Assembly: GCA_003168335.1 (NCBI GenBank)
Contig: PMSM01000010.1
Location: 719,588-783,587 of the forward strand
Length of the DNA: 64,000 nucleotides
Direction: 5' to 3'
DNA from: Blastocatellia bacterium
GTDB lineage: Bacteria > Acidobacteriota > Blastocatellia > Pyrinomonadales > Pyrinomonadaceae
In this document: positions 1-64,000 of the stretch, one piece after another
Layout of the letters: every line of letters begins with the position of its first letter
How positions within the stretch are numbered: position 1 is the stretch's first letter
Position numbers and translations under genes: made by a program
The notes under the pieces: generated by a model
Seen by the model: the letters and a program-made list of their open reading frames with translations, nothing else
Told to the model about the DNA's origin: nothing
Databases searched by the model: none

Positions 1-1827
1 GTCGTTGACGGCGCCGTTGCAGGTTTTGGAAACGCTGTTGTCGACGTTGCGCTGGGCGGCCGCGAGCACGTGCACGTGCTGCTCAGCGCTGATGGACATC
101 GCCGAAATGAAATAAGAAGGCAGCTCGTGCTCATGCTCGACCACGTAGCTGGCGGCCGCGTCGATTGAATCCGGATCGGTTTGATCGACATCCAACCCGA
201 GGGCCTGCGCCGCCAGGGTGTGAACGTAGGTGCGGGTGCCGAGAGTGTCCTTGCGCACGTACGCCCATGAGAAGTTGGGTTCAACTCCCGACGACGTTTC
301 TGCCACCAGGGAAATCGTGCCCGTAGGCGCGATCGTCGTTACTTCATAGTTACGCGGGGTGAGCGGAACTTCAGGTGAGATGCCAATCTCGTTGTAGATG
401 AAATTGGCGTAGGCTTCGCGATTGGCCTCCAGTTCAGGGAACACACCGCGCTCTGCGCCGAGACGCAGACTTTCATTCCAGGCTTCGCGACGAACAAATC
501 CCATCACTTCGTCCATCAAATCAATCGACGCCGGCGAGCCGTAAGTGATCTTCAGATCCAGACACAGATCGGCAAAGCCCATAATGCCCAGACCCACCGG
601 GCGGGTCCGCTTCACGACATCGTTAATTTCCGGCAGCGGCCAGGCGCAGGTGTCGATTACGTTGTCGAGAAAACGCGTGCACTGATGAGTAACCTCAGCC
701 AGCCGGTCCCAATCCAGACGCTGTTCGCGATCATAGAACTTGGCCACGTCGATCGACCCGAGATTGCACGAATTCGAGAAATGCAGGAACTGCTCTCCGC
801 AGGGATTGCAGGACATGATCGGCCCCATCGAGTTGATCATGTGGTTATGACGATTGACTTCGTCGATGAAGGCTATACCGGGCTCGGCATAGCGGTGCGC
901 GCTGGCCACAATGCGGTTCCAGATGTCCGGCGCGTAAGCCATGCCCGGAGTAGGCGGCTCTTCAATCATCGCATCAGAAAGATCGGCGATGTCGAAGGAC
1001 TCTTTATCGCGGAAGGTGACACTGGAACCATCGGGACGACGATAGACAACGTAGTCGCGGCCGGTGACGGGATCGAAAATTGGATCGGTCCACAACTGGC
1101 CATCAAAGTCGAGTTGATACCATTCGTTGTGCTCAACCGCGTCGAGAAACCTGTCGGTAACGTTGACCGAGATATTGAAGTTGGTCAGTGAGTGCTGATC
1201 ATTCTTGGCATGAATGAACCGCAGGATGTCGGGATGCGTGACGCGCATCATGCCCATGTTGGCGCCGCGCCGCACTCCGCCCTGCTTCACGGTGTCGGTC
1301 GTCGTATTGAAAATATTCATGAACGACACCGGACCGCTGGCTACGCCGTGAGTGGTGCTCACCATGGCGCCGCTGGGTCGCAGCTTTTCAAACGTGAAGC
1401 CGGTGCCTCCACCGGTCTGATGAATTATGGCGGCGTCCGTTGCCGTCTTCATGATGCCGGCGATCGAGTCAGGCACATCGAGCACAAAGCAGGCAGCCAG
1501 TTGTCCGTTCGGTTTGCCGGCATTTACCAGGCACGGCGTGTTGGGAACGAATTCGCGCGCCATCATGATGTCCGACATGGCACTGAAGAATTCATCGCGC
1601 TTTTCCGGATCGGTTTCGGCAACCGACACGTGGGCCACCACGCGGGCGACGATGTCGGGCCATTCTTCCAGTGAGGCGGCGCGCGCATCTTTCAGCGAAT
1701 AGCGCTTCGAGATTACGCGCTTGGCATTCAGGCCGAGCGGGCTTATCTGGCGCTCGAAGGAAACAATCGGTTCGGGAATTTCGTTTCGAGATACCTTCGT
1801 CATCTTCGCACCACTCGCCGTATTCAT
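1..1827 (-). CDS. nrdJ: Adenosylcobalamin-dependent (class II) ribonucleotide reductase, C-terminus cut by window edge
   Basis: Reduces ribonucleotides to deoxyribonucleotides in the cytoplasm with a B12-derived radical, so oxygen is not required. The minus-strand frame is open from ATG at 1827 to the left edge, giving the first 609 residues. Seen: the N-terminal NTPCLVNAG stretch with the first redox cysteine, the QTGGGTGF segment, the active-site NPCGEQ loop and the PTGTISLVAE phosphate-binding loop. These match class II NrdJ, not class I (no small-subunit gene nearby) or class III (no glycyl-radical region seen). A promoter lies about 200 nt upstream. No cobalamin riboswitch or clear NrdR box pair was recognised in the leader. 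The fold and active site are certain; the C-terminal redox tail lies outside the window. Confidence 0.95.
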   Translation of the reverse strand, partial: MNTASGAKMTKVSRNEIPEPIVSFERQISPLGLNAKRVISKRYSLKDARAASLEEWPDIVARVVAHVSVAETDPEKRDEFFSAMSDIMMAREFVPNTPCLVNAGKPNGQLAACFVLDVPDSIAGIMKTATDAAIIHQTGGGTGFTFEKLRPSGAMVSTTHGVASGPVSFMNIFNTTTDTVKQGGVRRGANMGMMRVTHPDILRFIHAKNDQHSLTNFNISVNVTDRFLDAVEHNEWYQLDFDGQLWTDPIFDPVTGRDYVVYRRPDGSSVTFRDKESFDIADLSDAMIEEPPTPGMAYAPDIWNRIVASAHRYAEPGIAFIDEVNRHNHMINSMGPIMSCNPCGEQFLHFSNSCNLGSIDVAKFYDREQRLDWDRLAEVTHQCTRFLDNVIDTCAWPLPEINDVVKRTRPVGLGIMGFADLCLDLKITYGSPASIDLMDEVMGFVRREAWNESLRLGAERGVFPELEANREAYANFIYNEIGISPEVPLTPRNYEVTTIAPTGTISLVAETSSGVEPNFSWAYVRKDTLGTRTYVHTLAAQALGLDVDQTDPDSIDAAASYVVEHEHELPSYFISAMSISAEQHVHVLAAAQRNVDNSVSKTCNGAVND

Positions 1828-2025
1828 CTGTTTGCCTTTCCCGCGCGGGAACGCGAGCCGATTTTGGGGACTAAAAGACCTCGACGATACACGATCGCCG
1901 TTTAAAAACTTAAGTTGTATTGCAGGTACTACGGTCGGTTTTTCGAAGTCACAGAAAACCTTGCGGAGTCGGGTTTGAAACCCTTCTGCCCGCCGCCGCC
2001 AGCCGCCTCAATCCGAGCAGGTCGC

Positions 2026-2055
2026 ACTATACACCCGCCTTTGGCCGAATGTCAA
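2026..2055 (-). promoter_or_regulatory. Sigma70-type promoter for nrdJ
   Basis: On the minus strand TTGACA (2055-2050) and TATAGT (2031-2026) are separated by 18 nt, close to consensus. It leaves a leader of about 190 nt before the nrdJ start, without recognised riboswitch structure. The rest of 2100-2280 shows no gene. Confidence 0.7.
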
Positions 2056-2233
2056 TATCTTGTGGTCATCTTTTTTTTCAACGCGATACAGTGTGTTTCC
2101 TGAGGCGCTACTTTAAGGGCTAAGTGGCGGTGAATCAGCCCGTTAGGATGGCCCAGAAGTGAGAGTTTGCCACCGAAGCTCAGAGACACGGAGCTTTGGA
2201 AACCCATCGCGGCAGCGAACTATTTCGCTCTTT

Positions 2234-2252
2234 GTCCGGGCCTCTCCCGGAC
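2234..2252 (-). terminator. Possible hairpin terminator after the PspA partner gene
   Basis: A 7-bp stem (GTCCGGG / CCCGGAC) with a 5-nt loop lies about 30 nt downstream of the stop of the 2281-3108 gene. There is no T-tract, so intrinsic termination is uncertain. Beyond this and the nrdJ promoter, 1828-2280 holds nothing recognisable. Confidence 0.3.
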
Positions 2253-2280
2253 TCTTGGCCGGTTCGTCTTGAGTTTGGCG

Positions 2281-3108
2281 CTATTTAGACGATGAGCCGC
2301 TGGAGAGAAGTAAATCCAACTCGCGATTTTGATTGTCGAGCATGCCAAAAGTATCCGCTGTTTCTTCCAGCATCTGCCGGGTCATGGCGATGGAATCACT
2401 TAGCTCTTCGAAGTGCAAAGCGGAGACGCGTTCAGGAGTCGGCAGCGTAACTACTTGATCGTTGACGAGCCCGAAAAAGTTTTCGATGGACTGTAGCTGT
2501 CCTTCAACCAGGCGCACAGATCGTTCCAGATCGTTGAATGCCGCCACGCGACGTTTGAGGATCTCAGCGTTCGCCTGCTGTACTCGCTTAGCCCGATCGT
2601 CCGTGGAATTCTGTATCTGGTGCTCGGCTTGCTTCAGTTGGTTTTGAACCGCCTGGCGATTAATCGATCGCAGGTGATGTTTGCGACGGCGGTAGACATC
2701 GAGCAGATCGACGAAATCTTCCCAGCGCTGATCGAGGGTTTGAATATTTGAGGGGACCTGTTTGCTGGTGGTGAATTTCTTGTAGTTTGAATAGATCTGG
2801 TTCTTCATCCAGCGCAGGTACTCGACGGCTTCACGCTCGCGGGGATCGAACGCTTTGATCACCGCTTCGCGCTGAGCGTCACGGAGTTTCCGGGCGCGCT
2901 CTTTTTCGCGACGCTCAACCAAACGACGATAGAAAGGACTAGCAGGCACGACGGCTAGATAAAGGGTCTCAGTGGCCATGCCGGCGATCAGCGGAATTAA
3001 ATCCTGAAAGTAAACGGCAACGATGGCAAAGCCAGCCAGGCCCCAAAAGTTGATCGGTTCTTTGAATGCCTCTTTCAAATACCGAAAATCGATCTTGGGC
3101 AATTCCAT
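2281..3108 (-). CDS. Membrane-anchored coiled-coil protein downstream of pspA
   Basis: Protein of 275 residues, family not recognised. The frame is open further upstream into pspA, but the start is placed at the ATG at 3108 (MELPKIDF) because the upstream part overlaps pspA and reads as nonsense. Residues about 20-60 are hydrophobic and can form one or two membrane segments. The rest is charged, helical and rich in Arg, Glu and Gln (about 65-275), consistent with coiled coils. It follows pspA on the same strand after 55 nt, so a shared transcript is likely. A role as membrane partner of PspA in envelope stress is inference from position only. Confidence 0.7.
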   Translation of the reverse strand: MELPKIDFRYLKEAFKEPINFWGLAGFAIVAVYFQDLIPLIAGMATETLYLAVVPASPFYRRLVERREKERARKLRDAQREAVIKAFDPREREAVEYLRWMKNQIYSNYKKFTTSKQVPSNIQTLDQRWEDFVDLLDVYRRRKHHLRSINRQAVQNQLKQAEHQIQNSTDDRAKRVQQANAEILKRRVAAFNDLERSVRLVEGQLQSIENFFGLVNDQVVTLPTPERVSALHFEELSDSIAMTRQMLEETADTFGMLDNQNRELDLLLSSGSSSK

Positions 3109-3163
3109 GTATCCTACAAAGCGTGTCTGCTGAATGTTCGAGCGCCTTTGTCGAAAAAAGCCG

Positions 3164-3898
3164 CTATTGGGATGAAGTTTCACCCTGTGCCGGCAATGCC
3201 TGCGGCACGCTTTCGGAACTCGCGGCAGGCAACAAACCCATCTCGCGTTTATATTCAAGCAGCTTGTCCTGCAACTGCATGTCCATTGCCTCGCGCTCGA
3301 TATCCTGCATCTGATTGTCGACCGAAGCAGAGCCGAGCTGCATCTTGGCTTCGGCGGCGGCGGCGCGGCGATCGATCTTGTCGCGCATCTCGTTGAAAGT
3401 CGAAGAGTCGTCGCCAATCTGGAACGACTCCATTGTCTGGGCTAGCTGCTCCTGCAGTCTCGCCTGCTTCGACTGGTTGATGAGCTGCATCGCCTCGGCG
3501 CTGCGCTTCTGCATTTGCAACACATAGTTGTCACGCGCCTTCAGCGCCTGTTTTGATGCCAACTGAGAGTGCTCGAATTGGTGCGCGGTTTTCTGCAGAT
3601 CGACTTGCGCCTGTGAGAGCTGCCCAATGTAGGCGGTGGCAATGTCGTCGCGGCCCATCTTGACGGAAGCCTTGATTTTCGAGTCCAAATCAACAACCTG
3701 CGTTTCGAGCCGCTCCTTATTCTTAGCCAGCAGCTTCTCAGTAGCCATGACCTGCGCGACCGAGTTATTGAGGTCAGGGATACGGTCACGCATGTCGCGA
3801 ATTGTCTGTTGAAGTATGAGCTCAGGATCCTCTGTCCTTTCAACGATTCCGCCAAAGAGCGCACGCATCGAACGCTTCATCCTAGTCCACAGTCCCAT
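3164..3898 (-). CDS. pspA: PspA/IM30 (Vipp1) family phage-shock protein
   Basis: Cytoplasmic peripheral-membrane protein of the ESCRT-III-like PspA/Vipp1 family, which polymerises on damaged inner membrane. 244 residues, slightly longer than E. coli PspA. Seen: the N-terminal amphipathic start MGLWTRMKRSMRALFGG, the family-typical EDPELILQQTIRDMRD, then continuous helical coiled coil to about residue 215, and a Pro/Ala/Gln-rich tail. A purine-rich ribosome site (GGAGGATGAA) lies directly before the ATG. No pspF or pspBC is adjacent and no sigma54 promoter was seen upstream, so regulation differs from the enterobacterial system. A membrane-anchored coiled-coil gene follows on the same strand. 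Confidence 0.9.
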   Translation of the reverse strand: MGLWTRMKRSMRALFGGIVERTEDPELILQQTIRDMRDRIPDLNNSVAQVMATEKLLAKNKERLETQVVDLDSKIKASVKMGRDDIATAYIGQLSQAQVDLQKTAHQFEHSQLASKQALKARDNYVLQMQKRSAEAMQLINQSKQARLQEQLAQTMESFQIGDDSSTFNEMRDKIDRRAAAAEAKMQLGSASVDNQMQDIEREAMDMQLQDKLLEYKREMGLLPAASSESVPQALPAQGETSSQ

Positions 3899-4108
3899 TT
3901 CATCCTCCGGCTAAATTCAGATTCAGGTCAGATTTCAAAGCGGTCGTCGAAAACGCTGGCACGCCGTCGAATAGTACGAAACACGAGCGCACCTGGTTGC
4001 ATTTTCAACCGATTTTGACCGGGAGTATAGCAAATAACAGCAGGTAGACGGCAGTGCGCAGAAGGTAGCGAGAAAATCCGGGAAATCTGAAGGCTAACCT
4101 GCCTCGGC

Positions 4109-5401
4109 CTACCGCGGGCCCTCCGGACGGCCGATGTCACGCCGGTAACGCATTCCGTCCCATTGGATATTGGCAATCGCCTCGTAGCAGCGTGATAAGG
4201 CCAGGTCGAGAGTTTCTCCCTTCGCTGTAACGCCGAGCACTCGACCTCCCGCGGTGAGCCACTCTCCGTTTGGGCCGCGTGAAGTTGCGGCGTGGAACAC
4301 GACGACGTCTCCGCTTTGCTCAGCGAGAGCCAGGCCGTCTATCACTGAGCCGATCTCCGGCTTTGCCGGATAACCTCGGGCGGCGAGTACAACACAGGCC
4401 GAAGGCTCATCGGACCAGTCGATCTCAAGCTGGCCCAGTCGCGTTTCGCTGATCGCCTGAAAGACCTCGCAGAGGTCGCTGTTTAGCCGCACCAGAATCG
4501 CCTGGGTTTCGGGATCACCAAAGCGCACGTTGTATTCAAGGACGCGCGGCCCATCCGCGGTTAGCATCAAGCCAATAAACAGCACGCCGCGAAATGGGAA
4601 ACCCTCATCGCGCGCTCCCTGCAAGGTCGGCTCAACAACTTCGCGAACAACGCGGTCGCGCGTCGCGTCATCCAGAATGCCTGCGCCGGTAATCGATCCC
4701 ATGCCGCCGGTGTTAGGGCCGGTGTCGTTCTCGCCGACGCGTTTATGATCTCGGGATGCCGGCATCAGGCGAAAGTCTTTCCCGTCCGAGAACAACAGCA
4801 ACGACACCTCGCGTCCAGGCAGCGCTTCTTCGATAATAATCCGCCGCGCAGCATCGGCGTTGACCGCGCCGCCTACCAGATCCTCGACGGCCTTAATGGC
4901 TTCGGACCGCGAGGCGGCCACGATGACGCCTTTCCCCGCCGCCAGGCCGTCGGCTTTGACAACCACCGGTGCGGCTTCACCACCGAATTCACCACTGCGC
5001 AAAATTCCCAGCGCTCCATCTGCCGCTGAAGCTATTCGGTACCGGGCAGTAGGAATCTGGTGACGCCGCATGAAATCCTTCGCGAATGCCTTGCTTGATT
5101 CCAATCGCGCCGCTGCCCTTCCCGGCCCGACGATGCGCAGCCCGCGCCTTTCGAACTCATCGACGATCCCGGCAGCTAAAGGCGCTTCCGGTCCAACGAT
5201 GTTTAGATCAATGCCGGATGCTTCGGAAAAGGATGCCAGGGCGGCGATATCGTTAACACCGGCCGGTATGCATTCGGCCATTTGTGCTATGCCCGCATTG
5301 CCGGGCGCACAAAAGAGTTCAAGTGAGTGAGTGGAATTTCTGCGCAGCGCCCAAATCAGCGCATGCTCTCGTCCCCCTGAACCGATAACCAGAATTCTCA
5401 T
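4109..5401 (-). CDS. purD: Phosphoribosylamine-glycine ligase (GAR synthetase)
   Basis: Joins glycine to 5-phosphoribosylamine with ATP, the second step of purine synthesis, in the cytoplasm. 430 residues, the usual length. Seen: N-terminal Rossmann-like MRILVIGSGGREHAL, the GPEAPLAAGIVDEF loop, the ATP-grasp segment KADGLAAGKGVIVA, the GREVSLLLFSDG strand and the metal-binding NVRFGDPETQ near residue 290. Those motifs make the assignment firm. It stands alone, with no other pur gene in the window. The 210 nt between its stop and pspA contain no gene. It diverges from the zinc-ribbon gene at 5690. Confidence 0.97.
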   Translation of the reverse strand: MRILVIGSGGREHALIWALRRNSTHSLELFCAPGNAGIAQMAECIPAGVNDIAALASFSEASGIDLNIVGPEAPLAAGIVDEFERRGLRIVGPGRAAARLESSKAFAKDFMRRHQIPTARYRIASAADGALGILRSGEFGGEAAPVVVKADGLAAGKGVIVAASRSEAIKAVEDLVGGAVNADAARRIIIEEALPGREVSLLLFSDGKDFRLMPASRDHKRVGENDTGPNTGGMGSITGAGILDDATRDRVVREVVEPTLQGARDEGFPFRGVLFIGLMLTADGPRVLEYNVRFGDPETQAILVRLNSDLCEVFQAISETRLGQLEIDWSDEPSACVVLAARGYPAKPEIGSVIDGLALAEQSGDVVVFHAATSRGPNGEWLTAGGRVLGVTAKGETLDLALSRCYEAIANIQWDGMRYRRDIGRPEGPR

Positions 5402-5514
5402 CTTCTCAAGTTTTTTTGTATTGATCCCGGATGCCCGTCAACGTCGACCACGATCGATGAAACAAAGTGGTGACGACCTCTTACAATTAGTCAAAAATAT
5501 TTTCCGCAAAAGCC

Positions 5515-5543
5515 TTGACAGGGGCAGTTCATAGTCATATAAG
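5515..5543 (+). promoter_or_regulatory. Sigma70-type promoter for the CxxC protein
   Basis: TTGACA (5515-5520) and TATAAG (5538-5543) with a 17-nt spacer, near-consensus, about 147 nt before the ATG at 5690. The leader between shows no recognised regulatory RNA. Confidence 0.75.
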
Positions 5544-5689
5544 TGCAGCCGCTGTGGCCGCCGCTGCCGTGCTTGCCGTAAACAGCACCAGCGAATCAGC
5601 GCCAGTTTAGTTTTTCGCGGCCTCCTCGTACAGCCTACGAAGTTATGCGCCTGGCCTTTGGCGTCACTGAACCCGAGGAGGGAACCAAA

Positions 5690-6052
5690 ATGTCAGACAG
5701 CGGGACGCAAGAGATCGGAACTGAACAAGCGTCTGACTTTCAGGATCGATCGATCACCTGCGTCGATTGCAGTGAGCCATTCATTTGGACTGTCGGCGAA
5801 CAAGTATTTTTTCACGACAAGGGACTGAAGAACGAACCAAAGCGTTGTAAGCCCTGCAAACAGGCTAAGAACGATCGGCTCGCGGCGATATCCGCGGCCC
5901 AGGTTTCCGGAGTCAAGCAGCGGATTGAAGTTACTGTGACCTGCGCCCTTTGCGGCGAACAAACCACCGTCCCCTTTTATCCTTCGCAAGGGCGCCCCGT
6001 CTATTGCCGGTCCTGTTTCCTCGCCAGCCGGGCAATGAGCGCGACTGCTTAG
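5690..6052 (+). CDS. CxxC-x17-CxxC zinc-binding protein
   Basis: A 120-residue soluble protein with four CxxC knuckles: C24/C27, C53/C56, C85/C88 and C106/C109. The last two are separated by exactly 17 residues, the signature of the CxxC-x17-CxxC domain. The first pair resembles the probable zinc-ribbon domain found with it. The ATG at 5690 was chosen over an in-frame ATG at 5645 because GAGGAGGGA sits just upstream and the first cysteine domain starts soon after. It likely binds two zinc ions. The cellular role of this family is unknown. It has a strong promoter of its own and converges with the KimA-type gene. Confidence 0.85.
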   Translation: MSDSGTQEIGTEQASDFQDRSITCVDCSEPFIWTVGEQVFFHDKGLKNEPKRCKPCKQAKNDRLAAISAAQVSGVKQRIEVTVTCALCGEQTTVPFYPSQGRPVYCRSCFLASRAMSATA

Positions 6053-6088
6053 ATTATCAAAGCACTGCCAGCCTCGAATTCCCGCCCA

Positions 6089-8014
6089 TCAATGCTCGAG
6101 GTGGTACGGCACGTTGGTAACCACAACTCCTCTTTTGAATAATAAAGCTCCTTTTAAAAACAGTGAGTTATGGTTGTGCAGAAGGTTTTGCCACCACTTG
6201 GCGGGGACGAACTCCGGAAGCACAATCGTTACGACCTCGCCATGCGAGCTGCGCTTTACCCGATCAACATAATTGAGGAGCGGGCGCAACAACGAGCGGT
6301 AGGGCGAGGCCACCACCACCAGATTTACTCCGGATCCCCATTGCTCCCATTTCTCGCGCACCTTCTGGGTCGTCTCGTCGTCGAGGTTTACGTACACCGC
6401 TGTGACGTGATGTGGCGCAATCGACTTGGCGTATTCGAGCGCCGCAATGACTCCTCGATGGATACCCGATATGGGAACGATCACCTCGTGATGAATTGGC
6501 CGCAGTTGCCCCAGCCCTTCGGTGGAGAGCTGTTGTGCGACATCTACGTAATGCCGATGGATCTTTAGAAACATCAACACGAGCAAAGGAACCAGCAGTA
6601 CTACGACCCACGCGCCGTGGATAAACTTTGTCGCGATGAAAACGAACAGGACGACGCAGGTCGCGATAGCACCAATACCATTAATGACAATGGACTTTCT
6701 CCAGTGCGATGCTTTCTCGGCTTTCGCTTCGTCCGCTGGAGACTCCGCCGCGGCGCGCAGGGCCTTCCCTTTGTGCCACCAATGAACAACCATTCCTGCC
6801 TGCGACAACGTAAATGAAAGAAAGACGCCGACGGCGTAAAGCGGAATCAGCCGGCTGGTCTCTCCGCGAAAAGCCCAAACCAGAATTCCGGAAAAGACCG
6901 CCAGCAACACGATGCCATTTGAGAAGACCAGCCGATCGCCGCGATTCGCGAATTGACGCGGCAGAAAACGGTCGCGCGCCAGCAATGATGACAGTCGGGG
7001 AAAGTCTGCGAATGATGTGTTGGCGGCGAGGACCAAAATCGCGGCCGTGGTTATTTGCACCAGATAATAGAACCAACTGAAATATCCAGTGAAAATTATC
7101 CGCCCAAATTGCGAGATGACGGTCTCGTGCTGATGCGGATGGATGTTATAGAGATAAGCCATCGCGCTGGTGCCAATGAACATCGTGGCCAGCAGTGCGG
7201 CCATCCAGGTCAGGGTCTTCGCGGCATTGTCTGCTTCGGGCTGTTTGAACGCGGGAATTCCATTCGAGATCGCTTCGATTCCGGTCAGCGCGGCGCAGCC
7301 ATTGGAAAACGCTCCCAACAATAGAAACAACGTCAAAGGCCCCGCTTGATATCCTTCGGCTACTTGTAGATCGACGTCGTTCGGTGGAGGCACAATTCCC
7401 GGGTTCAGATAGTAGCGTATCAGTCCGTACGCAAGCATGAAGAGGAACGTAACAATGAACGCATACGTTGGTCCGGCAAACAGGGCCCCGGATTCCCTCA
7501 CTCCTCGCAAGTTGGCGATCGCAATAAAAGCAATAAAGAAGAGACAGAAGGCCACTCGATGCTCGTCTAACCAGGCCCAGCGGGTACCCACGAACACAGA
7601 AGTAATGGCCGCGACACCCGCGGCGACCGAGACTGACACCGTCAGGATGTAATCAACCAAAAGGGACGCGCCCGCGATCAACCCCGGCAAGGTTCCCAGG
7701 TTGTCTTTCGCGACGATGTACGCGCCACCGCCCGAAGGGTATTCGTGAATCGTCTGCCGGTAACTGATCGCTACGATAATCAGTAGCGAAGCAATACCAA
7801 TCGTAATTGGTATTACCCGGCTGAATGCATGGGCCTGCCCCCCCCACACGTAGGCAGCGGCGAGGACGAGCAGAATTTCTTCAGTGGCGTATGCTGTTGA
7901 GGAGAGTGCGTCGGATGAGAAAACCGCGAGCGCGGTTTTCTTAGTCAATCGCTCGTGTGCTAAGCGTGCTGTTCTGATCGGACTACCGACCAGCAGACGC
8001 TTTAATGAGGCCAT
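6089..8014 (-). CDS. APC-superfamily permease of the KimA (YdaO) type, probable potassium importer
   Basis: Inner-membrane transporter of 641 residues. The N-terminal stretch SSDALSSTAYATEEIL (about residues 33-48) is characteristic of Bacillus subtilis KimA, a high-affinity K+ importer, and its relatives. About twelve hydrophobic segments follow up to residue 480. The C-terminal 150 residues are a soluble domain with an alpha/beta pattern (HEVIVPISGIHRGVIAALEYAKSI) resembling universal stress proteins, as in KimA. In Firmicutes these genes are controlled by c-di-AMP riboswitches; none was recognised here. Upstream lies a candidate terminated small RNA rather than a long leader. A general amino-acid permease remains the alternative. 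Confidence 0.8.
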   Translation of the reverse strand: MASLKRLLVGSPIRTARLAHERLTKKTALAVFSSDALSSTAYATEEILLVLAAAYVWGGQAHAFSRVIPITIGIASLLIIVAISYRQTIHEYPSGGGAYIVAKDNLGTLPGLIAGASLLVDYILTVSVSVAAGVAAITSVFVGTRWAWLDEHRVAFCLFFIAFIAIANLRGVRESGALFAGPTYAFIVTFLFMLAYGLIRYYLNPGIVPPPNDVDLQVAEGYQAGPLTLFLLLGAFSNGCAALTGIEAISNGIPAFKQPEADNAAKTLTWMAALLATMFIGTSAMAYLYNIHPHQHETVISQFGRIIFTGYFSWFYYLVQITTAAILVLAANTSFADFPRLSSLLARDRFLPRQFANRGDRLVFSNGIVLLAVFSGILVWAFRGETSRLIPLYAVGVFLSFTLSQAGMVVHWWHKGKALRAAAESPADEAKAEKASHWRKSIVINGIGAIATCVVLFVFIATKFIHGAWVVVLLVPLLVLMFLKIHRHYVDVAQQLSTEGLGQLRPIHHEVIVPISGIHRGVIAALEYAKSIAPHHVTAVYVNLDDETTQKVREKWEQWGSGVNLVVVASPYRSLLRPLLNYVDRVKRSSHGEVVTIVLPEFVPAKWWQNLLHNHNSLFLKGALLFKRGVVVTNVPYHLEH

Positions 8015-8268
8015 TTTTCATCAAGGCAGCAAACTCATTCGTAATGGCGGCGCTAAAAATGCCACAGTGTGCGCTTGGCAAAGCGGCGACTGTGGCGAAG
8101 CGCCCACCTACGGGGTGGTCTGCTGCTTCATTTATTCTAAGACGAATAACTTCGAGTTCATCTTCGTGCCGTATATTAAGCCACTTCCCAGGAAAGTCCA
8201 ACGACTGTCCTTCAGAGGGCAAGTCGGGCCAGCTGAAGTAGAGCATCGGCGCTGAAAAATCTGGGCCC

Positions 8269-8307
8269 AAAAATAAAACGGGCGGGGCCCTCCCACAAGC
8301 CCCACCC
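8269..8307 (-). terminator. Intrinsic terminator (third hairpin of the candidate small RNA)
   Basis: A 9-bp GC-rich stem (8307-8299 with 8288-8280) followed on the minus strand by a GTTTTATTTTT run. It would end transcripts from the Sm-like gene or the small RNA before the permease. Confidence 0.75.
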
Positions 8308-8363
8308 TAAGGCCACGTGTCCTCACCCCACGCGACCACTTCGCCCAGCGGGGAGCCGGGCGC
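8269..8363 (-). ncRNA. Candidate small RNA: three tandem perfect hairpins with its own promoter
   Basis: On the minus strand, three adjacent stem-loops: H1 8362-8342 (8-bp stem, loop UCCCC), H2 8337-8311 (9-bp stem, loop GGGUGAGGA), H3 8307-8280 (9-bp stem, 10-nt loop with GGGAGG), then a T-rich run 8279-8269 typical of intrinsic termination. All stems are fully paired if G-U is allowed. A promoter sits directly upstream, so a transcript of about 95 nt is predicted. No match to 6S, SRP, tmRNA, RNase P or c-di-AMP riboswitch cores was recognised. The C-rich H1 loop could pair with the G-rich loops of H2 or H3, and GGA in two loops recalls CsrA-binding RNAs. It may instead be a leader or attenuator of the downstream permease. 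Confidence 0.6.
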
Positions 8364-8369
8364 CGCATG

Positions 8370-8398
8370 ATTATGCACAAGTCGCCCAAAAGATGCAA
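8370..8398 (-). promoter_or_regulatory. Promoter for the candidate small RNA
   Basis: Minus-strand CATAAT (8375-8370) with TTGCAT (8398-8393) at a 17-nt spacer; predicted start near 8363, one base before hairpin H1. The -35 is weak, the -10 good. Confidence 0.5.
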
Positions 8399-8477
8399 CT
8401 CAAACTACAGAATTTTTTTGGTTTGCGCGCGCCGGATTTCGCAAGCAAAATCGAATCACTTTTCGTGATAGATCCTA

Positions 8478-8687
8478 TCATTTTGTCTGCGGTGAAACAG
8501 ACTCCATGCTGTGTAGTAAAACGATTATCAGGTTGTCCTCGCCGCCGCTATTTTGCGTTTTTAGAGCCACGTAATCGTTAGTGACATCAGCGATCAATCC
8601 TTCGTAAACGCCACCCGACGCTGTCTTAATAGTGACGGACTGACCACGAAAGCGAATCAGGAGATTTTCGATGTGTTGATAGTTCAT
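8478..8687 (-). CDS. Small Sm-like (LSm/Hfq-fold type) protein
   Basis: 69 residues. The pattern of an N-terminal helix (YQHIENLL) followed by strands RFRGQSVTIKTASG, VYEGLIADVTNDYVALKT and EDNLIIVLLHSMESV fits the five-stranded Sm fold; G-x-L/V-x-D turns as in LSm proteins are visible. It lacks the canonical Hfq YKHA motif, so it is not classical Hfq. Ribosome site AGAAGGA precedes the ATG. It is last in a set with the J-domain and VOC genes (39-nt gap to VOC), and just upstream of the candidate small RNA. RNA binding is inference; a structural or regulatory protein with a generic beta fold is possible. Confidence 0.6.
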   Translation of the reverse strand: MNYQHIENLLIRFRGQSVTIKTASGGVYEGLIADVTNDYVALKTQNSGGEDNLIIVLLHSMESVSPQTK

Positions 8688-8726
8688 TTGGAGATCCTTC
8701 TGCCGCGAACAGCGAACTCACTTTCG

Positions 8727-9104
8727 CTATCGCGTGCGATTCTGACTGTCCCAGGTGACGAAAAATAACCGATAGCCATCGGGGTCTTGCAAGCTGACAA
8801 ATCGTCCTCCCCAACCTTCATCCATGGGCTCGCTGACCTGCACCGCGCTCGTTCTCAATCTCTCATGAAAATGATCCACGTCGCTTACGCCGAGCACGAA
8901 GTGCACACCCCGGCCACGCTTGAGCATTGTTTCGAGTTGCTGCACCAGAGTAATTCGCAACGAGCCCGCGCGCACGGAAGCAATCGGCGGTTCGGCTACG
9001 GGATTGTGTGACTCAATTTCGAAACCAAGCCGATCATGATAGAACGAGAGTGAGTCTTCAAGGTTGTTCACTTCGAGGAAAAGAAGATCGAGACCTGTGA
9101 CCAT
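8727..9104 (-). CDS. VOC superfamily (glyoxalase/bleomycin-resistance fold) protein
   Basis: 125-residue single-domain protein. Seen: an N-terminal strand with LEVNNLEDSLSFYHDRLGFE, a middle VHFVLGVSDVDHFHERL repeat of the same fold, and the C-terminal FVSLQDPDGYRLFFV typical of vicinal oxygen chelate proteins. Such proteins bind a metal between two beta-alpha-beta-beta-beta modules, and substrates range from methylglyoxal adducts to antibiotics and catechols. The substrate cannot be told here. It starts at ATG 9104 behind GAGGGC and follows the J-domain gene after 20 nt. Confidence 0.85.
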   Translation of the reverse strand: MVTGLDLLFLEVNNLEDSLSFYHDRLGFEIESHNPVAEPPIASVRAGSLRITLVQQLETMLKRGRGVHFVLGVSDVDHFHERLRTSAVQVSEPMDEGWGGRFVSLQDPDGYRLFFVTWDSQNRTR

Positions 9105-9124
9105 GAACGCCCTCGCTTTTCAAT

Positions 9125-9679
9125 CTAGATGGTAGTCAGAACCAGATAAACGCCATAGCCGCCAACGCCAATGAGCGACCAGAAGGCGATCTCCTGGACA
9201 ACACGGAAGCTTCTGGCCGGATGCTGCACAGCAAACGACTCGCGTGCGTTGGTCATCGCAGCATGCGCTATGATCACGCCGAAAAGAACCACGCCCATTG
9301 CCAGGATTGAGAGCGGCCAAAGAAACCACAAGCCATTAAAGTGCACTAGAAACAGAAGCATTAGACCCGTTAGCATGCAGAGCAGCGCACTCAGTAACTG
9401 GCCGTAAACTCCGACATCGCGCACCGCCGGCGTGACGTGAATTGCGCCAGACTGTGTGACCACCGAGCTTCGCTGCGAGTCATATTCTTTTCTCTTCGCT
9501 TCATCATGCAGCACCTGATAGGCCTCGTTGAGCGCCTTCATGTCGTCTTCCGTGCCGCCGCGGTCCGGGTGATGCTGGTGGGCCAACCGCTTGTAAAGAC
9601 GTTCGATCTCACGCGGCGAAGCGTCTGCGCTCGCGCCGAGAACTTCATAGTAATCTCTACTCGGGTTGAATCGATCCAA
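9125..9679 (-). CDS. J-domain protein with C-terminal membrane segments
   Basis: 184 residues. An N-terminal J domain (about 9-66) carries the HPD motif at 37-39 (HHPDRGG), the signature that stimulates DnaK ATPase. Residues about 85-125 and 150-184 hold hydrophobic stretches, so it is probably a membrane-tethered J protein facing the cytoplasm, unlike DnaJ, which has zinc and client domains. The start is uncertain: the frame begins with TTG at 9679 and no ATG lies in frame before the J domain, and no good ribosome site is visible. It is first of three genes with VOC and the Sm-like protein. Confidence 0.8.
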   Translation of the reverse strand: MDRFNPSRDYYEVLGASADASPREIERLYKRLAHQHHPDRGGTEDDMKALNEAYQVLHDEAKRKEYDSQRSSVVTQSGAIHVTPAVRDVGVYGQLLSALLCMLTGLMLLFLVHFNGLWFLWPLSILAMGVVLFGVIIAHAAMTNARESFAVQHPARSFRVVQEIAFWSLIGVGGYGVYLVLTTI

Positions 9680-9881
9680 GCTGGTTCGACATTGTAGAGT
9701 CGCGATTGCGGATTTTCAATTGATCGACAGCGATTCGGTAACGCCAACTGTAAAAACACCCCACCGGGATTGGCGCCCCAGCGGAGATGCTCGGCCGGCG
9801 AACCCACCCGCGCTGCCCCCGGCGGGAGGCCCCCCTCGCGTTTGCGCGCAAGCCAACAGCTTGCGCTACAATAACGAAGTC

Positions 9882-10238
9882 ATGGCCCAGACTTTCGCTT
9901 CCGGTGATGATCTAATCTTTCAGCTGGAAAGCGGGTTTGGTTTGTTGCGCGTGATCGCCATCGACCAATGCGACTCTGGAACCATCTGGCATTTGCTGGC
10001 CTACGAAGAATTGTTTCCGGATGTCGAATCGGCTGAGCGGGCGTTGACGGGGCCTGTTTCGCTTCACGTCCGCAATCCACACATGGCTTTAACGGAACGC
10101 GCGTTCGAGCGCACCCCGGCGGCGCGTTTGGGAAACCGTCCGGTTACCGATGTCGAGCGCATCGCTTACCAGCAATGGATCGAAAGCGGTGGTGAGGTCG
10201 CGGATCGGTCGGCGCTCTTAATGCTTGGAATCCGATAG
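9882..10238 (+). CDS. Conserved-looking hypothetical protein
   Basis: 118 residues, not recognised. The start at ATG 9882 (MAQTFASGDDLIFQLESGFG) is preferred over an earlier in-frame ATG at 9666 because the extra stretch is Pro/Arg-rich and overlaps the divergent J-domain gene. A TACAAT -10-like element lies at 9866-9871. The protein is soluble, acidic, with a beta-rich first half (LIFQLESGFGLLRVIAIDQ) and a helical second half. It lies 28 nt ahead of the M1 aminopeptidase and may be cotranscribed. No function is proposed. Confidence 0.7.
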   Translation: MAQTFASGDDLIFQLESGFGLLRVIAIDQCDSGTIWHLLAYEELFPDVESAERALTGPVSLHVRNPHMALTERAFERTPAARLGNRPVTDVERIAYQQWIESGGEVADRSALLMLGIR

Positions 10239-10266
10239 ACAAAGATTTCGTTAACGGCGTCCGGAC

Positions 10267-11943
10267 ATGCATAACTCGATCACTCTGAAAACTTCGCGGG
10301 TCAGGACGTATGTTTTGTTTCTGCTCGCCGTCTTCCTCCTCGCGTATCTTCCGTTGACCGCCGCGGCCCAGCGTCGCGAGCGCGTTGTCGATACCTGGCG
10401 ACCGCTACACTACGATCTCGCTATTTCTTTCAACGATCAACTCACCGAAATCTCGTCAGCCCGCGCAGAGATTACTCTGGAAGTCCTCGCCACTAATTTG
10501 ACTAAGATCGATTTGGACTTTGGGGAGATGCCGATCGACTCGGTTTCAGTGTCCGGCTCTCCAGTTCGGTTCGAGCGCGGACCCAACCAACTAAATGTCC
10601 TGCTCGAGCGCGCTGCCCGACACGGCGACAAACTCAACGTTACCGTTAACTATCATGGGCGACCGCAGGACGGTCTGATTTTCGCTAACGATCGCGACGG
10701 CAAACCTTCAGCCACTGGAGACAATTGGCCCAACCGCGTTCATCAATGGATTCCCTGCCTGGATCATCCATCGGCGAAGGCTACGGTTTCGTTCACCGTC
10801 GCAGCGCCCCCACGCGAACTGGTGGTTGCTAACGGCAAGCTTGTTACCATGACCAGAAATGGAGCCGCGCCGTCTCTTTGGAAATTCGATGAGACGAAAC
10901 CGATTCCCGCCTACTGCATGGTGGTTGCTGTTAACGAAGGCGCGAGGATCGACGCCAACGAACCTACGGTGACACCGCTCTCTTATTATGTGCCGAAGAA
11001 AGATGCAGCATATGCGCCGAAGGGCTTCTCGCCTGCCGCCCCGGTGCTGGCATTCTTCAGCCAGACGGTCGCACCCTATCCGTACGAAAAGCTCGCGCTG
11101 ATTGTCGGTTCGACTCGTTTTGGCGGAATGGAAAACTCCAGCGCGATCGTCTTCACCAACAATCTGTTCGATCTACGCAGCAAGGAAAAGATGAGCGCCC
11201 GTTTTGGCATCCCCACCCGCATCGAAAACGTGGTCGCCCACGAAATTGCACATCAATGGTTCGGCGACTCCGTAACCGAAGCCACCTGGGCCGATCTTTG
11301 GCTAAGCGAAGGCTTTGCGACTTATTTTGCCGGCCTGTTCATCGAGAAGTATGAAAGCGAAGCAGCGTTCCGTGATTACATGCGGGATGCGGCCGCCCAG
11401 TACTTCACTTATGAAAAGCAGCGCAACGCTCCCATTCACGATACCGAGACCCAGGATTTGATGAAGCTCCTCAATCCAAACAATTACGAGAAGGGCGCGT
11501 GGGTCCTGCACATGCTTCGCAAGCGAATTGGTGACGACGCATTCTTCAAGGGCTTGCGCGATTACTACAATGACCATCGCGATGCCACCGCTACGACTGA
11601 AGATTTGCGCCGCGCCCTGGAAAGATCTTCAGGAAAGAATTTGAAAGAGTTCTTTGCCCGGTGGGTTTACGGTACTGGTCATCCGATTTACGACTTGGCG
11701 TCGTCCGATGAAGAGCGGTCCACCAGGAGATTTCTGATAATTGACCTGAAACAAACGCAGGCCGGCGACGCATTTCTTGATCCTGTGCCAATCGAAATTA
11801 CCACCGACGGGGTGAAGAAACTCATAACCATTCAGCCCGAAAGCAAAACCGCATCTGTGCGCATCCCCATTGAAAAAGCGCCATCCTCGATTCAGATCGA
11901 TCCTGACGGTACACTTTTAAAAGAGATCGTCGACAAGCGTTAA
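10267..11943 (+). CDS. Exported M1-family metallo-aminopeptidase
   Basis: 558 residues with an N-terminal signal (hydrophobic 17-33, cleavage near TAAAQ), so it acts in the periplasm or outside. M1 peptidases remove N-terminal residues from peptides. Seen: an N-terminal beta-saddle domain (about 40-230), the substrate-anchoring GGMEN at 286-290, the zinc motif HEIAH at 325-329 and the third ligand Glu348 in LWLSEGFATYF. The catalytic tyrosine region follows. The C-terminal helical domain is short, so this is a compact M1 enzyme related to the bacterial aminopeptidase N/leukotriene hydrolase group. It converges with the giant SBBP protein gene. Confidence 0.92.
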   Translation: MHNSITLKTSRVRTYVLFLLAVFLLAYLPLTAAAQRRERVVDTWRPLHYDLAISFNDQLTEISSARAEITLEVLATNLTKIDLDFGEMPIDSVSVSGSPVRFERGPNQLNVLLERAARHGDKLNVTVNYHGRPQDGLIFANDRDGKPSATGDNWPNRVHQWIPCLDHPSAKATVSFTVAAPPRELVVANGKLVTMTRNGAAPSLWKFDETKPIPAYCMVVAVNEGARIDANEPTVTPLSYYVPKKDAAYAPKGFSPAAPVLAFFSQTVAPYPYEKLALIVGSTRFGGMENSSAIVFTNNLFDLRSKEKMSARFGIPTRIENVVAHEIAHQWFGDSVTEATWADLWLSEGFATYFAGLFIEKYESEAAFRDYMRDAAAQYFTYEKQRNAPIHDTETQDLMKLLNPNNYEKGAWVLHMLRKRIGDDAFFKGLRDYYNDHRDATATTEDLRRALERSSGKNLKEFFARWVYGTGHPIYDLASSDEERSTRRFLIIDLKQTQAGDAFLDPVPIEITTDGVKKLITIQPESKTASVRIPIEKAPSSIQIDPDGTLLKEIVDKR

Positions 11944-11981
11944 CGCACGTTCGCTGACTCTCGCCCTGACCTACAAAGTTT

Positions 11982-14900
11982 CTAGTTCCCTATTCTAATA
12001 ATCGCGGAGTTGCTGATTTGGCTGTGCGCCTTTACCGTGACCGTGCACACGCCGGGGGCCAGAGTATTTGGTAACCTGAAAGTTACCTGGGCAAACTCGG
12101 TGTTTGGTGCCAAGCGCACGTCTTCTGCGGGCACGTCGTAGGTCTGGTTACTACCGATCAGATTAACCACGACCGAAGCAGATGTTTCGCCTGGGTTTAG
12201 TCGCAGGTTCGCAACAAAAATAATTACTCTCGTATTTCGATCAGATCCGAGACTTAGCCACCCGGCGACACTTTGAATAGGAAAGGGATCTCTGAGGAAT
12301 AGCAGTGAATCAAGTGCAGCCGCCTGGTTGGGATCAGGGCCCGATTCGTCCAGGATTAGTTGCGGCGGGGAGGACGCGATCGTGTCGTTATCTACAATCG
12401 TCAGGGTGGCAATACTTGGACTACCAGGAAATGCGCCGCCAGTCGGGTTGCTCAAACTCAGCGCGATGGTTTCGTTACCTTCAACATAGACATCATCGAC
12501 TATAGGAACCGAGAACGTCTTGAAAGTTTCACCCGCGCCGAAGTGAAGAGTTCCCGACGACGAGAGGTAATCAGCGGGGCTATTTGCTGTTCCATCACTC
12601 GTCGCATAATCGACGGTCGCAGGCGCCGAAGTGCTACCCAAACGCGTGACAGTTATCAGGGCGCTTCCTCCACTCTCGGCCACATTTGAAGTCGCAGAGT
12701 TGAATTGAAAGCTACTCGCGCTCGCCCCCGATTGAAACTGGCCCCGAATCTCGCCATTCAGAAAGGTGCTGCTGTGGACGTTGATGTACAACTGTCCATT
12801 CTTCAGGTTTTGCACATCGGTCGCCGAAGGCGAGATCAGGAAGTCAGAAAAATTTCCGTTCGGCAGCGGGAACAAAATATTACCCGCCACTCCCGGTGCG
12901 GCTGGACCATGAATGTGGGCGGCGGTTTCCGTGCTCGATAGCCCGTTGAAGTTAAGCGAGACCCGCGCCGTTTGTTCATCCGGACTCAGGAGCAAAGTCG
13001 CGGTGCCGCTAGCAGTTGAATTGTTCGGTGGCGTTTCTTGCGGTCCATTCAGGGTGGCCGTAAACACGAGCGGCTGCTTCCCTGAAATCTCGTAAACCGC
13101 ACTGTTGGTGTTAGAGACCACGAAAAGATCGCCGTTCGGTCCGGTTTCAATGTCAGTTGTGATTCCAAAGTCGCGTCCAATCAGCAGGCTCTCGCTTTCA
13201 GTAATATCAAACTTATCGAGATTGTCGGCAACCAGATCGTTGAGCCGCGAATCAGTGAACGCAAAGTGCAGGCGATCCGGTGTCAGCTTGAATCGAAAGA
13301 GAAAACCACCCACCAAAAACGTGCGCGCCGCGCCCACAAACATGTCCCCTTCAAATTGAGGACCCAGTCCCCTGCCAGAAACAAAGCCCAGGGGCGACGC
13401 GGGGATTGCATACTTCCAACTGAATTCCGGATCGTTGTAATGCGCGCCGGGCAACATGTAGAGACGCGCGAGCGCCGCGGCCGGAGTATCAGCGATCAAA
13501 GAAGGCGGCCATCGCAACTGCTGCAGGTCGCCCGTACCGTAGGTCGACTCGATCTGCTTGAACTGTGCAACACGACTGACCGGACCCATCATCTCGACCC
13601 AGCCATTATTCGATCCAGCCGTTACCCGATTCATCTCGTCAAAGGCGTCGTCGCCGTTTTCCTGGTCCCAGAGATTGCCGGAGAGCGGATCGAAAGCCAA
13701 ACCGAATCCATTGCGCACGCCATAGGCGTACAGCTTTTTGATATTCGCGGCGGCCTCGCCGGTCAGAGTTGTTGAAGCATTAAAGAAAGGATTGTCCGAC
13801 GGCGTCGAGCCGTCACCGTTGAGCCGCAGGATAAAACCTGTCAGGTGATTGTTGTCCGGCTCTGGCCCTCCAAACTGATCGTCGGGCACCGGCCCGAGCT
13901 GGTTGTTCTGCAACAAGCCACGCCGGCCGTTGTCGCCCATCAAGATGTAAAGCTTGCCGTCCGGACCAAAACGCAGGACGCCGCCGTTGTGATTTCCACG
14001 TAACGTCTGGTTCGCATCAGCCTGGTAGGCGTGCAACTTAATTAGATTCCGATCGAACGTCAGAGTGATGCCATTCCAAACATATCGATCGACACGATTC
14101 GAAAGCGGGATGAATACATCAGCGAGATTAGTTGAATCAGCGCCGGTGCTGCTCTCTGTCCAGTAAAGATAGACATAACCATTGACCAGGAAATTCGGAT
14201 GCAGGGCGATTCCCAGCAGACCGCGTTCCGAGGCGCTGTTCACCGGCAGATCGAGGACCGTGCTCTGCACCACCCCGTTCGTGATTCGTTGGACCTTGCC
14301 CGTATTCTTCTCCAATACAAAGAAATCATTATTCCCGATGAAGGCCATGCTGGTCGGTTGTGAAAGGCCGCTAATGACCGTCTTTACCGAAAGATTTGGA
14401 TCAAGCATCGAGGGGCCGTTGGCTGGCGCATTAACGGTCGTCTGAAGCGTGGTCGAGTTATCGCTCGGATCCGGATCATTCTCGGCGCCCACGACGCTCG
14501 CGGTGTTAGTCAACTGTCCCGGTATCTGTGGCGTGATCGTGATATTTACAATTGCGGCCGAACCGTTGGCTATTGAACCCAGGTTGCATGTGACCGTCGT
14601 CGTCCCATTACACGTACTACCCTGCGGTGGGATCGCCGAGACAAATGCGGGGCCCGACGGCAACTGGTCCGTTACGATTACGTTAGTCGCCGGTGATGGG
14701 CCATTGTTCGTCACCGTGATGCGATAGGTGAGATTGGCCAGAGAGGTGGCTGGGTTAGGCGATGCCGTTTTAGTAATCGCCAGATTGGCGCTCGCGGTGC
14801 CCGAAACGACGAGTTGTGCTGAGCCGGAGTGCTGCAAGTTCCCGCTCGTAGTATCGATGCCGAGCGAATAGGTTCCCGGCGGTGTCGCTGCGGTCGTGGT

Positions 14901-17303
14901 CACTGTCAGGGTCGACGACTTCGCAGATGCGTCAGTGATGACGATGGTCGTCGGATTGAAACTCGCGGTCGAATCATTGGAAAAGCCGGATGCGCTTAAA
15001 GAAATCGTCCCGGTAAAACCACCCACGGGTGTAGCGTTGACTGTGTAAGTAGCGGCGCCGCCGGGCACCACGGTACGCGAGCCGGGCAAGATCGAGATCG
15101 AATAATCGGCAGCGGGCGTGGCGTCGGCAATCTTGACGACAAAAGCATCCTGGCCTCCTGCGTTAGCAGGTTGCAACGGCGCCGCCGTCGGAAAATTCGT
15201 TGAGGATGTAAAGCCGGTGATGTAGGCGTTGCTCGATGCGTCCAGCACCAAAGGACTCGTTGAGGTACCTGTGCTGGTATTGCTCTCATTCCCACTGCCG
15301 CCAAGGTAGGTCGAGTAGAGAAATGCGTTTCCCGCGGGATTTAACTTCGCTATGAACGCATCAAAGCCGCCCGCATTGGCAATTTGCAGCGGAGTCACAG
15401 TCGGGAAATTCGTGGATGAAGTAAAGCCGGTTACGTACGCTGCGCCCGCCGAATTGACTGCGATGCCGGTGCCGCGATCATCGCCGGTTCCACCGAGGTA
15501 CGTCGCGTAGATCTTCGTTCCCGCGCTCGAGATCTTTGCAATGAAGGCGTCAAACGATCCGCCGAACGCGGGTTGTGCCGGATTTAGTAGCGGCAGGTTG
15601 TTCGAAGAGGTCTGGCCGGTGACGTAAACATTATTTCCGCCATTGTCGATGGCCACACCATAAGCTTTATCGTCCCCAGTGCCGCCGAAATACGAGCAGA
15701 AGATCAGCGAAGCCGCGCCGCTGGCATTCGTGTCGATCCTGGCCACGAACGCGTCGAAGCTGCCCCCGAAAGAATTCTGAAATGCGTCCTGAGTGGGAAA
15801 GTCCGGTGCGGAGGTATAGCCCGCGACGTAGGCGTTGCCGTTGGAATCTATCGCCACTCCGCTGCCGCGATCGGTCCCGCTCCCGCCGATATACGTCGAA
15901 TACATCAACGCGGTGCCGGTTGAATTTAACCTCATCAAATAGGCGTCGGTGTCTCCACTCCGTGTGGTTTGAAAGCCAGTTCCGGTAACTGGAAAGCCCT
16001 GGGACTTGGTACCGCCGGTCAGATAAGCGCTGCCGCTGGCGTCGACTGCCACTCCTTCGGTCGAATCATTGTCTTCGGCGCCAATGAAGGTCGAATACGC
16101 CAGACCATTTCCCTGCGGGTTCAGTTTGAATGCTACGCCGTCAAAATCGCCACCTCGATAAGTCGGACCAATCACCCCCGGCGTCGTGGGAAAATTAATT
16201 GAGCTGGAATCGGCGCGTCCTACCACATACGCGCTGCCGTTGCTGTCCACCGCGATGCCATCGCCGCGATCCTGACCGCTGCCGCCGATGTAGGTTGAAT
16301 AAATAATGCTGCCACCGTTGGCGGCGATCTTGGTGACGAAGATGTCGCCCAACCCGGCTTTGTTTGGGAAGGCCGCGCCCTGGGTGGGAAAGTTTGTCGA
16401 GTTGGTGGTGCCGGCGACATAGATGTTGTTGCTGCTGTCGATCGCTATGCTGCTTCCCGGATCGTCGCCGCTGCCGCCAAGATATGTCGAGTAGACCAGC
16501 ACGGGATCAACGAGCAGCAGCTGTGTCTTGTCGTAAGCGTCAACCGCAAACGAAATTTCCCGTTTGCCGGAAAACACATAACGACCCGCGACCGGGCGCC
16601 GCTCGCCAGAGATTTCCTGATAGATGATCGGCGCCGGCTGGCGCAGTTCTCCTCCAGCGAATTGCAAAACCAAATCTCCGTTCCGGGCCACGCGCGGTCG
16701 CAGTTCAGGGTTGAATCTGAACTTAATCACACCCGGATCAGCGCCGGGCGCAATCCTGAAATCGTACTCAAGGCGATCATGATGACCGTAATACAAGACA
16801 CTTATGCCGGGGTAGATTTCGTCATAGCGGACCCGAGAATATGTCGGTATGTCAGTGCGCCATTTTGCGGGATCAGCGCCGATGAGATAGTTACGTTTCC
16901 CCGGAAGAGGATCGAGCGCCCGCGCGCGGGCCCCCTCATTCGCTCCCACGAGCGTCATTTTCAGGAGCTTTTGTTGGGTGCGATCAGAGACGGCTATCGT
17001 TGTTTGCGAAGCGGTCAGGAGCAGACGGTAACCGCTGCCCCGCACAAAGAATTGATTCGCCTGGTCTCCCGGCTCAAAGCTAATGGGAAGCCTCATCAGA
17101 GCAGTCCTGGCGGCAGCTCTGCCATCCTGGATTTGATCGCCGGCGGGACGCTCTGCCGAGCGCTTCATTGCCTGAGATTTGGTCGAGATGATCGAGCCCG
17201 GCGAAGAAAAGAGTGTGGACACGAAGAATAAGAACCCGCCCAGTAAAAAGGCCCGGCGGAGAGTCTGCCGACGAAAGCTTTTTTTCGGCATCACGTCTGT
17301 CAT
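11982..17303 (-). CDS. Giant exported multidomain protein: seven SBBP repeats, DUF11, sugar-dehydrogenase-like propeller, CHRD, Calx-beta
   Basis: 1773 residues with an N-terminal signal anchor (about 15-33). Order as read: beta-rich head (about 40-260); seven SBBP repeats of 60-70 residues (about 265-740), each with Y-S-T-Y-L/I-G-G-S-G and a VTG-T-S-STNFPT-type end; an Ig-like stretch; a DUF11 repeat; a glucose/sorbosone-dehydrogenase-like six-bladed propeller (LSQPTSMAFIG, GNHNGGVLRFGPDGKLYILMGDNG); a CHRD domain (AAHIHGPAAPGVAGNILF); a Calx-beta domain (YATSDGTANSPADY); and a C-terminal domain also found in the DUF1800 neighbour. ATG at 17303 or 17291 are both possible. It is third after DUF1800 and DUF1501. 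Probably surface-exposed; whether the dehydrogenase domain is catalytic is not known. Confidence 0.88.
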   Translation of the reverse strand: MTDVMPKKSFRRQTLRRAFLLGGFLFFVSTLFSSPGSIISTKSQAMKRSAERPAGDQIQDGRAAARTALMRLPISFEPGDQANQFFVRGSGYRLLLTASQTTIAVSDRTQQKLLKMTLVGANEGARARALDPLPGKRNYLIGADPAKWRTDIPTYSRVRYDEIYPGISVLYYGHHDRLEYDFRIAPGADPGVIKFRFNPELRPRVARNGDLVLQFAGGELRQPAPIIYQEISGERRPVAGRYVFSGKREISFAVDAYDKTQLLLVDPVLVYSTYLGGSGDDPGSSIAIDSSNNIYVAGTTNSTNFPTQGAAFPNKAGLGDIFVTKIAANGGSIIYSTYIGGSGQDRGDGIAVDSNGSAYVVGRADSSSINFPTTPGVIGPTYRGGDFDGVAFKLNPQGNGLAYSTFIGAEDNDSTEGVAVDASGSAYLTGGTKSQGFPVTGTGFQTTRSGDTDAYLMRLNSTGTALMYSTYIGGSGTDRGSGVAIDSNGNAYVAGYTSAPDFPTQDAFQNSFGGSFDAFVARIDTNASGAASLIFCSYFGGTGDDKAYGVAIDNGGNNVYVTGQTSSNNLPLLNPAQPAFGGSFDAFIAKISSAGTKIYATYLGGTGDDRGTGIAVNSAGAAYVTGFTSSTNFPTVTPLQIANAGGFDAFIAKLNPAGNAFLYSTYLGGSGNESNTSTGTSTSPLVLDASSNAYITGFTSSTNFPTAAPLQPANAGGQDAFVVKIADATPAADYSISILPGSRTVVPGGAATYTVNATPVGGFTGTISLSASGFSNDSTASFNPTTIVITDASAKSSTLTVTTTAATPPGTYSLGIDTTSGNLQHSGSAQLVVSGTASANLAITKTASPNPATSLANLTYRITVTNNGPSPATNVIVTDQLPSGPAFVSAIPPQGSTCNGTTTVTCNLGSIANGSAAIVNITITPQIPGQLTNTASVVGAENDPDPSDNSTTLQTTVNAPANGPSMLDPNLSVKTVISGLSQPTSMAFIGNNDFFVLEKNTGKVQRITNGVVQSTVLDLPVNSASERGLLGIALHPNFLVNGYVYLYWTESSTGADSTNLADVFIPLSNRVDRYVWNGITLTFDRNLIKLHAYQADANQTLRGNHNGGVLRFGPDGKLYILMGDNGRRGLLQNNQLGPVPDDQFGGPEPDNNHLTGFILRLNGDGSTPSDNPFFNASTTLTGEAAANIKKLYAYGVRNGFGLAFDPLSGNLWDQENGDDAFDEMNRVTAGSNNGWVEMMGPVSRVAQFKQIESTYGTGDLQQLRWPPSLIADTPAAALARLYMLPGAHYNDPEFSWKYAIPASPLGFVSGRGLGPQFEGDMFVGAARTFLVGGFLFRFKLTPDRLHFAFTDSRLNDLVADNLDKFDITESESLLIGRDFGITTDIETGPNGDLFVVSNTNSAVYEISGKQPLVFTATLNGPQETPPNNSTASGTATLLLSPDEQTARVSLNFNGLSSTETAAHIHGPAAPGVAGNILFPLPNGNFSDFLISPSATDVQNLKNGQLYINVHSSTFLNGEIRGQFQSGASASSFQFNSATSNVAESGGSALITVTRLGSTSAPATVDYATSDGTANSPADYLSSSGTLHFGAGETFKTFSVPIVDDVYVEGNETIALSLSNPTGGAFPGSPSIATLTIVDNDTIASSPPQLILDESGPDPNQAAALDSLLFLRDPFPIQSVAGWLSLGSDRNTRVIIFVANLRLNPGETSASVVVNLIGSNQTYDVPAEDVRLAPNTEFAQVTFRLPNTLAPGVCTVTVKAHSQISNSAIIRIGN

Positions 17304-17455
17304 CCTAACTCAGCAGTACAAAACTTGACGAACCCGCAAACAAACTGCATCACTACCAAACAAATGGCCCAGCACAGTGAACCTGTGTGGTCTGCTCACT
17401 CGTGCTGGGCTGATTTTCGGAGCCGGCAAGACTGTCTCACTAGTGAGCGCACATC

Positions 17456-18994
17456 TTAAGGCGTCAGGAACCCAAGGTTCGAGGTCGCAAACTTCGAGAG
17501 ACTTGGAAATACCGTTGCCACGTCCGGACCGGCCAGACCGTACCATGACGCCAGCGTGGCCGCATACTGATCAATCGAGGTCGTTGGTATCCACTGGCCA
17601 CGATTGCTGGTCGTGTCATCCGGACCGCCAAGTTGCAAAGTAGGAAAGCCGTAAAGCAAGCCGCTATGGTCGGGTCGCTGTGATCCATAGAACGCGCCGC
17701 CCAAAACGGCGCCACCCATGATAAAGGCGTGGGTGCCCCAAGCGTGATCGGTGCCGACGGTGCTTGCGCCTGAGCCCGACGGTTGCAGCGTTCTGGAAAA
17801 ATCGGAGATCGTGAAAGTGGTGACGTTATTACTGAGGCTCTGGGCCACCATCTCGTCATAGAAAGCGCGCATGGCCTGACTGACCTGGGTCAGCAAGCCG
17901 CCCTGAGTGCCCGACTGCGCCCCACCACTCCCGGGGTTCGTGGGGTCGCTACCCGTTTCGTTTGTGTGCGTATCAAAGCCGCCAACGGAACAGAAAAAGA
18001 TCTGCCGCTTCATTGGGACAGGGAAGGTATCCTTGATCTTGATCAGCTTGGCGATCTGCGCCAACTGATTTCCCAACGAGGTGTTTGGGAAAGGACCGAT
18101 GCTCGGGTTACCGGCTAAATTTAACGCGGCGTCGGCCGACAACGCCGAGCTTGTAGTATCGGTGGAGCCTTTAATCAGCGTCGTACCTTGATCGAATCCC
18201 AGCAGTGTCCGGAAGCTGCTGCCAGCCGTGAATGGATTCCCAGGGGGAGTCGGTCCACTCCAACTCAGATTGAGCACGTTGGCCAACGACGTGGGCGCAG
18301 CCGCGATTGCCAACTGGCGAGAGTTAACTCCGCTGGAGAAAAGGCTCGTGCCGGCCAAAGAAATATTCATCGGCAGCACTACGGCGCCGTTAAGCCCATT
18401 GGTCTTGTCGGCTATGCGGCCGCCCCAACCCGTCTGACCGGTCGTATTTGCAATAGACGATTGTTGCTGATTGACCTGATCCGAGTGCGAGAAGAGTTGA
18501 TACGGGTGTCCAATTCCCGCCGCATAATTTGCGCGCGTAATTGGCTGAACCAAAGAACCAACATTGCACAGCACCGCGAGCTTTCCCGCATTCCAGATGT
18601 CCATGAAGCCCTTGGCCTGGCCAGCGTTGTGCGCTTCAGGTGAAAGGTTCGGGTGGAATCCATATGACACACCGCTGGTATTTGACGGCGTGATTTGCAA
18701 TAGCTGTGTTTTAAGCACTGCCAGACCGGGCGGGCCACCGGGCACGCCGCGCACATTGTCATACCCATTGGTAGTTCCGCCAACCGGGTTATTGTAGTCG
18801 TCGAAGGGAATGACCATGTTGTTGCCGTCCGTGCCACCCGAAAGGAATATGCAAACCAGTGCCCGGTAATCCGCAGCGACGTCCGGCTGGACCATCGCAT
18901 TGACCAGATTGAGCCGGTCCATGCTGGCAAGCATTGCGGCGCTGGTTAAGCCACACGCGGATGTTCTAAGAAATTTTCGGCGTGATTCGTTCAT
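17456..18994 (-). CDS. DUF1501 family protein with Tat signal
   Basis: 512 residues. The N-terminus MNESRRKFLRTSACGLTSAA is a twin-arginine signal, so it is exported folded. The body fits DUF1501, a sulfatase/alkaline-phosphatase-like fold: CIFLSGGTDGNNMVIPFDD near the start, GGFDTHTNETG in the middle (metal-ligand type Asp/His), TISDFSRTLQPSGSG and GTDHAWGTHAFIMGG near the end. DUF1501 genes nearly always pair with DUF1800, as here with an 8-nt gap. The function of the pair is not established; involvement in processing or assembling exported polymers is speculation. Confidence 0.92.
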   Translation of the reverse strand: MNESRRKFLRTSACGLTSAAMLASMDRLNLVNAMVQPDVAADYRALVCIFLSGGTDGNNMVIPFDDYNNPVGGTTNGYDNVRGVPGGPPGLAVLKTQLLQITPSNTSGVSYGFHPNLSPEAHNAGQAKGFMDIWNAGKLAVLCNVGSLVQPITRANYAAGIGHPYQLFSHSDQVNQQQSSIANTTGQTGWGGRIADKTNGLNGAVVLPMNISLAGTSLFSSGVNSRQLAIAAAPTSLANVLNLSWSGPTPPGNPFTAGSSFRTLLGFDQGTTLIKGSTDTTSSALSADAALNLAGNPSIGPFPNTSLGNQLAQIAKLIKIKDTFPVPMKRQIFFCSVGGFDTHTNETGSDPTNPGSGGAQSGTQGGLLTQVSQAMRAFYDEMVAQSLSNNVTTFTISDFSRTLQPSGSGASTVGTDHAWGTHAFIMGGAVLGGAFYGSQRPDHSGLLYGFPTLQLGGPDDTTSNRGQWIPTTSIDQYAATLASWYGLAGPDVATVFPSLSKFATSNLGFLTP

Positions 18995-19002
18995 CTTGTG
19001 TT

Positions 19003-21348
19003 CTACCTCTCCACCTGATATTGCGCTGAGGTTGCGACTAAGTAGATTGCTGTTTGCGTCCGCTGCAGGGCTTGCGTCGCAGAGACCGGTACGGCGGTAA
19101 CCGCCGCCACGATGCTCGCATTCATCGCCGCCGACATCGTGCCGTGCATCAGCTTGGCATTGAGAGCATCGACCAGTGCCTGCGGACCACCACTCCCAGC
19201 CACTAGCGCTTGATAGGACGCGAAACTGATCTGGGTGCCTGTCGGCCGGTTATTAGCCGGACTAGCAAGAATGCCGGCGCCGCTGTTCTGAACGAACAAC
19301 GTGTTCATGAAGTTGGTACGCGCATAAGTTGTGGACGTGTCGAGGATGCCGAACTCCGGACCTACCAGACTTGTTCCGGGCAAACCGTAATCCGCCGGGA
19401 AGTAGCTGAACACGGTTGGGGGGTTGAATACATTCTGTCCCAAAGGCGTACTGAAACTGCCGGGAGTGATGCTGGTAACCAGCACGCCGTCGGTGACGGC
19501 ATTGAACGCGCGCAGCAGGTGCGTCATCAGCAACACTGGCTCGCGCAGATGGCCGTAGTTAGGATCCGTCTTCACGTCGCCGCGGGCCTCGGGATCCAGC
19601 AGGATGGCGGTGATGACTGCCTTGATATCGCCGCGCACTCCTGACCCATTGTTGGCGAATGCCGCGGCGCACCGACCGACATAGGCGGGAGCCGGATTGC
19701 TGGTCACCAACTGATGAATCAATTGCGTGCAGACGTACGGCCCGGCATTCGGGTGATTGAACAGATTATCAATGGCGGTATTGAGTGAAGTGATCGCATA
19801 AGCCTGGTCGGCCGCCAACTGACTTGGCGAGGTGCCCGTCGTACAAGCTGAGCCGCACGCCGGCACGACTACCGGACTTGGGTGATTGATATCGGTCAAG
19901 AGCGTCTTCGCCGCGATGTCGTATCGGTTTGCGTTACCGTTCGGTATCATCGGGTCCTGGTAATTTGCGACCGTCGCGTTAGGATCGATCGCCGAAGTCT
20001 TGTTCAAGCCGAGATCCCAACCCGTGAAGACCCGCGCCAGATTCGAAATATTCGTTTGGTCGTAGGTGGGAACCCGATTTCCCTGGGCGTCCAGCACCGG
20101 CGTGCCGTCCTGATTCAACAAGTCCGTGCCGATCGAGAATAGCTGCATGATTTCACGGGCATAGTTCTCATTCGGGGTTGGGTTAGCTCGACTTACCACC
20201 GAGTTCCCTCTCATATTCAAGTACTCGCCCATCCCTGGATTGAGAGTGATTTCGAAAAGCATGTTACGAAAGTTCCCAAACGAATTACGATCGATCGTTT
20301 GCAGATACGGCGCGTACCAGAATGGCTGGTTGTTGTTCAACTGCTGGCCGCCGGCGACGATAAATTTGTGAAACGCAAACGATACCCGCTGTCTCAATTG
20401 ATCGGGCTGCGTTAACGCATTCAACATGAACTGCTTCTGGAGCGGATAAAGCGAGTAAAAATCCCGCAGACAGTTGGCGTCGCATACCGCCGGCGCGCCC
20501 GGAAAGAACTGTGGATAGGGCGCGGAAAAAGGATAATCCGAGGACAAAGGGAAAAGAGGGTCAGACGCCGCATCAACGAATTGCGGCGGCGTATTGAACT
20601 GCTCGTTGATGTAAGCCGGGATTCCGATGCTCCGCACATGGTTGAAATCGCTGTCGTCGCCTTTGCCTCCCCAACTCGCTTGCTCCAGAAATCTTCGCAG
20701 ATCCTGATCAGACGCGAACGCCGCGTTGCTGTACTGGGCTTGGAACTGTGCAACCGTCAGCGCGGTCGCCGCGGCCGGCGGCGTTTGCGGCGCCGGTGTA
20801 CCCACGGCGCCAGGGTCGTCCGCTGGCCCACCGCCGATCTGGCCGATGGCCACGCGCACACGGTTGCTACTCATTCCATGGAGATTCAAACGGATAAGCA
20901 CGTCGCCCAGATTCGAAGGCATCAAGTCATTTAGTCGCATTACGACCATGTAGACGCCGTCGAAGCTCGGCACCGTACTGACGTACTCAACCTTCAACGG
21001 ATAGTGCACATGCGCAGCGTCTTCTGCGTCAGCCGTCAAAGAGTTCCGTGTTTCTCCGGCCAGTAGATCGAGATTTATGGCAAAGAGGGTAATGCGCGTC
21101 CGCGGATCGTTGGGACTAAAGTTGGTCTCGGCCGAAAGCGAGAAAGGCTCGGAGGTCATGGACACTGATTCGAGCGCCACGGCTCGAGTCGCGCCGGCCG
21201 AAGGAAGGCCGGCCGAGACGCTGATCAAGGTCGGGCTGATGCTCGGCGCCGCCGATACCGGCGCCAAAGCGCCGCTCAAAATCATCGCCAGGCCTGCGCC
21301 CACGAATGCCACCAAGCGCTTGCTTGAAGCAAAAGCACGATTTTTCAT
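19003..21348 (-). CDS. DUF1800 family exported protein
   Basis: 781 residues with a Sec-type signal (about 10-34, ending PVSAAP). Residues about 60-190 form a beta-rich domain that resembles the C-terminus of the giant SBBP protein. From about 210 the DUF1800 core follows: RRFLEQASWGG, a long helical body with RQRVSFAFHKFIV, MGEYLNMRGN, NENYAREIMQLFSIG and REPVLLMTHLLRAF. It is the first gene after the promoter at 21458-21487, with DUF1501 8 nt downstream and the SBBP protein next. The biochemical activity of DUF1800 is unknown. Confidence 0.92.
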   Translation of the reverse strand: MKNRAFASSKRLVAFVGAGLAMILSGALAPVSAAPSISPTLISVSAGLPSAGATRAVALESVSMTSEPFSLSAETNFSPNDPRTRITLFAINLDLLAGETRNSLTADAEDAAHVHYPLKVEYVSTVPSFDGVYMVVMRLNDLMPSNLGDVLIRLNLHGMSSNRVRVAIGQIGGGPADDPGAVGTPAPQTPPAAATALTVAQFQAQYSNAAFASDQDLRRFLEQASWGGKGDDSDFNHVRSIGIPAYINEQFNTPPQFVDAASDPLFPLSSDYPFSAPYPQFFPGAPAVCDANCLRDFYSLYPLQKQFMLNALTQPDQLRQRVSFAFHKFIVAGGQQLNNNQPFWYAPYLQTIDRNSFGNFRNMLFEITLNPGMGEYLNMRGNSVVSRANPTPNENYAREIMQLFSIGTDLLNQDGTPVLDAQGNRVPTYDQTNISNLARVFTGWDLGLNKTSAIDPNATVANYQDPMIPNGNANRYDIAAKTLLTDINHPSPVVVPACGSACTTGTSPSQLAADQAYAITSLNTAIDNLFNHPNAGPYVCTQLIHQLVTSNPAPAYVGRCAAAFANNGSGVRGDIKAVITAILLDPEARGDVKTDPNYGHLREPVLLMTHLLRAFNAVTDGVLVTSITPGSFSTPLGQNVFNPPTVFSYFPADYGLPGTSLVGPEFGILDTSTTYARTNFMNTLFVQNSGAGILASPANNRPTGTQISFASYQALVAGSGGPQALVDALNAKLMHGTMSAAMNASIVAAVTAVPVSATQALQRTQTAIYLVATSAQYQVER

Positions 21349-21457
21349 AGGGATATGCTCTCTCTGTCAAAAACTACAACTAACGATTCGACATGAGGCT
21401 AGCCAATAGACTGATTGGTGGAGGGGCCACCGGGGGGACATCACCCTGGTTCAACTG

Positions 21458-21487
21458 AATATACACAGCGGGCCAAAGCCGGGTCAA
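21458..21487 (-). promoter_or_regulatory. Sigma70-type promoter for the DUF1800-DUF1501-SBBP cluster
   Basis: Minus-strand TTGACC (21487-21482) and TATATT (21463-21458) with an 18-nt spacer, about 110 nt before the DUF1800 start. Confidence 0.7.
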
Positions 21488-21556
21488 CAACTTTTAGACG
21501 AAGCGGACAGAAATTTGGACGAAGCTTTTTGACCGACCAGATCGCTGAGGAGAGAG

Positions 21557-21778
21557 TTACTCAGAAAGTTTTGAACTCGAGCGAATGAGCTCGTAAAAAC
21601 CCGCGGCAGAGCCAAGCACAATGCCCGTCACCAGGAGCCAGGGTCGCGTTCCCAACCAACGATCCAGCAACCACCCAATGATTAGCCCCGCGGCGACCGC
21701 CGCGAACAAGGAAAAAGCCGCGGCATATGCCAGGCCGGACTTACGATTGATTTCCTGCTGATCGTCTTCTGATTTCAC
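21557..21778 (-). CDS. atpZ: AtpZ/AtpI-like small membrane protein, away from any atp operon
   Basis: 73 residues with two membrane helices (about 14-36 and 45-65), charged ends and the family pattern GWLLDRWLGTRPWLLVTGIVLGSAAGFYEL. AtpZ/AtpI proteins normally sit at the head of F-type ATP synthase operons and assist c-ring assembly or Mg2+/Ca2+ uptake. Here there is no atp gene within the window: upstream are a repeat element and a radical SAM gene, downstream the DUF1800 cluster. Small two-helix proteins are easy to over-assign, but the D-x-x-LGT-x-PW pattern supports the call. Confidence 0.75.
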   Translation of the reverse strand: MKSEDDQQEINRKSGLAYAAAFSLFAAVAAGLIIGWLLDRWLGTRPWLLVTGIVLGSAAGFYELIRSSSKLSE

Positions 21779-21830
21779 GAGGCACTCATAAGTTTAGATC
21801 GGCGACTTGGGTCAGCTTCGGCTCCGCCGC

Positions 21831-21972
21831 CTGATGTGCGGTAAGGCTTTGCCTTACCGTTAAGTGACCACCGTCTAGCTCCGCGCGAGTCCCCGCTTCG
21901 GCAGCCGAGGCGGGGACTCGCGCTATCATAAACAATGGCGGCCCGGAAAGGCGAAGCCTTTCCGCACATCAG
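21831..21972. repeat. 142-bp inverted-repeat element (REPIN/MITE-like)
   Basis: Terminal inverted repeats of 17 bp with one mismatch (CTGATGTGCGG then T/A then AAGGC) bound a core with three hairpins: 21840-21858, 21883-21923 (20-bp arms, one wobble, 1-nt loop) and 21945-21963. No ORF inside. It fills the gap between the radical SAM and AtpZ genes. Confidence 0.8.
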
Positions 21973-21989
21973 ATGGCAAAGCCACGATC

Positions 21990-23111
21990 TCACCAACTAC
22001 CGCGCGTCGCGTAATTCTTTGCCACCTCAAGTAACAGAGACTTTCGCGAGTGCCGCATTGAGTCATGAATAAAGCACACATGCGTGCACCAACAGGCCTG
22101 GCCGCCATCGATTGCGTCGAGTTCCGTTTGTCTTTCCTGCGCTGCCCACAACGCGCCAAAGTCATAATCGTAATCGGCGAGCGTGCCAAACTTTTCGCGC
22201 AACTCGCAGGCGCGCACGTCGCCGTTGTAGTCAATCACGGCTATGGTTTCGCCGGCCGTGCAGGGAAATGGCCACGGCGTGGAAGCTTCGAAGTTTGCCC
22301 GCTGAGTCCGGTAGTGAGTGGTGATCGTGCCGACGTACGCCACGTTCTTGGCGAACCGCTTCGGGCCATCGTCATCAGCAAACATGCGATCGCCGTAGCG
22401 CTTGGTCAATTGCGAAACGTAGGAATACATCTGCGGCAGAGACTCTGCCGGCACCTGCTTGATTTCATCGCCTACCAAAGTCTCTCCGCGCACGATATTG
22501 AAGTATTGGCCGTCGAGCCGAAAGTTCTTCCACATGAACTCTCCGAGTTCTTCTATTTCACGGTAATTATCGGCGCAAACGACTGTATTGGCGTTTAGCC
22601 GCAACCGATCGCGATACTTCTCTTTCAGCGGATAGAGCGCCTGAATGCAATCCAGCGTCTTCTCCCAGTGTCCGGGGACGCCGCGAACGCGATCGTGAGT
22701 TTCACGATAGCCATCCAAAGCGATGTTCAAATAAAGATCGAGCGACGGATGTGCGCCCAGCGCCTGATCGACGATCTCGAAAACGCGCGCCTTCACCAAT
22801 CCGTTGGTCGGAATAATCAAACGTCGCACGCCGTTGTTACGCACGAAGGTGTCGATGATTTCCGCAGCGTCGTGACGCAGCGTCGGCTCGCCGCCGGAAA
22901 GCCAAAGGTCGGTGATGGGCGGCATCGTGCCCGAGACCTTTTCGATCTGTGCCAAGGTCATATCGCCGGGACGATTCAGTTCTTCGTGATAGAAACAGGT
23001 GCGACAGAATGAATTGCAGCGCGAGGTAACAAACAGAATCACAGTGCCCAGACGCTTTTCGCGTTTGGTCGACCGGAAGAGTTGGACGAGCTGGATGGCT
23101 TTGTTCGGCAT
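21990..23111 (-). CDS. Radical SAM protein with C-terminal auxiliary-cluster (SPASM-like) region
   Basis: 373 residues. The radical SAM motif is at C32, C36 and C39 (CNSFCRTC), followed by the GGEPTLR SAM-binding segment at about residue 73 and an IPTNG strand. The C-terminal 110 residues contain further cysteines (FPCTAGE, VRACEL, ACWCTHVC) placed like a SPASM/twitch auxiliary Fe-S cluster. Such enzymes modify peptides, lipids or sugars by radical chemistry. No precursor peptide was recognised next to it, so the substrate is open. A glycosyltransferase lies 1.2 kb upstream on the same strand, but another gene separates them. Confidence 0.85.
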   Translation of the reverse strand: MPNKAIQLVQLFRSTKREKRLGTVILFVTSRCNSFCRTCFYHEELNRPGDMTLAQIEKVSGTMPPITDLWLSGGEPTLRHDAAEIIDTFVRNNGVRRLIIPTNGLVKARVFEIVDQALGAHPSLDLYLNIALDGYRETHDRVRGVPGHWEKTLDCIQALYPLKEKYRDRLRLNANTVVCADNYREIEELGEFMWKNFRLDGQYFNIVRGETLVGDEIKQVPAESLPQMYSYVSQLTKRYGDRMFADDDGPKRFAKNVAYVGTITTHYRTQRANFEASTPWPFPCTAGETIAVIDYNGDVRACELREKFGTLADYDYDFGALWAAQERQTELDAIDGGQACWCTHVCFIHDSMRHSRKSLLLEVAKNYATRGSW

Positions 23112-23146
23112 TGTCTAATCGTGGCACAGACTTTCAGTCTGTGATT

Positions 23147-23234
23147 GTCAGTACCACCTGCGTTAGCGGGTGGGTCAAACACTCAACGGGCGCGTTGACC
23201 GCTGGGACCACCCGCTCACGCAGGTGTTACTGAC
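23147..23234. repeat. Inverted repeat with 27-bp arms (REPIN-like)
   Basis: Arms 23147-23173 and 23208-23234 match at 25 of 27 positions and begin GTCAGTA; an inner GGTCAA/TTGACC pair lies at 23173-23178 and 23195-23200. A small palindrome (ACAGACT/AGTCTGT, 23126-23142) precedes it. Lies between two minus-strand genes. Confidence 0.8.
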
Positions 23235-23248
23235 TTCACTACACCGCT

Positions 23249-24160
23249 CTAGTTCTTCTTTGTTTCCGGCGGCAAAGGGTCCGCCACATCGACTACCAAC
23301 TTCCACTCGCCGTTAACCTTCTTCCAAACCCGCGCATAGTTTCCCCTTTCGGAAACTACGCCGGTCTTTTCCCGCAACTCGTAGGTGCCATAGCTATAGC
23401 CCAAATCACCCGACACCGAGACGCCGGCAAACGAAGGCGTCCACGTCCATTCGGCTGTCATGGGCGCCAAAGCGTCAGCCGCGGCCATTTTGCCGACAAA
23501 GGGGGAATGGTCGTTGCGAAATAGACGGACATCTCGTGCGGCGTACAAAAGAAAAGCTTCGCGCGCGCCCTGATCGGCAGAGGCTTTTGAGAATTCGCGG
23601 TCGACATTCAAGAGCGAGGTGCGAGCAGCTTCGTGATCGACTTTCTTAAAGCTTCCGGTCCCGGGTTGACTGTTGCCCGGCTCCCACATTGGCGGCGTGG
23701 TTTTCGGTTCCGGATTGCTGATTCCCAGATCCAGCGCAAACTTCCAGGAGCCGTCAGCCTGCTTTTTCCAAACCGTTATGAAGTTTCCGAAGGCATTCGG
23801 TCTAGCGTCTTTAATGTCCTTCTTGAATTCCCACGGCCCTGTTGTGTATCCGAGATCTCCGGCGAGCGATACCGCAGCGAAGATCGGCTGCCAGCTAAGC
23901 AAGGGACGCGCGGTCGAAGGCGGCAGTGGATGTGCCTGCATCCATTTCCTCCCCAACACAGCCGTCGGGCGAAACAGTATTCCGTCTGGGGCGATGAATT
24001 CGGCGAAAGATTCGCGGATTCCCTTCTCCGCCGACGTCCGCGAGAAGGCGCGCTCGGTCTCAACCAGCGATTTTAGATCGTTAACCTGATTTTTGTTTTG
24101 AGCAACGGTTGGCGCAACGAAGGCGCAAACCATTAGGAGGGACAAAAACAGGATTCTCAT
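23249..24160 (-). CDS. Exported protein with two tandem NTF2-like (DUF4440-type) domains
   Basis: 303 residues from the ATG at 24160 (MRILFLSLLMVCAFVAPTVAQ), a clear Sec signal; an in-frame ATG four codons earlier is less suited. Two similar halves follow, about 30-150 and 180-300. Each begins L-x-x-x-(E/D)-R-(A/E)-FS-(R/K)-(T/A)-SA-(E/D)-(K/Q)-G, contains the SLAGDLGYTTGPWEF or SVSGDLGYSYGTYEL strand and ends VWKK-x-x-GxWKxxxD. This is the NTF2-like cone fold, internally duplicated. These domains bind small ligands or act as simple enzymes; no catalytic residues can be assigned. Confidence 0.82.
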   Translation of the reverse strand: MRILFLSLLMVCAFVAPTVAQNKNQVNDLKSLVETERAFSRTSAEKGIRESFAEFIAPDGILFRPTAVLGRKWMQAHPLPPSTARPLLSWQPIFAAVSLAGDLGYTTGPWEFKKDIKDARPNAFGNFITVWKKQADGSWKFALDLGISNPEPKTTPPMWEPGNSQPGTGSFKKVDHEAARTSLLNVDREFSKASADQGAREAFLLYAARDVRLFRNDHSPFVGKMAAADALAPMTAEWTWTPSFAGVSVSGDLGYSYGTYELREKTGVVSERGNYARVWKKVNGEWKLVVDVADPLPPETKKN

Positions 24161-24212
24161 ATGAACTTCCAAATCTCAGTGCTGCTGCACCTTAGATCCT
24201 CTACACTTTTTC

Positions 24213-24244
24213 GTTAGCACCGTGGCTTCAGCCACGGTGTTAAC
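24213..24244. repeat. Hairpin repeat (15-bp arms)
   Basis: Arms 24213-24227 and 24230-24244 pair at 14 of 15 positions around a 2-nt loop (core ACCGTGGCT). It lies between the glycosyltransferase stop and the NTF2-like gene and may act as a transcription barrier or be a single REP unit. Confidence 0.65.
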
Positions 24245-24288
24245 GAGACTCTGAAGAACAAACTGCGTATCTGGACCTCTAACCGGCG

Positions 24289-25521
24289 CTAATCCGGTTC
24301 GCGCGACAGAATGACAGTTTCAGTGGGCGATTTCAATTCGTAAGTAATGCCGCGCCAGGTGATCCGTCGGGAAACCGCGGCCACCAGTCCATTGTAAAGA
24401 TAAAGCACCGAGGCCAGCGGCCAGAGCATCAAATGCGCCAACGCTGTTCCCACCGAACGCAATCGCTCGTCGGGAATAACCTGCGACACGGCGCGCAAAC
24501 GGAAGTGTGATTTCATTGAGCCCAGAGCGAAAATGACCAGCAGAAGCACCAGCGGAGTCGCAAACGACAGTCCCAGCAAAGCGCGGGCAATGACCAGACC
24601 TGCTCCGCCAAAAAACACCAGCACAAAAACCAAACTACCTATCAGCACGCCTTTCCACAAATGCGCGGCATAGGCGCGGGTGATTTTCAGTTGTCGATTG
24701 GTGAATTCGATCAGCTCGCCTAAGGTGCAGTCCTCAAACGACGCTGTCAGACATTGCGGCACAAACTTGATCGGCAGATCGCCGTCATGAAGGGCGCGCG
24801 TCAGCGCAAAGTCGTCCGAGACCGTGCCGCGCCAGTACTCGACGACTTTCCGGTTTTGGAATGTTTCGCGCCGGATGGCTGTCGAGCCACCCCAACAAAA
24901 GTTTTTTTCCGGCTGTTCGCCGAGGGCGGAAGCAATCGCCGCATTCCAAACCGATCGCAGGTGCGCAGCTACTCCTCCGCGAACCGGAATGAACCAGCGA
25001 TAACCCGTCGTCGCGCCGAGCTCGGGATCTTGCAGCGGCTTGATCAGGGTTGACAGCCAATCCGCCCGGGGTCGAGCGTCGGTATCGACGAATACAAAGA
25101 TCTCGCTTTGCGGATCGGCCGCCGCAACGGCCACCCGAAGGTTGTGGACTTTCTGCCCGCTGTCCGTCGCTGGTCCGGAAACTAAAAAGCGCATCGTCGG
25201 GCCGGATTCACCGGCAAAGGATCGGCGCGCCTCTTCGATGATCGCGAGGGCGGGATCGTCCGCGCGGTCGCTGACGAAAATGATCTCGAACGCCTCGTAA
25301 GCCTGGGCAAAGATCGCTTCGATGTTTTCTTTCAGGCCGTCGTCCAATCCGCGACAGGGGACAAAGACTGTAGCGAAGGGCGTAAACTCGGGAAGTTCCT
25401 TAGCCAATTCCGCCTGCACGTAGCGCACAAATCGAACCCCGCCGCGGAGCGAAACCAGGCCCAGCCAGATTGCGATTGCGGCAAAGAAATAAAAGAGAAG
25501 AAGGGCCGGTGTTGGAAACAC
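24289..25521 (-). CDS. Family 2/21-type membrane glycosyltransferase
   Basis: 410 residues. One N-terminal membrane helix (about 5-24), a GT-A domain (about 45-290) and three or four C-terminal helices (about 290-390). Seen: VFVPCRGLDDGLKENIEAIFAQ with donor-site Asp, FVDTDARPRADW (DxD-type), the acceptor-side DDFALTRAL and a R-Q-L-K-x-x-R version of the Q/RxxRW motif. The layout resembles ceramide glucosyltransferase and HpnI-like enzymes that load a sugar onto a membrane lipid. The GTG start (25521) abuts the nuoN stop with no spacer, suggesting translation coupled to the nuo operon. The acceptor is unknown. Confidence 0.85.
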   Translation of the reverse strand: MFPTPALLLFYFFAAIAIWLGLVSLRGGVRFVRYVQAELAKELPEFTPFATVFVPCRGLDDGLKENIEAIFAQAYEAFEIIFVSDRADDPALAIIEEARRSFAGESGPTMRFLVSGPATDSGQKVHNLRVAVAAADPQSEIFVFVDTDARPRADWLSTLIKPLQDPELGATTGYRWFIPVRGGVAAHLRSVWNAAIASALGEQPEKNFCWGGSTAIRRETFQNRKVVEYWRGTVSDDFALTRALHDGDLPIKFVPQCLTASFEDCTLGELIEFTNRQLKITRAYAAHLWKGVLIGSLVFVLVFFGGAGLVIARALLGLSFATPLVLLLVIFALGSMKSHFRLRAVSQVIPDERLRSVGTALAHLMLWPLASVLYLYNGLVAAVSRRITWRGITYELKSPTETVILSREPD

Positions 25522-27111
25522 TTACTTTGGCGACTCGTCAATAATACTACTTGGCTGACGTACCGGGTTGCTGTTGGTCTGGGCGGGAAAAAGTTTCTGG
25601 GCCAGGACAATAAATGGCTGGGGATAAACGCCAACAAAGAGGATTCCGACCAGCGCGGCAACCAGCGCGGTCCGCAACGCCGGTGACATCGTCAGCGGCT
25701 GGTCATCAGCAACGCGATCGCCGAGGTACATCACGCGAATAAAACGCAGGTAATAAAAGAAAGAAACGACGAGATTGATAATCGCCCAGCCAGCGAGCCA
25801 ATAGTACCAATTCTTATGGTCAGCATCTGCGCGGGCGAACAAGCCGTATAACAAATACCACTTGCCAATGAATCCGCCCGTGCCCGGCATTCCTCCCAAT
25901 GACAGCATGAAGACCGCCATCATCGCCGCCATGCCCGGCGCCTTTTGCGCCAGGCCGGTCATGTCATCGACGTTGTCGCCGATGATTCCGCGCCGCCGCA
26001 GGCTGATGATTACGCCGAACGCGCCCATATTCATCAACGTGTACACCAGCAGATAGATCACCAGGCCGATGTTGCCATAAGCGTTATTGGCGATGACGCC
26101 CAGCAGCAAGTAACCCGCGTTCGAAATCGAAGAGTAAGCCAGCAGGCGCTTTGAATTTTCCTGCGTAATCGCGGCCCAGTTGCCCACCACGATCGTGATG
26201 GCCGCGACAATCCCCAGCAACGGCGCCCAGTCAATCTGCATTGGCGCCAGCGCAACAAAGAAAATGCGCGCGTAAAGTGCGAAGCTCGCAGCTTTTGATC
26301 CCGTGGAGAGAAACGCGGTGACAGACGTGGGCGCACCTTCGTAGGCATCAGGCGCCCACATGTGAAACGGCACGGCCGCAATCTTAAAGAACAACCCGGC
26401 GGCCAGAGCAATCATTCCCAGCAGCAGCATCGGCCGCATGGGCGAGTTGGCTGTAATCGTAGCGACGCCGCGTCCAATGTCGCCGAGATTCGTCGAACCC
26501 GTCACGCCATAAAGCAAAGACATGCCGTAGATCAGAATGCCGGATGAAAATGCGCCCAGCAGAAAGTATTTCATCCCCGCTTCGTTCGACCGCTTCTGGC
26601 GTTTGGTGAAAGCCACCAGCACATAGAACGTCACGGCCATCAATTCGAGCGCGATGTAGAGCGCGATCAGATCGTAACCGCTGCCGAGAAACATCATCCC
26701 GACGGTCGCAAATAAAATCAGCGCGTAGTATTCGCCATGCTGCTCGCGCTCAATGTCGAGGAAGCGCATGGCGATCGCGATCGCCAGGGCCGCCGCAATT
26801 AGAAAGATGGCTTTGAAGACCAGGGCGAAGCCATCGATGCGGATCATTCCGTAAAAGCCGTCCATGGCTGACAGGCTTTGCAAGGCGCGTAAGTTGAAGG
26901 TCCCGCCCATGTTCACGAACTGGGCCCCTAACGAGATCAGCGCGAGCCCGATTCCCGTGAGCGAGAAGTACGCCGTCCATTTGCTCAGCTTGTAAGGGAG
27001 GATGACTTCCATTACGAGGGCCACGCAGGCGACCACCGTAAGGATCAGCTCAGGCGCGATCAATTGCAGATCGCGGACGCTAATTGCACTTGTTTGAAAG
27101 AGAAATAGCAT
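25522..27111 (-). CDS. nuoN: NADH-quinone oxidoreductase subunit N
   Basis: Proton-pumping antiporter-like subunit of respiratory complex I in the inner membrane. 529 residues with about fourteen hydrophobic segments. Seen: the family segments YFLLGAFSSGILIYGMSLLYG, FKIAAVPFHMWAPDAYEGAP (with the conserved Lys and Pro-His-W-x-PDAY) and NSKRLLAYSSISNAGYLL. This is the last nuo gene; its TAA is followed directly by the glycosyltransferase GTG. A REPIN lies in the gap to nuoM. Confidence 0.96.
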   Translation of the reverse strand: MLFLFQTSAISVRDLQLIAPELILTVVACVALVMEVILPYKLSKWTAYFSLTGIGLALISLGAQFVNMGGTFNLRALQSLSAMDGFYGMIRIDGFALVFKAIFLIAAALAIAIAMRFLDIEREQHGEYYALILFATVGMMFLGSGYDLIALYIALELMAVTFYVLVAFTKRQKRSNEAGMKYFLLGAFSSGILIYGMSLLYGVTGSTNLGDIGRGVATITANSPMRPMLLLGMIALAAGLFFKIAAVPFHMWAPDAYEGAPTSVTAFLSTGSKAASFALYARIFFVALAPMQIDWAPLLGIVAAITIVVGNWAAITQENSKRLLAYSSISNAGYLLLGVIANNAYGNIGLVIYLLVYTLMNMGAFGVIISLRRRGIIGDNVDDMTGLAQKAPGMAAMMAVFMLSLGGMPGTGGFIGKWYLLYGLFARADADHKNWYYWLAGWAIINLVVSFFYYLRFIRVMYLGDRVADDQPLTMSPALRTALVAALVGILFVGVYPQPFIVLAQKLFPAQTNSNPVRQPSSIIDESPK

Positions 27112-27118
27112 TTTTCGG

Positions 27119-27178
27119 TTTGGAGTGCGCTGACTTGTCAGCGCTTTGGAAAGCGGCGACTAGTCGCCGCACTCCAAA
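27119..27178. repeat. 60-bp REPIN in the nuoM-nuoN gap
   Basis: Two inverted REP units. Ends TTTGGAGTGCG (27119-27129) and CGCACTCCAAA (27168-27178); each unit carries a hairpin, 27127-27144 and 27153-27170. The second unit is nearly identical to the REP inside the M16 gene at 47544-47572, and a longer relative lies at 54710-54808. Confidence 0.85.
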
Positions 27179-27200
27179 AGTTTAGCCGTCCGCTTCCCAT

Positions 27201-28907
27201 CTATTTCTGAGTCCGAATCTGCACCGGAGTGCTGGTCGCCGGTTGTCCGGGTATTGGATAGTTCGGCCGCAATTGCCTGACTACCGCATTGACCGGCTTT
27301 TCAATGTAACGAAGGAACGGGCCCGGATAAATACCAATCCACAGAGACATAACGACCAGCGGCAGCAGGTACGCCCACTCGCGCACACTCAAATCCGGCA
27401 GCAGCTTGTTCTTCTCGTTGTCGATTTCGCCAAAGAACATGCGCTGATAAAGCCAGAGCATGTATCCCGCGTTCAAAATAATTCCCAACCCGGCCCAGCC
27501 GGCCCAGACCGGATTGGCTTCGAACGCGCCCCGCATCGCCAGGAATTCGGAAATGAAAACCGCAAGCATGGGCAGGCCAATCGCGGTCATCGCCATTGCC
27601 AGAAAGACCGCCGCGTATCCCGGCATGACGTGCGACAAGCCGCCGAACTCAGACACCTTGCGGGTGTGGCGGCGCTCGTAAATGATCCCCACCAGCAGGA
27701 ACAACGCTCCGGAATATACGCCGTGGCTGACCATCTGCATTACCGCGCCATTAATCCCGTTTGGATTCAGCGCGAACAGTCCCAGCATGACGATGCCCAT
27801 GGAAGAGACTGATGAATAAGCGACCAACTTCTTAACGTCACCGTCTTTCTTCACGACAAAGTACATCGCGGCCAGCGCACCATAGATGATCGAGACAATC
27901 GCCAGAAAGATCATCACGCTACGCACGCCGAATTGATGATTCGTGCCGCTAAAGAAATAGCTTTCATCAGCCGAGGCCTTGGGAAACATCGGCAGGTTGA
28001 AACGATAGAAGCCGTACGTACCCAGCTTCAGCAGAACCCCGGCCAGGACGACCGAACCAGCGGTGGGCGCTTCGACGTGTGCATCCGGCAGCCAGGTGTG
28101 AAACGGAAACATCGGGACTTTGATCGCGAAGCCCAAAGCAAATGCCAGGAATAGCAGTACCTGCAAAGTCCCCATGGGTAGGGCTGAACCGATCGCCTGC
28201 ATGTAAAGGATGCTGAAGTTACCGGTCCCATTTTGCGCCGCCTGCTGCAAAGTCGTAGCCACCATGGCGCTCGCCTTCGCGTTGCCGGCCAGCAGATCCA
28301 CAGTTGCCTGAGTGACCTTCGCGGCCAGCGCCGTGTCCTGCGTCAGGAAATACATCTTCAAGATGCCTAACAACATCACGACTGAGCCAACCAGGGTATA
28401 AAGAAAGAACTTGATCGCCGCGTACAGGCGGTTCTCTCCACCCCAGATTCCGATCAGGAAGTACATTGGGACCAGCGAGACTTCAAAGAACAGATAGAAC
28501 AGAAACAGATCCATCGAACTAAAGACACCGAGGACAAACGCCTGCAACAAGAGCAGCAGAATGTAATATTCCTTCTGACGTTTCTGGATGTACTTCCAGG
28601 ACGAGAGGGCCGCCAGCACACCGAGGAAGGTCGTCAGCACCAGCAGCAACACCGACACGCCGTCCGCGCCCATCTGATAGCGCGCGCCGATGGCCGGAAT
28701 CCACTGGTGGTCCTCGAGAAACTGCATTCCGCCGAGGCCGCGATCGTAACCGAGCAGCCACAGCGACCCGACAAAGTCGAGCACCAACCAGCCCGTCGCG
28801 AATTTCTTAATTAGATCGTTCTGCTCTTTTCTGAACAGTGCCAGAATCAGAATCGCGCCGAGGGCCGGCAGCCAGGTGACAATTGAGAGAATGTTATTAG
28901 TGAACAC
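27201..28907 (-). CDS. nuoM: NADH-quinone oxidoreductase subunit M
   Basis: Antiporter-like membrane subunit of complex I. 568 residues from the GTG at 28907. An in-frame GTG at 28937 overlaps the preceding small gene, whereas GAGGA sits just ahead of 28907 and one base separates it from that gene's TGA, so coupling is likely. Seen: LFYLFFEVSLVPMYFLIGIWGGENR, the FKVPMFPFHTWLPDAHVEAPT-type segment with the essential Lys, and KKLVAYSSVSSMGIVMLG. About fourteen membrane helices. Confidence 0.96.
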   Translation of the reverse strand: MFTNNILSIVTWLPALGAILILALFRKEQNDLIKKFATGWLVLDFVGSLWLLGYDRGLGGMQFLEDHQWIPAIGARYQMGADGVSVLLLVLTTFLGVLAALSSWKYIQKRQKEYYILLLLLQAFVLGVFSSMDLFLFYLFFEVSLVPMYFLIGIWGGENRLYAAIKFFLYTLVGSVVMLLGILKMYFLTQDTALAAKVTQATVDLLAGNAKASAMVATTLQQAAQNGTGNFSILYMQAIGSALPMGTLQVLLFLAFALGFAIKVPMFPFHTWLPDAHVEAPTAGSVVLAGVLLKLGTYGFYRFNLPMFPKASADESYFFSGTNHQFGVRSVMIFLAIVSIIYGALAAMYFVVKKDGDVKKLVAYSSVSSMGIVMLGLFALNPNGINGAVMQMVSHGVYSGALFLLVGIIYERRHTRKVSEFGGLSHVMPGYAAVFLAMAMTAIGLPMLAVFISEFLAMRGAFEANPVWAGWAGLGIILNAGYMLWLYQRMFFGEIDNEKNKLLPDLSVREWAYLLPLVVMSLWIGIYPGPFLRYIEKPVNAVVRQLRPNYPIPGQPATSTPVQIRTQK

Positions 28908-28908
28908 G

Positions 28909-29133
28909 TCAGTCCTCGTGAGTCCCTGGAATATCACACAATGAAATTACACGAACCCGATCCGAAGCACGCGGAAGAGGTTTCTTCTTAACGATATCAG
29001 GGTTCTTCTCCAAGATCAGATTTGTAAAAGCCACGAACACGTCCATCCGCGCTTCGAGACTAAGCGATTGAAACCAGCGCGCCTTCGCCTCCATGCTTTC
29101 GTCTCGGATGTCGTGCGATATTGATCCAGTCAT
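28909..29133 (-). CDS. Small soluble protein between nuoL and nuoM, function unknown
   Basis: 74 residues from the ATG at 29133 (a GTG three codons earlier is also in frame). The core KARWFQSLSLEARMDVFVAFTNLILEKNPDI looks like a conserved short helical family; similar short proteins accompany nucleotidyltransferase or toxin-like partners in other bacteria, which is recalled, not checked. No partner is present here. It is squeezed between nuoL (13-nt gap) and nuoM (1-nt gap), so it is translated with them. A complex I accessory role is only inferred from position. Confidence 0.6.
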   Translation of the reverse strand: MTGSISHDIRDESMEAKARWFQSLSLEARMDVFVAFTNLILEKNPDIVKKKPLPRASDRVRVISLCDIPGTHED

Positions 29134-29146
29134 GCTCGTCACGCTA

Positions 29147-31492
29147 TCAAAACATCTTGACCAGATAATAGGCCACCGCCAACAGCAACCCGATGACCAT
29201 CACCAGCGCGTAGTTCGCGGTTAACCCCGTCTGAGCCGCGCGCACAATCGGCGACATCAGGCGCACCACGAAATCAGCAATGGCATTTACCAATCCATCG
29301 ACGAAGTACTTGTCGGTGCCGCCGGTGATCTTGCTCGACAGACGCGTCAGCCACGCCGCCCCGTTTACGCCACCATCGACGACCTTCGCATCAAAGTTGA
29401 AAACTCCGCGCGCCAAATCCATCGTGCGCCGCGTCACTGCCCAACCATAGAATTCATCAATCCAATACTTGTGGTAGCTGGCGCGATACAAAGGCGCCAG
29501 GCGCGCCGCCCAAACATCCGCCAACCGCGTGTCCTTAACATAGAAGAGCAATCCCAAGCCTATGCCGATGCCGGCGACGATGAGCGAAATTACAATGAAC
29601 ACCCATTCGGTCGCGGTCTCGCTGCCCAGTTTGGCTTCGACCGCGTGGGCCAGATTGAATCCGGTGTCCCCGTACGGCAAGCCGCCTTCAGCCTGCCGCT
29701 CAATATTGATCGGAGCGCCAGCTCGTATGGTTTGTGCCGGTGTTTCTGCCGGTGCTTCTCCCGGCTCAGCGCCGAAAGCTTTGGTCGACGGATTCCAAAT
29801 GACCGGGCTCAGCCAGGTCACGATGTTCAGCTTGCCGCCAACTTCCTTGCCGCCCGTGAAGGCCGTGCTGATGCCGACGAAACCGCCGACGGTCGCCAGG
29901 ATCGCCAGCACGACCAAAGGCACCCACATGGATTTCGGTGATTCGTGGGGGACGTGCGGGTGATGTTCATGTTTGCCCCTGGTGTGGTCGTCACCGCGAG
30001 CTTCTTTGCCATCGTCGCCACGATATTTGCCCCAGAAAGTCATCGCCATCAGCCGCGTCATATAAAACGCGGTGCACGTCGCCGCGATCGTGCCGACGAT
30101 CCACAGCAACCAACCGACGGGAATGTGATTTGTCGAAGCCGTCCGCCAGAGGATTTCGTCTTTTGACCAGAAGCCGCTGAACGGAATGATGCCGCAGATG
30201 GCCAGCCATCCAGCCATGAAAGCGAAGTAGGTGTAAGGCATGTACTTCCGCAGCCCGCCCATGCGCCGCATGTCCTGCTCGTGATGCATGCCGTGAATCA
30301 CGCTGCCGGCGCCGAGGAACATCAGCGCTTTGAAGAACGCATGCGTCATCACGTGAAAGATGCCAATCACAAACGCGCCCACGCCGCAGGCCAGGAACAT
30401 AAAGCCCAGTTGAGAAACGGTCGAGTAGGCTAGGACTTTCTTGATATCGTTTTGCGTGATGCCGATCGTCGCGGCAAAGATCGCCGTGAACGCGCCGATC
30501 ACTGCCACGACCAGCATCATCGTCTGCGAATGCTGAAAGATGACGTTGGTGCGCGTCAGCATGTACAGTCCGGCCGTGACCATCGTGGCCGCGTGAATCA
30601 GCGCCGACACCGGCGTGGGCCCGGCCATCGCGTCCGGCAACCAAACGTGCAAAGGAAACTGCGCCGACTTTCCGCACGCGCCGATCATCAGCCCCAGCGC
30701 AATCCATGACATCAATCCCCAGTTACCAAGCATTTCGATCGGATAACTCGCCGCTTGCGGCATCACCTGAGTGTATTGCGCCGTGCCGAAGGTCGCGATG
30801 ATGCCGAAGATCGCGAGGATGAAACCAAAGTCGCCGATGCGATTCGTGATGAAAGCCTTGCGCGAGGCATTCGCCGCTTCGTTGCGGTTGAAGTAGTAGC
30901 CGATCAGCAGATAAGAACAGAGCCCGACGCCTTCCCAGCCGACAAACATCATCACGAAGTTTGAGCCCATCACCAGCACCAGCATCGAGAACATAAACAG
31001 GCCCATGTAGGCAAAGAAGCGATAAAAGCCGGGGTCGTCATGCATGTAACCGGTGGCGAAAACGAAGATGCACAAGCCCACCCCGTTAACGATCAGCATG
31101 AAGATCGCCGAGAGCGGATCGAGCTGATAGCTCCATTCAATGTTGAGCAAGGAACTGCGCGCAGCCGGCACGGTTACCGGCTGATTCGCTATGGAAATAG
31201 TTTTCGCTTCGCCCGAGCCGGGCGCGGCCTGGCCCAGTGTCTGTTTCACCGCGCCGCCCGGAATCCACGTAAAAGCTGTCTGGGTCGAGACGTAAGGATT
31301 CGGCCAGAGGCCGTTGCCACCAAAGCCGTAGGAATAGATCGCCGCGACGCTAATCAGAAATGACAGCGCCACCGTGCCCACGGCAATTCCGCCCACCAGT
31401 TTTTCCGGGAAGCGAAGCCACCGGCCGAAGATGCCGTTGATGGCGGCGCCGGCGAGCGGTAGCAATGGAACTAGCCAGATGAACTTGTACAT
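29147..31492 (-). CDS. nuoL: NADH-quinone oxidoreductase subunit L, enlarged
   Basis: Distal antiporter-like subunit of complex I with the lateral helix. 781 residues, much longer than E. coli NuoL (613). Seen: FVGWEGVGLCSYLLIGYY, KSAQFPLHVWLPDAMAGPTPVSALIHAATMVTAG with the proton-path Lys/His, and IKKVLAYSTVSQLGFMFLA. The extra length is in the C-terminal half: a His-rich linker near residue 495 (KHEHHPHVPHE) and a Pro/Ala/Glu-rich extramembrane insert at about 555-610 before the last helices. The His-rich stretch could bind metal, though it may be only a flexible linker. Confidence 0.96.
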   Translation of the reverse strand: MYKFIWLVPLLPLAGAAINGIFGRWLRFPEKLVGGIAVGTVALSFLISVAAIYSYGFGGNGLWPNPYVSTQTAFTWIPGGAVKQTLGQAAPGSGEAKTISIANQPVTVPAARSSLLNIEWSYQLDPLSAIFMLIVNGVGLCIFVFATGYMHDDPGFYRFFAYMGLFMFSMLVLVMGSNFVMMFVGWEGVGLCSYLLIGYYFNRNEAANASRKAFITNRIGDFGFILAIFGIIATFGTAQYTQVMPQAASYPIEMLGNWGLMSWIALGLMIGACGKSAQFPLHVWLPDAMAGPTPVSALIHAATMVTAGLYMLTRTNVIFQHSQTMMLVVAVIGAFTAIFAATIGITQNDIKKVLAYSTVSQLGFMFLACGVGAFVIGIFHVMTHAFFKALMFLGAGSVIHGMHHEQDMRRMGGLRKYMPYTYFAFMAGWLAICGIIPFSGFWSKDEILWRTASTNHIPVGWLLWIVGTIAATCTAFYMTRLMAMTFWGKYRGDDGKEARGDDHTRGKHEHHPHVPHESPKSMWVPLVVLAILATVGGFVGISTAFTGGKEVGGKLNIVTWLSPVIWNPSTKAFGAEPGEAPAETPAQTIRAGAPINIERQAEGGLPYGDTGFNLAHAVEAKLGSETATEWVFIVISLIVAGIGIGLGLLFYVKDTRLADVWAARLAPLYRASYHKYWIDEFYGWAVTRRTMDLARGVFNFDAKVVDGGVNGAAWLTRLSSKITGGTDKYFVDGLVNAIADFVVRLMSPIVRAAQTGLTANYALVMVIGLLLAVAYYLVKMF

Positions 31493-31503
31493 AAGACTTC
31501 GAG

Positions 31504-31618
31504 GTCAGAAGTCAGAGATCAGAGGTCAGAAATAAGATGTCGGCTGGCAACAGGCTCGGCAGTTCCCAACACCAGGAAAGGCGTCTGCCTTTCTGACTTC
31601 TGACTTCTGATCTCTGAC
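31504..31618. repeat. Heptanucleotide tandem repeats as an inverted pair, nuoK-nuoL gap
   Basis: Four 7-nt units of the type RTCAGAR at 31504-31531 and four inverted units (YTCTGAY) at 31591-31618. The two flanks form a long imperfect stem. They fill most of the 136-nt gap between nuoL and nuoK. Confidence 0.85.
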
Positions 31619-31628
31619 CTCTTCCCAA

Positions 31629-32033
31629 CTACCATTTCATCAAATCAATTTCATCAATCCAGATCGTTTCGCGGTTCCGATACAACGCGATCACGATGCC
31701 GAGTCCAACTGCCGCTTCGGCCGCGGCGACGACGATAATAAAGACGGTGAATATCTGGCCGGCCATCGGGTTCCCCGTACCGGTGTCCTGCAAGTAGCGC
31801 GAGAAAGCAATGAAGTTCAGGTTCGCGGCGTTCAGGATCAATTCAATCGACATGAAAATGACCAGGAGGTTGCGCCGGGTCAGCACGCCCGCGACGCCGA
31901 TGATGAAAAGGATCGCGGCGATGACCAGGAACTTCGATAGATCCGGATGCTTTACGCCTTCAATCGCGTGCGCAATCCGGCCGCCCGAAGTTTCCTGGAG
32001 CAACAACAAACATAGCGGCGATAGCTGAGTCAT
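31629..32033 (-). CDS. nuoK: NADH-quinone oxidoreductase subunit K
   Basis: Small three-helix membrane subunit of complex I in the proton channel region. 134 residues, about 30 longer than usual because of an N-terminal extension (residues 1-30, [18 protein letters not shown]). Seen: [30 protein letters not shown] with the buried Glu, and [23 protein letters not shown] with the second conserved Glu. The true start may be nearer the first helix. Confidence 0.95.
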
Positions 32034-32045
32034 GTCGTTTTGTTC

Positions 32046-32193
32046 AGCCGCGTAGCGGCGAAATCTTTATAGCCTTACGTTAGAAAAGTCCGTTGAAGCT
32101 CCTTTAGGAGCGTAATGTTTTCTGTCGCCCATAAATGGGCTTCACGATCTTAAGGGGCCAGCGGTGCTAGAAACATTTCGTGCCTAACGGCAC
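32046..32193. repeat. ~150-bp dispersed palindromic repeat, copy 1, nuoJ-nuoK gap
   Basis: Begins with AGCCGCGTAGCGGCGAAAT and ends at the base before the nuoJ stop codon. It contains short palindromes GCTCCTTTAGGAGC, GCCCATAAATGGGC and GTGCC..GGCAC. The same order of blocks recurs inverted at 56129-56253, with about 20 bases identical around CTGTCGCCCATAAATGGGCT. Confidence 0.8.
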
Positions 32194-32865
32194 TCAGATA
32201 TTATCTGTTCCAGTTTCCGCCGGCGGAGCCTGCCCCAGCACTTCGGAATCGACATCATCGGCCGCGGCTTCCTGCTTCAGGGTTCGCGCCAACATGACCG
32301 AACCAACAATCGCAACCAGCAAGAGCAAGCTGGCAATCTCAAACGGCAGCGAGGCATTGGTAAACAAACTCATTCCCACGCTCTCAGTTTGTGTGGTGAT
32401 ACGACTAACGCCGGTTGCGCCGGTTTGCATCTTGCTTTCCTGCTCTGAGCGGGTGGTCTCCGTTTGTTTCAGCGCCGCCGCGTCTCGATCTCGCAAACCC
32501 ACATAACCCTTATTGATCGCCGCGAGCAATGCCACCACCAGCAACAGCGAGAAAATCAACGCCGCGGCCACCTGCGCCGGGCGATTGAAAATGGGCGCGC
32601 GTCCTTCTTCTTCAGCGCCCACATTGACCAGCATGATGACGAATAGAAACAGCACCATGACCCCGCCCACGTAAACCAGAATCTGGACGCCGGCGATGAA
32701 CTCTGCGCCGAGCAAGATGAACAGAGCACCGACCGAAACCAACGAAGAGATCAGGAACAGGGCAGAGTGCACCGCGTTGCGCGCCATGACGGTCAAAAGC
32801 CCCGCGAGGATCGCAGCGATCGAGAAGAACCAGAAGAAAACTGTTTCCCAACCAGAAAGAATCAT
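32194..32865 (-). CDS. nuoJ: NADH-quinone oxidoreductase subunit J
   Basis: Membrane subunit of complex I. 223 residues, five helices as expected. Seen: the first helices with ARNAVHSALFLISSLVSVGALFILLGAEFIAGVQILVYVGGVMVLFLFVIMLVN, diagnostic of NuoJ/ND6 including the pi-bulge GG region, and a last helix ALLLVAIVGSVMLARTLKQE. A soluble loop of about 50 residues (110-160) is rich in Thr, Glu and Lys. The ATG at 32865 directly abuts the heptamer repeats, and no normal ribosome site is visible. Confidence 0.95.
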   Translation of the reverse strand: MILSGWETVFFWFFSIAAILAGLLTVMARNAVHSALFLISSLVSVGALFILLGAEFIAGVQILVYVGGVMVLFLFVIMLVNVGAEEEGRAPIFNRPAQVAAALIFSLLLVVALLAAINKGYVGLRDRDAAALKQTETTRSEQESKMQTGATGVSRITTQTESVGMSLFTNASLPFEIASLLLLVAIVGSVMLARTLKQEAAADDVDSEVLGQAPPAETGTDNI

Positions 32866-32867
32866 AG

Positions 32868-32945
32868 AATTTCGGAATGCGAATTTCGGATTGCGAATTG
32901 ATCAGCCAAGCGAAATTCGCAATTCGCAATTCGAAATCCGCAATC
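32868..32945. repeat. Heptanucleotide tandem repeats as an inverted pair, nuoI-nuoJ gap
   Basis: Four 7-nt units alternating AATTTCG and GATTGCG types at 32868-32895 and five inverted units (CGAAATT, CGCAATT types) at 32911-32945. They fill the whole gap; the last unit overlaps the nuoI stop codon by two bases. Confidence 0.88.
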
Positions 32946-33477
32946 AAGACTTGTACTTCACAGTCTCCCGTCCCTGTTCCAGCATTTCGCGGTTCCAGAC
33001 AAAGCCGGCGCGCGAATACGTGGCCAGCTCGAAGTCCTGCGTCAACTCGAGACAATAAGTCGGGCAGGCTTCCTGGCAGAGCGCGCAGAACATGCAGCGC
33101 GACGTATCAAAGATGAACTCGTCGAGAACTTTTTTGCGCCGCGGCTTGCCGGCGACGACGACTTCGACATCCATGGGAATGACATCGATGCAATCTTCGG
33201 GACAGGCCAGCGCGCAAAGGTTGCAGGCGATGCAAAGCGTGTCGTGGGTTTCCGGATCCATATTCAGTCGCGGCGCACCGTGAAAACGCGGCGCGACGTC
33301 AGGGCGCACCGACGGGTACTGCTCGGTATAGATACCCTTGCCGGCGACTGAGTCGCGGTCGGTCAGCGCACCCAGGTTGAACTTCAGCGTCAGGCCGAGT
33401 CCTTTTAACAGGTCGACCATGAAGAAGCGTTTCAGCTTCTGCGCGAAAGTCGGTTTGGGAACTGGTACTAAAGGCAT
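32944..33477 (-). CDS. nuoI: NADH-quinone oxidoreductase subunit I (two 4Fe-4S)
   Basis: Peripheral-arm subunit that passes electrons through clusters N6a and N6b toward quinone. 177 residues. Two ferredoxin motifs: C82-C85-C88-C92 (CIACNLCALAC) and C128-C131-C134-C138 (CMFCALCQEAC), each followed by a Pro, plus the partner cysteines C96 and C142. The N-terminal amphipathic helix KLKRFFMVDLLKGLGLTLK docks on the membrane arm. Follows nuoH after 60 nt that contain no repeat. Confidence 0.97.
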   Translation of the reverse strand: MPLVPVPKPTFAQKLKRFFMVDLLKGLGLTLKFNLGALTDRDSVAGKGIYTEQYPSVRPDVAPRFHGAPRLNMDPETHDTLCIACNLCALACPEDCIDVIPMDVEVVVAGKPRRKKVLDEFIFDTSRCMFCALCQEACPTYCLELTQDFELATYSRAGFVWNREMLEQGRETVKYKS

Positions 33478-33537
33478 AACGAAATCTTAGGTTTCAAATT
33501 TCTTATTTGCAATCAAGCAATCGTTGTCGATCCTGGT

Positions 33538-34860
33538 TTATGGCTCGCTGACCGCCGGCGCTACGGCCGGTTTTCCTTTCGGCAAATCCACCAAACGAAT
33601 CTGCCGCCGCTGCTGCTTCAAATTGAAATCGCGCGAGCGCCAATTAATCAACGACAGGATCCCCGCCGTCAGGAATAAATTCAAAACGCCGAACGCGATC
33701 GCGATGCCTTTGCCGGCCGCCGTCAGATTCAATCCGCTTGCCATTGACTTGATCGTAATCAACCCACTTCCGTCGAGAGCTTGCAGCGTAACAATCGCGA
33801 TGGCAGAAACGACGATGTTGATTAGCGCCGCGGGCAGCAGCCACTTCCAACCCAGGTCCATCAACTGATCATAGCGAAAGCGCGGCAGCGTCCAGCGCAA
33901 CCAGAAGTACAGATAAAGCAGCAGCCCGGCCTTTGCCAGAAAGACAATCAAGCTGACGACTACATACGCGTTGTGATAACCCTTTGCCTCAGTCAAACGA
34001 TAGACGAACGGAAAGTACCAGCCGCCGAGATAGAGGGTGGTCGCGACCGCCGTGACCACCACCATCGCCGTGTATTCAGCCATGAAAAAGAGCGACCAGC
34101 GAAAACCCGAGTATTCAGTGTGAAAGCCGGCGACCAGTTCGGATTCCGCTTCCGGCAAATCGAACGGAGCGCGATTGTTCTCCGCAATCCCGCTGATCAA
34201 AAAGATCACGAAGCCAATCGGTTGGTAGAGCAGAAACCAGATCGAATTTGATTGCTGCGCCGCGACGATGCCCGAAAGCGAGAGCGTGCGCGCGAACATC
34301 AACGCGCCGATGATGGCCAGGCCCATCGCAACTTCGTAGGAAACCATCTGCGCGCTGGAGCGCAAGGCGCCGAGCAAAGCGTATTTCGAATTCGACGACC
34401 AGCCGGCGAGAATCAGCGCCAGCACGCCCACGCTGGAAACCGCGAGCACAAACAGAATGCCTATGTTCACATCAGTGATCACGGCCCAGTCCGGTCCAAA
34501 CGGAACCACTGCCAGCACGATGAACGCCGCGACGACGGCAATGTAAGGCGCGATGAAAAATATCCAGCGGTCAGCATTCTCGGGAATGAAATCTTCTTTC
34601 ACCAGCAACTTCAACCCGTCGGCAATTGGTTGCAGCAGACCCCACGGTCCGACGCGCATCGGGCCGAGCCGCGCCTGCATGAACGCCGAGATTTTTCTTT
34701 CCAGATAAGTCGCATAAGCAACCCACAGCGCCGTGATCGTCACTACGGCTCCAACCTGAATGAACGGCCAGATGATGTAGTTCACCGTCTGCTCGCTGAA
34801 AAATTTCAGCAGCAAGCTATCGACGAAGTTGAGTGGTGCTAATAGAGCTAATGCCGACAT
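33538..34860 (-). CDS. nuoH: NADH-quinone oxidoreductase subunit H
   Basis: Membrane subunit forming the quinone-binding site with NuoB and NuoD. 440 residues, somewhat long (E. coli 325) with extra N- and C-terminal stretches. Seen: YLERKISAFMQARLGPMRVGPWGLLQPIADGLKLLVKED, the AENNRAPFDLPEAESELVAGFHTEYSGFRW loop and WTLPRFRYDQLMDLGWKWLLP, all family hallmarks. The C-terminus is a charged tail (about 405-440) after an additional helix. Six nt separate it from the preceding small coiled-coil gene. Confidence 0.97.
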   Translation of the reverse strand: MSALALLAPLNFVDSLLLKFFSEQTVNYIIWPFIQVGAVVTITALWVAYATYLERKISAFMQARLGPMRVGPWGLLQPIADGLKLLVKEDFIPENADRWIFFIAPYIAVVAAFIVLAVVPFGPDWAVITDVNIGILFVLAVSSVGVLALILAGWSSNSKYALLGALRSSAQMVSYEVAMGLAIIGALMFARTLSLSGIVAAQQSNSIWFLLYQPIGFVIFLISGIAENNRAPFDLPEAESELVAGFHTEYSGFRWSLFFMAEYTAMVVVTAVATTLYLGGWYFPFVYRLTEAKGYHNAYVVVSLIVFLAKAGLLLYLYFWLRWTLPRFRYDQLMDLGWKWLLPAALINIVVSAIAIVTLQALDGSGLITIKSMASGLNLTAAGKGIAIAFGVLNLFLTAGILSLINWRSRDFNLKQQRRQIRLVDLPKGKPAVAPAVSEP

Positions 34861-34866
34861 GATGAA

Positions 34867-35139
34867 TCAATTGCCATTACGGCTACTCATAAACTTTTCT
34901 ACAACGTTAATAAGAGCGCTGAGTCTCTCGTCGGTGTGATTCTGGGCCTCCGCAAATTCTTTTTGTTGTTCAGCTAGCTCTTTTTGTAGCTTCGCGGTCT
35001 CGTTGACGAGATTGAACACTCCGACAAACGCGCTTTCGAGCCGATTCATCCTCTTATCTGCCTTGTCCATATTCTCAGCAAAGACCTCTTGCTGTTTGAT
35101 TATGAACTCCATCATTCCCTGAATTTCTTCGTTCGTCAT
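34867..35139 (-). CDS. Small coiled-coil protein between nuoD and nuoH
   Basis: 90 residues, not recognised as any nuo subunit. Almost entirely helical with heptad-like spacing: MMEFIIKQQEVFAENMDKADKRMNRLE and ETAKLQKELAEQQKEFAEAQNHTDERLSALI. Short proteins of this look are widespread and usually unannotated. ATG at 35139. It lies 15 nt after the 35155-35427 gene and 6 nt before nuoH, so it belongs to the nuo transcript. Function unknown. Confidence 0.6.
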   Translation of the reverse strand: MTNEEIQGMMEFIIKQQEVFAENMDKADKRMNRLESAFVGVFNLVNETAKLQKELAEQQKEFAEAQNHTDERLSALINVVEKFMSSRNGN

Positions 35140-35154
35140 TGCGCAGGTAACACC

Positions 35155-35427
35155 TCAATTCGTAATACTGCCCTCAATAGACTCTGTGAATTCTACTTTG
35201 ACTCGGTAATCTTTTCGGTAATGAACTTCCAACTCTTCCACAGCGCGTTCAGCCGTTATTTCCCGCCACGCGCGCACCAGCCTTTCGGTCCGGCCATTCC
35301 TTGTCGCGTTAAAGAAAACATCCCATCGCGCGGTGGTGGTGTCGGGCCTTGCGTTTGGTGGAGTGCCTGGGCCCGGCCGGCCCACCCTTCTATAATCTTT
35401 ACCATTTCTCTTCGTGAACACGCTCAT
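35155..35427 (-). CDS. Small basic protein overlapping the nuoD stop, unknown
   Basis: 90 residues; its ATG overlaps the nuoD TGA (ATGA), a sign of coupled translation. The N-terminal 35 residues are Gly/Pro/Arg-rich and likely disordered; the rest (about 36-90) reads as an alpha/beta segment ([36 protein letters not shown]). No family was recognised. Its conserved position in other genomes would decide whether it is a complex I-associated factor. Confidence 0.55.
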
Positions 35428-36557
35428 CTATCAATCTCTCCCAGCACAATATCCAGAGTCCCGATGATCGCCACGACGTCTGCGACCAGATGACCGATGC
35501 TCATTTGTTTCAGCGCCTGCAAATTAATGAAGCAGGGCGGACGAACGCGCACGCGCCAGGGCTGCTGCGTGCCGTCGGAAACCAGATAGCATCCGATCTC
35601 TCCTTTCGGTCCTTCGATCGAATGATAGTAATCGCCTACGGGAGGCTTAATCAGCTTCGGCACTTTCGCGTTCACGGGTCCGTCAGGCAGGTTGTCGATC
35701 GCCTGATGGACGATCCTTACTGATTGCCGCATTTCCTCCATGCGCACGAGGTAGCGATCGTAGGTATCACCGTTCTCGCCTAACGGCACATCAAAGTCCA
35801 TGTCGGCGTACGCGGCGTATGGCCGCGACTTGCGAATATCCCAGGCGACGCCAGAGCCACGCAGCGACGGCCCGGACAAACCGATAGCCACCGCGTCTTC
35901 ACCGGTGATTATGCCGATGCCGACCGTGCGGCTTAACCAGATCCGGTTCTCAGACAGGACCGTTTCATATTCATCGATCCGTTTGGGGAAATTATTAATG
36001 AAGCGGCGCACGTCCGCTGCAAAATCATCGTAAGCGTCGTTGGGCATGCCGCCGATGCGCCACGCATGACAGGTAAGCCGGGCGCCAAACTGCCGCTCGA
36101 AAATCTTCAGGATTTCCTCGCGCTCGCGAAACGCCCACAGCAGAATCGTCACCGCGCCAATGTCCAGAGCATGCGTGCCCAGCCACAACAGATGCGAGGC
36201 AATGCGATTAAGCTCAGTCAGAATAGTGCGGAGGTAGTGGGCCCGCCGGGGAACATCGAGGCCCATCATCTGTTCGACTGTCTCGACCCAGACTAAGCCG
36301 TTGGAAACCGCTGCGATGTAATCCAAACGGTCCCAATAAGGAGCGATCATCGAGTACATGCGGTTCTCGGCGATTTTTTCCATGCCCCGATGCAAGTAGC
36401 CGATATCGCAGTCGAGATCGATCACGGTTTCGCCGTCGAGCTTTAAGATCACGCGCAGCACGCCGTGCGTGGAAGGATGCTGCGGCCCCATGTTCAGAGT
36501 CATCTGGGGGCTGTCGAGCAGCGTCTGTTGAGTTGTAGCGATTTCTACTTGATGCAT
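35424..36557 (-). CDS. nuoD: NADH-quinone oxidoreductase subunit D (49-kDa homologue)
   Basis: Peripheral-arm subunit that lines the quinone pocket. 377 residues, a stand-alone NuoD, not a NuoCD fusion. Seen: [25 protein letters not shown] with the quinone-pocket His pair, [30 protein letters not shown] and, near the end, [13 protein letters not shown], the normal C-terminus. Upstream is a small unknown gene and a repeat; downstream the stop overlaps the next ATG by four bases. Confidence 0.97.
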
Positions 36558-36603
36558 AAATAGTCCGACAAACTTCAGTTTGTCGTTAACGATTCGCGTA
36601 CTT

Positions 36604-36656
36604 GTTTAGAGGCCGGGCTACTGCCAGACCAGGCGGGCGGTGGCCCTCCTCTAAAC
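36604..36656. repeat. Degenerate inverted repeat with GTTTAGAGG ends
   Basis: Ends GTTTAGAGG (36604-36612) and CCTCTAAAC (36648-36656) with GC-rich, imperfectly paired interiors. A decayed relative of the perfect element at 39866-39938. A separate 9-bp hairpin (CGACAAACT/AGTTTGTCG) lies just ahead at about 36565-36585. Located between nuoD and the 83-residue ORF. Confidence 0.75.
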
Positions 36657-36660
36657 GCCC

Positions 36661-36912
36661 TTAAGCAGTCGTTTCATTCGGAGCATAACACCCAGTCACG
36701 CTCCACGGCTCGATTACCAGACCAATTTCTTTCACTTCACCTTTTTCTTTTCGATCGCGCAGTTTCAAGAGCAATGACTGCGCGGCGCTGGCCTTGTTCC
36801 AAACGTTGCGCGGCGCCAGGGTCTCTGTCAAAGCAAAGCCGGCCCCCTGCGCCGCTTCCGGCGAGTCGAAAACTTTTGCTTCATAATGCGCGGCGATTTC
36901 TTTTGGAGACAT
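36661..36912 (-). CDS. Small protein between nuoC and nuoD, unknown
   Basis: 83 residues from ATG 36912. Contains HYEAKVFDSPEAAQGAGFAL and a C-terminal EKGEVKEIGLVIEPWSVTGCY; acidic and probably a small alpha/beta fold. Not recognised and not a known complex I subunit. Codon use and composition look like the neighbours, which supports a real gene. Upstream lies the heptamer-repeat spacer, downstream the GTTTAGAGG repeat. Confidence 0.5.
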   Translation of the reverse strand: MSPKEIAAHYEAKVFDSPEAAQGAGFALTETLAPRNVWNKASAAQSLLLKLRDRKEKGEVKEIGLVIEPWSVTGCYAPNETTA

Positions 36913-36913
36913 T

Positions 36914-36976
36914 GATCTTTGGCCTTTGATCTTCGATCTTTGATCTTTGGTCCGAGAGCTTCAAAGATCAAAGATC
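36914..36976. repeat. Heptanucleotide tandem repeats as an inverted pair, after nuoC
   Basis: Five 7-nt units of the type GATCTTT at 36914-36948 (one degenerate) and two inverted AAAGATC units at 36963-36976. They begin two bases from the start codon of the 83-residue ORF. Confidence 0.85.
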
Positions 36977-37014
36977 GAACCGGTTCTGACTGCTCACTGG
37001 TCACCGCCAACTGC

Positions 37015-37875
37015 TCACTTATCTTTCGGCATCACTTCTTTGCCGCGCTTGAAAAGCTCGCGCACTTCACGCTCTTGCGGCACCGACAACATCTCTAACC
37101 CATAAGCGCGTCGCTGCTCCAATTGTTCCTTCTGCACGTCGGTGAATTCGGGCAGATGCTTCTCTGTCCATCTATTCTCGACAAACTCCAGCGGATAATC
37201 CTTGCGCAGCGGATGCCCTTCCCAATCCGGCGGCAAAAGTATTCGGCGCAAGTCGGGATGGTTGCGGAACGTCACCCCGAAAAGATCGTAGACTTCGCGC
37301 TCTGGCCAATCAGCCGCCGGCCACACGCCGGTCACACTCTCGACGCCCTCGCCATTGACCGCAACTTTCAAACGCACGCGTTCATTCGCCGAAATTGAAT
37401 AGAGATTGTAAATGACTTCGAACGGCGCCGCGCGTTGATCGGGATAGTGCACACAGGTTAAGTCAGAGAGATAGTTGAAAGGCGTTTCCGGATCGTCCCT
37501 CAAAGTCCGGCAAACCTCGACGATACGGGAAGGCTCGATGCGAATCGAAAGTTGGCCCAGAAACTCTGACGCCTCGATCACTGCGCCGTCGAACTGGTCA
37601 CGCAACTTCCTGACGAGCGCGTGCCCGGAAGCATCGACGGGCTTGGGGCCTTCTTCTTTCTTCTTGACGGGAGCTTTAGGCGCGCCGGGCGCGGCTGCTT
37701 GTGCGGTTTCCTTAGCCGCGGCCACCCGCGCTTTCGCGGCTTCAACTTGTGCGTCTTTTTCGGCGTCGGCGCTTAGCGACGAAGGATTTGCAGCGCCCGC
37801 TTCTTCCGGCGGGCGCTGTTCTGATGGCGGGTCGATTTGTGGGCCCGATTCGGGCGGTTTCCCTTCCTGTGCCAT
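37015..37875 (-). CDS. nuoC: NADH-quinone oxidoreductase subunit C with long disordered N-terminus
   Basis: Peripheral-arm subunit (30-kDa homologue) of complex I. 286 residues, where stand-alone NuoC is usually about 150-220. Residues about 85-260 are the NuoC domain: NYLSDLTCVHYPD, EREVYDLFGVTF and the diagnostic HPDLRRILLPPDWEGHPLRKDYPL. The first 80 residues are Pro, Ala, Glu and Lys-rich with no fold expected. It is the first nuo gene here; a promoter lies 117 nt upstream. No nuoA or nuoB precedes it. Confidence 0.95.
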   Translation of the reverse strand: MAQEGKPPESGPQIDPPSEQRPPEEAGAANPSSLSADAEKDAQVEAAKARVAAAKETAQAAAPGAPKAPVKKKEEGPKPVDASGHALVRKLRDQFDGAVIEASEFLGQLSIRIEPSRIVEVCRTLRDDPETPFNYLSDLTCVHYPDQRAAPFEVIYNLYSISANERVRLKVAVNGEGVESVTGVWPAADWPEREVYDLFGVTFRNHPDLRRILLPPDWEGHPLRKDYPLEFVENRWTEKHLPEFTDVQKEQLEQRRAYGLEMLSVPQEREVRELFKRGKEVMPKDK

Positions 37876-37991
37876 GACCCTCAGTCAATATAATCTGAGT
37901 TGGGACGCTCTGGCTTCCGCCACGGGCGCGCGATCTATCAAACGCGACGCTCACGTGTAATGCTAATTTTTGTATCAGGTCGGACAAGTGA

Positions 37992-38021
37992 CTTGTAGCA
38001 TGCGATTTACGCCGTTGTCAA
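37992..38021 (-). promoter_or_regulatory. Likely promoter of the nuo operon
   Basis: Minus-strand TTGACA (38021-38016) with TACAAG (37997-37992), 18-nt spacer; the -35 is consensus, the -10 moderate. It lies back to back with the rpmE promoter. Confidence 0.55.
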
Positions 38022-38104
38022 TTTACTTATTATGAAGAGTTTGACGTTCGTAACCCGCTGACGATCGCCGAATGATGAAGAGAATTTTTCAAAGGGCTAT
38101 GGGC

Positions 38105-38134
38105 TTGACGCAACACAGTTGCGACCCGTATCAT
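38105..38134 (+). promoter_or_regulatory. Likely promoter of rpmE
   Basis: TTGACG (38105-38110) and TATCAT (38129-38134), 18-nt spacer, about 50 nt before the rpmE ATG. Confidence 0.6.
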
Positions 38135-38185
38135 TACGTGTTTGATCGAGGCGACTAAATGACAACCGTATAGGTGAGAAAGAAA

Positions 38186-38413
38186 ATGAAACCCGGAATT
38201 CACCCTGAATATAAAGAAATAACCGTGACCTGCGCCTGTGGCGAGACATTCAAAACCCGCTCGACGCGTAAGGGCGATTTACACATTGAGATTTGCTCGG
38301 CTTGCCATCCGTTCTTTACCGGCAAGCAGAAGCTCATCGATACCGCCGGCCGCGTGGATCGGTTCAATCGGCGTTATGGTAAGAAGACCCCGGAAGCTAC
38401 CCCAGCCCAGTAA
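38186..38413 (+). CDS. rpmE: 50S ribosomal protein L31, zinc-binding type
   Basis: 75 residues from ATG 38186 (MKPGIHPEY), preceded by AGGTGAG; a GTG at 38174 is in frame but that context serves as the ribosome site. Seen: C16 and C18, then C37 and C40, the four-cysteine zinc set of the C+ form, and the family ending [20 protein letters not shown]. It bridges the ribosomal subunits at the central protuberance. The order rpmE-DUF1385-prfA is a recurring arrangement in bacteria, matching the genes that follow. Confidence 0.95.
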
Positions 38414-38583
38414 GGCTGGCGCGCAGAATTCGGATGTATCGAGCATGATGCTGAAACATTAGCCATAAACCGAGTAAGAGATGCCGGCGCAGTTCGACGC
38501 TGGCCGCCGTTGTTTACCTTCCGGCAGCCAGCAACAAATCGCCGGCATTGTTGTAAGCAGGTGGCAGAGAGTTGTTGGTAGTA

Positions 38584-38646
38584 GCATAGACTTTAGTCTG
38601 TGGATTATTCATTACGCAGGCTGGATCACAGACTGAAGTCTATGCC
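38584..38646. repeat. Inverted repeat with 22-bp arms (CATAGACT family)
   Basis: Arms 38584-38605 and 38625-38646 pair with two differences; each arm itself contains a small palindrome (AGACTTTAGTCT type). A related half-unit lies at 23122-23143. It precedes the DUF1385 start by about 14 nt. Confidence 0.75.
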
Positions 38647-38659
38647 ACCTGGAGAGAAC

Positions 38660-39856
38660 ATGAGCACAAACGAAAGAGACTTGATAGTTGGCGGCCAGGC
38701 GGTCATCGAAGGCGTGATGATGCGCACGCCTAACGCTTACGCGATTGCCGTGCGCAAGGCCGACGGAACCATCGTCAACACGGCGGCGTCTCTGCCCAAG
38801 TGGAGCGACAAGTATCCGGTGCTCAAGCTGCCCGTGCTCCGCGGCGGCGCGGTGTTGCTACAGTCGATGGGCCTGGGAATCAAAGCGCTGAACTACTCTG
38901 CCAGTGAAGCGTATGCCGAAGTCGAGACGGCGAAAGCCGCCGAAGTGGCAGTCGCCCTTACGCCCGCAGTGGTTGAAGGCGAAGGCGATTTTGCCGGATT
39001 GACCGGAGGCATACCGGGTTTGTTCCCGCTGCCGACAAAGAAACGTTCGCGAGATGAATTGAAAAAGGGTGGCACAGCCGCAGCGGCCAGCTCGATTGTT
39101 TTTGCTTTGATTTTCAATGTGCTGCTTTTCGTCGCCGCGCCACTATTGCTAACCAACGCTTTGTTCGTCGCGGCGGGCTGGGCGCCGGCGGCTGCGGTTG
39201 TCGGAACCGGGAGCGGTAGCGACCGGGTAGGTGCCGGCGCGCCACAGGTTGGGAAGCCTGCGCTCGTGGAGCAGCCGTGGTACACGCGCACCTGGAACTC
39301 AGTTCGCGGCTATCTTCATCCGGTCCGGCCGACAGTCGGTTTCAATCTGATCGACGGTCTGATTCGCATGTCGTTTTTCCTGATCATGATCTTCAGTTTT
39401 TCTTTGCTGAAAGACATCCGCCGCGTGTTTGAATATCACGGCGCGGAACACAAGACTGTGTTTACGTGGGAGAAGGGATTAGCGCTCACGGTCGACAATG
39501 CGCGGCCACAACCGCGCCAGCATCCCCGTTGCGGCACAAGTTTTCTGATGGTCGTGATGCTGGTTTCGATCTTGCTGTTCTCGATCATTAAGTTTGATTC
39601 GCTGCTTTTCAACTTTCTGGTGCGCATTGCTTTGATGCCGGTGGTCGCCGGACTCTCGTACGAGATCATTCGCCTGTCGGCGAAGAAAGAAAGCGGCGCC
39701 TTCTTTAAGATGATCACGCGACCCGGTGTCTGGCTGCAGAACATAACGACGAAAGAGCCGGATGATTCGCAATTGGAAGTCGCGCTCGAGGCCCTGAAGG
39801 CATCTTTGAAGCTGGAGCCAAAGCCGGCTGAGACGGAGTTGGCGCCGTTATCCTAG
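38660..39856 (+). CDS. DUF1385 (YqhQ-like) membrane protein
   Basis: 398 residues from the ATG at 38660 with GGAGAG upstream; an earlier in-frame ATG (38600) would read through the repeat and is rejected. Seen: the DUF1385 opening VGGQAVIEGVMMRTPNAYAIAVRK, KYPVLKLPVLRGGAVLLQSM, two membrane helices near 145-185, a Gly/Pro-rich loop, then FEYHGAEHKTVFTWEKG and QHPRCGTSFLMVVMLVSILLF with further helices. The conserved HGAEHK and HPRCGTSF segments hint at metal or thiol chemistry, but no function is established. Its usual neighbour prfA follows. Confidence 0.92.
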   Translation: MSTNERDLIVGGQAVIEGVMMRTPNAYAIAVRKADGTIVNTAASLPKWSDKYPVLKLPVLRGGAVLLQSMGLGIKALNYSASEAYAEVETAKAAEVAVALTPAVVEGEGDFAGLTGGIPGLFPLPTKKRSRDELKKGGTAAAASSIVFALIFNVLLFVAAPLLLTNALFVAAGWAPAAAVVGTGSGSDRVGAGAPQVGKPALVEQPWYTRTWNSVRGYLHPVRPTVGFNLIDGLIRMSFFLIMIFSFSLLKDIRRVFEYHGAEHKTVFTWEKGLALTVDNARPQPRQHPRCGTSFLMVVMLVSILLFSIIKFDSLLFNFLVRIALMPVVAGLSYEIIRLSAKKESGAFFKMITRPGVWLQNITTKEPDDSQLEVALEALKASLKLEPKPAETELAPLS

Positions 39857-39865
39857 CTCGACCTG

Positions 39866-39938
39866 GTTTAGAGGCGGGCTACTGCCCGCCTGCCTTGCAA
39901 CTGGCGACAAATCGGCGGGCAGTAGCCCGCCTCTAAAC
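39866..39938. repeat. Perfect 25-bp inverted repeat (GTTTAGAGG family)
   Basis: Arms 39866-39890 and 39914-39938 are exact reverse complements, 23 nt apart. Each arm also has an internal GGCGGGC/GCCCGCC hairpin, so it is two REP units facing each other (REPIN). It lies between DUF1385 and prfA. Confidence 0.9.
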
Positions 39939-39952
39939 AGATCGTATTACTG

Positions 39953-41032
39953 ATGATGCTGGACAAACTCGCACAAATTGAAGCGCGCTATGAAGCGATG
40001 ACCAACGAACTCTCTTCGCCCGAGTTGTTGGCGAAACCTTCCGCGTACGGGAAAGCCGCCAAACAACATCGCAGCCTCGGCGAGATTGTCGAGAAGTATC
40101 GCTCGTGGAAGACGCTTAACGAAGAGCTCACCGGCGCCCGGCAGTTAACCGAGAACACGGAAGATGAAGAGATGCGCGAACTGGCCCGGGTTGAGATTGA
40201 TTCCTTGCAGGCGCAACTCGAGCAAGCCGAGAATGATCTGAAGCTGTTGTTAATCCCGCGTGATCCCAACGATGAAAAGAACGTCATCCTGGAAATCCGC
40301 GCCGGTACCGGCGGCGACGAAGCGTCGCTGTTCGCGGCCGATATTCTGCGCATGTACGCGCGCTACGCCGAGCGACAGCGCTGGAAGATGGAAATTCTCG
40401 ACGCGTCCGAGACAGGAATCGGCGGCCTCAAGGAAGCGGTCGCGCTGATCGAAGGCGACAAAGTTTATTCGAGGCTGAAACACGAATCCGGAGTGCACCG
40501 CGTGCAGCGCGTGCCGCAGACCGAAGCCAGCGGCCGCATTCACACTTCCGCAATCACCGTCGCGGTCCTTCCCGAGGCCGAAGAGGTCGACGTTAAGATC
40601 GATGCGAAAGACCTGCGCATCGATACTTTTTGTTCTTCGGGTCCGGGCGGGCAGTCGGTGAACACGACCTACTCTGCGGTGCGCATTACGCATCTGCCGA
40701 CCAACGTGGTCGTCTCAATGCAGGATGAGAAATCGCAGATTAAGAACCGCGAGAAAGCCATGCGTGTCCTGCGTGCTCGCCTACAGGAACTCGAAGAACG
40801 AAAGCAACACGAAGCCGAGGCCAGCGAGCGCCGCTCGATGGTCGGATCCGGCGATCGTTCGGAAAAGATTCGCACCTATAACTTCAAAGAAAACCGCGTT
40901 ACCGATCACCGTATTGGTCTGACAATTCATCAGCTCCAACTGGTGATGGATGGCGCGCTCGACCAGATCATCGAGGGGCTGACCACTCACTATCAGGCCG
41001 AAAAGCTCAACGAAGAGACCGTTCTCGTTTAG
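39953..41032 (+). CDS. prfA: Peptide chain release factor 1
   Basis: Releases the finished peptide at UAA and UAG stop codons. 359 residues, the normal RF1 length. Seen: the catalytic GGQ at 232-234 in [23 protein letters not shown], the [16 protein letters not shown] segment of domain 1, and the [16 protein letters not shown]-terminus. The stop-reading loop upstream of GGQ in [22 protein letters not shown] is of the RF1 type. The start is ATG 39953 or the adjacent ATG 39956. No good ribosome site precedes it. Confidence 0.97.
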
Positions 41033-41057
41033 GTATCTGGCGCTTCCCTTCCCGGTC

Positions 41058-41081
41058 TGGCACGCGCATTTGCGCGTGCCA
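41058..41081. repeat. Perfect 11-bp hairpin, possible terminator after prfA
   Basis: TGGCACGCGCA and its complement flank a TT loop, 26 nt after the prfA stop. Outer GTCTGG/CCAGAC extend it. There is no T-tract on the plus strand; a REP unit is as likely. Confidence 0.6.
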
Positions 41082-41156
41082 CAACCAGACTGCATCAGCG
41101 CCGGCAAGTCTCCCTCTCCTTCCCTTTTTCTCCTTTTCCTTTTACCTTGGGCCGTC

Positions 41157-42260
41157 ATGCCAATTGTCGCCGTCATCCCGCAACCGAATGCTCCGGTTGA
41201 ACTGCGCGAAGTTAACAGTCCGGAACTGGAAACTGATTCAGCTCTGCTCGAGGTCGAACTGTCGGAAGTCTGCGGCACAGACGTCTACCTGCACCAAGGA
41301 CGCCTTGCGGGTGTTCCCTATCCCCTGGTGCCCGGTCATGTTTCCGTCGGTCGCTTGAGTAAGATTCGCGGGACGATGGTCGAGGTTGAAGGCCGCGTAT
41401 TTCGTGAGGGCGACCGCGTCACGTTTCTGGATGTGCATCGCACCTGCAATGCCTGCTGGTTCTGTCTGGTCGCCAAAGCCACCACGCGCTGTCCAAACCG
41501 AAAAGTTTACGGCATAACTTACGGGCTCGATGATGGACTATGCGGTGGCTGGGCCGAACAGATATATCTGAAGCCCGGCACGCATTGCATCAAGCTCGAT
41601 GCCGATCCCGAAACATTCATGGCGGGCGGCTGCGCACTGCCAACCGCACTGCACGCCGTCGAACGCGCCGACATCCTTATCGGCGACACTGTGCTGGTTC
41701 TGGGCTCAGGGCCAGTCGGCATCAATGCAATCATCCTGTCGTTGATGCGCGGTGCGCTGAAGGTGCTTTGCATCGGCGCGCCAGTGAATCGTCTTGAAGT
41801 GGCGGCCCAGGCCGGCGCATCCGCCGTGCTCAACTTTGAAGAGCACGACGAACGCGAAAGACTGTCATGGATTTTAGAGAGAACGAATGGACGCGGCGCC
41901 GACGTGACGGTGGAAGCTACGGGATCGCCGGAGGCAGTCGTCCAGGCGATGCGCTTCACGCGCGACGCCGGCCGGGTCGTAGTCGTCGGGCAGTACACCG
42001 ACCACGGTCCACTCTCAACGGAAGCTGCATTCAACCCGCACCTCGATTTGAATAAGAAGCATCTGGACGTGCGCGGATGCTGGGGCTCAGACTTCTCACA
42101 TTTCTATCGCAGCACACAGATCACGTCCGATCCAGTCCGATCTGCGCCGTGGGCCGCGCTCAAGACCAAGCTCTCCCGCTACGCGCTCGCGGATGCGAAC
42201 CAGGCCCTCGATGATGTGTCGGCAGGCAGAGTAATGAAGGCGCTGATCGATCCGCGATAG
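41157..42260 (+). CDS. Zinc-dependent alcohol dehydrogenase-like (MDR) protein
   Basis: 367 residues from ATG 41157; the frame is open from a TTG at 41070, but that part is a pyrimidine-rich leader. Medium-chain dehydrogenase/reductase: catalytic-zinc Cys in ELSEVCGTDVYLHQG, the structural-zinc lobe CNACWFCLVAKATTRC, GroES-like fold to about 150, and a Rossmann NAD(P) site LVLGSGPVGINAIILSL. A Glu/His pair follows the usual scheme (PGHVSVGRLSKI). Substrate unknown; resembles sorbitol/threonine-dehydrogenase-like branches. Confidence 0.88.
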   Translation: MPIVAVIPQPNAPVELREVNSPELETDSALLEVELSEVCGTDVYLHQGRLAGVPYPLVPGHVSVGRLSKIRGTMVEVEGRVFREGDRVTFLDVHRTCNACWFCLVAKATTRCPNRKVYGITYGLDDGLCGGWAEQIYLKPGTHCIKLDADPETFMAGGCALPTALHAVERADILIGDTVLVLGSGPVGINAIILSLMRGALKVLCIGAPVNRLEVAAQAGASAVLNFEEHDERERLSWILERTNGRGADVTVEATGSPEAVVQAMRFTRDAGRVVVVGQYTDHGPLSTEAAFNPHLDLNKKHLDVRGCWGSDFSHFYRSTQITSDPVRSAPWAALKTKLSRYALADANQALDDVSAGRVMKALIDPR

Positions 42261-42326
42261 GATCTTCATGTGCGATCCAATTCACTGGTCTGGGGTCTCA
42301 GTTTGATTTACTCTCTGTAGCAATCT

Positions 42327-42914
42327 ATGTCGAGCGGCGCAAAGAAAGCACTGATTATCGTCGATGTGCAGAACGACTTCTGTCCGGGCGGATCTCTGGC
42401 CGTGGCTCATGGAGATGAAGTACTCGCGCCACTAAATAAATTAATGAAAGAGTTCTTGGATCGTGGCGAGCCGGTTTTCAAAACGCGTGACTGGCATCTC
42501 GCAAAGACAAAACATTTCGCAGACTATGGCGGCACCTGGCCGGTCCATTGCGTTCAGAACACGGCCGGCGCCGAGTTCCGCGCCGGCCTGTCTGATGACC
42601 TGCGCGTTACGATCATTTCAAAAGGAATTGATGAAACAGCCGATGGTTACTCGGGGTTCGATGGCACGGACCTCGCGCAGACTTTGCGCGAGCAGGGAGT
42701 CAAAGAAGTTTGGGTGGGCGGACTCGCCACGGACTATTGCGTGAAGCACACCGTGCTTGATGCGCTGCGGCAAGGCTTTACGGTAAAGGCGCTGGCCGAC
42801 GCCATGCGGCCGGTCAACGTGAATCCAAACGACGGCGAGCAGGCGATCGAAGAAATGCGCAACGCCGGTGCCGAGATCGTCGGCAATGCAAAGAAGGCGG
42901 CCGGAATAGCGTAA
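42327..42914 (+). CDS. pncA: Nicotinamidase
   Basis: Hydrolyses nicotinamide to nicotinate for NAD salvage, in the cytoplasm. 195 residues. Catalytic triad visible: D13 in IVDVQNDFCPGGSLAV, K99 in IISKGID, and C138 in GLATDYCVKHTVLDAL. Metal ligands are expected in DWHLAKTKHF (Asp, two His). The partner enzyme PncB, which uses the nicotinate, is encoded about 1 kb downstream on the same strand. In between are a REPIN and two secreted Cys-rich peptide genes on the other strand. Confidence 0.95.
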   Translation: MSSGAKKALIIVDVQNDFCPGGSLAVAHGDEVLAPLNKLMKEFLDRGEPVFKTRDWHLAKTKHFADYGGTWPVHCVQNTAGAEFRAGLSDDLRVTIISKGIDETADGYSGFDGTDLAQTLREQGVKEVWVGGLATDYCVKHTVLDALRQGFTVKALADAMRPVNVNPNDGEQAIEEMRNAGAEIVGNAKKAAGIA

Positions 42915-42945
42915 CGCGGTTGATAATGGGCCGGGCGAATAAGCA

Positions 42946-43157
42946 AGAGCGCCAAAGGCGCGTAATGTAAGAGCCTGGGCCATCGGCCCAGGTGCACCAA
43001 GCATGATTTCGTTATTAAGCCGCAACGCGGCGAAATGAAACCTTGCGGCGAAATCAAATTCACCGAAGGCAATTTCGCTCCTTCAGAGCTCAAATCATTC
43101 GGTGCGCCTGACCTGGGGCGTTGCCCCAGGCTCTTACCTTACGCGCCTTTGGCGCTT
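42946..43157. repeat. 212-bp REPIN related to the ends of the IS200-like element
   Basis: Two inverted REP units: 42946-42993 and 43111-43157. Each has a GCGCC-AAA-GGCGC hairpin, a GTAAGAGCCTGGG linker and a second CCTGGG/CCCAGG hairpin. The same unit caps the transposase at 50565-50616 and 51178-51230. The interior holds AAGCCGC-AACG-CGGCGAAAT, which resembles the start of the 32046 repeat. It fills the gap after pncA; 42915-43248 holds no gene. Confidence 0.88.
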
Positions 43158-43248
43158 CGAAGCGCCGATACCCGACCGCTTTAGCTCTGTGGCACAATCT
43201 CCAGCGCCACAGAAAATACTGCACACACTCACTGCGGATCGCTCCGGC

Positions 43249-43488
43249 CTAACGACAGCGACGCTTGCATTCATCCTTAGAACGTTTGGCTGCGTCTTCA
43301 CAACGATGTCGTTGTCGTTTGTAAGGTATGGCTTTGCAGACATCCTTCCGCAAGCGATAACGGTCATTGCACCTGTCTTTGCACCTGTTGCCCCCTCCCG
43401 CGGCAGAAGCTGAGCCTCCCCACACTCCCACGCAAAGTAACGCCAAAACCAGCGCGCGCGAAACAACGCCACGCTTCGACTTCATCAT
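43249..43488 (-). CDS. Secreted cysteine-rich basic peptide, CX3C type (copy 1)
   Basis: 79 residues: Sec signal (about 8-28, ASA cleavage) and a mature part of about 50 residues with six cysteines spaced C-x3-C-x10-C-x11-C-x10-C-x3-C, full of Arg, Lys and Asp. The spacing is symmetric about its centre, which fits an antiparallel helical hairpin closed by three disulfides (pairing first-last, second-fifth, third-fourth is inference). Good ribosome site AAGGAG before ATG 43488. The paralogue lies 45 nt upstream; together they form a small operon. No known family recognised. Confidence 0.75.
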   Translation of the reverse strand: MMKSKRGVVSRALVLALLCVGVWGGSASAAGGGNRCKDRCNDRYRLRKDVCKAIPYKRQRHRCEDAAKRSKDECKRRCR

Positions 43489-43533
43489 GGTGCTCCTTTC
43501 ATTTTGCGAAATTGGGGAGAGATGCTCAGGTAA

Positions 43534-43767
43534 TCACCGGCACCGGCGTTTGCAGTCGTCGCGCTCGCGCTTCGCTCTGTCCTCGCAACGGCGCTTTTCT
43601 CTTCTCGTATTCTTGCATTCGTCCATGCGCTGGTGGTAGACATCGTTACAACGATCCTTACACCGATTGCCAGGAACAGCAGCTGACGCCGGACTCAAGG
43701 TGACAAACGTGCTCAAGCAAAACAACAGTGCCACACTGAATCGCAGAAAAACATTCGTTCGTTTCAT
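43534..43767 (-). CDS. Secreted cysteine-rich basic peptide, CX3C type (copy 2)
   Basis: 77 residues, paralogue of the gene at 43249. Signal peptide (about 10-28, ending ASA), then six cysteines spaced C-x3-C-x10-C-x9-C-x10-C-x3-C; only the central loop differs in length. Shared runs NRCKDRCND and CKRRCR show a recent tandem duplication. AAAGGAG lies upstream of ATG 43767. An envelope structural, metal-binding or antimicrobial role are all possible; nothing in the sequence decides. Confidence 0.75.
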   Translation of the reverse strand: MKRTNVFLRFSVALLFCLSTFVTLSPASAAVPGNRCKDRCNDVYHQRMDECKNTRREKRRCEDRAKRERDDCKRRCR

Positions 43768-43972
43768 TCGTTAACTCCTTTCGAGTTAGCTGACCAGATC
43801 ACGCGCGAACTTAGGTGCGCTGAGATCGATTACTGTCGATCCCGAGGCCGCGATCGACAAGTGTCCAGAGGGTACGGGCTTAGGATACTACTGAACTGAC
43901 GCTCAATCAAAAGGGGCCCCCAGTCCAGGGGTTCTGTGCGGCACAACCTCACGTGATATCATTTCCGCCGGA

Positions 43973-45430
43973 ATGGGCACGCTGAATATCGATCGCTATC
44001 ACGCCGCGATGGGTGACGCGTCTTACAAGGACGTCACCCGCGTTCATGGCAAGCCCCTTAGCGAAACGACCGCCACCTTTTATGTGACCCAGCGAAAACT
44101 TCCCTTCGCCCCGGTGCTGGGTCACGAGCGTTTAATCCGCCTGCTGGTCGATAGTCAAATCGATCGACCGCGTCTGCGTTTTCTCGAGCAGGATCGCGGT
44201 GGACTGCAACGCTTTGCGAAAGCGATCGAAGACATCCAGTTTGCCGGGAGCATTCGCACGGTGCGACCCGGCACGATCATGTTTCCGCAGCAACCCGTTG
44301 CCGATATCACCGGAAAGTTCGGCCTCACCCAGGCGCAAGAGATCAAATTTGAACACGCCTTTGATTTGCCGATGACGACCGCCAGCGTCGCGATGCAATT
44401 TCGAATGGCCGCGGGTGATCGGTGGCTGTCTGATTTTTCGCTCCGGCGCAACGGCGACATCGAACGCGCGGTGGACATTGCGACCTATGCGTTCATCGGC
44501 GGGTTCAACGACACCTCGAACATGGAAGCCGCGCATCGTCTGGACATTCCCGCGGTCGGCACCGAAGCGCATTACTGGCAACAGGCTTATCTCGAATATC
44601 TCTATGAACCTGAGATCGAACCGCGGACGGGACAACCGAAGCATTTCGAGCAGGTCGCTTTCGAGCGCTGGCTGGATGCGAATCCACACGGCACGACGTT
44701 GTTGCTCGACACCATCGACGTTTACTCGGGCGCAGTCCACGCCACGATGGCCGCTACTTCAAATGAAGCTCGGCGCAAAGCCTTCAAAGGCTTCCGGGTC
44801 GACTCAGGTGATCTGGCCGAACTGGGCAAGTGGTGCCTGCGCTTTTTTGAAGCGAACGGCTTGCACGGGCTGCGGCCAAATCTAACCGGCGATTTGGATG
44901 TGGACAAGGTAAAGCAGATCGTCGCAGAGTTTCCCGAAGCGGCCGGGTTTGGCATCGGCACCAAACTCTCAAGCGAAGTTAAGAGCGTTGCCGGCGTAAT
45001 CTTCAAAGCGTGCATGATCAATGGCCGCCCGACGCTGAAAGCTTCCAATTCGTTGGATAAGACGACCCTGCCGGGATGCATGCAAGTCTTTCGCGGTGTC
45101 GATGCCGCGGGCAAATACATCGCGGACGTTACCGGTCTCGAAGATGAAGCGGTCGCAATCCCCGGCGCCGCCAGCGTTGAGCGTTTGCTACAACCATTCT
45201 GGGAAAACGGCCAGCACGAGGCGATTCCCTCAATCGAAAAACAGAAAGCCATTGTTGCCGATCAGATGAGACGCTTCCACGATCTGCACAACTATCCGTG
45301 CACGCTAAGCGATGGTTTGACGAAGCTGCGTGACGATCTAACGGAAAGGATGCAAGCGGACAACTCGGGTTGGGAAAAAGTTCTGAAGCTACCGGAAGAA
45401 GTACCGGAGCAACTGATGCCAACTGAATAG
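43973..45430 (+). CDS. pncB: Nicotinate phosphoribosyltransferase
   Basis: Makes nicotinate mononucleotide from nicotinate and PRPP, feeding NAD synthesis. 485 residues. Seen: N-terminal MGTLNIDRYHAAMGDASYKDVTRVHGK, FSLRRNGDIERAVDIATYAFIGGFNDTSNMEAA with the conserved R-R substrate region, GTEAHYWQQAY and the phosphate-binding FRVDSGDLAELGKW and GFGIGTKLSS. These fit the bacterial NAPRTase type rather than nicotinamide phosphoribosyltransferase. Downstream is a lipoprotein 12 nt away, likely cotranscribed. Confidence 0.93.
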   Translation: MGTLNIDRYHAAMGDASYKDVTRVHGKPLSETTATFYVTQRKLPFAPVLGHERLIRLLVDSQIDRPRLRFLEQDRGGLQRFAKAIEDIQFAGSIRTVRPGTIMFPQQPVADITGKFGLTQAQEIKFEHAFDLPMTTASVAMQFRMAAGDRWLSDFSLRRNGDIERAVDIATYAFIGGFNDTSNMEAAHRLDIPAVGTEAHYWQQAYLEYLYEPEIEPRTGQPKHFEQVAFERWLDANPHGTTLLLDTIDVYSGAVHATMAATSNEARRKAFKGFRVDSGDLAELGKWCLRFFEANGLHGLRPNLTGDLDVDKVKQIVAEFPEAAGFGIGTKLSSEVKSVAGVIFKACMINGRPTLKASNSLDKTTLPGCMQVFRGVDAAGKYIADVTGLEDEAVAIPGAASVERLLQPFWENGQHEAIPSIEKQKAIVADQMRRFHDLHNYPCTLSDGLTKLRDDLTERMQADNSGWEKVLKLPEEVPEQLMPTE

Positions 45431-45442
45431 ATCCTTCCTACC

Positions 45443-45985
45443 ATGAAGATTCAATCGCTGCGGATTTCATTGCTGGTTTTGATAGCTCTCTCTTGGTCCG
45501 GTTGCCAGGTGGTTTTTACAAATCCTCCCGCGGCCAAACTAAAAGACGACAAAGCCCTGCGGGGCCGCTGGACCAGTGCAGAAAAAGAAAAGGAAGCAAT
45601 GACGGTCCGATTCGAGCGACGCAATCGAGAAGAGGTGGACGTTTCTTTCCTCCCCGACGAGCCCGATAAGAAGAATCCCGTGTTCACCGCGAAGCTTTTT
45701 GAAATTGGCGGGCGTTCTTACATGGTTTTGAATCCCACTGACGCAGACCGCGATAAGGGTTTCCTGATAGTCAGGTACGAGATTAGCGGCGACGAATTGG
45801 CGGTCTGGATACTCAACTCTGAGAAGGTAGCCGCCCTGATAAAGCAGAAAAGAGTCGCTGGGGAAGGCGGACAATCGGGCGCGACGGTAACAGAAAGCGC
45901 GGATAACGTCAGCCGGTTCCTGCAGTCAAGAGATGGCCAGGATGCGTTCGAGATTTTTGGGAAATTCAGACGGGCCAGAAGTTGA
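45443..45985 (+). CDS. Lipoprotein, function unknown
   Basis: 180 residues. A signal with lipobox WSGC, acylated Cys21, anchors it in an envelope membrane. The mature part is beta-rich (RGRWTSAEKEKEAMTVRFERRN, FEIGGRSYMVLNP, GFLIVRYEISGDELAVWIL) with strands of a small lipocalin- or barrel-like fold and a helical tail. No family recognised. It lies 12 nt after pncB. Confidence 0.8.
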   Translation: MKIQSLRISLLVLIALSWSGCQVVFTNPPAAKLKDDKALRGRWTSAEKEKEAMTVRFERRNREEVDVSFLPDEPDKKNPVFTAKLFEIGGRSYMVLNPTDADRDKGFLIVRYEISGDELAVWILNSEKVAALIKQKRVAGEGGQSGATVTESADNVSRFLQSRDGQDAFEIFGKFRRARS

Positions 45986-46128
45986 TTCGGTCTTTGACGA
46001 CGCTGCGATTAACAGTTTGAGTGAGCTGAACCCGGACCCATCTTTGCCCCGGCCTCGGCTGCATCCGCCCAGCCCCTCGTGTATACTTTCACTCTCTCCA
46101 ACATCATCAAGGAGTTAACATTAGTTCC

Positions 46129-47469
46129 ATGAAACTTCTGATTATCGCTTCGCTAATTCTCTGCCTTCCGCTGCTGGCGCTGGCGCAAAAATCGCGTCAG
46201 GCATTCGCTTACGATTACACCATTGACGATCTGCCGAACGGACTGCGTTTGGTCACGGTGCCGACGGATTATCCGAACCTGGTCGCGCTCTACATCGTGG
46301 TGCAAACCGGTTCGCGCAACGAACCGGAAAAAGGCAAGAGCGGCTATGCTCACCTTTTTGAGCACCTCATGTTTCGCGGCAGTGAGCATTACACCGGCCA
46401 GCAACGCGACGAGATTTTGAAGAAGGCCGGCGCGAATGATAACGCCTACACGACTGACGACCGCACCGTCTATCACGAGGTCTTTTCCAAAGATGACCTG
46501 GATAAAGTCCTCGAACTCGAGGCCGATCGCTTTCAGCGTCTGAAGTATCCACAAGACGGTTTCAAGACCGAGACCAGAGCCGTGCTGGGCGAGTTCAATA
46601 AGAACAGCTCCGACCCGGAAGAGAAGGCTTACGAGGTGCTGCGCGCAACCGCGTACAAGGTCCACACGTACTCGCACACGACCATGGGCTTCATCGAAGA
46701 CATCGAGGACATGCCGAATCAATACGATTACAGTTTGCAATTCTATGGTCGCTATTACCGGCCTGAGTACACCACGATCGTTCTGGTGGGCGACCTGAAA
46801 CGTGATGACGCGCTCGGGATGGCCCAGAAATATTTTGGCGGCTGGAAAAAGGGCAATTACGTGGCCGAGATTCCCAGCGAACCCGATCAGAAAGAGCCGC
46901 GCGCGAATCACGTCGATTGGCCGTCGGACACGCTGCCTCTGGTGTATGTCGCGTTCCGCGGTCCGGCATATTCGGACTATAAGAAAGATAAGGCGGCACT
47001 TGATCTGCTGGCGCCGATCGCGTTCGGAGAAAACTCAGACCTTTATCAGAAGCTGGTGCTAAAAGAGCAGAAGTTGGATTCCCTTTCTTACATCTTTGAG
47101 GACCGTGCCGATCCCGAACTGTTTGTCGTCGCCGCGAAAGTAAAGGATGTGAAAGACACGGATTACGTGCGACAGCAAATCCTCGAAACGTACCAGCATT
47201 TCGCCAAGGAACCGGTGCCGAAGACCCGGCTTGATTCCACGCGTTCGCGCTTGCGCTACCAGTTTGCTTTGGGAATGGACAGCTCAGAAGCGATCGCGGG
47301 TGCGCTGGCCGGCTACATCGGACTGCGCCGCACGCCGCTCACTATCGACAAGTTGTTTGCGCTTTATGACACCATCACGCCAGAGGACATGCGCGACATG
47401 GCGGCGAAGTATTTTGTCGATAATCATCGCACCATCGTCACGCTCAGCCCGAAGGAGGTGGCAAAATAA
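46129..47469 (+). CDS. Exported M16-family zinc peptidase, catalytic subunit
   Basis: 446 residues with a signal peptide (about 1-19, ending ALAQ). M16 (insulinase/processing-peptidase) inverted zinc motif HxxEH at H75-E78-H79 (HLFEH), with third ligand E155 in TRAVLGEFNKNS, 75 residues later as usual. Acts in the periplasm on peptides or small proteins. Its TAA overlaps the ATG of the second M16 gene by one base, the usual two-gene arrangement of catalytic and partner subunits. AAGGAG lies 18 nt before the start. Confidence 0.93.
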   Translation: MKLLIIASLILCLPLLALAQKSRQAFAYDYTIDDLPNGLRLVTVPTDYPNLVALYIVVQTGSRNEPEKGKSGYAHLFEHLMFRGSEHYTGQQRDEILKKAGANDNAYTTDDRTVYHEVFSKDDLDKVLELEADRFQRLKYPQDGFKTETRAVLGEFNKNSSDPEEKAYEVLRATAYKVHTYSHTTMGFIEDIEDMPNQYDYSLQFYGRYYRPEYTTIVLVGDLKRDDALGMAQKYFGGWKKGNYVAEIPSEPDQKEPRANHVDWPSDTLPLVYVAFRGPAYSDYKKDKAALDLLAPIAFGENSDLYQKLVLKEQKLDSLSYIFEDRADPELFVVAAKVKDVKDTDYVRQQILETYQHFAKEPVPKTRLDSTRSRLRYQFALGMDSSEAIAGALAGYIGLRRTPLTIDKLFALYDTITPEDMRDMAAKYFVDNHRTIVTLSPKEVAK

Positions 47470-49013
47470 TGAAGCGAAGACATGTTTCGTTCGCCATCGT
47501 CGCGCTTACGGTGATGGGAATCTTCTGGGGCCAATTGCCATCGAAAGCGGCGACAAGTCGCCGCACTCCAAATATGAATTCAGCTGACACTGCAGTGCTT
47601 CTGCCTAACCGCTCGCCGCTGGTTTCCTTTCGTATCGTGTTCATGGACGGATCGGCCGCCGACCTGCCGGGCAAGGAAGGCCTGGCGTCTTTGACCGCGG
47701 CGATGCTCGCCGAAGGCGGCTCGCGCGCGAAGACTTATTCCGAAATCACCGACGCGATGTACCCGATGGCCACATCGTTCCAGTGGCAAGTCGATAAAGA
47801 GATGACTGTCTTCTCAGGCAGTACCCACATCGACAATCTGGACAAGTATTACGCGCTGATTCGTGAGATGCTGCTCGATCCAGGCTTTCGCGCTGATGAT
47901 TTCAAGCGGCTGAAGGAAGATGCGATCAATTATCTGAAGACCTCGTTGCGCGGCGGGAATGATGAAGAACTCGGCAAGGAAGTGCTCTACACGATGATTT
48001 ATCCGAGCACACATCCCTACGGTCATCAGAATCGCGGTAGCGTAAGCGCGCTGGAGAAGATGACCCTGCAGGACGTGCGCGATTTCTATCGGTCCAGTTA
48101 CACCAGATCGACTCTCGTGATTGGCTTGGCGGGCGGCTACCCGGAAGGCTTTCCGAAGCAGGTTGATGCTGATTTCGCCAAGCTGCCGACGGGTGCTATC
48201 GATCAATTCAAAGCGAAGTTGTCGCAACCAAAACTGGAACCGGGCACCAGGATCCAAATTATCCAACGCGAGACCCGCTCGACCGCCGTGTCGCTTGGTT
48301 TTCCGATCGGCGTGACGCGACGGAACAAAGACTGGCCGGCGTTGGCTGTGGTTGCCTCCTACTTTGGCCAGCATCGCTCCAGCAACAGCTATCTTTATCA
48401 AAGGCTGCGCGAGGCGCGGGGTTTGAACTATGGCGACTACGCTTACATCGAATATTTTCCGCGCGGCATGTTTAATTTTGAGCCGGACGCGAATCTCGGC
48501 CGGCAGCAACAAATTTTTCAGATTTGGATTCGGCCGGTCGAGCCGCAGAATGGACACTTTGTTTTGCGCGCCGCGCTGTATGAATACGACAAGCTGGTGC
48601 GCGAGGGCATGTCGAAGGAAGCCTTCGAATCGACGCGCGAGTTTTTGTCGAAGTACGTGAATGTGCTGACGGCGACGCAGGGCGCGCAGCTCGGTTACGC
48701 CCTCGATAGCCGTTACTATCAGATCGCGGACTTTCCTACATACATGCGCGAGCAACTGGCGAAGCTCACTCTTGCTGATGTCAATCGCGCCATCAAGCAG
48801 TATCTGAAGTCCGACGCCATGCGCATCGCGGTGGTGACCAAAGACGCTGCCGGTTTGCGGGATGCGATTCTCAGTAACAGGCCATCACCGATTACTTACA
48901 ACGCGCCCAAGCCGAAAGAGATCACGGACGAAGATAAGACCATCGAAGCTTACAAGATCATCGTGAAGCCGGCTGACGTGACTATCGTGCCGGTCGAAAA
49001 GGTGTTTGAGTAG
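47469..49013 (+). CDS. Exported M16-family partner subunit containing an in-frame REP unit
   Basis: 514 residues. Two M16-fold halves are visible, but there is no HxxEH motif: the equivalent region reads EGLASLTAAMLAEGGS, so it is the non-catalytic partner that builds the substrate cavity with the upstream peptidase. The C-terminal half has YLYQRLREARGLNYGDYAYIEY, typical of these partners. The signal peptide (about 6-27) is followed by about ten residues (KAATSRRTPN) encoded by a 29-bp repeat at 47544-47572. Starts at ATG 47469, coupled to the gene before. Confidence 0.92.
   Translation: MKRRHVSFAIVALTVMGIFWGQLPSKAATSRRTPNMNSADTAVLLPNRSPLVSFRIVFMDGSAADLPGKEGLASLTAAMLAEGGSRAKTYSEITDAMYPMATSFQWQVDKEMTVFSGSTHIDNLDKYYALIREMLLDPGFRADDFKRLKEDAINYLKTSLRGGNDEELGKEVLYTMIYPSTHPYGHQNRGSVSALEKMTLQDVRDFYRSSYTRSTLVIGLAGGYPEGFPKQVDADFAKLPTGAIDQFKAKLSQPKLEPGTRIQIIQRETRSTAVSLGFPIGVTRRNKDWPALAVVASYFGQHRSSNSYLYQRLREARGLNYGDYAYIEYFPRGMFNFEPDANLGRQQQIFQIWIRPVEPQNGHFVLRAALYEYDKLVREGMSKEAFESTREFLSKYVNVLTATQGAQLGYALDSRYYQIADFPTYMREQLAKLTLADVNRAIKQYLKSDAMRIAVVTKDAAGLRDAILSNRPSPITYNAPKPKEITDEDKTIEAYKIIVKPADVTIVPVEKVFE
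47544..47572 (+). repeat. REP unit inside the M16 partner reading frame
   Basis: A 29-bp unit with a GCGGCGAC/GTCGCCGC hairpin and a CACTCCAAA end, identical but for one base to the right unit of the REPIN at 27119-27178. Here it codes for residues just after the signal peptide. Confidence 0.9.
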
Positions 49014-49185
49014 TCTTGATTTGGGCTTTGTTGGGGTGACTTAGTGGATCGCCTTCGCTTGGCAAAAAGGGTCGATCCACGAAATCCACAAAGGACGCTC
49101 CAGTAAAGCCAGTCCAGGAACCCTAAACTAATGTAGTGCGTCGTCAATAGTGTTACTGAGAGAACTCGTCAAGCTTTGAAGACCG

Positions 49186-49402
49186 AGCCGCGTTCACGCG
49201 GCTTTCCCGCCGGGCTATTAGGCCAGCCCTTTTAGGGCTGGTGAAACGGGAGCAAGAAGGCAAAGGGCGTAGCGTCCTTCTCGGGATCGCCTCAGCCATG
49301 ATGAAGCTGATCGTGAAACGGGCTGGCGGTAGATGCGACACTCTACCCAGCCGTAAAACGGCTGGTCTATCGACCCTTCGGGAAAGCCGTCTGAAGACGG
49401 CT
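49186..49402. repeat. Cluster of short palindromes in the M16-thioredoxin gap
   Basis: Four 8-bp stems with 2-3 nt loops: 49186-49203 (AGCCGCGT), 49223-49241 (CCAGCCCT), 49347-49365 (CCAGCCGT) and 49385-49402 (AGCCGTCT). A further GTGGATCG/CGATCCAC pair lies at 49044-49079. The open frame in this stretch (49153-49428, minus) is Arg-rich and looks non-coding. 49014-49515 holds no gene. Confidence 0.7.
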
Positions 49403-49515
49403 AAGACCAGTCGTTTTTGAACGACCAAGTGCAGGCTTGGTAAACAGCGAAGAATCTACGAATTCGGCTCAAACAAACGATTCATAAGTTCTAATCTGTT
49501 AGGACACCAACTAGA

Positions 49516-50016
49516 ATGCGAACATTCACACACTCTCTGCCAGTCTTACTAATCGTAGTGGTTGCCGCCCTGTGCCTGGCCGACGGATCTCAGACTGCTG
49601 GTCAATCAAAGAAATACATTCCGGTGTCGAAGTATGATCCGAAGCGAAATGCTGCCGAGGACATCTCTGACGCGATCAAGGAAGCGCAACGCACTCACCG
49701 GCGCGTTCTCCTGGAGGTTGGTGGCGAGTGGTGCAGCTGGTGTCACACTTTGGACAAGTTTTTTGAGGCGCATCCCGATCTGCTGTTGCTGCGGGACAAG
49801 AAATTTGTCACGGTAAAGATAAACTTCAGCGAAGAGAATGAGAACAAGGAACTGCTCGCCCATTACGGCACGATTCCGGGTTACCCGCACCTATTCGTGC
49901 TCGATTCGGATGGAAAGTTTCTGCACTCACAGGACACGAGTCCACTCGAGAATGGCAAGTCTTACGACCTGGAAAGACTTACTGCGTTCTTATACACGTG
50001 GGCGCCGTCACGATGA
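49516..50016 (+). CDS. Exported thioredoxin-fold protein
   Basis: 166 residues with a signal (about 8-28). A thioredoxin-like domain follows, with active-site C73-S-W-C76 in GEWCSWCHTLDKFF, a long helix, the KFVTVKINFSEEN strand, the cis-proline loop GTIPGYPHLFVLDSDG and a C-terminal helix. The CSWC site resembles the DUF255/thioredoxin_7 group. Probably a periplasmic thiol-disulfide or thiol-reducing protein; partner unknown. It converges with the Cys-rich lipoprotein gene at 50039. Confidence 0.88.
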   Translation: MRTFTHSLPVLLIVVVAALCLADGSQTAGQSKKYIPVSKYDPKRNAAEDISDAIKEAQRTHRRVLLEVGGEWCSWCHTLDKFFEAHPDLLLLRDKKFVTVKINFSEENENKELLAHYGTIPGYPHLFVLDSDGKFLHSQDTSPLENGKSYDLERLTAFLYTWAPSR

Positions 50017-50038
50017 AGAAGTCCCGGCCGCCGAGCGT

Positions 50039-50452
50039 CTAGTTACAGCTGGTTTCCGCTTTGGCTTTTCCGTCCTTGATCTTCGAGAGACATTCGTTGG
50101 CGCACGTCTCGGTTACGTAATCCATCAACTTCTTGTCTTTGAAAATCGCCTCTTCTTTCGAAGGACGGCCGGCGGCTTTCCCGGCGGGCGAATCCAACCA
50201 GACTCCATACATCGCCTCATATCCCGGATCGGCTTCGCGGCAATACTTGTTGCAGGCGTTGCGCGTAGCTTTTTCGGTTGAGGCGTCCTCGCCGACAAAC
50301 GTTCGGCCTTCATAACTCAGCGTGGCAGTGCACTTTTGAGTAGAGCCGGAACTACAGGCCAGGACGGCAGCTAAGAGGAGCAGCAAAGCTAAGGGAAGGC
50401 TAAGACCGTTCCTATTCATCTGATTGGGCGATGGGGCAATCATTGTCTTCAT
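50039..50452 (-). CDS. Cysteine-rich lipoprotein with twin CX3C motifs
   Basis: 137 residues from ATG 50452 (MKTMIAPSPN); an ATG 11 codons later is an alternative. The longer frame back to 50689 overlaps the IS-end repeat and is rejected. Lipobox VLAC with acylated Cys33. The mature part has C-x3-C twice (CNKYC, CANEC) plus single cysteines near each end, so three disulfides are likely. Family not recognised. The CX3C pairs recall the peptides at 43.2-43.8 kb, though the sequences are otherwise different. Confidence 0.75.
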   Translation of the reverse strand: MKTMIAPSPNQMNRNGLSLPLALLLLLAAVLACSSGSTQKCTATLSYEGRTFVGEDASTEKATRNACNKYCREADPGYEAMYGVWLDSPAGKAAGRPSKEEAIFKDKKLMDYVTETCANECLSKIKDGKAKAETSCN

Positions 50453-50564
50453 TCCTTTCCCATGAATGCATTTTCCGGCCCTTAGGATTGCGCGAAAGTA
50501 GCCGGTGGTCCGGGCTCGACATGCAAAAATCCTTACGACCAGCAGAATTTGAAAATCACTTACA

Positions 50565-51230
50565 ATCCTAAGCGCCAAAGGCGCGGAATGTAAAAGCCTG
50601 GGGCAACGCCCCAGGTTAGCGGCCTCCTTAGAATCCGAAAGCGCTGAAGGCGCGAAATAATCTGAGAGGAAAAGACTCCCATGGCCCAATCTTTATCGTC
50701 CATCCTGATCCATCTGGTCTTCAGCACAAAGAATCGCGAGTCATTCATAACGCCGGCAATCGAAACGGAATTACATCCGTACATGGCCAAGATCTTTTGT
50801 GAACTGAAGTCGCCGTCGCTCGCGATTGACGGCACAAACGATCATCTGCACATCCTGTTTTCTTTGGGACGAGTAATCAAGGTCGCCGACTTGGTTGAAG
50901 AAGTTAAGACAGCATCATCCAAGTGGATCAAAACAAAAGGACGTGAGTTCAGAAACTTTCATTGGCAGAAGGGCTATGGAGCGTTCTCGATTGGTCAATC
51001 AAACGTGACCACGCTGAAACGTTACATTCGCAATCAGAAACAACATCACCAACGTGTCACGTTTCAGGATGAGTATCGCGAATTCCTCAAGGCCTACGAA
51101 ATTGACTACGACGAACGATATGTTTGGGATTAGACCATTCCGCGCCTTCAGCGCTAGGTTATTCTAACTTGGCGCCCACCTGGGGCGTTGCCCCAGGCTT
51201 TCACATTTCGCGCCCTTGGCGCTTTAGGAT
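50565..51230 (+). mobile_element. IS200/RAYT-type element bounded by inverted REP ends
   Basis: The left end 50565-50616 and right end 51178-51230 are near-identical inverted sequences of 52-53 bp, each with two hairpins (GCGCC/GGCGC and CCTGGGGC/GCCCCAGG). A second pair of smaller hairpins (GCGCT-GAA-GGCGC at 50641-50653; inverse at 51141-51154) flanks the transposase gene. REP-bounded Y1 transposases are called RAYTs and are usually single-copy and domesticated. No target duplication is expected for this class. Confidence 0.85.
50681..51133 (+). CDS. tnpA: IS200/IS605-family Y1 (REP-associated) transposase
   Basis: 150 residues, intact. HUH nuclease motif H55-L-H57 in DGTNDHLHILFSLGR and the catalytic tyrosine Y115 in TLKRYIRNQKQHHQ; both are present, so it should cut and join single-stranded hairpin DNA. 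N-terminal IHLVFSTKNRESFI and C-terminal HWQKGYGAFSIGQSN are typical of the IS200 TnpA group. Start at ATG 50681 after GAGAGGAAAAG. No TnpB/IscB gene accompanies it. Confidence 0.93.
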   Translation: MAQSLSSILIHLVFSTKNRESFITPAIETELHPYMAKIFCELKSPSLAIDGTNDHLHILFSLGRVIKVADLVEEVKTASSKWIKTKGREFRNFHWQKGYGAFSIGQSNVTTLKRYIRNQKQHHQRVTFQDEYREFLKAYEIDYDERYVWD

Positions 51231-51277
51231 CTGAATAGATTCTTCGCTCGCAGATCAGGCGGCTGATCCGTAACGAG

Positions 51278-51315
51278 CGTTGCCCCAGGCTTTTACATTT
51301 CGCGCCGTTGGCGCT
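51278..51315. repeat. Partial third copy of the IS-end REP
   Basis: Same orientation as the right end of the element (GCCCCAGGCTTTTACATTTC core), starting in the middle of the first hairpin. It lies directly before the stop of the RND gene. Confidence 0.8.
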
Positions 51316-51336
51316 CTTGCGAACTCTGTCAACTTG

Positions 51337-54300
51337 TCACTCTCCGCCGCCCGCAGGCAGCGGGACTTTCTTTTCGACCGGCTTAACCGTCTGGGACCTT
51401 TCCGGCACGGAGGCCGACTGTGGATCGTCCGCGGTTTGATCCTCAACCTGAACCTCGCCGCGACCAGCCGGCGCCGACTTACGAAAGACACCGGTGACCG
51501 GAGCAGTCAACCTCGCCGCCGTTCCGGCCAGACGCCGCCATTTCGCGGTCGAACTCAGGTCATCGAGCAACGAATACACCACCGGAGTGGCGATCAACGT
51601 CAGCAGCAGCGACAAAGATTGTCCGCCGATGACTACGATGGCGATCGAGCGACGCTCTTCCGCTCCCGGCCCGGTCCCCAGGGCCAGCGGCGCCATACCC
51701 GCAACCAATGCCAGCGTCGTCATCAAAATTGGCCGCAGACGATCGCGATTGCCCTGGATGATGGCCGCTTCGCGCTCCATGCCCAGCGTGCGGAGGCTAT
51801 TCATGTGATCGATTTGCAGGATCGCGTTCTTCTTGACCACACCGAACAGCACCAGAATGCCGAGCGCTGAATAGAGATTCAGCGTGTCGCTCAACAACCA
51901 CAACGAAAGCAAAGCAAACGGAATCGAAAGCGGCAGGCTCAGGAGAATAGTGAGCGGGTGGATGGTGCTCTCAAACTGCGAAGCCAGAATCATGTACATG
52001 AAAATGATCGAGAGCAGGAACGCCCACAGGAATTCGACGAAAGTTCTTTCGAGCTCGCGGCCGCGGCCCGCAATGATAGTTGAGTATGCCGAGGGAAGAT
52101 TCATCGCGACGGCCGCTTTGCGCAGCGCGTCCAGCCGATCGGCCAGGGCAAATCCCGGTGCGACACCAGCGCGCATAGAAGCCTGCCTTTGGCGATCGAG
52201 GCGGTCGATGCGCGACGGGCTGAGTTCTTCCTTGATATCCACCAGACTATCAACGCGTACAGTGCCCGCGCGCGACGAAGGAACGAACAGTCGCGAAATG
52301 GTCGCGGCGTCTTTGCGATCCTGTTCGGTGAGTCGCAATTCAACGTCGTAGTCCTCGTTCACCGAAGGATCGTGGAAACGCGACACTTGATCGTCGCCAC
52401 CCACCATCAGCCGCAAAGCAGTGGCAATATCATTGGTGTCAACGCCGAGATCGGCAGCCCGATCGCGGTTGATATGCACGCGCAGTTCTGGCTTATCGAG
52501 CTTCAGGGTCGTGTCGGCGTCAACAATGCCGCCGATTTCCTTCGTCTGCTCGCGCATGGCGTCGGCGTATTTCGCCAGGGCCTGCAATTCCGGACCTCGA
52601 AACACGAAGTCGATATCGAAATTGCCGCCGCCGATATTGAAAGACGGTGCGTTGCGCACGTTGAAACGAATGGGCGCGTACTTCTGCATGCGTCGACGCA
52701 CTTCCTGCATTACGTCGCGCTGGGTGTAGTTGCCGCGAAACGCCGCCAGCGGATGACCGCTCTTGATCGAATCCCACAGTTTGGTCAGCGAGAATACTCG
52801 TTCGTCATGCGGTGCCACGCGCACGTACACACTGCCCTGATTTACCGCGCCGAGAAAAGATCCGCCCGATGAAGACAGAATCACACGTACACCGGGGGTC
52901 GAAAGCAAGTCCTTTTCAATAGCTACCATCGCATCGTTCATGGCGTCGAGGTTGGTCCCCTCGGGAGCGTTAACGTTGACGTCGAACTCAGCTTCGTCCA
53001 CGTCGGTGGGAATGTACTCCTGTTTGACTACGCGATAGAGGGGAACGCTGGAGAGGGCAACGGCAATCGCAATTACTGCGACTATCAGACGATGGCGCAT
53101 GGCCAACCGCAACAGCCAGGTATACGAACGGTCGATGAGCACGTAGAAGCCGCGGCGCGAGGTGGCGGTGGAAACAGTATCATGATGTCCATGCCCTCCA
53201 GTATGGCCCGCGGCGGCATCTCCAGCGCGCAGCAAGCGCGCGCTCATCATTGGCGTCAAGGTAAACGAGACGAGCAGCGAAACCAACACGGCCACCGCCG
53301 CAGTGATGCCGAACTGAAACAGAAAGCGCCCGGATATCGACGACATGAACGATACCGGCAGGAAGATGACCACCAGTGAGAACGTCGTGGCCATCACGGC
53401 CAGGCCGATATCGGCCGTGGCTTCCTTGGCGGCGCGCATGGGCGTGATGCGCTTTTCTTCCACGAAGCGGAAAATATTTTCGAGCACCACGATCGCGTCG
53501 TCGATCACGACCCCCACCATTAAGACCAGCGCGAGCATCGTGACACTGTTAAGCGTGAAGTTCAGCGCCCGCATCATCCCAAAGGTTGAGATGACTGAAC
53601 ATGGAATAGCCACCGCGGCGATCAGGGTCGAGCGCCACGATCTCATGAACAGCAGAACAACCAAACTGGCAAGGATGCTGCCCAGCACCAGGTGGTGCGT
53701 AATCTCGTTCAACGCCGCATCGATGTAGCGCGATTGGTCGCGGATCACCTCCAGCTTAATATCGACCGGTAACTGCGGCCTGACGCGCTCGAGTTCAGCC
53801 TTGATGTTGTGAATGACTTCGACAGTGTTTGCGCCTGATTGTCGCTGAACTTCCAGCGTCACGGTCGGCACGCCGTTCAGTCGCGCGATCGAGCGCATTT
53901 CTTTTGTTCCGTCTTCAACGTGGCCGATGTCGCGGAGCCGCACCGGCGCACCGTTGATGTTGGCCACGACCAGGTCATTCATATCGCGGGGATCGGTATA
54001 CCGGCCGAGTGTGCGCAGGACCAGTTCCCGCCGGCCGGTCTCGACGTTGCCGCCAGGCACGTCCGAATTCTGACGCTGCAAGGCGTTATAAACCGCGGTA
54101 ATGGGAATCTTGTAAGCTGCCAGCCGTTCAGCATCGACCCAAACATTGATCGCGCGGTCGAGACCACCAACGACGTTCACCTCTCCAACGCCGCCGGCTC
54201 TTTCGAGCTGTACTTTGACAACCTTGTCCGCGTACTCGGTCAGTTCACGAACCGAATGCGGACCGGAAAGCGCCACCGTAATCACCGGCGTCGTGTCATT

Positions 54301-54699
54301 ATTCACTTTTGAAACAACCGGAGGCTTGGCATCCGGAGGCAAATCGCGGATCACCGTCGCAACTCGATCTCGCACATCCTGAGCCGCGGTATCGATATCT
54401 CGATTCAGTTTGAAGGTTGCTATTATGATCGATGCACCTTGCACCGAAACAGATCGCAGGTTGTCGATGCCATCGACAGTGTTGACGACCTCTTCGATAC
54501 GTTGCGAAACGAGTGTCTCGATCTCTTCGGGCGACGCCCCCGTTAAGGTTGTACGTACCGTAACCGTGGGAAGATCGACCGCCGGGAAGCGATCGACGCC
54601 GAGCTTGAAATAACTCGCCGACCCGACCACGACCAGCGACAACACGATCATCGCGGCAAAGACCGGGCGGCGAATACAGATTTCGGCGAGCTTTTGCAT
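51337..54699 (-). CDS. RND-family efflux pump, inner-membrane permease
   Basis: 1120 residues from ATG 54699 (MQKLAEICIRRPVFAAMIVL); the frame is open 25 codons further but that is repeat DNA. AcrB/MdtB-type hydrophobe/amphiphile exporter driven by proton flow: twelve membrane helices in two halves, two periplasmic domains, VGVVIDDAIVVLENIFRFVEEK in helix 4 with the proton-relay Asp pair, and the second-half LFGVVKKNAILQIDHMNSL. A His-rich loop (HTGGHGHHD) at about 535 in the central cytoplasmic linker and a long Pro/Glu/Val-rich C-tail are unusual extras. The adaptor is encoded directly upstream. Confidence 0.95.
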   Translation of the reverse strand: MQKLAEICIRRPVFAAMIVLSLVVVGSASYFKLGVDRFPAVDLPTVTVRTTLTGASPEEIETLVSQRIEEVVNTVDGIDNLRSVSVQGASIIIATFKLNRDIDTAAQDVRDRVATVIRDLPPDAKPPVVSKVNNDTTPVITVALSGPHSVRELTEYADKVVKVQLERAGGVGEVNVVGGLDRAINVWVDAERLAAYKIPITAVYNALQRQNSDVPGGNVETGRRELVLRTLGRYTDPRDMNDLVVANINGAPVRLRDIGHVEDGTKEMRSIARLNGVPTVTLEVQRQSGANTVEVIHNIKAELERVRPQLPVDIKLEVIRDQSRYIDAALNEITHHLVLGSILASLVVLLFMRSWRSTLIAAVAIPCSVISTFGMMRALNFTLNSVTMLALVLMVGVVIDDAIVVLENIFRFVEEKRITPMRAAKEATADIGLAVMATTFSLVVIFLPVSFMSSISGRFLFQFGITAAVAVLVSLLVSFTLTPMMSARLLRAGDAAAGHTGGHGHHDTVSTATSRRGFYVLIDRSYTWLLRLAMRHRLIVAVIAIAVALSSVPLYRVVKQEYIPTDVDEAEFDVNVNAPEGTNLDAMNDAMVAIEKDLLSTPGVRVILSSSGGSFLGAVNQGSVYVRVAPHDERVFSLTKLWDSIKSGHPLAAFRGNYTQRDVMQEVRRRMQKYAPIRFNVRNAPSFNIGGGNFDIDFVFRGPELQALAKYADAMREQTKEIGGIVDADTTLKLDKPELRVHINRDRAADLGVDTNDIATALRLMVGGDDQVSRFHDPSVNEDYDVELRLTEQDRKDAATISRLFVPSSRAGTVRVDSLVDIKEELSPSRIDRLDRQRQASMRAGVAPGFALADRLDALRKAAVAMNLPSAYSTIIAGRGRELERTFVEFLWAFLLSIIFMYMILASQFESTIHPLTILLSLPLSIPFALLSLWLLSDTLNLYSALGILVLFGVVKKNAILQIDHMNSLRTLGMEREAAIIQGNRDRLRPILMTTLALVAGMAPLALGTGPGAEERRSIAIVVIGGQSLSLLLTLIATPVVYSLLDDLSSTAKWRRLAGTAARLTAPVTGVFRKSAPAGRGEVQVEDQTADDPQSASVPERSQTVKPVEKKVPLPAGGGE

Positions 54700-54709
54700 T
54701 GAGAACTTG

Positions 54710-54808
54710 TGGAGTGCGCCGGCAGAGCGAAGCGCCGACGGCGCTTTGGTTCTTCCTGGAACAAGCTCATCCAAAGCGGCGTCGCGCTACGCTTGCCGCC
54801 GCACTCCA
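54710..54808. repeat. ~100-bp REPIN between adaptor and RND permease genes
   Basis: Ends TGGAGTGCG (54710-54718) and CGCACTCCA (54800-54808), each followed by GC-rich hairpin sequence and an AAAGCG/CGCTTT block. It is a longer member of the 27119 REPIN family. It leaves only 10 nt before the RND start codon and no clear ribosome site. Confidence 0.82.
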
Positions 54809-54812
54809 AAAT

Positions 54813-56021
54813 CTAAAATTCGATGACCGCCGTCCCCGACTGCAAATTTCCCGGATCGACGACGACGATTTGACCAATGTTGACCCCTGCTTTGATCTCG
54901 ATCCAATCAGGGCCGCGGCGGCCAGTCGTGACTGGTTTCTCGGTGGCCTTTCCATTTTCGACCACCATCACCTTTTCGATCCCGGCAAAGGTCACAATCG
55001 AACTGCTGGGAACAGTGACCGCGGTGCTGGTCTGGTCTGTAACTATTTCCGAGCGCACAAATGCTCCCGGACGCAGGCGGCCGTTGTTGCGCACATCGGC
55101 TTCGACGGCTAAAACGCGGTTCTGTTCGGTGATAGTTGGACTGAGCCGTTTGACATAGCCGAGATAAGACTCGGCATCGCCTTCGACGGTAACTCGGACG
55201 CTTTGACCGATGCGAATGCTGTGCGCCTCGCGCTCGGGAACATCGACGCGCAGGCGCAATGGGTCGATTCGCACAATGTCGACTACCGGCGCGCCCGCAG
55301 CCAGGTACTCTCCGACGCTCGCCTTCTTTAGTTGCACCACACCTTCCATCGGCGCATACACAATCGTGTCGGCCAGCTGTTGTTTCGCCAGGGCCAGCTC
55401 GGTCCGTCTTTGCGCCAGCAACCCCTGGCGATTCCGAATCTCTTCGAGCCCGTCCTGATAACGGCTCAGCGCAACCTTGTAGTCTGAGTCGACTGTGTCG
55501 TATTCAGCGTGCGGAATCACGCCCTGCTGAACCAGCTTTGCGGCGCGATCGCGTTTCAACTTCGCGTCATCGAGGACGGCCTTCGCCTGCCTGACGGTTC
55601 CGGTTTCTTCGGCCGTCACGCGATCGTCGGCGCCATCAGGCGACAACCCGAGCCGCGCGCGCGCCTGGGCCAAGGCAGCTTCGGCCTGTTGCACGCGCAA
55701 CTTGTAATCCTGCTGCTCAAGTTGGGCAATTACCTGCCCCTTATGAACGACGCTGCCGAGATCGATCGAAATTGTTTGCAACCGGCCGGGCACCTTCACG
55801 CCCACGGTCGTCTGATCGTAAGCCGCCAGCGTCCCGTTGACGGTTACCGTTTGACCAATCGGCATTTCAACTACTTTGGCGGTTTTGACCTGGCGCGGTT
55901 GCGACTTGCCGTCCGGGATGGCGGCCTTTCCTGAAGCGGGGTAGTCGCTCTTGCAGGCCAGCGAGCCGAAGACCAACAGGGTAAGTAAAGCAAAAGCGGA
56001 GAGCGACGTAAAAAGTCTCAT
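54813..56021 (-). CDS. RND efflux periplasmic adaptor (membrane-fusion protein), lipoprotein
   Basis: 402 residues. Lipobox SLAC with acylated Cys23. Seen: VNGTLAAYDQTTVGVKVPGRLQTISIDLGSVVHKGQVIAQLEQQDYK (first lipoyl half), a long helical hairpin (about 110-220), DTIVYAPMEGVVQLKKASVGEYLAAGAPVVDIV (second lipoyl half), beta-barrel VPEREAHSIRIGQSVRVTVEG, and a membrane-proximal domain. It links the permease to an outer-membrane channel. No TolC-like gene is adjacent, so a shared channel is probably used. Transcribed ahead of the permease with a REPIN between. Confidence 0.94.
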   Translation of the reverse strand: MRLFTSLSAFALLTLLVFGSLACKSDYPASGKAAIPDGKSQPRQVKTAKVVEMPIGQTVTVNGTLAAYDQTTVGVKVPGRLQTISIDLGSVVHKGQVIAQLEQQDYKLRVQQAEAALAQARARLGLSPDGADDRVTAEETGTVRQAKAVLDDAKLKRDRAAKLVQQGVIPHAEYDTVDSDYKVALSRYQDGLEEIRNRQGLLAQRRTELALAKQQLADTIVYAPMEGVVQLKKASVGEYLAAGAPVVDIVRIDPLRLRVDVPEREAHSIRIGQSVRVTVEGDAESYLGYVKRLSPTITEQNRVLAVEADVRNNGRLRPGAFVRSEIVTDQTSTAVTVPSSSIVTFAGIEKVMVVENGKATEKPVTTGRRGPDWIEIKAGVNIGQIVVVDPGNLQSGTAVIEF

Positions 56022-56128
56022 CGTATATGAAGATTAAGCCTGTTCGTTATCTTATTGGGACAATCAGCAGGACAGTTTAGCATGTAAGACGATAGGGGAC
56101 TGAGTTCGGTTAGCGAGGGTGTCATTTA

Positions 56129-56253
56129 GCACCGTAGGCACGAAATATCTATGACTGCGACACTGGCTAAAATTCTCAAGCCCATTTATGGGCGACAGAG
56201 ATGTACATTCCGCTCCTCACATGGTCGATGAATATTTCGCCGCTACGCGGCTT
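56129..56253. repeat. ~150-bp dispersed palindromic repeat, copy 2
   Basis: Inverted relative of 32046-32193: begins GCACCGTAGGCACGAAAT, holds GCCCATTTATGGGC and ends ATTTCGCCGCTACGCGGCTT. It lies between the nitroreductase and adaptor genes; 56022-56280 has no gene. Confidence 0.8.
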
Positions 56254-56280
56254 AGGCAACGGCGGACCGCACTAACTTGA

Positions 56281-56886
56281 TCATCCGATAACCAAAGGCG
56301 AAGGCCGGTCCCACTGGCCTTCGAACACAAAACTCTGAATCTGCTTTCTTGATCGTGGTCCCGCCTCGGATTCTCTAAACGGCTCCGGCAAGTCTTTCAC
56401 TTCCGCGCCGTAGCCAAGCGCAATTGCCGCGACCGGCGCAAACTCGTCGGGGATGCGGTAGATCTCGGCGACTTTTTCCGGAGAGAATCCCGCCATCTGA
56501 TGAACGAACAGGCCAAGCGCGGTCGCTTGCACGATCAGATTCTCTACCGCGAGACCAACGTCATGGAAGGCGTGACGATTAGGCTTGCCGGCGTGGTCAA
56601 ACTTCAGCTTGGCAACTGAGACCATCAACACCGGGGCTCCGCGCGCCCACTGCTGGTTCTTTTCCACCAGACAACTGAGCAGCCGGGCATGCTCTTCGGG
56701 ATTCTGTTTTGTCGCCAGGACAAAAGACCAGGGCTGTTCGTTGGATGAGGAGGGCGCCCAGCGCGCTGCCTCAAACAAACTTCGTAACTTCTCAGGCTCG
56801 ACCACCTGATCTGAGAAAGCGCGCGGACTCCAACGGCGCTTCAGGAGTTCGAGGATCGGATAATCTGTCTGGGCAAGTTTTTCCAT
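56281..56886 (-). CDS. Nitroreductase-family flavoprotein
   Basis: 201 residues from ATG 56886 (MEKLAQTDYPILELLKRRWSPRAFSD); an upstream in-frame start adds 15 residues that look non-coding. Seen: the FMN phosphate-binding RRWSPRAFSD, SLFEAARWAPSSSNEQPWSFV with the typical SSxNxQPW, LAVENLIVQATALGLFVHQMAGF, and VAAIALGYGA. Such enzymes reduce quinones or nitro compounds with NAD(P)H as dimers. Substrate unknown. Confidence 0.92.
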   Translation of the reverse strand: MEKLAQTDYPILELLKRRWSPRAFSDQVVEPEKLRSLFEAARWAPSSSNEQPWSFVLATKQNPEEHARLLSCLVEKNQQWARGAPVLMVSVAKLKFDHAGKPNRHAFHDVGLAVENLIVQATALGLFVHQMAGFSPEKVAEIYRIPDEFAPVAAIALGYGAEVKDLPEPFRESEAGPRSRKQIQSFVFEGQWDRPSPLVIG

Positions 56887-56941
56887 ACTGGTCTCCAGGC
56901 CTGATGTCGATAACGGGCGCGAACTCGTCAATCGAAATTCT

Positions 56942-57016
56942 GTATCAGAAGCCCGACCGTAAGGGAGGGCAACTTACAAGTCAGGCAGCCCTTCCTTACA
57001 GTCGGGCTTCTGACAC
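56942..57016. repeat. Inverted repeat with 29-bp arms
   Basis: Arms 56942-56970 and 56988-57016 match at 26 of 29 positions (core AGAAGCCCGAC). It lies between the two minus-strand genes at 56886 and 57049 and could end the DUF5916 transcript. Confidence 0.8.
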
Positions 57017-57048
57017 CGCGAGCTGCGCGAATTATCGGTGATCCGGGG

Positions 57049-59646
57049 CTAATGACCAAAGCTGCGGCGGAAGAGGTAGGACAGCTTGATGAAGAACACG
57101 CGGCCATTGCTACGGAAGCCGGGTTCCAATTGTCCCGTGAACGGACTGAATCCGTTGCGCGCAAGATCGTCGTTATAACCGACATAGAACGCTGTGCCCG
57201 GATTTGGCGTCCAGCCCAGAAGGAACTGGCCCCTGGCGTGCGAAGAGAGCGTGTCATAGTCAACGCGCGCCCGCAGAAAGATGAAGCGCGTGAACTGATA
57301 CGTTGACCGAAATGCATAGATGTTGTCGTCAAACGCAACCAGCCCGGTGTCTCGTCGCACGAGCCGATCTTTGGTGTACTCGATCGACATGCTCAGCGCC
57401 TTCGTCGGTTGATAGGAGAGACTAAGATCGGCATTCAGCTCGCTCCCCGGACCTGGATCCTGCAAAGCGAGACACACAACCGGGAGCGGATCATTCAGGC
57501 ACTGACCAGCCAGTGTCGCCTGCCGCGCCGCAATCGCCGACGGGCTGGCGCGCGAAAATTTAGGTTCGGCGCCGAAATCAAAATCGAACGAAGCCGAGTT
57601 GTGCGCGACAGAAAGACTGATTGAATATTTCTTGCTGGGTTTAGTGCCGGCGAATAGATAGGGGCTGACCTGGCGCGTCGAACGCTCAGGGCCACCAGCG
57701 AAAGCGCCGAGTTGGGTCAGCGTTCGCTTGACGCCAAACTCCTCTTCAAACAACCGTTCGTATCCGACTCCGAGGCCTACGCCAACGTAAGTGTTGCGCT
57801 GAAAGTTGAACAAAACATTCACGTCCTCTCCGAGGCTCTGGCTTCGGCCCTGCCAGTTGAAAGTGATGTTGGACGAATTATTAAAGTGCCAATTGATCAG
57901 CCGGGCTTTGGGTTTCGGCTCGGAGTTGTAGCCGAAATTGATTCCTTCGTTGTTTGAGTTTGTTCGCTGCGTGAACCCGACGTCCGCCCGATAATCAGCC
58001 GTGCGCCCTTCACCGTTCGCGCCGTAGTAAAAATGGCGGCCATCTTTGCTGTAGCTGAAGTTATAGCCAAAACCATTACCGGTGCGATAGAAGTCGCGCG
58101 TCGTGCTGCCGTTAAAGCAGGGCGCGGACACTGAAGACGTGTAGAGATTCGCGCTTGGATCAGTAAAACAGCGACGCGAAGTTGTGCCGAGGACTTGGAA
58201 AGTAAGCGTCGTCTGCTTATCCAGTTTGAAGCGGCCGTCAATTCCGGCCAGTTGATTATGCTTCTCGATAAAGTTGTAGCTGGTCCCGAGAAATCCAATG
58301 CTCGATTCTTTTCCCACGTCGTGCTGCAGGCGCACTATCGCGATATAGGCATTCTTGTCGAGGAATCGCAGGTTCACCGGATCGGTCCGCTCATCGCCGC
58401 TGAAATTTCCCGGCGCGTTGTCGCTCGCCAATATGACGCCGAACGTGTTACGCCCGCGCTTGCCGGTTAGTTTGACGGCAATGTCCGGATCGACAATCGC
58501 GCGTGTATGCACGACCTGCAGGCGCGTCTGAAAAATATCTATCCCCTCAAGAAAGAACGGCCGCTTTTCTTCAAAGAAGATCGGGAAGCGCTGATTAGCC
58601 AGCACGACGGTTTGATCCGCTTCGACTTGCGCGAAGTCCGGATTGATCGCCAGATCGAGAGTGACGGTCGGTGTCAGGCTGAACTTTGCGGTGACGCCAA
58701 CTTCGGCTTTGATCGGTTGGTTCAGAATTCTTCCCGGATCCAGCAGTGTCGGGTTCGCCGCCAGTTGGGCCACCGAAAGTGCGTTCACGCGTTTTCCGGT
58801 TTCAGACACAGTGATACTGGGAATTATTTCCAGCGTTCGTTCAGTCGAGATTCCTTCGAGTCCGGTCAGGTGTCCTTCCTGGCTCAGCTGTGAAGAGATG
58901 TCGCGCGAGATTGGCGTCCAGGAATCGATCTCGTCATTGAAGCGATCGATGTTGCGCCAGACCTCAATACCCCACAGCTTGCCCTTGCCGGCTTCATACC
59001 GCAGCGACTTGAAAGGAATCGCGACCTCAACAACCCAACCATCGGCAGTCAGCTGACCCTTTGACTCCATCACGATGTCGACGCTGAAATCCGTGCCGTT
59101 ACCCTCGGTCATGATTCCGTCTTGCTGGATGCCGAGCGGGTTCCAACCCAGCACATAGGCCTTGCGCTGATCGTTGAACGTGTCGAGGAAGACACGCACG
59201 TTGTCTTCGCCAAAAATTTCATCGCGCTTGGCCACCGTGCCGCGGACTTTGTCGGGCTCGTCATAACAATGGAACGCGAGATAAAGGAATTTCGAATCGT
59301 AGCCGATGAAAGCTTCAGTCGGTCTTGAAGGTGCGATGTTGTCGCCGGGACTGACCTGGTAAAAGTCCTTGAAGACTGCCGCGTGTTTCCACGCTTCATC
59401 GTCGAGCTTACCGTCGATCACGGGCGGCTTGTCGAAACGTGGAACGACTATCGGCTTCGCTTTCTCGGGCGGAACGACCACGGTGCGTTTCGCCCCGGGG
59501 GCCAGTTGGTTTGGTGTGGTCTGCGCGGATGACGCGGGCGATGCAGCCGGTGTCGGTGACGGAGAACTCGAGTTAGACTGCGCGGCGAGCGCCGTACAGA
59601 AAACAAAGGGTGCGCCTACCAGACAAAGCAGATGCTTCACAATCAT
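57049..59646 (-). CDS. Outer-membrane protein: CBM9-like domain plus DUF5916 beta-barrel (copy 2)
   Basis: 865 residues. Signal (about 1-22, ALAAQ), Ser/Pro-rich linker (24-55), a CBM9-like domain (about 65-260: IDGKLDDEAWKHAAVFKDF, WVVEVAIPFKSLRY) and the long DUF5916 part with many alternating beta strands (FPIFFEEKRPFFLEGIDIF, KLSYLFRRS end). A terminal aromatic or basic strand is usual for outer-membrane barrels. Function of DUF5916 is not established; carbohydrate or siderophore-like substrate handling is a guess. It lies 208 nt downstream of a close paralogue on the same strand. Confidence 0.88.
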   Translation of the reverse strand: MIVKHLLCLVGAPFVFCTALAAQSNSSSPSPTPAASPASSAQTTPNQLAPGAKRTVVVPPEKAKPIVVPRFDKPPVIDGKLDDEAWKHAAVFKDFYQVSPGDNIAPSRPTEAFIGYDSKFLYLAFHCYDEPDKVRGTVAKRDEIFGEDNVRVFLDTFNDQRKAYVLGWNPLGIQQDGIMTEGNGTDFSVDIVMESKGQLTADGWVVEVAIPFKSLRYEAGKGKLWGIEVWRNIDRFNDEIDSWTPISRDISSQLSQEGHLTGLEGISTERTLEIIPSITVSETGKRVNALSVAQLAANPTLLDPGRILNQPIKAEVGVTAKFSLTPTVTLDLAINPDFAQVEADQTVVLANQRFPIFFEEKRPFFLEGIDIFQTRLQVVHTRAIVDPDIAVKLTGKRGRNTFGVILASDNAPGNFSGDERTDPVNLRFLDKNAYIAIVRLQHDVGKESSIGFLGTSYNFIEKHNQLAGIDGRFKLDKQTTLTFQVLGTTSRRCFTDPSANLYTSSVSAPCFNGSTTRDFYRTGNGFGYNFSYSKDGRHFYYGANGEGRTADYRADVGFTQRTNSNNEGINFGYNSEPKPKARLINWHFNNSSNITFNWQGRSQSLGEDVNVLFNFQRNTYVGVGLGVGYERLFEEEFGVKRTLTQLGAFAGGPERSTRQVSPYLFAGTKPSKKYSISLSVAHNSASFDFDFGAEPKFSRASPSAIAARQATLAGQCLNDPLPVVCLALQDPGPGSELNADLSLSYQPTKALSMSIEYTKDRLVRRDTGLVAFDDNIYAFRSTYQFTRFIFLRARVDYDTLSSHARGQFLLGWTPNPGTAFYVGYNDDLARNGFSPFTGQLEPGFRSNGRVFFIKLSYLFRRSFGH

Positions 59647-59854
59647 CGATGACTTGTCCGTCAGTTAGCAGAGCGTCTAAGGTCGTTTTTCCAAGGGGCC
59701 GCTCAGCCCAGACTAAGGAATGCGGCGCTTTGATGCTGAAAGGCTTAGACGACGCTGCCCGCCTGGTTGTCCCCCTTTTACGCAACCGGGACCTGATTTG
59801 TTCAGCTTGAAGCTACCGGCTCAAGATTTTTGGCGGATGGCAGAGGGGAGCGGC

Positions 59855-62380
59855 TCAAACGCTGCGCCGAAACAGATATGACATTTTGATGAAGAAGGTG
59901 CGACCGTTGCGCCGGAATCCGGGCTCTAACTGGCCACTAAAAGGATTGAAGCCGTCGCGACTCAGATCATCGTTATAGCCAACATAAAAAGCTGTCCCTG
60001 GGTTCGGCGTGTAGCCAAAAAGGAACTGGGCCTTAACATTCGAGGCGAGCGTGTCATAGTCGATACGTCCGCGCGCGAAGATAAATCTGGTGAATTGATA
60101 AGTGCTGCGGAGCGAAACGATGTTCTCGTCAAAGGCCAGCAGATGAGTGTCGTATCGTCTGAGCCTCTCTTTGGTGACGCTCAACGTGACGCTCAGGGGA
60201 TTTGAAGGTTGATAAGTTACGCCGCCATCAAGGTGAAAGAAGGCGCCCGGCCCGGGATCCTGCGGCGCGTTGCAAACCGCCGGGGGCGTTGCGCCGTTGC
60301 AGAGTCCTGCTGCCTGAGCATTGCGCGCGGTGACGGCCGGAATGCTCACCCGCGGGTAACGCTGGCCGGCGCCGAAATCAAAATCCAAACTGCCGTCCAC
60401 GCGATTGACAAAAGCGTTGAAGTTTACTTTCTTGCTCAACGTCGAGCCGGCGAACATGTACACGCCTGTGTTGGGCGCTGAGCGCTCGTTGTCGGCTCCC
60501 CAGAAAGTACAAGTGTTGGTGAGGGCGCAATTCGATCCGGGCCTGCGCGTGGGTCCGAACTCTTCTTCGAATACGCGCTCGTAACCCTTGTCCAAACCTG
60601 CGCCGAGATAGGTCTGCCGCCTGAAGGTGAGCTGAACCTGAGACTCGTCGGTGAAAATCTGCGAGCGCCCCTGCCAACTAAAATTCGTCGAGAAGGCGTT
60701 ATAGACGCGCCAGGAGATCAATCTCGCCTTTGGCTTCGGCTCAGAGTTATAGCGGACAAACAGATTGTGATTGTTGGTATTGGTACGACGGTTAAATCCT
60801 ACGTCGGCACGATAGTAGCGTGTGCGGCCGACCGCAGAATATTCATAACCGAAGTGGCGGCCGCTCATGTTGTAGTCCGTAGCGTAAATAAAGCCGTTCT
60901 CTGTTCGATCAAGCGTCTGTCCCAGGTCGGGATAAAAGAACTGGTTCCGAGATCGCGAGACCAGCGCCTGCGCGCTGAAGGTCGTTTGCTTGTTGATGCG
61001 CAGACGCGAATCAAACCCGCCCAGTACATTATCCTGGTCTACGAACTTGCGGTACGTGCCGAGAAAGCCGATGAAGGAATCTTTATTACCTATGTCGTGC
61101 TTCAGACGCAGGATCCCAACCGACGCATTCTTGCCGATGAACCTCGGATTCGCGGTGAGTTGTTCTTCCGGGCTGAAGTTGCCAGGACCGTTGTCTGACG
61201 CCAACAGCAACCCAAAGGTATTGCGGCCTACTTTGCCGGTGAGCTTGACGGCGAAATCCGGATCGATAATCGTGCGCGTGTGCACGGCCGCGATCTGGGT
61301 GTTGAAGATATCGATGCCTTCCAGGAAGAAGGGGCGCTTCTCTGGAAAGAAGATCGGAAATCGCTGGTTCGCCTGGACGACTAATTGATCTGATTCGACC
61401 TGGGCGAAATCCGGATTGATCGCGAAATCGAGTGTGACGTTCGGCGTGATGCTGTATTTGCCGGTCAGCCCGGGTTCGAATTTGACGGGTTGATTGACCA
61501 ACCGGCCTGGATCCAACATGCCAGCAGCCAGTTGGGCCGGACTCAGAGTCCCCGTTCGTTTTCCGGTCTCTGAGAGTGTCAGACTGGGAATCAATTCCAA
61601 CGTGCGCTCTGTCGAGATGCCTTCAAGTCCATTGAGATGACCTTCCTGCGCCAGCGTGCTCGACTTATCGCGGTCGAAGGGCATCCAACTATCCAGCTCG
61701 TTATTGAAGCGCTTGATGCGCCGCCAGAAATGCGCGCCCCATAACTTGTCTTTGCCCGCCACGTAGCGAAGGGATTTGAAAGGAATTGCGACTTCTACTG
61801 TCCAGCCATCAGTCGTCAGCGTGCCTTTCGATTCCATCACGACGTCCGGATTAAAGTCTTCACCCTGACCATCGGTCCAGATTCCATCGGCTTGAACGCC
61901 CAGCGGGTTGAAATCAAATTCGTAGGCTTTACGCTTGTCGTTGGAGGTGTCGAACAGAATGCCGACGTAATCGTCATTGAAAATGTCATCGCGCTTGGGA
62001 ATCGTAGCGCGAACTTTGTCAGGCTCGTCATAGCAATGAAACGCGACGTAAATAAACTTCGAGTCATAGCCAAGCATTACCTCTGTCGGCCTGGACGGCA
62101 CGATGTTGTCGCCCGGCTCGACCTGGTAGAAATCTTTCAGCACGATTGCCTGCTTCCAGACTTCGTCATCGAGTTTGCCGTCGATCACCGGAGCTTTGTC
62201 GAATTTCGGCATGCGGATCGGCTGGGCCTTCTCTGGCGGTAGAACAAATCCGGCCTTTCCGGGGGCGGGGTCAGCTTTTGGCACGCTTGAAGACGCTGCA
62301 TTCTTGGAAGCCGACGGTTGGCCGAGAGCCACAATTGCGCTTAGCGCCATAATCGTCAGAAGCAGCAATGCCTTTTTCAT
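59855..62380 (-). CDS. Outer-membrane protein: CBM9-like domain plus DUF5916 beta-barrel (copy 1)
   Basis: 841 residues from ATG 62380 (MKKALLLLTIMALSAIVALGQ); a TTG three codons earlier is possible. Same layout as the downstream copy: signal, IDGKLDDEVWKQAIVLKDF, WTVEVAIPFKSLRY, FPIFFPEKRPFFLEGIDIF, and the C-terminal QLEPGFRRNGRTFFIKMSYLFRRSV. The two are similar along their whole length, so they come from a duplication. A Fis-type regulator gene lies 152 nt upstream on the same strand. Confidence 0.88.
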   Translation of the reverse strand: MKKALLLLTIMALSAIVALGQPSASKNAASSSVPKADPAPGKAGFVLPPEKAQPIRMPKFDKAPVIDGKLDDEVWKQAIVLKDFYQVEPGDNIVPSRPTEVMLGYDSKFIYVAFHCYDEPDKVRATIPKRDDIFNDDYVGILFDTSNDKRKAYEFDFNPLGVQADGIWTDGQGEDFNPDVVMESKGTLTTDGWTVEVAIPFKSLRYVAGKDKLWGAHFWRRIKRFNNELDSWMPFDRDKSSTLAQEGHLNGLEGISTERTLELIPSLTLSETGKRTGTLSPAQLAAGMLDPGRLVNQPVKFEPGLTGKYSITPNVTLDFAINPDFAQVESDQLVVQANQRFPIFFPEKRPFFLEGIDIFNTQIAAVHTRTIIDPDFAVKLTGKVGRNTFGLLLASDNGPGNFSPEEQLTANPRFIGKNASVGILRLKHDIGNKDSFIGFLGTYRKFVDQDNVLGGFDSRLRINKQTTFSAQALVSRSRNQFFYPDLGQTLDRTENGFIYATDYNMSGRHFGYEYSAVGRTRYYRADVGFNRRTNTNNHNLFVRYNSEPKPKARLISWRVYNAFSTNFSWQGRSQIFTDESQVQLTFRRQTYLGAGLDKGYERVFEEEFGPTRRPGSNCALTNTCTFWGADNERSAPNTGVYMFAGSTLSKKVNFNAFVNRVDGSLDFDFGAGQRYPRVSIPAVTARNAQAAGLCNGATPPAVCNAPQDPGPGAFFHLDGGVTYQPSNPLSVTLSVTKERLRRYDTHLLAFDENIVSLRSTYQFTRFIFARGRIDYDTLASNVKAQFLFGYTPNPGTAFYVGYNDDLSRDGFNPFSGQLEPGFRRNGRTFFIKMSYLFRRSV

Positions 62381-62475
62381 GAGGACCAATTCTCGTAACA
62401 GCAGTAAGGGACGGGTTACTAATTTCAGTGTGCGGTATTAACGAAACAGTTGACTTACCGGTTCCGCAATTAGGA

Positions 62476-62487
62476 CGTTTCGAAACG
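62476..62487. promoter_or_regulatory. 12-bp perfect palindrome upstream of DUF5916 copy 1, possible operator
   Basis: CGTTTCGAAACG lies about 100 nt before the ATG at 62380, in the gap after the Fis-type gene. Such a dyad could bind a dimeric regulator, but one copy alone is weak evidence. No convincing promoter was found in the gap. Confidence 0.3.
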
Positions 62488-62532
62488 GTCAAGTGTTAAT
62501 CGATTTCCCGAAGGTTCTTTCGCGAGCAGAGA

Positions 62533-62922
62533 TCACGCAGCTATTTCGCGGTTCCCGATGTCTTTGTTGGCCTCATTCGCACTGCCGTCGCAACAAATCT
62601 TGTAGCGTTTGATCTTCGAATTCAACGTCGTGTGCTTGACGCCGAGGAGGCGCGCGGCGGTGGCCTGATTGCCACCAGTTCTTTCCAAAGCAGTCCGAAT
62701 GAGATCAGTCTCAAACCGTTGTACTTCGTCATGAAGTCTGATGCTTTGGCCGCGTGACGGCTGGGCGCTCCGGAGTGAATCCACCGCGCCGAGCAGCGTC
62801 AGTGCCACTTCTCTCAGGGCATCGAGCCGGTTATCAAGAGTCGCCTCGCGCAGAAGCATGGAACTCTGTCCGGCCGGCGCTGACGAAAGTCCTTCCCCTT
62901 TCCAAATCGTCGCCCTACCCAT
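62533..62922 (-). CDS. Fis-type helix-turn-helix regulator (small)
   Basis: 129 residues. The C-terminal half is a Fis-like HTH: ETDLIRTALERTGGNQATAARLLGVKHTTLNSKIKRYKI, as at the end of NtrC-type activators. The N-terminal half is short, with no AAA+ or receiver domain, so it may be a stand-alone DNA-binding protein or a remnant of an activator. AGGAGG precedes ATG 62922. It sits upstream of the DUF5916 pair and downstream of the HEAT-repeat gene, on the same strand. Confidence 0.82.
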   Translation of the reverse strand: MGRATIWKGEGLSSAPAGQSSMLLREATLDNRLDALREVALTLLGAVDSLRSAQPSRGQSIRLHDEVQRFETDLIRTALERTGGNQATAARLLGVKHTTLNSKIKRYKICCDGSANEANKDIGNREIAA

Positions 62923-62971
62923 TTGCCGCCTCCTGGTCCTGGTAGCTAAAAGACACTATCTGAGATACGCC

Positions 62972-64000
62972 TCACTTCCCGAGTAGTTCCCTAAAGAAGG
63001 CAACTGCCCGTTCATCCCCTGTCTGGCCGAGCATTTGAATCGCAACCTTACGCACCTGCATCTTCGGATGGCTGCGCGCCGTGCGAATCAAAATCGGAAT
63101 GGCTTCATCCTTTGGACGACGGCTAATCGCGATTACCGCCTGCTTTTGGATCTCAGTTTCAGGATCAGAGTCGAGCGTGTTGGTCAACGCGCCCAAACTC
63201 TTCTCGCCGGCGATCCGTCCCAGACTCGCGATGGCGCTCTTGCGCAACTCGAGTTCCTTTTCAGTTTCCGTAATGTGAATTAAATAAGTCGCCGCACCGT
63301 CGCGGTTGTCATTGCGGGCAATTCCGCTTAACGCGCGGCGCTTGAGCTCGCGCGCGGTCATGGTCTCGAAAAGATTCTCCAGCAAAGGCAAGGTCGCAGC
63401 GGCGCGGCTCGTGCCCAACGCCGAGATCGCCTGCTGGCGTGGCTCGCTCCCCTCCTGATTGTTGCGCACAATTTCCGCGAGCAAATTGTTCTTCGCCTGG
63501 CTCTCAGGCGTGTAGCCCAACCAATAGATGGCCCGCGAACGCACCGGTTCGGCGATCGGTCGTCGGATTAAGTCGGTGAGCATCGACTCGACCCGCGCAT
63601 CATCGTGCAGAGCAATCGCGAACGTCGCGCGATCCGCCAGACGGTTAATTTCGGGCGCCGACGAATCGATGAACGACTTCAAATAATTCAGACTCTCTTC
63701 GCTCGTGGCCCGGCCAGCCCAGTAAACCGGATAGCCGCTGAACTCGTGCGTGCGGCGCAGGTTGTAAACTTCGGCGCGAGTAAACAGATCGCGTTGCGTG
63801 TCAAAGAGAAGAAACAAACCCAACTCCCGAGTCTCGTACCGCGAATCGAAACTCATCGACGTCCCGTCCATCGAAAAGTAGACCCCGCCATTGCTGTCAA
63901 CGACTTCAAAGTCAACGGCCACGCCTGGTCGCGCTTCAAACTGATAGCCCACCCAGAAACGGCCTCCCTGTGCGCCGGCGCGGCCCTGAGTCACCGCGTT
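62972..64000 (-). CDS. HEAT-repeat protein, N-terminus beyond window
   Basis: The frame is open from the right edge to a stop at 62972, about 342 residues visible. The first 110 residues are beta-rich (FWVGYQFEARPGVAVDFEVV). From about 130 come repeated helical pairs of the HEAT/PBS type: RSRAIYWLGY, PRQQAISALG, LKRRALSGIA, LRKSAIASLGRIAGE, IQKQAVIAISRR and VRKVAIQMLGQTGDERAVAF, spaced about 30-37 residues. These form a protein-binding solenoid. A membrane or signal region may lie in the missing part. Role unknown; it may act with the Fis-type and DUF5916 neighbours, by position only. Confidence 0.8.
   Translation of the reverse strand, partial: NAVTQGRAGAQGGRFWVGYQFEARPGVAVDFEVVDSNGGVYFSMDGTSMSFDSRYETRELGLFLLFDTQRDLFTRAEVYNLRRTHEFSGYPVYWAGRATSEESLNYLKSFIDSSAPEINRLADRATFAIALHDDARVESMLTDLIRRPIAEPVRSRAIYWLGYTPESQAKNNLLAEIVRNNQEGSEPRQQAISALGTSRAAATLPLLENLFETMTARELKRRALSGIARNDNRDGAATYLIHITETEKELELRKSAIASLGRIAGEKSLGALTNTLDSDPETEIQKQAVIAISRRPKDEAIPILIRTARSHPKMQVRKVAIQMLGQTGDERAVAFFRELLGK

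Follow-up and report, generated by a model that had tools for sequence, protein, structure and literature searches.

The window, a stretch of 64,000 nt (C14:719588-783587 of a 5.16-Mb host genome in 14 contigs), contains an intergenic RNA of three hairpins, read on the minus strand from 8363 to 8269, which sequence evidence identifies as a real and new member of an uncatalogued family of stand-alone small RNAs (sRNAs) with a structure supported by comparison among genomes. The unusual part of this sRNA family is its loop set, which is common to differently built RNAs of the same soil acidobacterium and its relatives. We favor the interpretation that this gene acts by loop-first (kissing) pairing with other RNAs, and we assign a probability of about 0.55 to that whole statement, encompassing both the stand-alone gene and the mode of pairing.

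Architecture and covariation of the RNA

The features of the locus, all on the minus strand, are as follows.

8393-8398, minus: -35 element TTGCAT, conserved in position in 51 of 54 distinct homologues
8370-8375, minus: -10 element CATAAT, in place in 52 of 54 distinct homologues
8269-8363, minus: predicted sRNA of ~95 nt (type 1), based on promoter and terminator positions, stem covariation and family-wide covariance model matches
8342-8362, minus: hairpin 1, 8 bp, stem CGCCCGGC/GCUGGGCG (8362-8355 / 8349-8342), loop UCCCC at 8354-8350
8311-8337, minus: hairpin 2, 9 bp, stem GGUCGCGUG/CACGUGGCC (8337-8329 / 8319-8311), loop GGGUGAGGA at 8328-8320
8280-8307, minus: hairpin 3 (terminator stem), 9 bp plus a U-G extension, stem GGGUGGGGC/GCCCCGCCC (8307-8299 / 8288-8280), loop segment UUGUGGGAGG containing the GUGGGAG motif at 8296-8290
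8269-8278, minus: intrinsic terminator T-tract TTTTATTTTT, based on a terminator scan and the T count in homologues
6089-8014, minus: APC-superfamily permease (PF13520), the downstream neighbor, outside the RNA gene

The original prediction had described stems of 8, 9 and 9 bp within 83 nt followed by a T-tract, without stating the strand, and these are present on the minus strand (8362 to 8280), together with the C-rich first loop and the GGA trinucleotides that it had placed in loops 2 and 3. Its description of the hairpins as perfect holds if G-U pairs are allowed and fails otherwise, since stems 1, 2 and 3 contain one, two and one such pairs, respectively. The minimum free energy structure of the minus strand consists of exactly these three hairpins (-56.7 kcal/mol). 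Folding of this strand is not significant in a shuffle test, with 14 of 200 shuffles folding as well (z -1.68), and plus-strand folding is ordinary (z -0.83). Given the weakness of this single-sequence test, the case for the RNA rests on comparison.

Covariation was analyzed on 55 distinct copies and 26 core pairs, using a gap-free alignment anchored on the loops because a MAFFT alignment (A2) shifted stem 3 by one position in some rows, leading its covariance model (R1) to under-model that stem. Paired states occupy 98.5% of stem cells, compared to a mean of 85.0 and a maximum of 87.2 in 500 shuffles of the 55 sequences; compensatory changes affect 18 of the 26 pairs (shuffle maximum 14), and double-change cells number 207 (shuffle maximum 89), the shuffles permuting 3' letters and thus not preserving relatedness among copies. 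These changes are distributed over 4/8 pairs of stem 1, in which every pair is at least 93% paired, 5/9 pairs of stem 2 and all 9 core pairs of stem 3. Several recur in many sequences; for example, a C-G pair becomes U-A in stem 1, an A-U pair becomes U-A in stem 2, and a G-C pair becomes C-G in stem 3. The stem conservation on which the original prediction had been staked is hence borne out in relatives. The stems vary, but not their loops (UCCCC, GGGUGAGGA and GUGGGAG): the first is present in nearly all copies (with variants ACCCC, UCCUC and UCCC), and the third is invariant among type-1 copies. One type-1 copy (L129, G206:C11:25600-25684) carries a UUCG tetraloop in place of loop 2. In light of this conservation, a chance origin of the three-hairpin element appears untenable.

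The same pattern bears on whether the element could be a short coding sequence. At least one frame is free of stop codons in 49 of 54 copies, as exemplified by an ORF at 8132-8398 on the minus strand, but loop spacing differs among copies by lengths not divisible by three, the stem changes are compensatory pairs and start codons fall at inconsistent places, rendering a coding role extremely improbable.

The region preceding stem 1 shows the organization of a promoter, as originally proposed. The -10 element is directly preceded by TGTG and separated by a 17-nt spacer from the -35 element, which takes the forms TTGCA, TTGAAA or TTGCT across homologues, and this spacing predicts a start at ~8363-8364, at stem 1. 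At shifted control positions the -10 element is found in 0-4 and the -35 element in 1-4 of the 54 distinct homologues. A promoter scan requiring 9 of 12 matches listed no promoter at the RNA locus. At the opposite end, a terminator scan detected stem 3 (11 pairs including G-U) and the adjoining T-tract, and the 14 nt after stem 3 contain a mean of 8.0 T in homologues versus ~4 in flanking controls. Conservation extends ~60 nt upstream and ~30 nt downstream, past which it is at background level. This promoter and terminator footprint suggests an independent unit that would start at stem 1 and end at stem 3, in agreement with the original prediction of a new ~95-nt sRNA equipped with a promoter and a terminator.

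Distribution and genomic context

A loop-only pattern with free spacers, run on 84,980 genomes, returned 72 stretches, 60 of which have at least 5 bp in each of the three stems. Another three (L031, L032 and L048) are evidently homologous, a loop having shifted or stem 2 having decayed. Nine loop-pattern stretches and two viral contigs lack the three-stem set and were discarded as chance matches, and matches outside the phylum were likewise rejected, the three stems being absent. Named homologues in GTDB genomes correspond to Pyrinomonadaceae, Blastocatellia or Acidobacteria records, and on the basis of these names the family handled here as f1 was taken to be Pyrinomonadaceae. A covariance model search located the RNA in 96 of 119 Pyrinomonadaceae genomes, a count that includes a few weak or type-2-only matches (see below). 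When the search was applied to 396 genomes of the phylum, 27 were positive, all of them Pyrinomonadaceae, and the type-1 RNA was found in no other Acidobacteriota family among these genomes. No Rfam 15 family covers the RNA, either in a scan of the window or in a permissive scan of 7980-8720, and no Rfam 15 match was obtained for the homologues or sister RNAs tested; a literature search combining sRNA and Pyrinomonadaceae returned nothing relevant. Elsewhere in the window, two Acido-Lenti-1 RNAs (RF01687; 43112-43156, plus strand, and 50571-50615, minus strand) score just over the gathering threshold.

BLAST identified three further near-full copies in the genome of origin and single or few copies in relatives. 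Most genomes harbor one core copy in a conserved place, and some harbor 2-5 copies. Multiplicity of this kind, together with the location of type-2 RNAs at the 3' end of a convergent gene, would be in line with a REP- or MITE-like palindromic repeat or a mere transcription terminator. We regard this explanation as very unlikely, given that the element possesses a promoter as well as three covarying stems that keep a constant order, occurs mostly as one core copy and shows no transposase association in the flanks read; the many dispersed copies without a promoter of their own that characterize REP and MITE elements were not found.

In the window genus, genes encoding DnaJ-domain, glyoxalase and LSm-like proteins are followed by the RNA and then by the APC permease, whose ATG lies 255 nt from the RNA terminator in the window. 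The LSm-like gene (8478-8687, minus strand), directly upstream of the RNA, encodes a small protein with weak matches to DUF2642 and SM-ATX, and it has been seen beside the RNA in the window genus only. In other genera the RNA is preceded by other genes, including one we take to be matrixin-like from its sequence, and followed by a different permease or by none. Across loci L006-L021, two permease types share the place after the RNA according to genus and other loci have none, with a same-strand permease of cluster 5 at 5 congener loci and of cluster 3 at 7 loci from other genera; the two types did not cluster together by BLAST. Extra RNA copies in four genomes adjoin unrelated genes, and several of these are preceded by a different promoter-like sequence, TTGAT-N16-AATA. 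One extra copy lies beside a DUF3800-VII RNA (RF02967; L003:1615-1733, minus strand) and a DUF3800-like gene. At a locus from another genus, a c-di-AMP riboswitch (L021:1666-1801; 80.5 bits) is located between the RNA terminator and the permease.

The recurrence of a same-strand permease at these 5 congener and 7 other-genus loci, along with the 255-nt spacing, is what a cis-acting leader or attenuator of the permease would lead one to expect. Against this, two congeners (L007 and L009) retain the upstream genes and the RNA without the permease, a locus in another genus (L020) has the RNA and no permease, and the extra copies reside next to unrelated genes. Moreover, no anti-terminator alternative was seen, the L021 permease has its own riboswitch past the RNA terminator, the two permeases that occupy the place are of types that do not cluster, and the constant link to one downstream gene that marks riboswitches and attenuators is missing from these loci. 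A leader function therefore seems most improbable: since loci that lack the permease retain the RNA, the RNA is best read as a stand-alone sRNA gene, and the concern that it might depend on the permease is allayed.

Loops shared by differently built RNAs

The original prediction overlooked that the loop modules are common to other sRNAs of the genome. A covariance model of hairpin 3 matched at least nine strong loci in the genome of origin, and the type-1 loops are found again in at least six further multi-hairpin architectures, where their order differs and the stems that carry them are unrelated.

Type 1 (window RNA): UCCCC, GGGUGAGGA, GUGGGAG-terminator
Type 2 (~75 nt): C-rich loop (GCCCU, UCCAC or ACCCU), then GUGGGAG-terminator; L131, L132, L157-L176, L212
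Type 3: GGGUGAGGA, small hairpin, CCCUAAA/UCCUAAA, GUGGGAG-terminator; own-genome loci C13:23890, C14:956289, C10:189738, C14:634329
Type 4: hairpin, GGGUGAGGA, terminator with C-rich loop; own genome C8:266893-267000 (L282, L222)
Type 5: GUGGGAG, CCUAAA, GGGUGAGGA-terminator (reversed order); L225, L243
Type 6: GGGUGAGGA and UUGGGAG-terminator; L231, L250
Type 7: tandem pair of GGGUGAGGA hairpins; L249, with own-genome C14:638753/638857 assigned by position only

Often, a type-2 RNA has a CI-like HTH gene in divergent and an oxidoreductase gene, presumably HI0933-like, in convergent orientation, although other neighbors occur; tandem copies are present in four genomes (G442, G441, G455 and G028). 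The genome of origin has two more such loci (C12:71481 and C7:514358), so that its further loop-sharing RNAs comprise types 3, 5 and 7 and one RNA that has only the GUGGGAG terminator.

The 11-mer GGGGUGAGGAC has 43 matches in seven congeners, compared to 5 for the reversed pattern, and 36 versus 4 in other RNA-bearing genomes; in 14 genomes of other families the corresponding figures are 27 and 20. Within the genus, 22 of the 33 sites read are apical loops on stems of at least 7 bp, a placement that random GC-closed sites show in 0.24% of cases. When the reverse complement of loop 2 was used to look for targets, it recovered sister hairpins and no conserved mRNA sites. Taken together, these data suggest that the loops are probably a shared recognition code across differently built sRNAs.

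Type 4, which we propose to be the older sister of the type-1 RNA, reaches other families of the class (f2, f6 and f8) and is present in 13 of 297 genomes of the phylum, its relatives including L261, L271, L266, L289-L294, L296 and L299. It comprises three hairpins, and its terminator loop is UCCCAC or close to it, complementary to GUGGGA; at L261 this loop is CUCCCAC, the exact reverse complement of GUGGGAG. An element of the GGC-N7-TTGC type, which we take to be the sigma54 -24/-12 form from knowledge of that family, lies upstream at a constant place in about 18 of 26 type-4 loci. In the window genus the type-4 RNA follows glmM; E. coli GlmY, for comparison, is sigma54-driven.

Mode of action and known systems

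In the mechanism that we favor, a housekeeping (sigma70-like) promoter would start a ~95-nt transcript at stem 1, and stem 3 and the U-tract would end it as an intrinsic terminator, yielding an RNA that is almost wholly folded, with its three loops exposed. The loops would be the working parts of the type-1 RNA because the stems vary freely as long as they pair and the loops do not, and this combination of free stems and frozen loops implies that the loops are read by something. Partners of the UCCCC loop could be G-rich or Shine-Dalgarno-like sequences as well as loops of the GUGGGAG type, and those of the two G-rich loops could be C-rich sequences or loops, for instance the UCCCAC loop of the sister RNA, so that the type-1 RNA might be a trans-acting regulator or a sponge within a network of RNAs carrying the same loops. 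Two features make us favor pairing: most types combine their G-rich loops with a pyrimidine loop, and loops of the G-rich and C-rich kinds are complementary to each other, with a maximum of 7 bp for type 4 against types 1-3. Transcription, trans action and the base-pairing mode of the type-1 RNA are all conclusions we infer. Within the RNA itself, CUCCC of loop 1 is complementary to GGGAG of loop 3, both nearly invariant, and intramolecular pairing of these two loops, in line with the loop-loop pairing raised in the original prediction, is possible. Two observations speak against loop pairing: the replacement of loop 2 by UUCG in the L129 sub-lineage indicates that not every loop is always needed, and loop invariance would be just as expected if a sequence-specific RNA-binding protein read the loops.

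Recognition by such a protein, which the RNA would titrate or guide in the manner of CsrB, is a less probable reading that nonetheless deserves attention. GGGUGAGGA and GUGGGAG have in common a GUGRGRR-like core with GGA, and the loops keep their sequence on unrelated stems, at different positions and in different RNAs, as in CsrB-type sponges. Furthermore, Hfq is encoded in 39 of 40 genomes, including that of origin (C1:309325), so that the presence in the host expected for an Hfq-dependent sRNA is observed, and the RNAs end in a U-tract. However, no candidate protein is linked to the RNA, with CsrA absent and the LSm-like gene restricted to the window genus, and a binder of G-rich loops would leave the pyrimidine loop 1 unexplained.

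CsrA itself, the type of protein to which the original prediction had turned, is a poor candidate. CsrB and RsmZ are CsrA sponges with repeated hairpins, GGA-containing loops and a terminator, and the GGA of loops 2 and 3 recalls them. Neither the window genome nor any of its six congeners encodes CsrA (PF02599), though, and the protein was detected in 4 of 60 relatives, just two of which (G018 and G028) also have the RNA. The G-rich loops of the type-1 RNA, GAGGA and UGGGAG, differ from those of CsrB and RsmZ in lacking the ANGGA core, and they number just two. Titration of CsrA (RsmA) was consequently rejected, as the protein is missing from nearly all checked genomes with the RNA, and we consider the chance that the RNA is a CsrA sponge to be minimal.

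Loop pairing can be extended, more speculatively, to a modular network in which some seven sRNA architectures would be assembled from interchangeable loops and kiss one another. The loop alphabet would consist of GGGUGAGGA, GUGGGAG and the C-rich UCCCC/UCCCAC; the newer RNAs bearing GUGGGAG would act as sponges for the older, sigma54-linked type 4 (UCCCAC), and the window RNA would be the family-wide representative of these newer RNAs. We view this extension as doubtful, and rather less probable than pairing as such. If the loops are a recognition code, they would point either to an unknown RNA-binding protein with a CsrA-like role or to a kissing-loop sRNA network, and either outcome would concern a common group of soil bacteria in a phylum, the Acidobacteriota, whose sRNAs are to our knowledge nearly unstudied. 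The type-1 sRNA is testable at once, being family-wide, with clean covariation, a conserved promoter and named loops.

Among known systems, Acido-1 (RF01686) and Acido-Lenti-1 (RF01687) are non-coding RNAs of Acidobacteriota (PMC2864571), the latter with a 46-nt model that matches elsewhere in the window, and neither matches the type-1 RNA. The mycobacterial 6C/B11 sRNA has C-rich loops thought to pair directly with G-tracts (PMC10470900), but it belongs to Actinomycetota and carries two C-rich loops and no invariant G-rich loops, unlike the type-1 RNA. LhrC of Listeria comprises multicopy sRNAs with UCCC-type loop motifs that meet ribosome-binding sites (PMC4132741), as do the loops of Staphylococcus UCCC-loop sRNAs such as RNAIII, as far as the summary in PMC3771888 goes; in contrast to these, the type-1 paralogues differ in architecture and also have common G-rich loops.

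The nearest known system in mode appears to be sX13 of Xanthomonas, which has three stems and C-rich loops and mediates Hfq-independent repression of mRNAs with G-rich motifs, located near the start codon (PMC3771888). Like sX13, the type-1 RNA is ~100 nt long and intergenic, with three stable stem-loops, its information in the loops and a loop of the C4 type (PMC3771888). Judging from the sequence, it is likewise an independent intergenic gene with a promoter and an intrinsic terminator, and its C-rich apical loop is conserved. In contrast to sX13, which combines three C-rich loops with an unstructured 5' end, the type-1 RNA presents one C-rich and two G-rich loops and no 5' single strand. 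The two RNAs come from different phyla, and the likeness we draw between them is one of mode, with no claim of homology.

Follow-up and report, generated by a model that had tools for sequence, protein, structure and literature searches.

A 64,000-nucleotide stretch of DNA from a Blastocatellia bacterium (hereafter the window) carries two tandem genes, A and B, whose small, very basic products belong to an apparently undescribed family of exported bacterial proteins. What the family conserves is a geometry of six cysteines and not a charge, and this geometry points to an antiparallel helical hairpin that may be closed by a nested ladder of three disulfides. Alpha-hairpins stapled by disulfides have been described in plants, in venoms and in mitochondria. 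If the present reading is right, bacteria would have arrived at this design independently, in an exported family that follows a strict 11-residue ruler and whose rungs come and go in pairs. Such a family would give protein engineers a compact, genetically encoded scaffold, and it would be a clear case of a gene family that is still unannotated in soil bacteria of high abundance.

Tandem six-cysteine genes between pncA and pncB

Gene A (43249-43488, reverse strand, stop codon at 43249-43251) encodes a precursor of 79 residues, SASAAGGGNRCKDRCNDRYRLRKDVCKAIPYKRQRHRCEDAAKRSKDECKRRCR, and gene B (43534-43767, reverse strand, stop codon at 43534-43536) encodes one of 77 residues, PASAAVPGNRCKDRCNDVYHQRMDECKNTRREKRRCEDRAKRERDDCKRRCR. 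B lies upstream of A on the same strand with 45 nt between them, and the two proteins are 55% identical. The ribosome-binding site AAAGGAG is found 5 to 14 nt 5′ of both start codons (43493-43499 for A and 43775-43781 for B, reverse strand). No match to a sigma-70-like promoter was found in the A/B region, the consensus being uninformative for Acidobacteriota. Both leaders open with basic residues and run through a hydrophobic segment into a cleavage region of small residues, beyond which comes the six-cysteine segment. By inspection, the signal peptides were assigned to residues 1-30 of A (43399-43488, reverse strand, cleavage probably near SASAA) and of B (43678-43767, reverse strand, cleavage probably near PASAA), which leaves putative mature hairpins of residues 31-79 in A (43252-43398, reverse strand) and 31-77 in B (43537-43677, reverse strand). 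No lipobox was seen ahead of the first mature cysteine of either protein. Both proteins are probably exported, as judged from the leader by eye and from its conservation in homologues.

The initial annotation had described 43249-43767 as encoding tandem secreted peptides with the pattern C-x3-C-x10-C-x(9 or 11)-C-x10-C-x3-C. The open reading frames, strand and leaders were all found as it described them, and the central spacing is 11 in A (3-10-11-10-3) and 9 in B (3-10-9-10-3). It had also named pncA and pncB, read from the other strand, as the genes on either side of the pair, and Pfam and NCBIfam identified both neighbours, neither of which belongs to the hairpin family. One is a pncA-like nicotinamidase gene (42327-42914, forward strand; PF00857, and NF008623 at 173.8 bits, just short of its cut-off of 174), and the other is a pncB-like nicotinate phosphoribosyltransferase gene (43973-45430, forward strand; PF04095, and TIGR01513 with a score below the cut-off), which is divergent from gene B.

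When the whole genome was searched with the six-codon cysteine pattern, only three family genes and one CTG-repeat-rich region (contig C12) matched; the third family copy lies at G000:C14:959139-959369 on the reverse strand. Given this rarity and the presence of homologues with identical spacing in other species (E 1e-17 to 1e-28 by profile search), the pattern of A and B is not due to chance. A class-wide codon-pattern search, dominated by CTG repeats and with a comparable control, served as a cross-check only.

Starting from A and B, homologues were sought in three rounds, first among 60 relatives, then with a 15-row profile across the class (162 genomes), and then across the phylum (396 genomes). 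The profile search in Acidobacteriota that the annotation had proposed thus returned six-cysteine homologues with the same spacing throughout, 20 of which were tabulated, nearly all within Blastocatellia, the class of the window. The spacing is 3-10-n-10-3 in all 20 sequences, with n of 9, 10 or 11, so that the central turn is indeed the sole variable spacing; a hydrophobic leader is present in all 20, and a recognisable ribosome-binding site in 19. Within the genus, six of the seven members analysed carry the gene, and the exception is a genome that is 79% complete. Elsewhere, six-cysteine homologues occur in genera g9, g29 and g3 of the same taxonomic family, in family f2 of the same class, and in one genome of the same phylum outside the class (G334). 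A profile scan of contigs with A alone gave one locus, in an acidobacterial 'gp4' metagenome genome, which fits the class. An alanine seven residues before C5 is near-invariant in the family, and Tyr, Phe or His usually stands at the mirror position, four residues past C2.

Searches of Pfam, NCBIfam, PHROGs and PDB sequences with A and B gave nothing significant, which agrees with the annotator's failure to recognise a described family. No description of such bacterial hairpins was found in the literature, a weak form of evidence, and no plasmid, phage or viral relatives of A or B were found when these were looked for. Membership of a known family, or relatives without a signal peptide or the spacing, had been named as grounds for rejecting the proposal, and neither was encountered. 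The claim that the peptides are extremely basic stood in part. The net charge is about +12 for A and about +8 for B, lysine and arginine make up 39-40% of the mature residues, and the mature surface, as far as sequence tells, is rich in Arg and Lys and poor in hydrophobic residues. This basic character holds within the genus but not across the family, in which the mature net charge ranges from +12 to -8 (+3 in G008 and -8 in G334).

Three further arrangements were observed among the loci collected. L137 (G133:C191, 5458-5920, reverse strand) encodes a protein of 154 residues with a Lys/His-rich repeated linker (ALKTHQRxxR) followed by a C-terminal six-cysteine hairpin domain. L070 and L075 (in G092 and G091) have the variant spacing 2-10-n-10-4, with the outer cysteines off by one residue on each side. 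L072 (G090:C104) encodes an exported protein of 136 residues with many cysteines and several C-x10-C units, which resembles a tandem array of such helical units.

Predicted fold and the 11-residue register

The helical hairpin that the initial annotation had expected from the mirror-symmetric spacing was returned by AlphaFold2 for both proteins. Gene A, with a 15-row alignment, was modelled as an antiparallel hairpin with helices at 35-52 and 57-78 and a mature pLDDT of about 95, and gene B, from the single sequence, with helices at 33-49 and 55-74 and a mature pLDDT of about 90. As a predicted architecture, the antiparallel helical hairpin is therefore well supported for A and B.

The AlphaFold2 models leave out oxidation, and the pairing of the cysteines was approached through geometry. 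The proposed nested pairs in A are C36-C78, C40-C74 and C51-C63, each with a residue sum of 114, and equal sums are what an antiparallel hairpin requires. In idealised helices with 11/3 residues per turn all three nested pairs can close at the same time, at Cb-Cb 3.8 A, and with 3.6 residues per turn they stay within 0.6 A of 3.8 A. Three other pairings that were tried fitted less well, in two cases with a shortfall of over 10 A; this model is a check of geometric consistency and not a structure. The genome encodes a VKOR oxidase, which makes an oxidising periplasm plausible.

A second line of evidence came from an exported two-cysteine family, reading C-x10-A-x10-A-x10-C, that the six-cysteine profile found within the class, mostly in other genera of the same taxonomic family (L065, L066, L067, L069, L071, L073, L162-L164, L166 and L167). 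In the reverse direction, the two-cysteine profile retrieved two six-cysteine proteins at E 0.0015 and 0.0076, and comparison of the two profiles gave a colinear alignment with a probability of 91 and E 1.1e-6. C2 and C5 align on the two cysteines, and C3 and C4 mostly on alanines. C1 with C6, and C3 with C4, are thus jointly absent, as fits partners in nested disulfides. The two cysteines are exactly 33 or 55 residues apart (3 x 11 or 5 x 11), the longer distance being found in L168, L171 and L174 of G044 and G052; the 55-residue form is the 33-residue form with one apparent extra 11-residue block in each arm. The paired loss of cysteines and the 11-residue register both support a nested ladder, and from these together with the geometry we infer the pairs C1-C6, C2-C5 and C3-C4, in line with the three-disulfide staple first suggested. 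Matches of the two-cysteine family to haemagglutinin HA2 (E 0.16 and up) were dismissed as chance helical matches.

One locus of G334, L080, has the six-cysteine core with two outer cysteines. Separately, L081, L082, L084 and L085 (in G439, G362, G204 and G473; family f12 type) encode exported, acidic proteins with a long eight-cysteine palindrome and SPSAP-like tails; the palindrome reads 3-10-17-12-17-10-3 in three of the four, and the fourth differs slightly in its central spacings. Their homology to the six-cysteine family is an unproven lead, as hhalign covered only 20 columns with a probability of 21. We see about an even chance that A and B belong to a hendecad-hairpin superfamily of exported bacterial proteins in which cysteine rungs and 11-residue blocks were gained and lost symmetrically on both arms, comprising the two-cysteine forms at 33 and 55 residues, the six-cysteine form, the eight-cysteine form of G334 and possibly the 3-10-17-12-17-10-3 proteins.

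Locus history and selection

Six members of the genus, and G034 as well, carry the gene or gene pair in the gap that separates pncA from pncB, on the strand opposite to these two genes. In six genomes of other genera (G007, G011, G015, G017, G019 and G020), pncA is the direct neighbour of pncB on the same strand, with a distance of about 90 to 715 nt and no hairpin between them. The simplest reading is that the hairpin gene was inserted, apparently in an ancestor of the carrier lineages, between a formerly adjacent pncA and pncB. In G014, G136 and G133 the hairpin lies in another neighbourhood, common to these three. Within a genus the gene is therefore passed on vertically, and between genera it has changed its place.

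Comparison of A from G001 with its counterpart in G006 gave a dN of 0.87 for the signal peptide, as against 0.09 for the mature part. Omega was 0.09 and 0.13 in the two pairs with measurable dS and 0.50 in the third-copy pair; the genes are short, and most other dS values were saturated. The mature part looks to be under purifying selection. The tree, built on 47 columns, with one well-supported branch and used only loosely, hints with weak support that A, B and the third copy may be old subtypes.

The window also contains three matches to Acido-Lenti-1 (RF01687), a candidate RNA in the list of PMC2864571, at 42948-42993 (reverse strand), 43112-43156 (forward strand) and 50571-50615 (reverse strand). 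This element has 136 matches in the genome and none in 14 control genomes, and it behaves as an interspersed repeat. Neighbouring matches less than 300 nt apart form 21 pairs on contigs C1, C8, C9 and C14, every one of them inverted (-/+) and mostly 158-196 nt apart, with no other orientation, and the pairs look like a REPIN- or MITE-like doublet.

Possible roles and comparison with known hairpins

We propose that B and A would be exported through Sec as miniproteins of about 47 residues and would fold as straight antiparallel alpha-hairpins, with the cysteines along a single face of either helix, following an 11-residue (hendecad) register, and at equal heights from the turn. In an oxidising periplasm the ladder C1-C6, C2-C5 and C3-C4 could then form and give a small rigid rod whose exterior would be free to vary, with a coat of Arg and Lys in this genus. 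Such a rod may bind polyanionic polymers such as lipopolysaccharide, exopolysaccharide or extracellular nucleic acid, either at the producer's own envelope or outside, and the hairpin would be a vertically inherited component and not a fast-evolving weapon. A rigid exported scaffold that binds polyanions at the envelope or outside seems to us the most likely job, held tentatively at somewhat less than an even chance; what the data show is a conserved, apparently translated gene family with a leader and a constant cysteine geometry, the scaffold role is inferred, and the target is a guess from composition. With its dense Arg and Lys and its scarcity of hydrophobic residues, the surface suits the binding of polyanions better than insertion into membranes. 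Given that G008 and G334 are not strongly basic, charge cannot be the common function of the family, and the acidic homologue suggests that the scaffold serves more than one purpose.

The main rival, which we consider unlikely, is an antimicrobial, bacteriocin-like role in the manner of alpha-hairpinins, in which cationic stapled hairpins would bind competitors and then enter or permeabilise them. A and B are small, cationic, exported and duplicated in tandem, some plant hairpins with palindromic cysteines are antimicrobials (PMC11591084), and the hairpin of walnut Jug r 2, the tightest structural row, superposes closely (0.8 A over 38 residues, Z 4.9, below the level of kinship for helical pairs). 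On the other hand, surface hydrophobic residues are few, near-neutral and acidic homologues exist, the mature part is under apparent purifying selection, and the location is fixed within genera. In the genus the flanking genes are pncA and pncB. Among the few neighbours scanned against families, nothing that resembles an immunity or exporter gene was seen, nor any such gene common to the other loci. Conservation, fixed location and the lack of obvious immunity-like neighbours together argue against an arms-race toxin.

It is improbable that the hairpins are proteinase inhibitors acting, like some alpha-hairpinins, through a basic turn or a site on a helix. The turn of gene A is basic and the general fold is that of trypsin-inhibiting plant hairpinins (PMC11591084), but the turn differs between subtypes in length (9-11) and sequence and has no conserved common P1-like residue. 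Improbable, too, is a metal or thiol protein with the facing cysteines left reduced, which would hold Cu(I) or a different soft metal between the two helices in the manner of helical copper storage proteins. Facing cysteine pairs at equal heights would suit two-coordinate thiolate sites; however, the producing cell has a VKOR oxidase and appears to export the proteins, no His or Met is conserved, A and B match no copper-storage or other metal family in Pfam or NCBIfam, and the two-cysteine homologues retain one pair. Finally, an accessory of NAD salvage tied functionally to pncA and pncB is very improbable, since the shared slot and orientation in the six genus members and G034, and the divergence of gene B from pncB, are sufficiently explained by inherited position, six other genera of the taxonomic family have pncA and pncB side by side and no hairpin there, homologues elsewhere have unrelated neighbours, and a protein that leaves the cytoplasm could not act directly on enzymes inside it.

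It counts against the reading we favour that comparison of the A and B models with PDB structures gave closest rows below significance. The best PDB rows for profiles A2 and A4, namely tick cystatins (E 0.47), PDSW (E 0.95) and Jug r 2 (E 5.5), were taken as noise or analogy, and the other Foldseek and VIA-align rows, beyond plant hairpinins, are generic helical pairs. TIGR04453 (Lepto_8Cys), like A and B, describes a small bacterial cysteine-rich protein, and neither A nor B matched it, while the homologue in G008 reached 12.1 bits against a cut-off of 34. The nemertean neurotoxin B-IV (1vib) and related helical-hairpin toxins share a basic, disulfide-linked helical hairpin with A and B. B-IV, however, is an animal venom protein with four disulfides, and although it was the top Foldseek row for the gene B model, its E of 5.2 is not significant.

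Closest in architecture are the mitochondrial CHCH proteins and the plant alpha-hairpinins. CHCH proteins, which include the complex I subunit PDSW/NDUFB10, are antiparallel helical hairpins with nested interhelix disulfides, as proposed for A and B. They differ in being mitochondrial and not exported bacterial proteins, and in having two rungs instead of the proposed three, whereas A and B have x10 spacings and an outer x3; neither two CX9C motifs nor a Pfam CHCH match was found in A or B. For the twin CX9C proteins, nested disulfides within a helical hairpin are described in PMC10653836. Palindromic-cysteine hairpins are also known in plants, where alpha-hairpinins have either four cysteines (CX3CX4-20CX3C) or six (CX3CX3CX4-20CX3CX3C, e.g., nigellin-1.1), the latter also palindromic (PMC11591084). 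Like A and B, they are small, exported, antiparallel helix-loop-helix proteins (for A and B, as predicted by AlphaFold2) with CX3C at both ends. Their two helices are held by nested disulfides, an arrangement that geometry and paired loss support indirectly for A and B. In contrast, they have x3 and not x10 between the second and third cysteines, A and B have longer arms, and the 3-10-(9-11)-10-3 spacing departs from the published core motif; alpha-hairpinins are known from plants, and their sequence similarity to A and B is not significant, as the Jug r 2 value indicates. Judged by their motifs, A and B fall in neither the alpha-hairpinins nor the CHCH proteins, and yet they appear to be built like a stapled alpha-hairpin.
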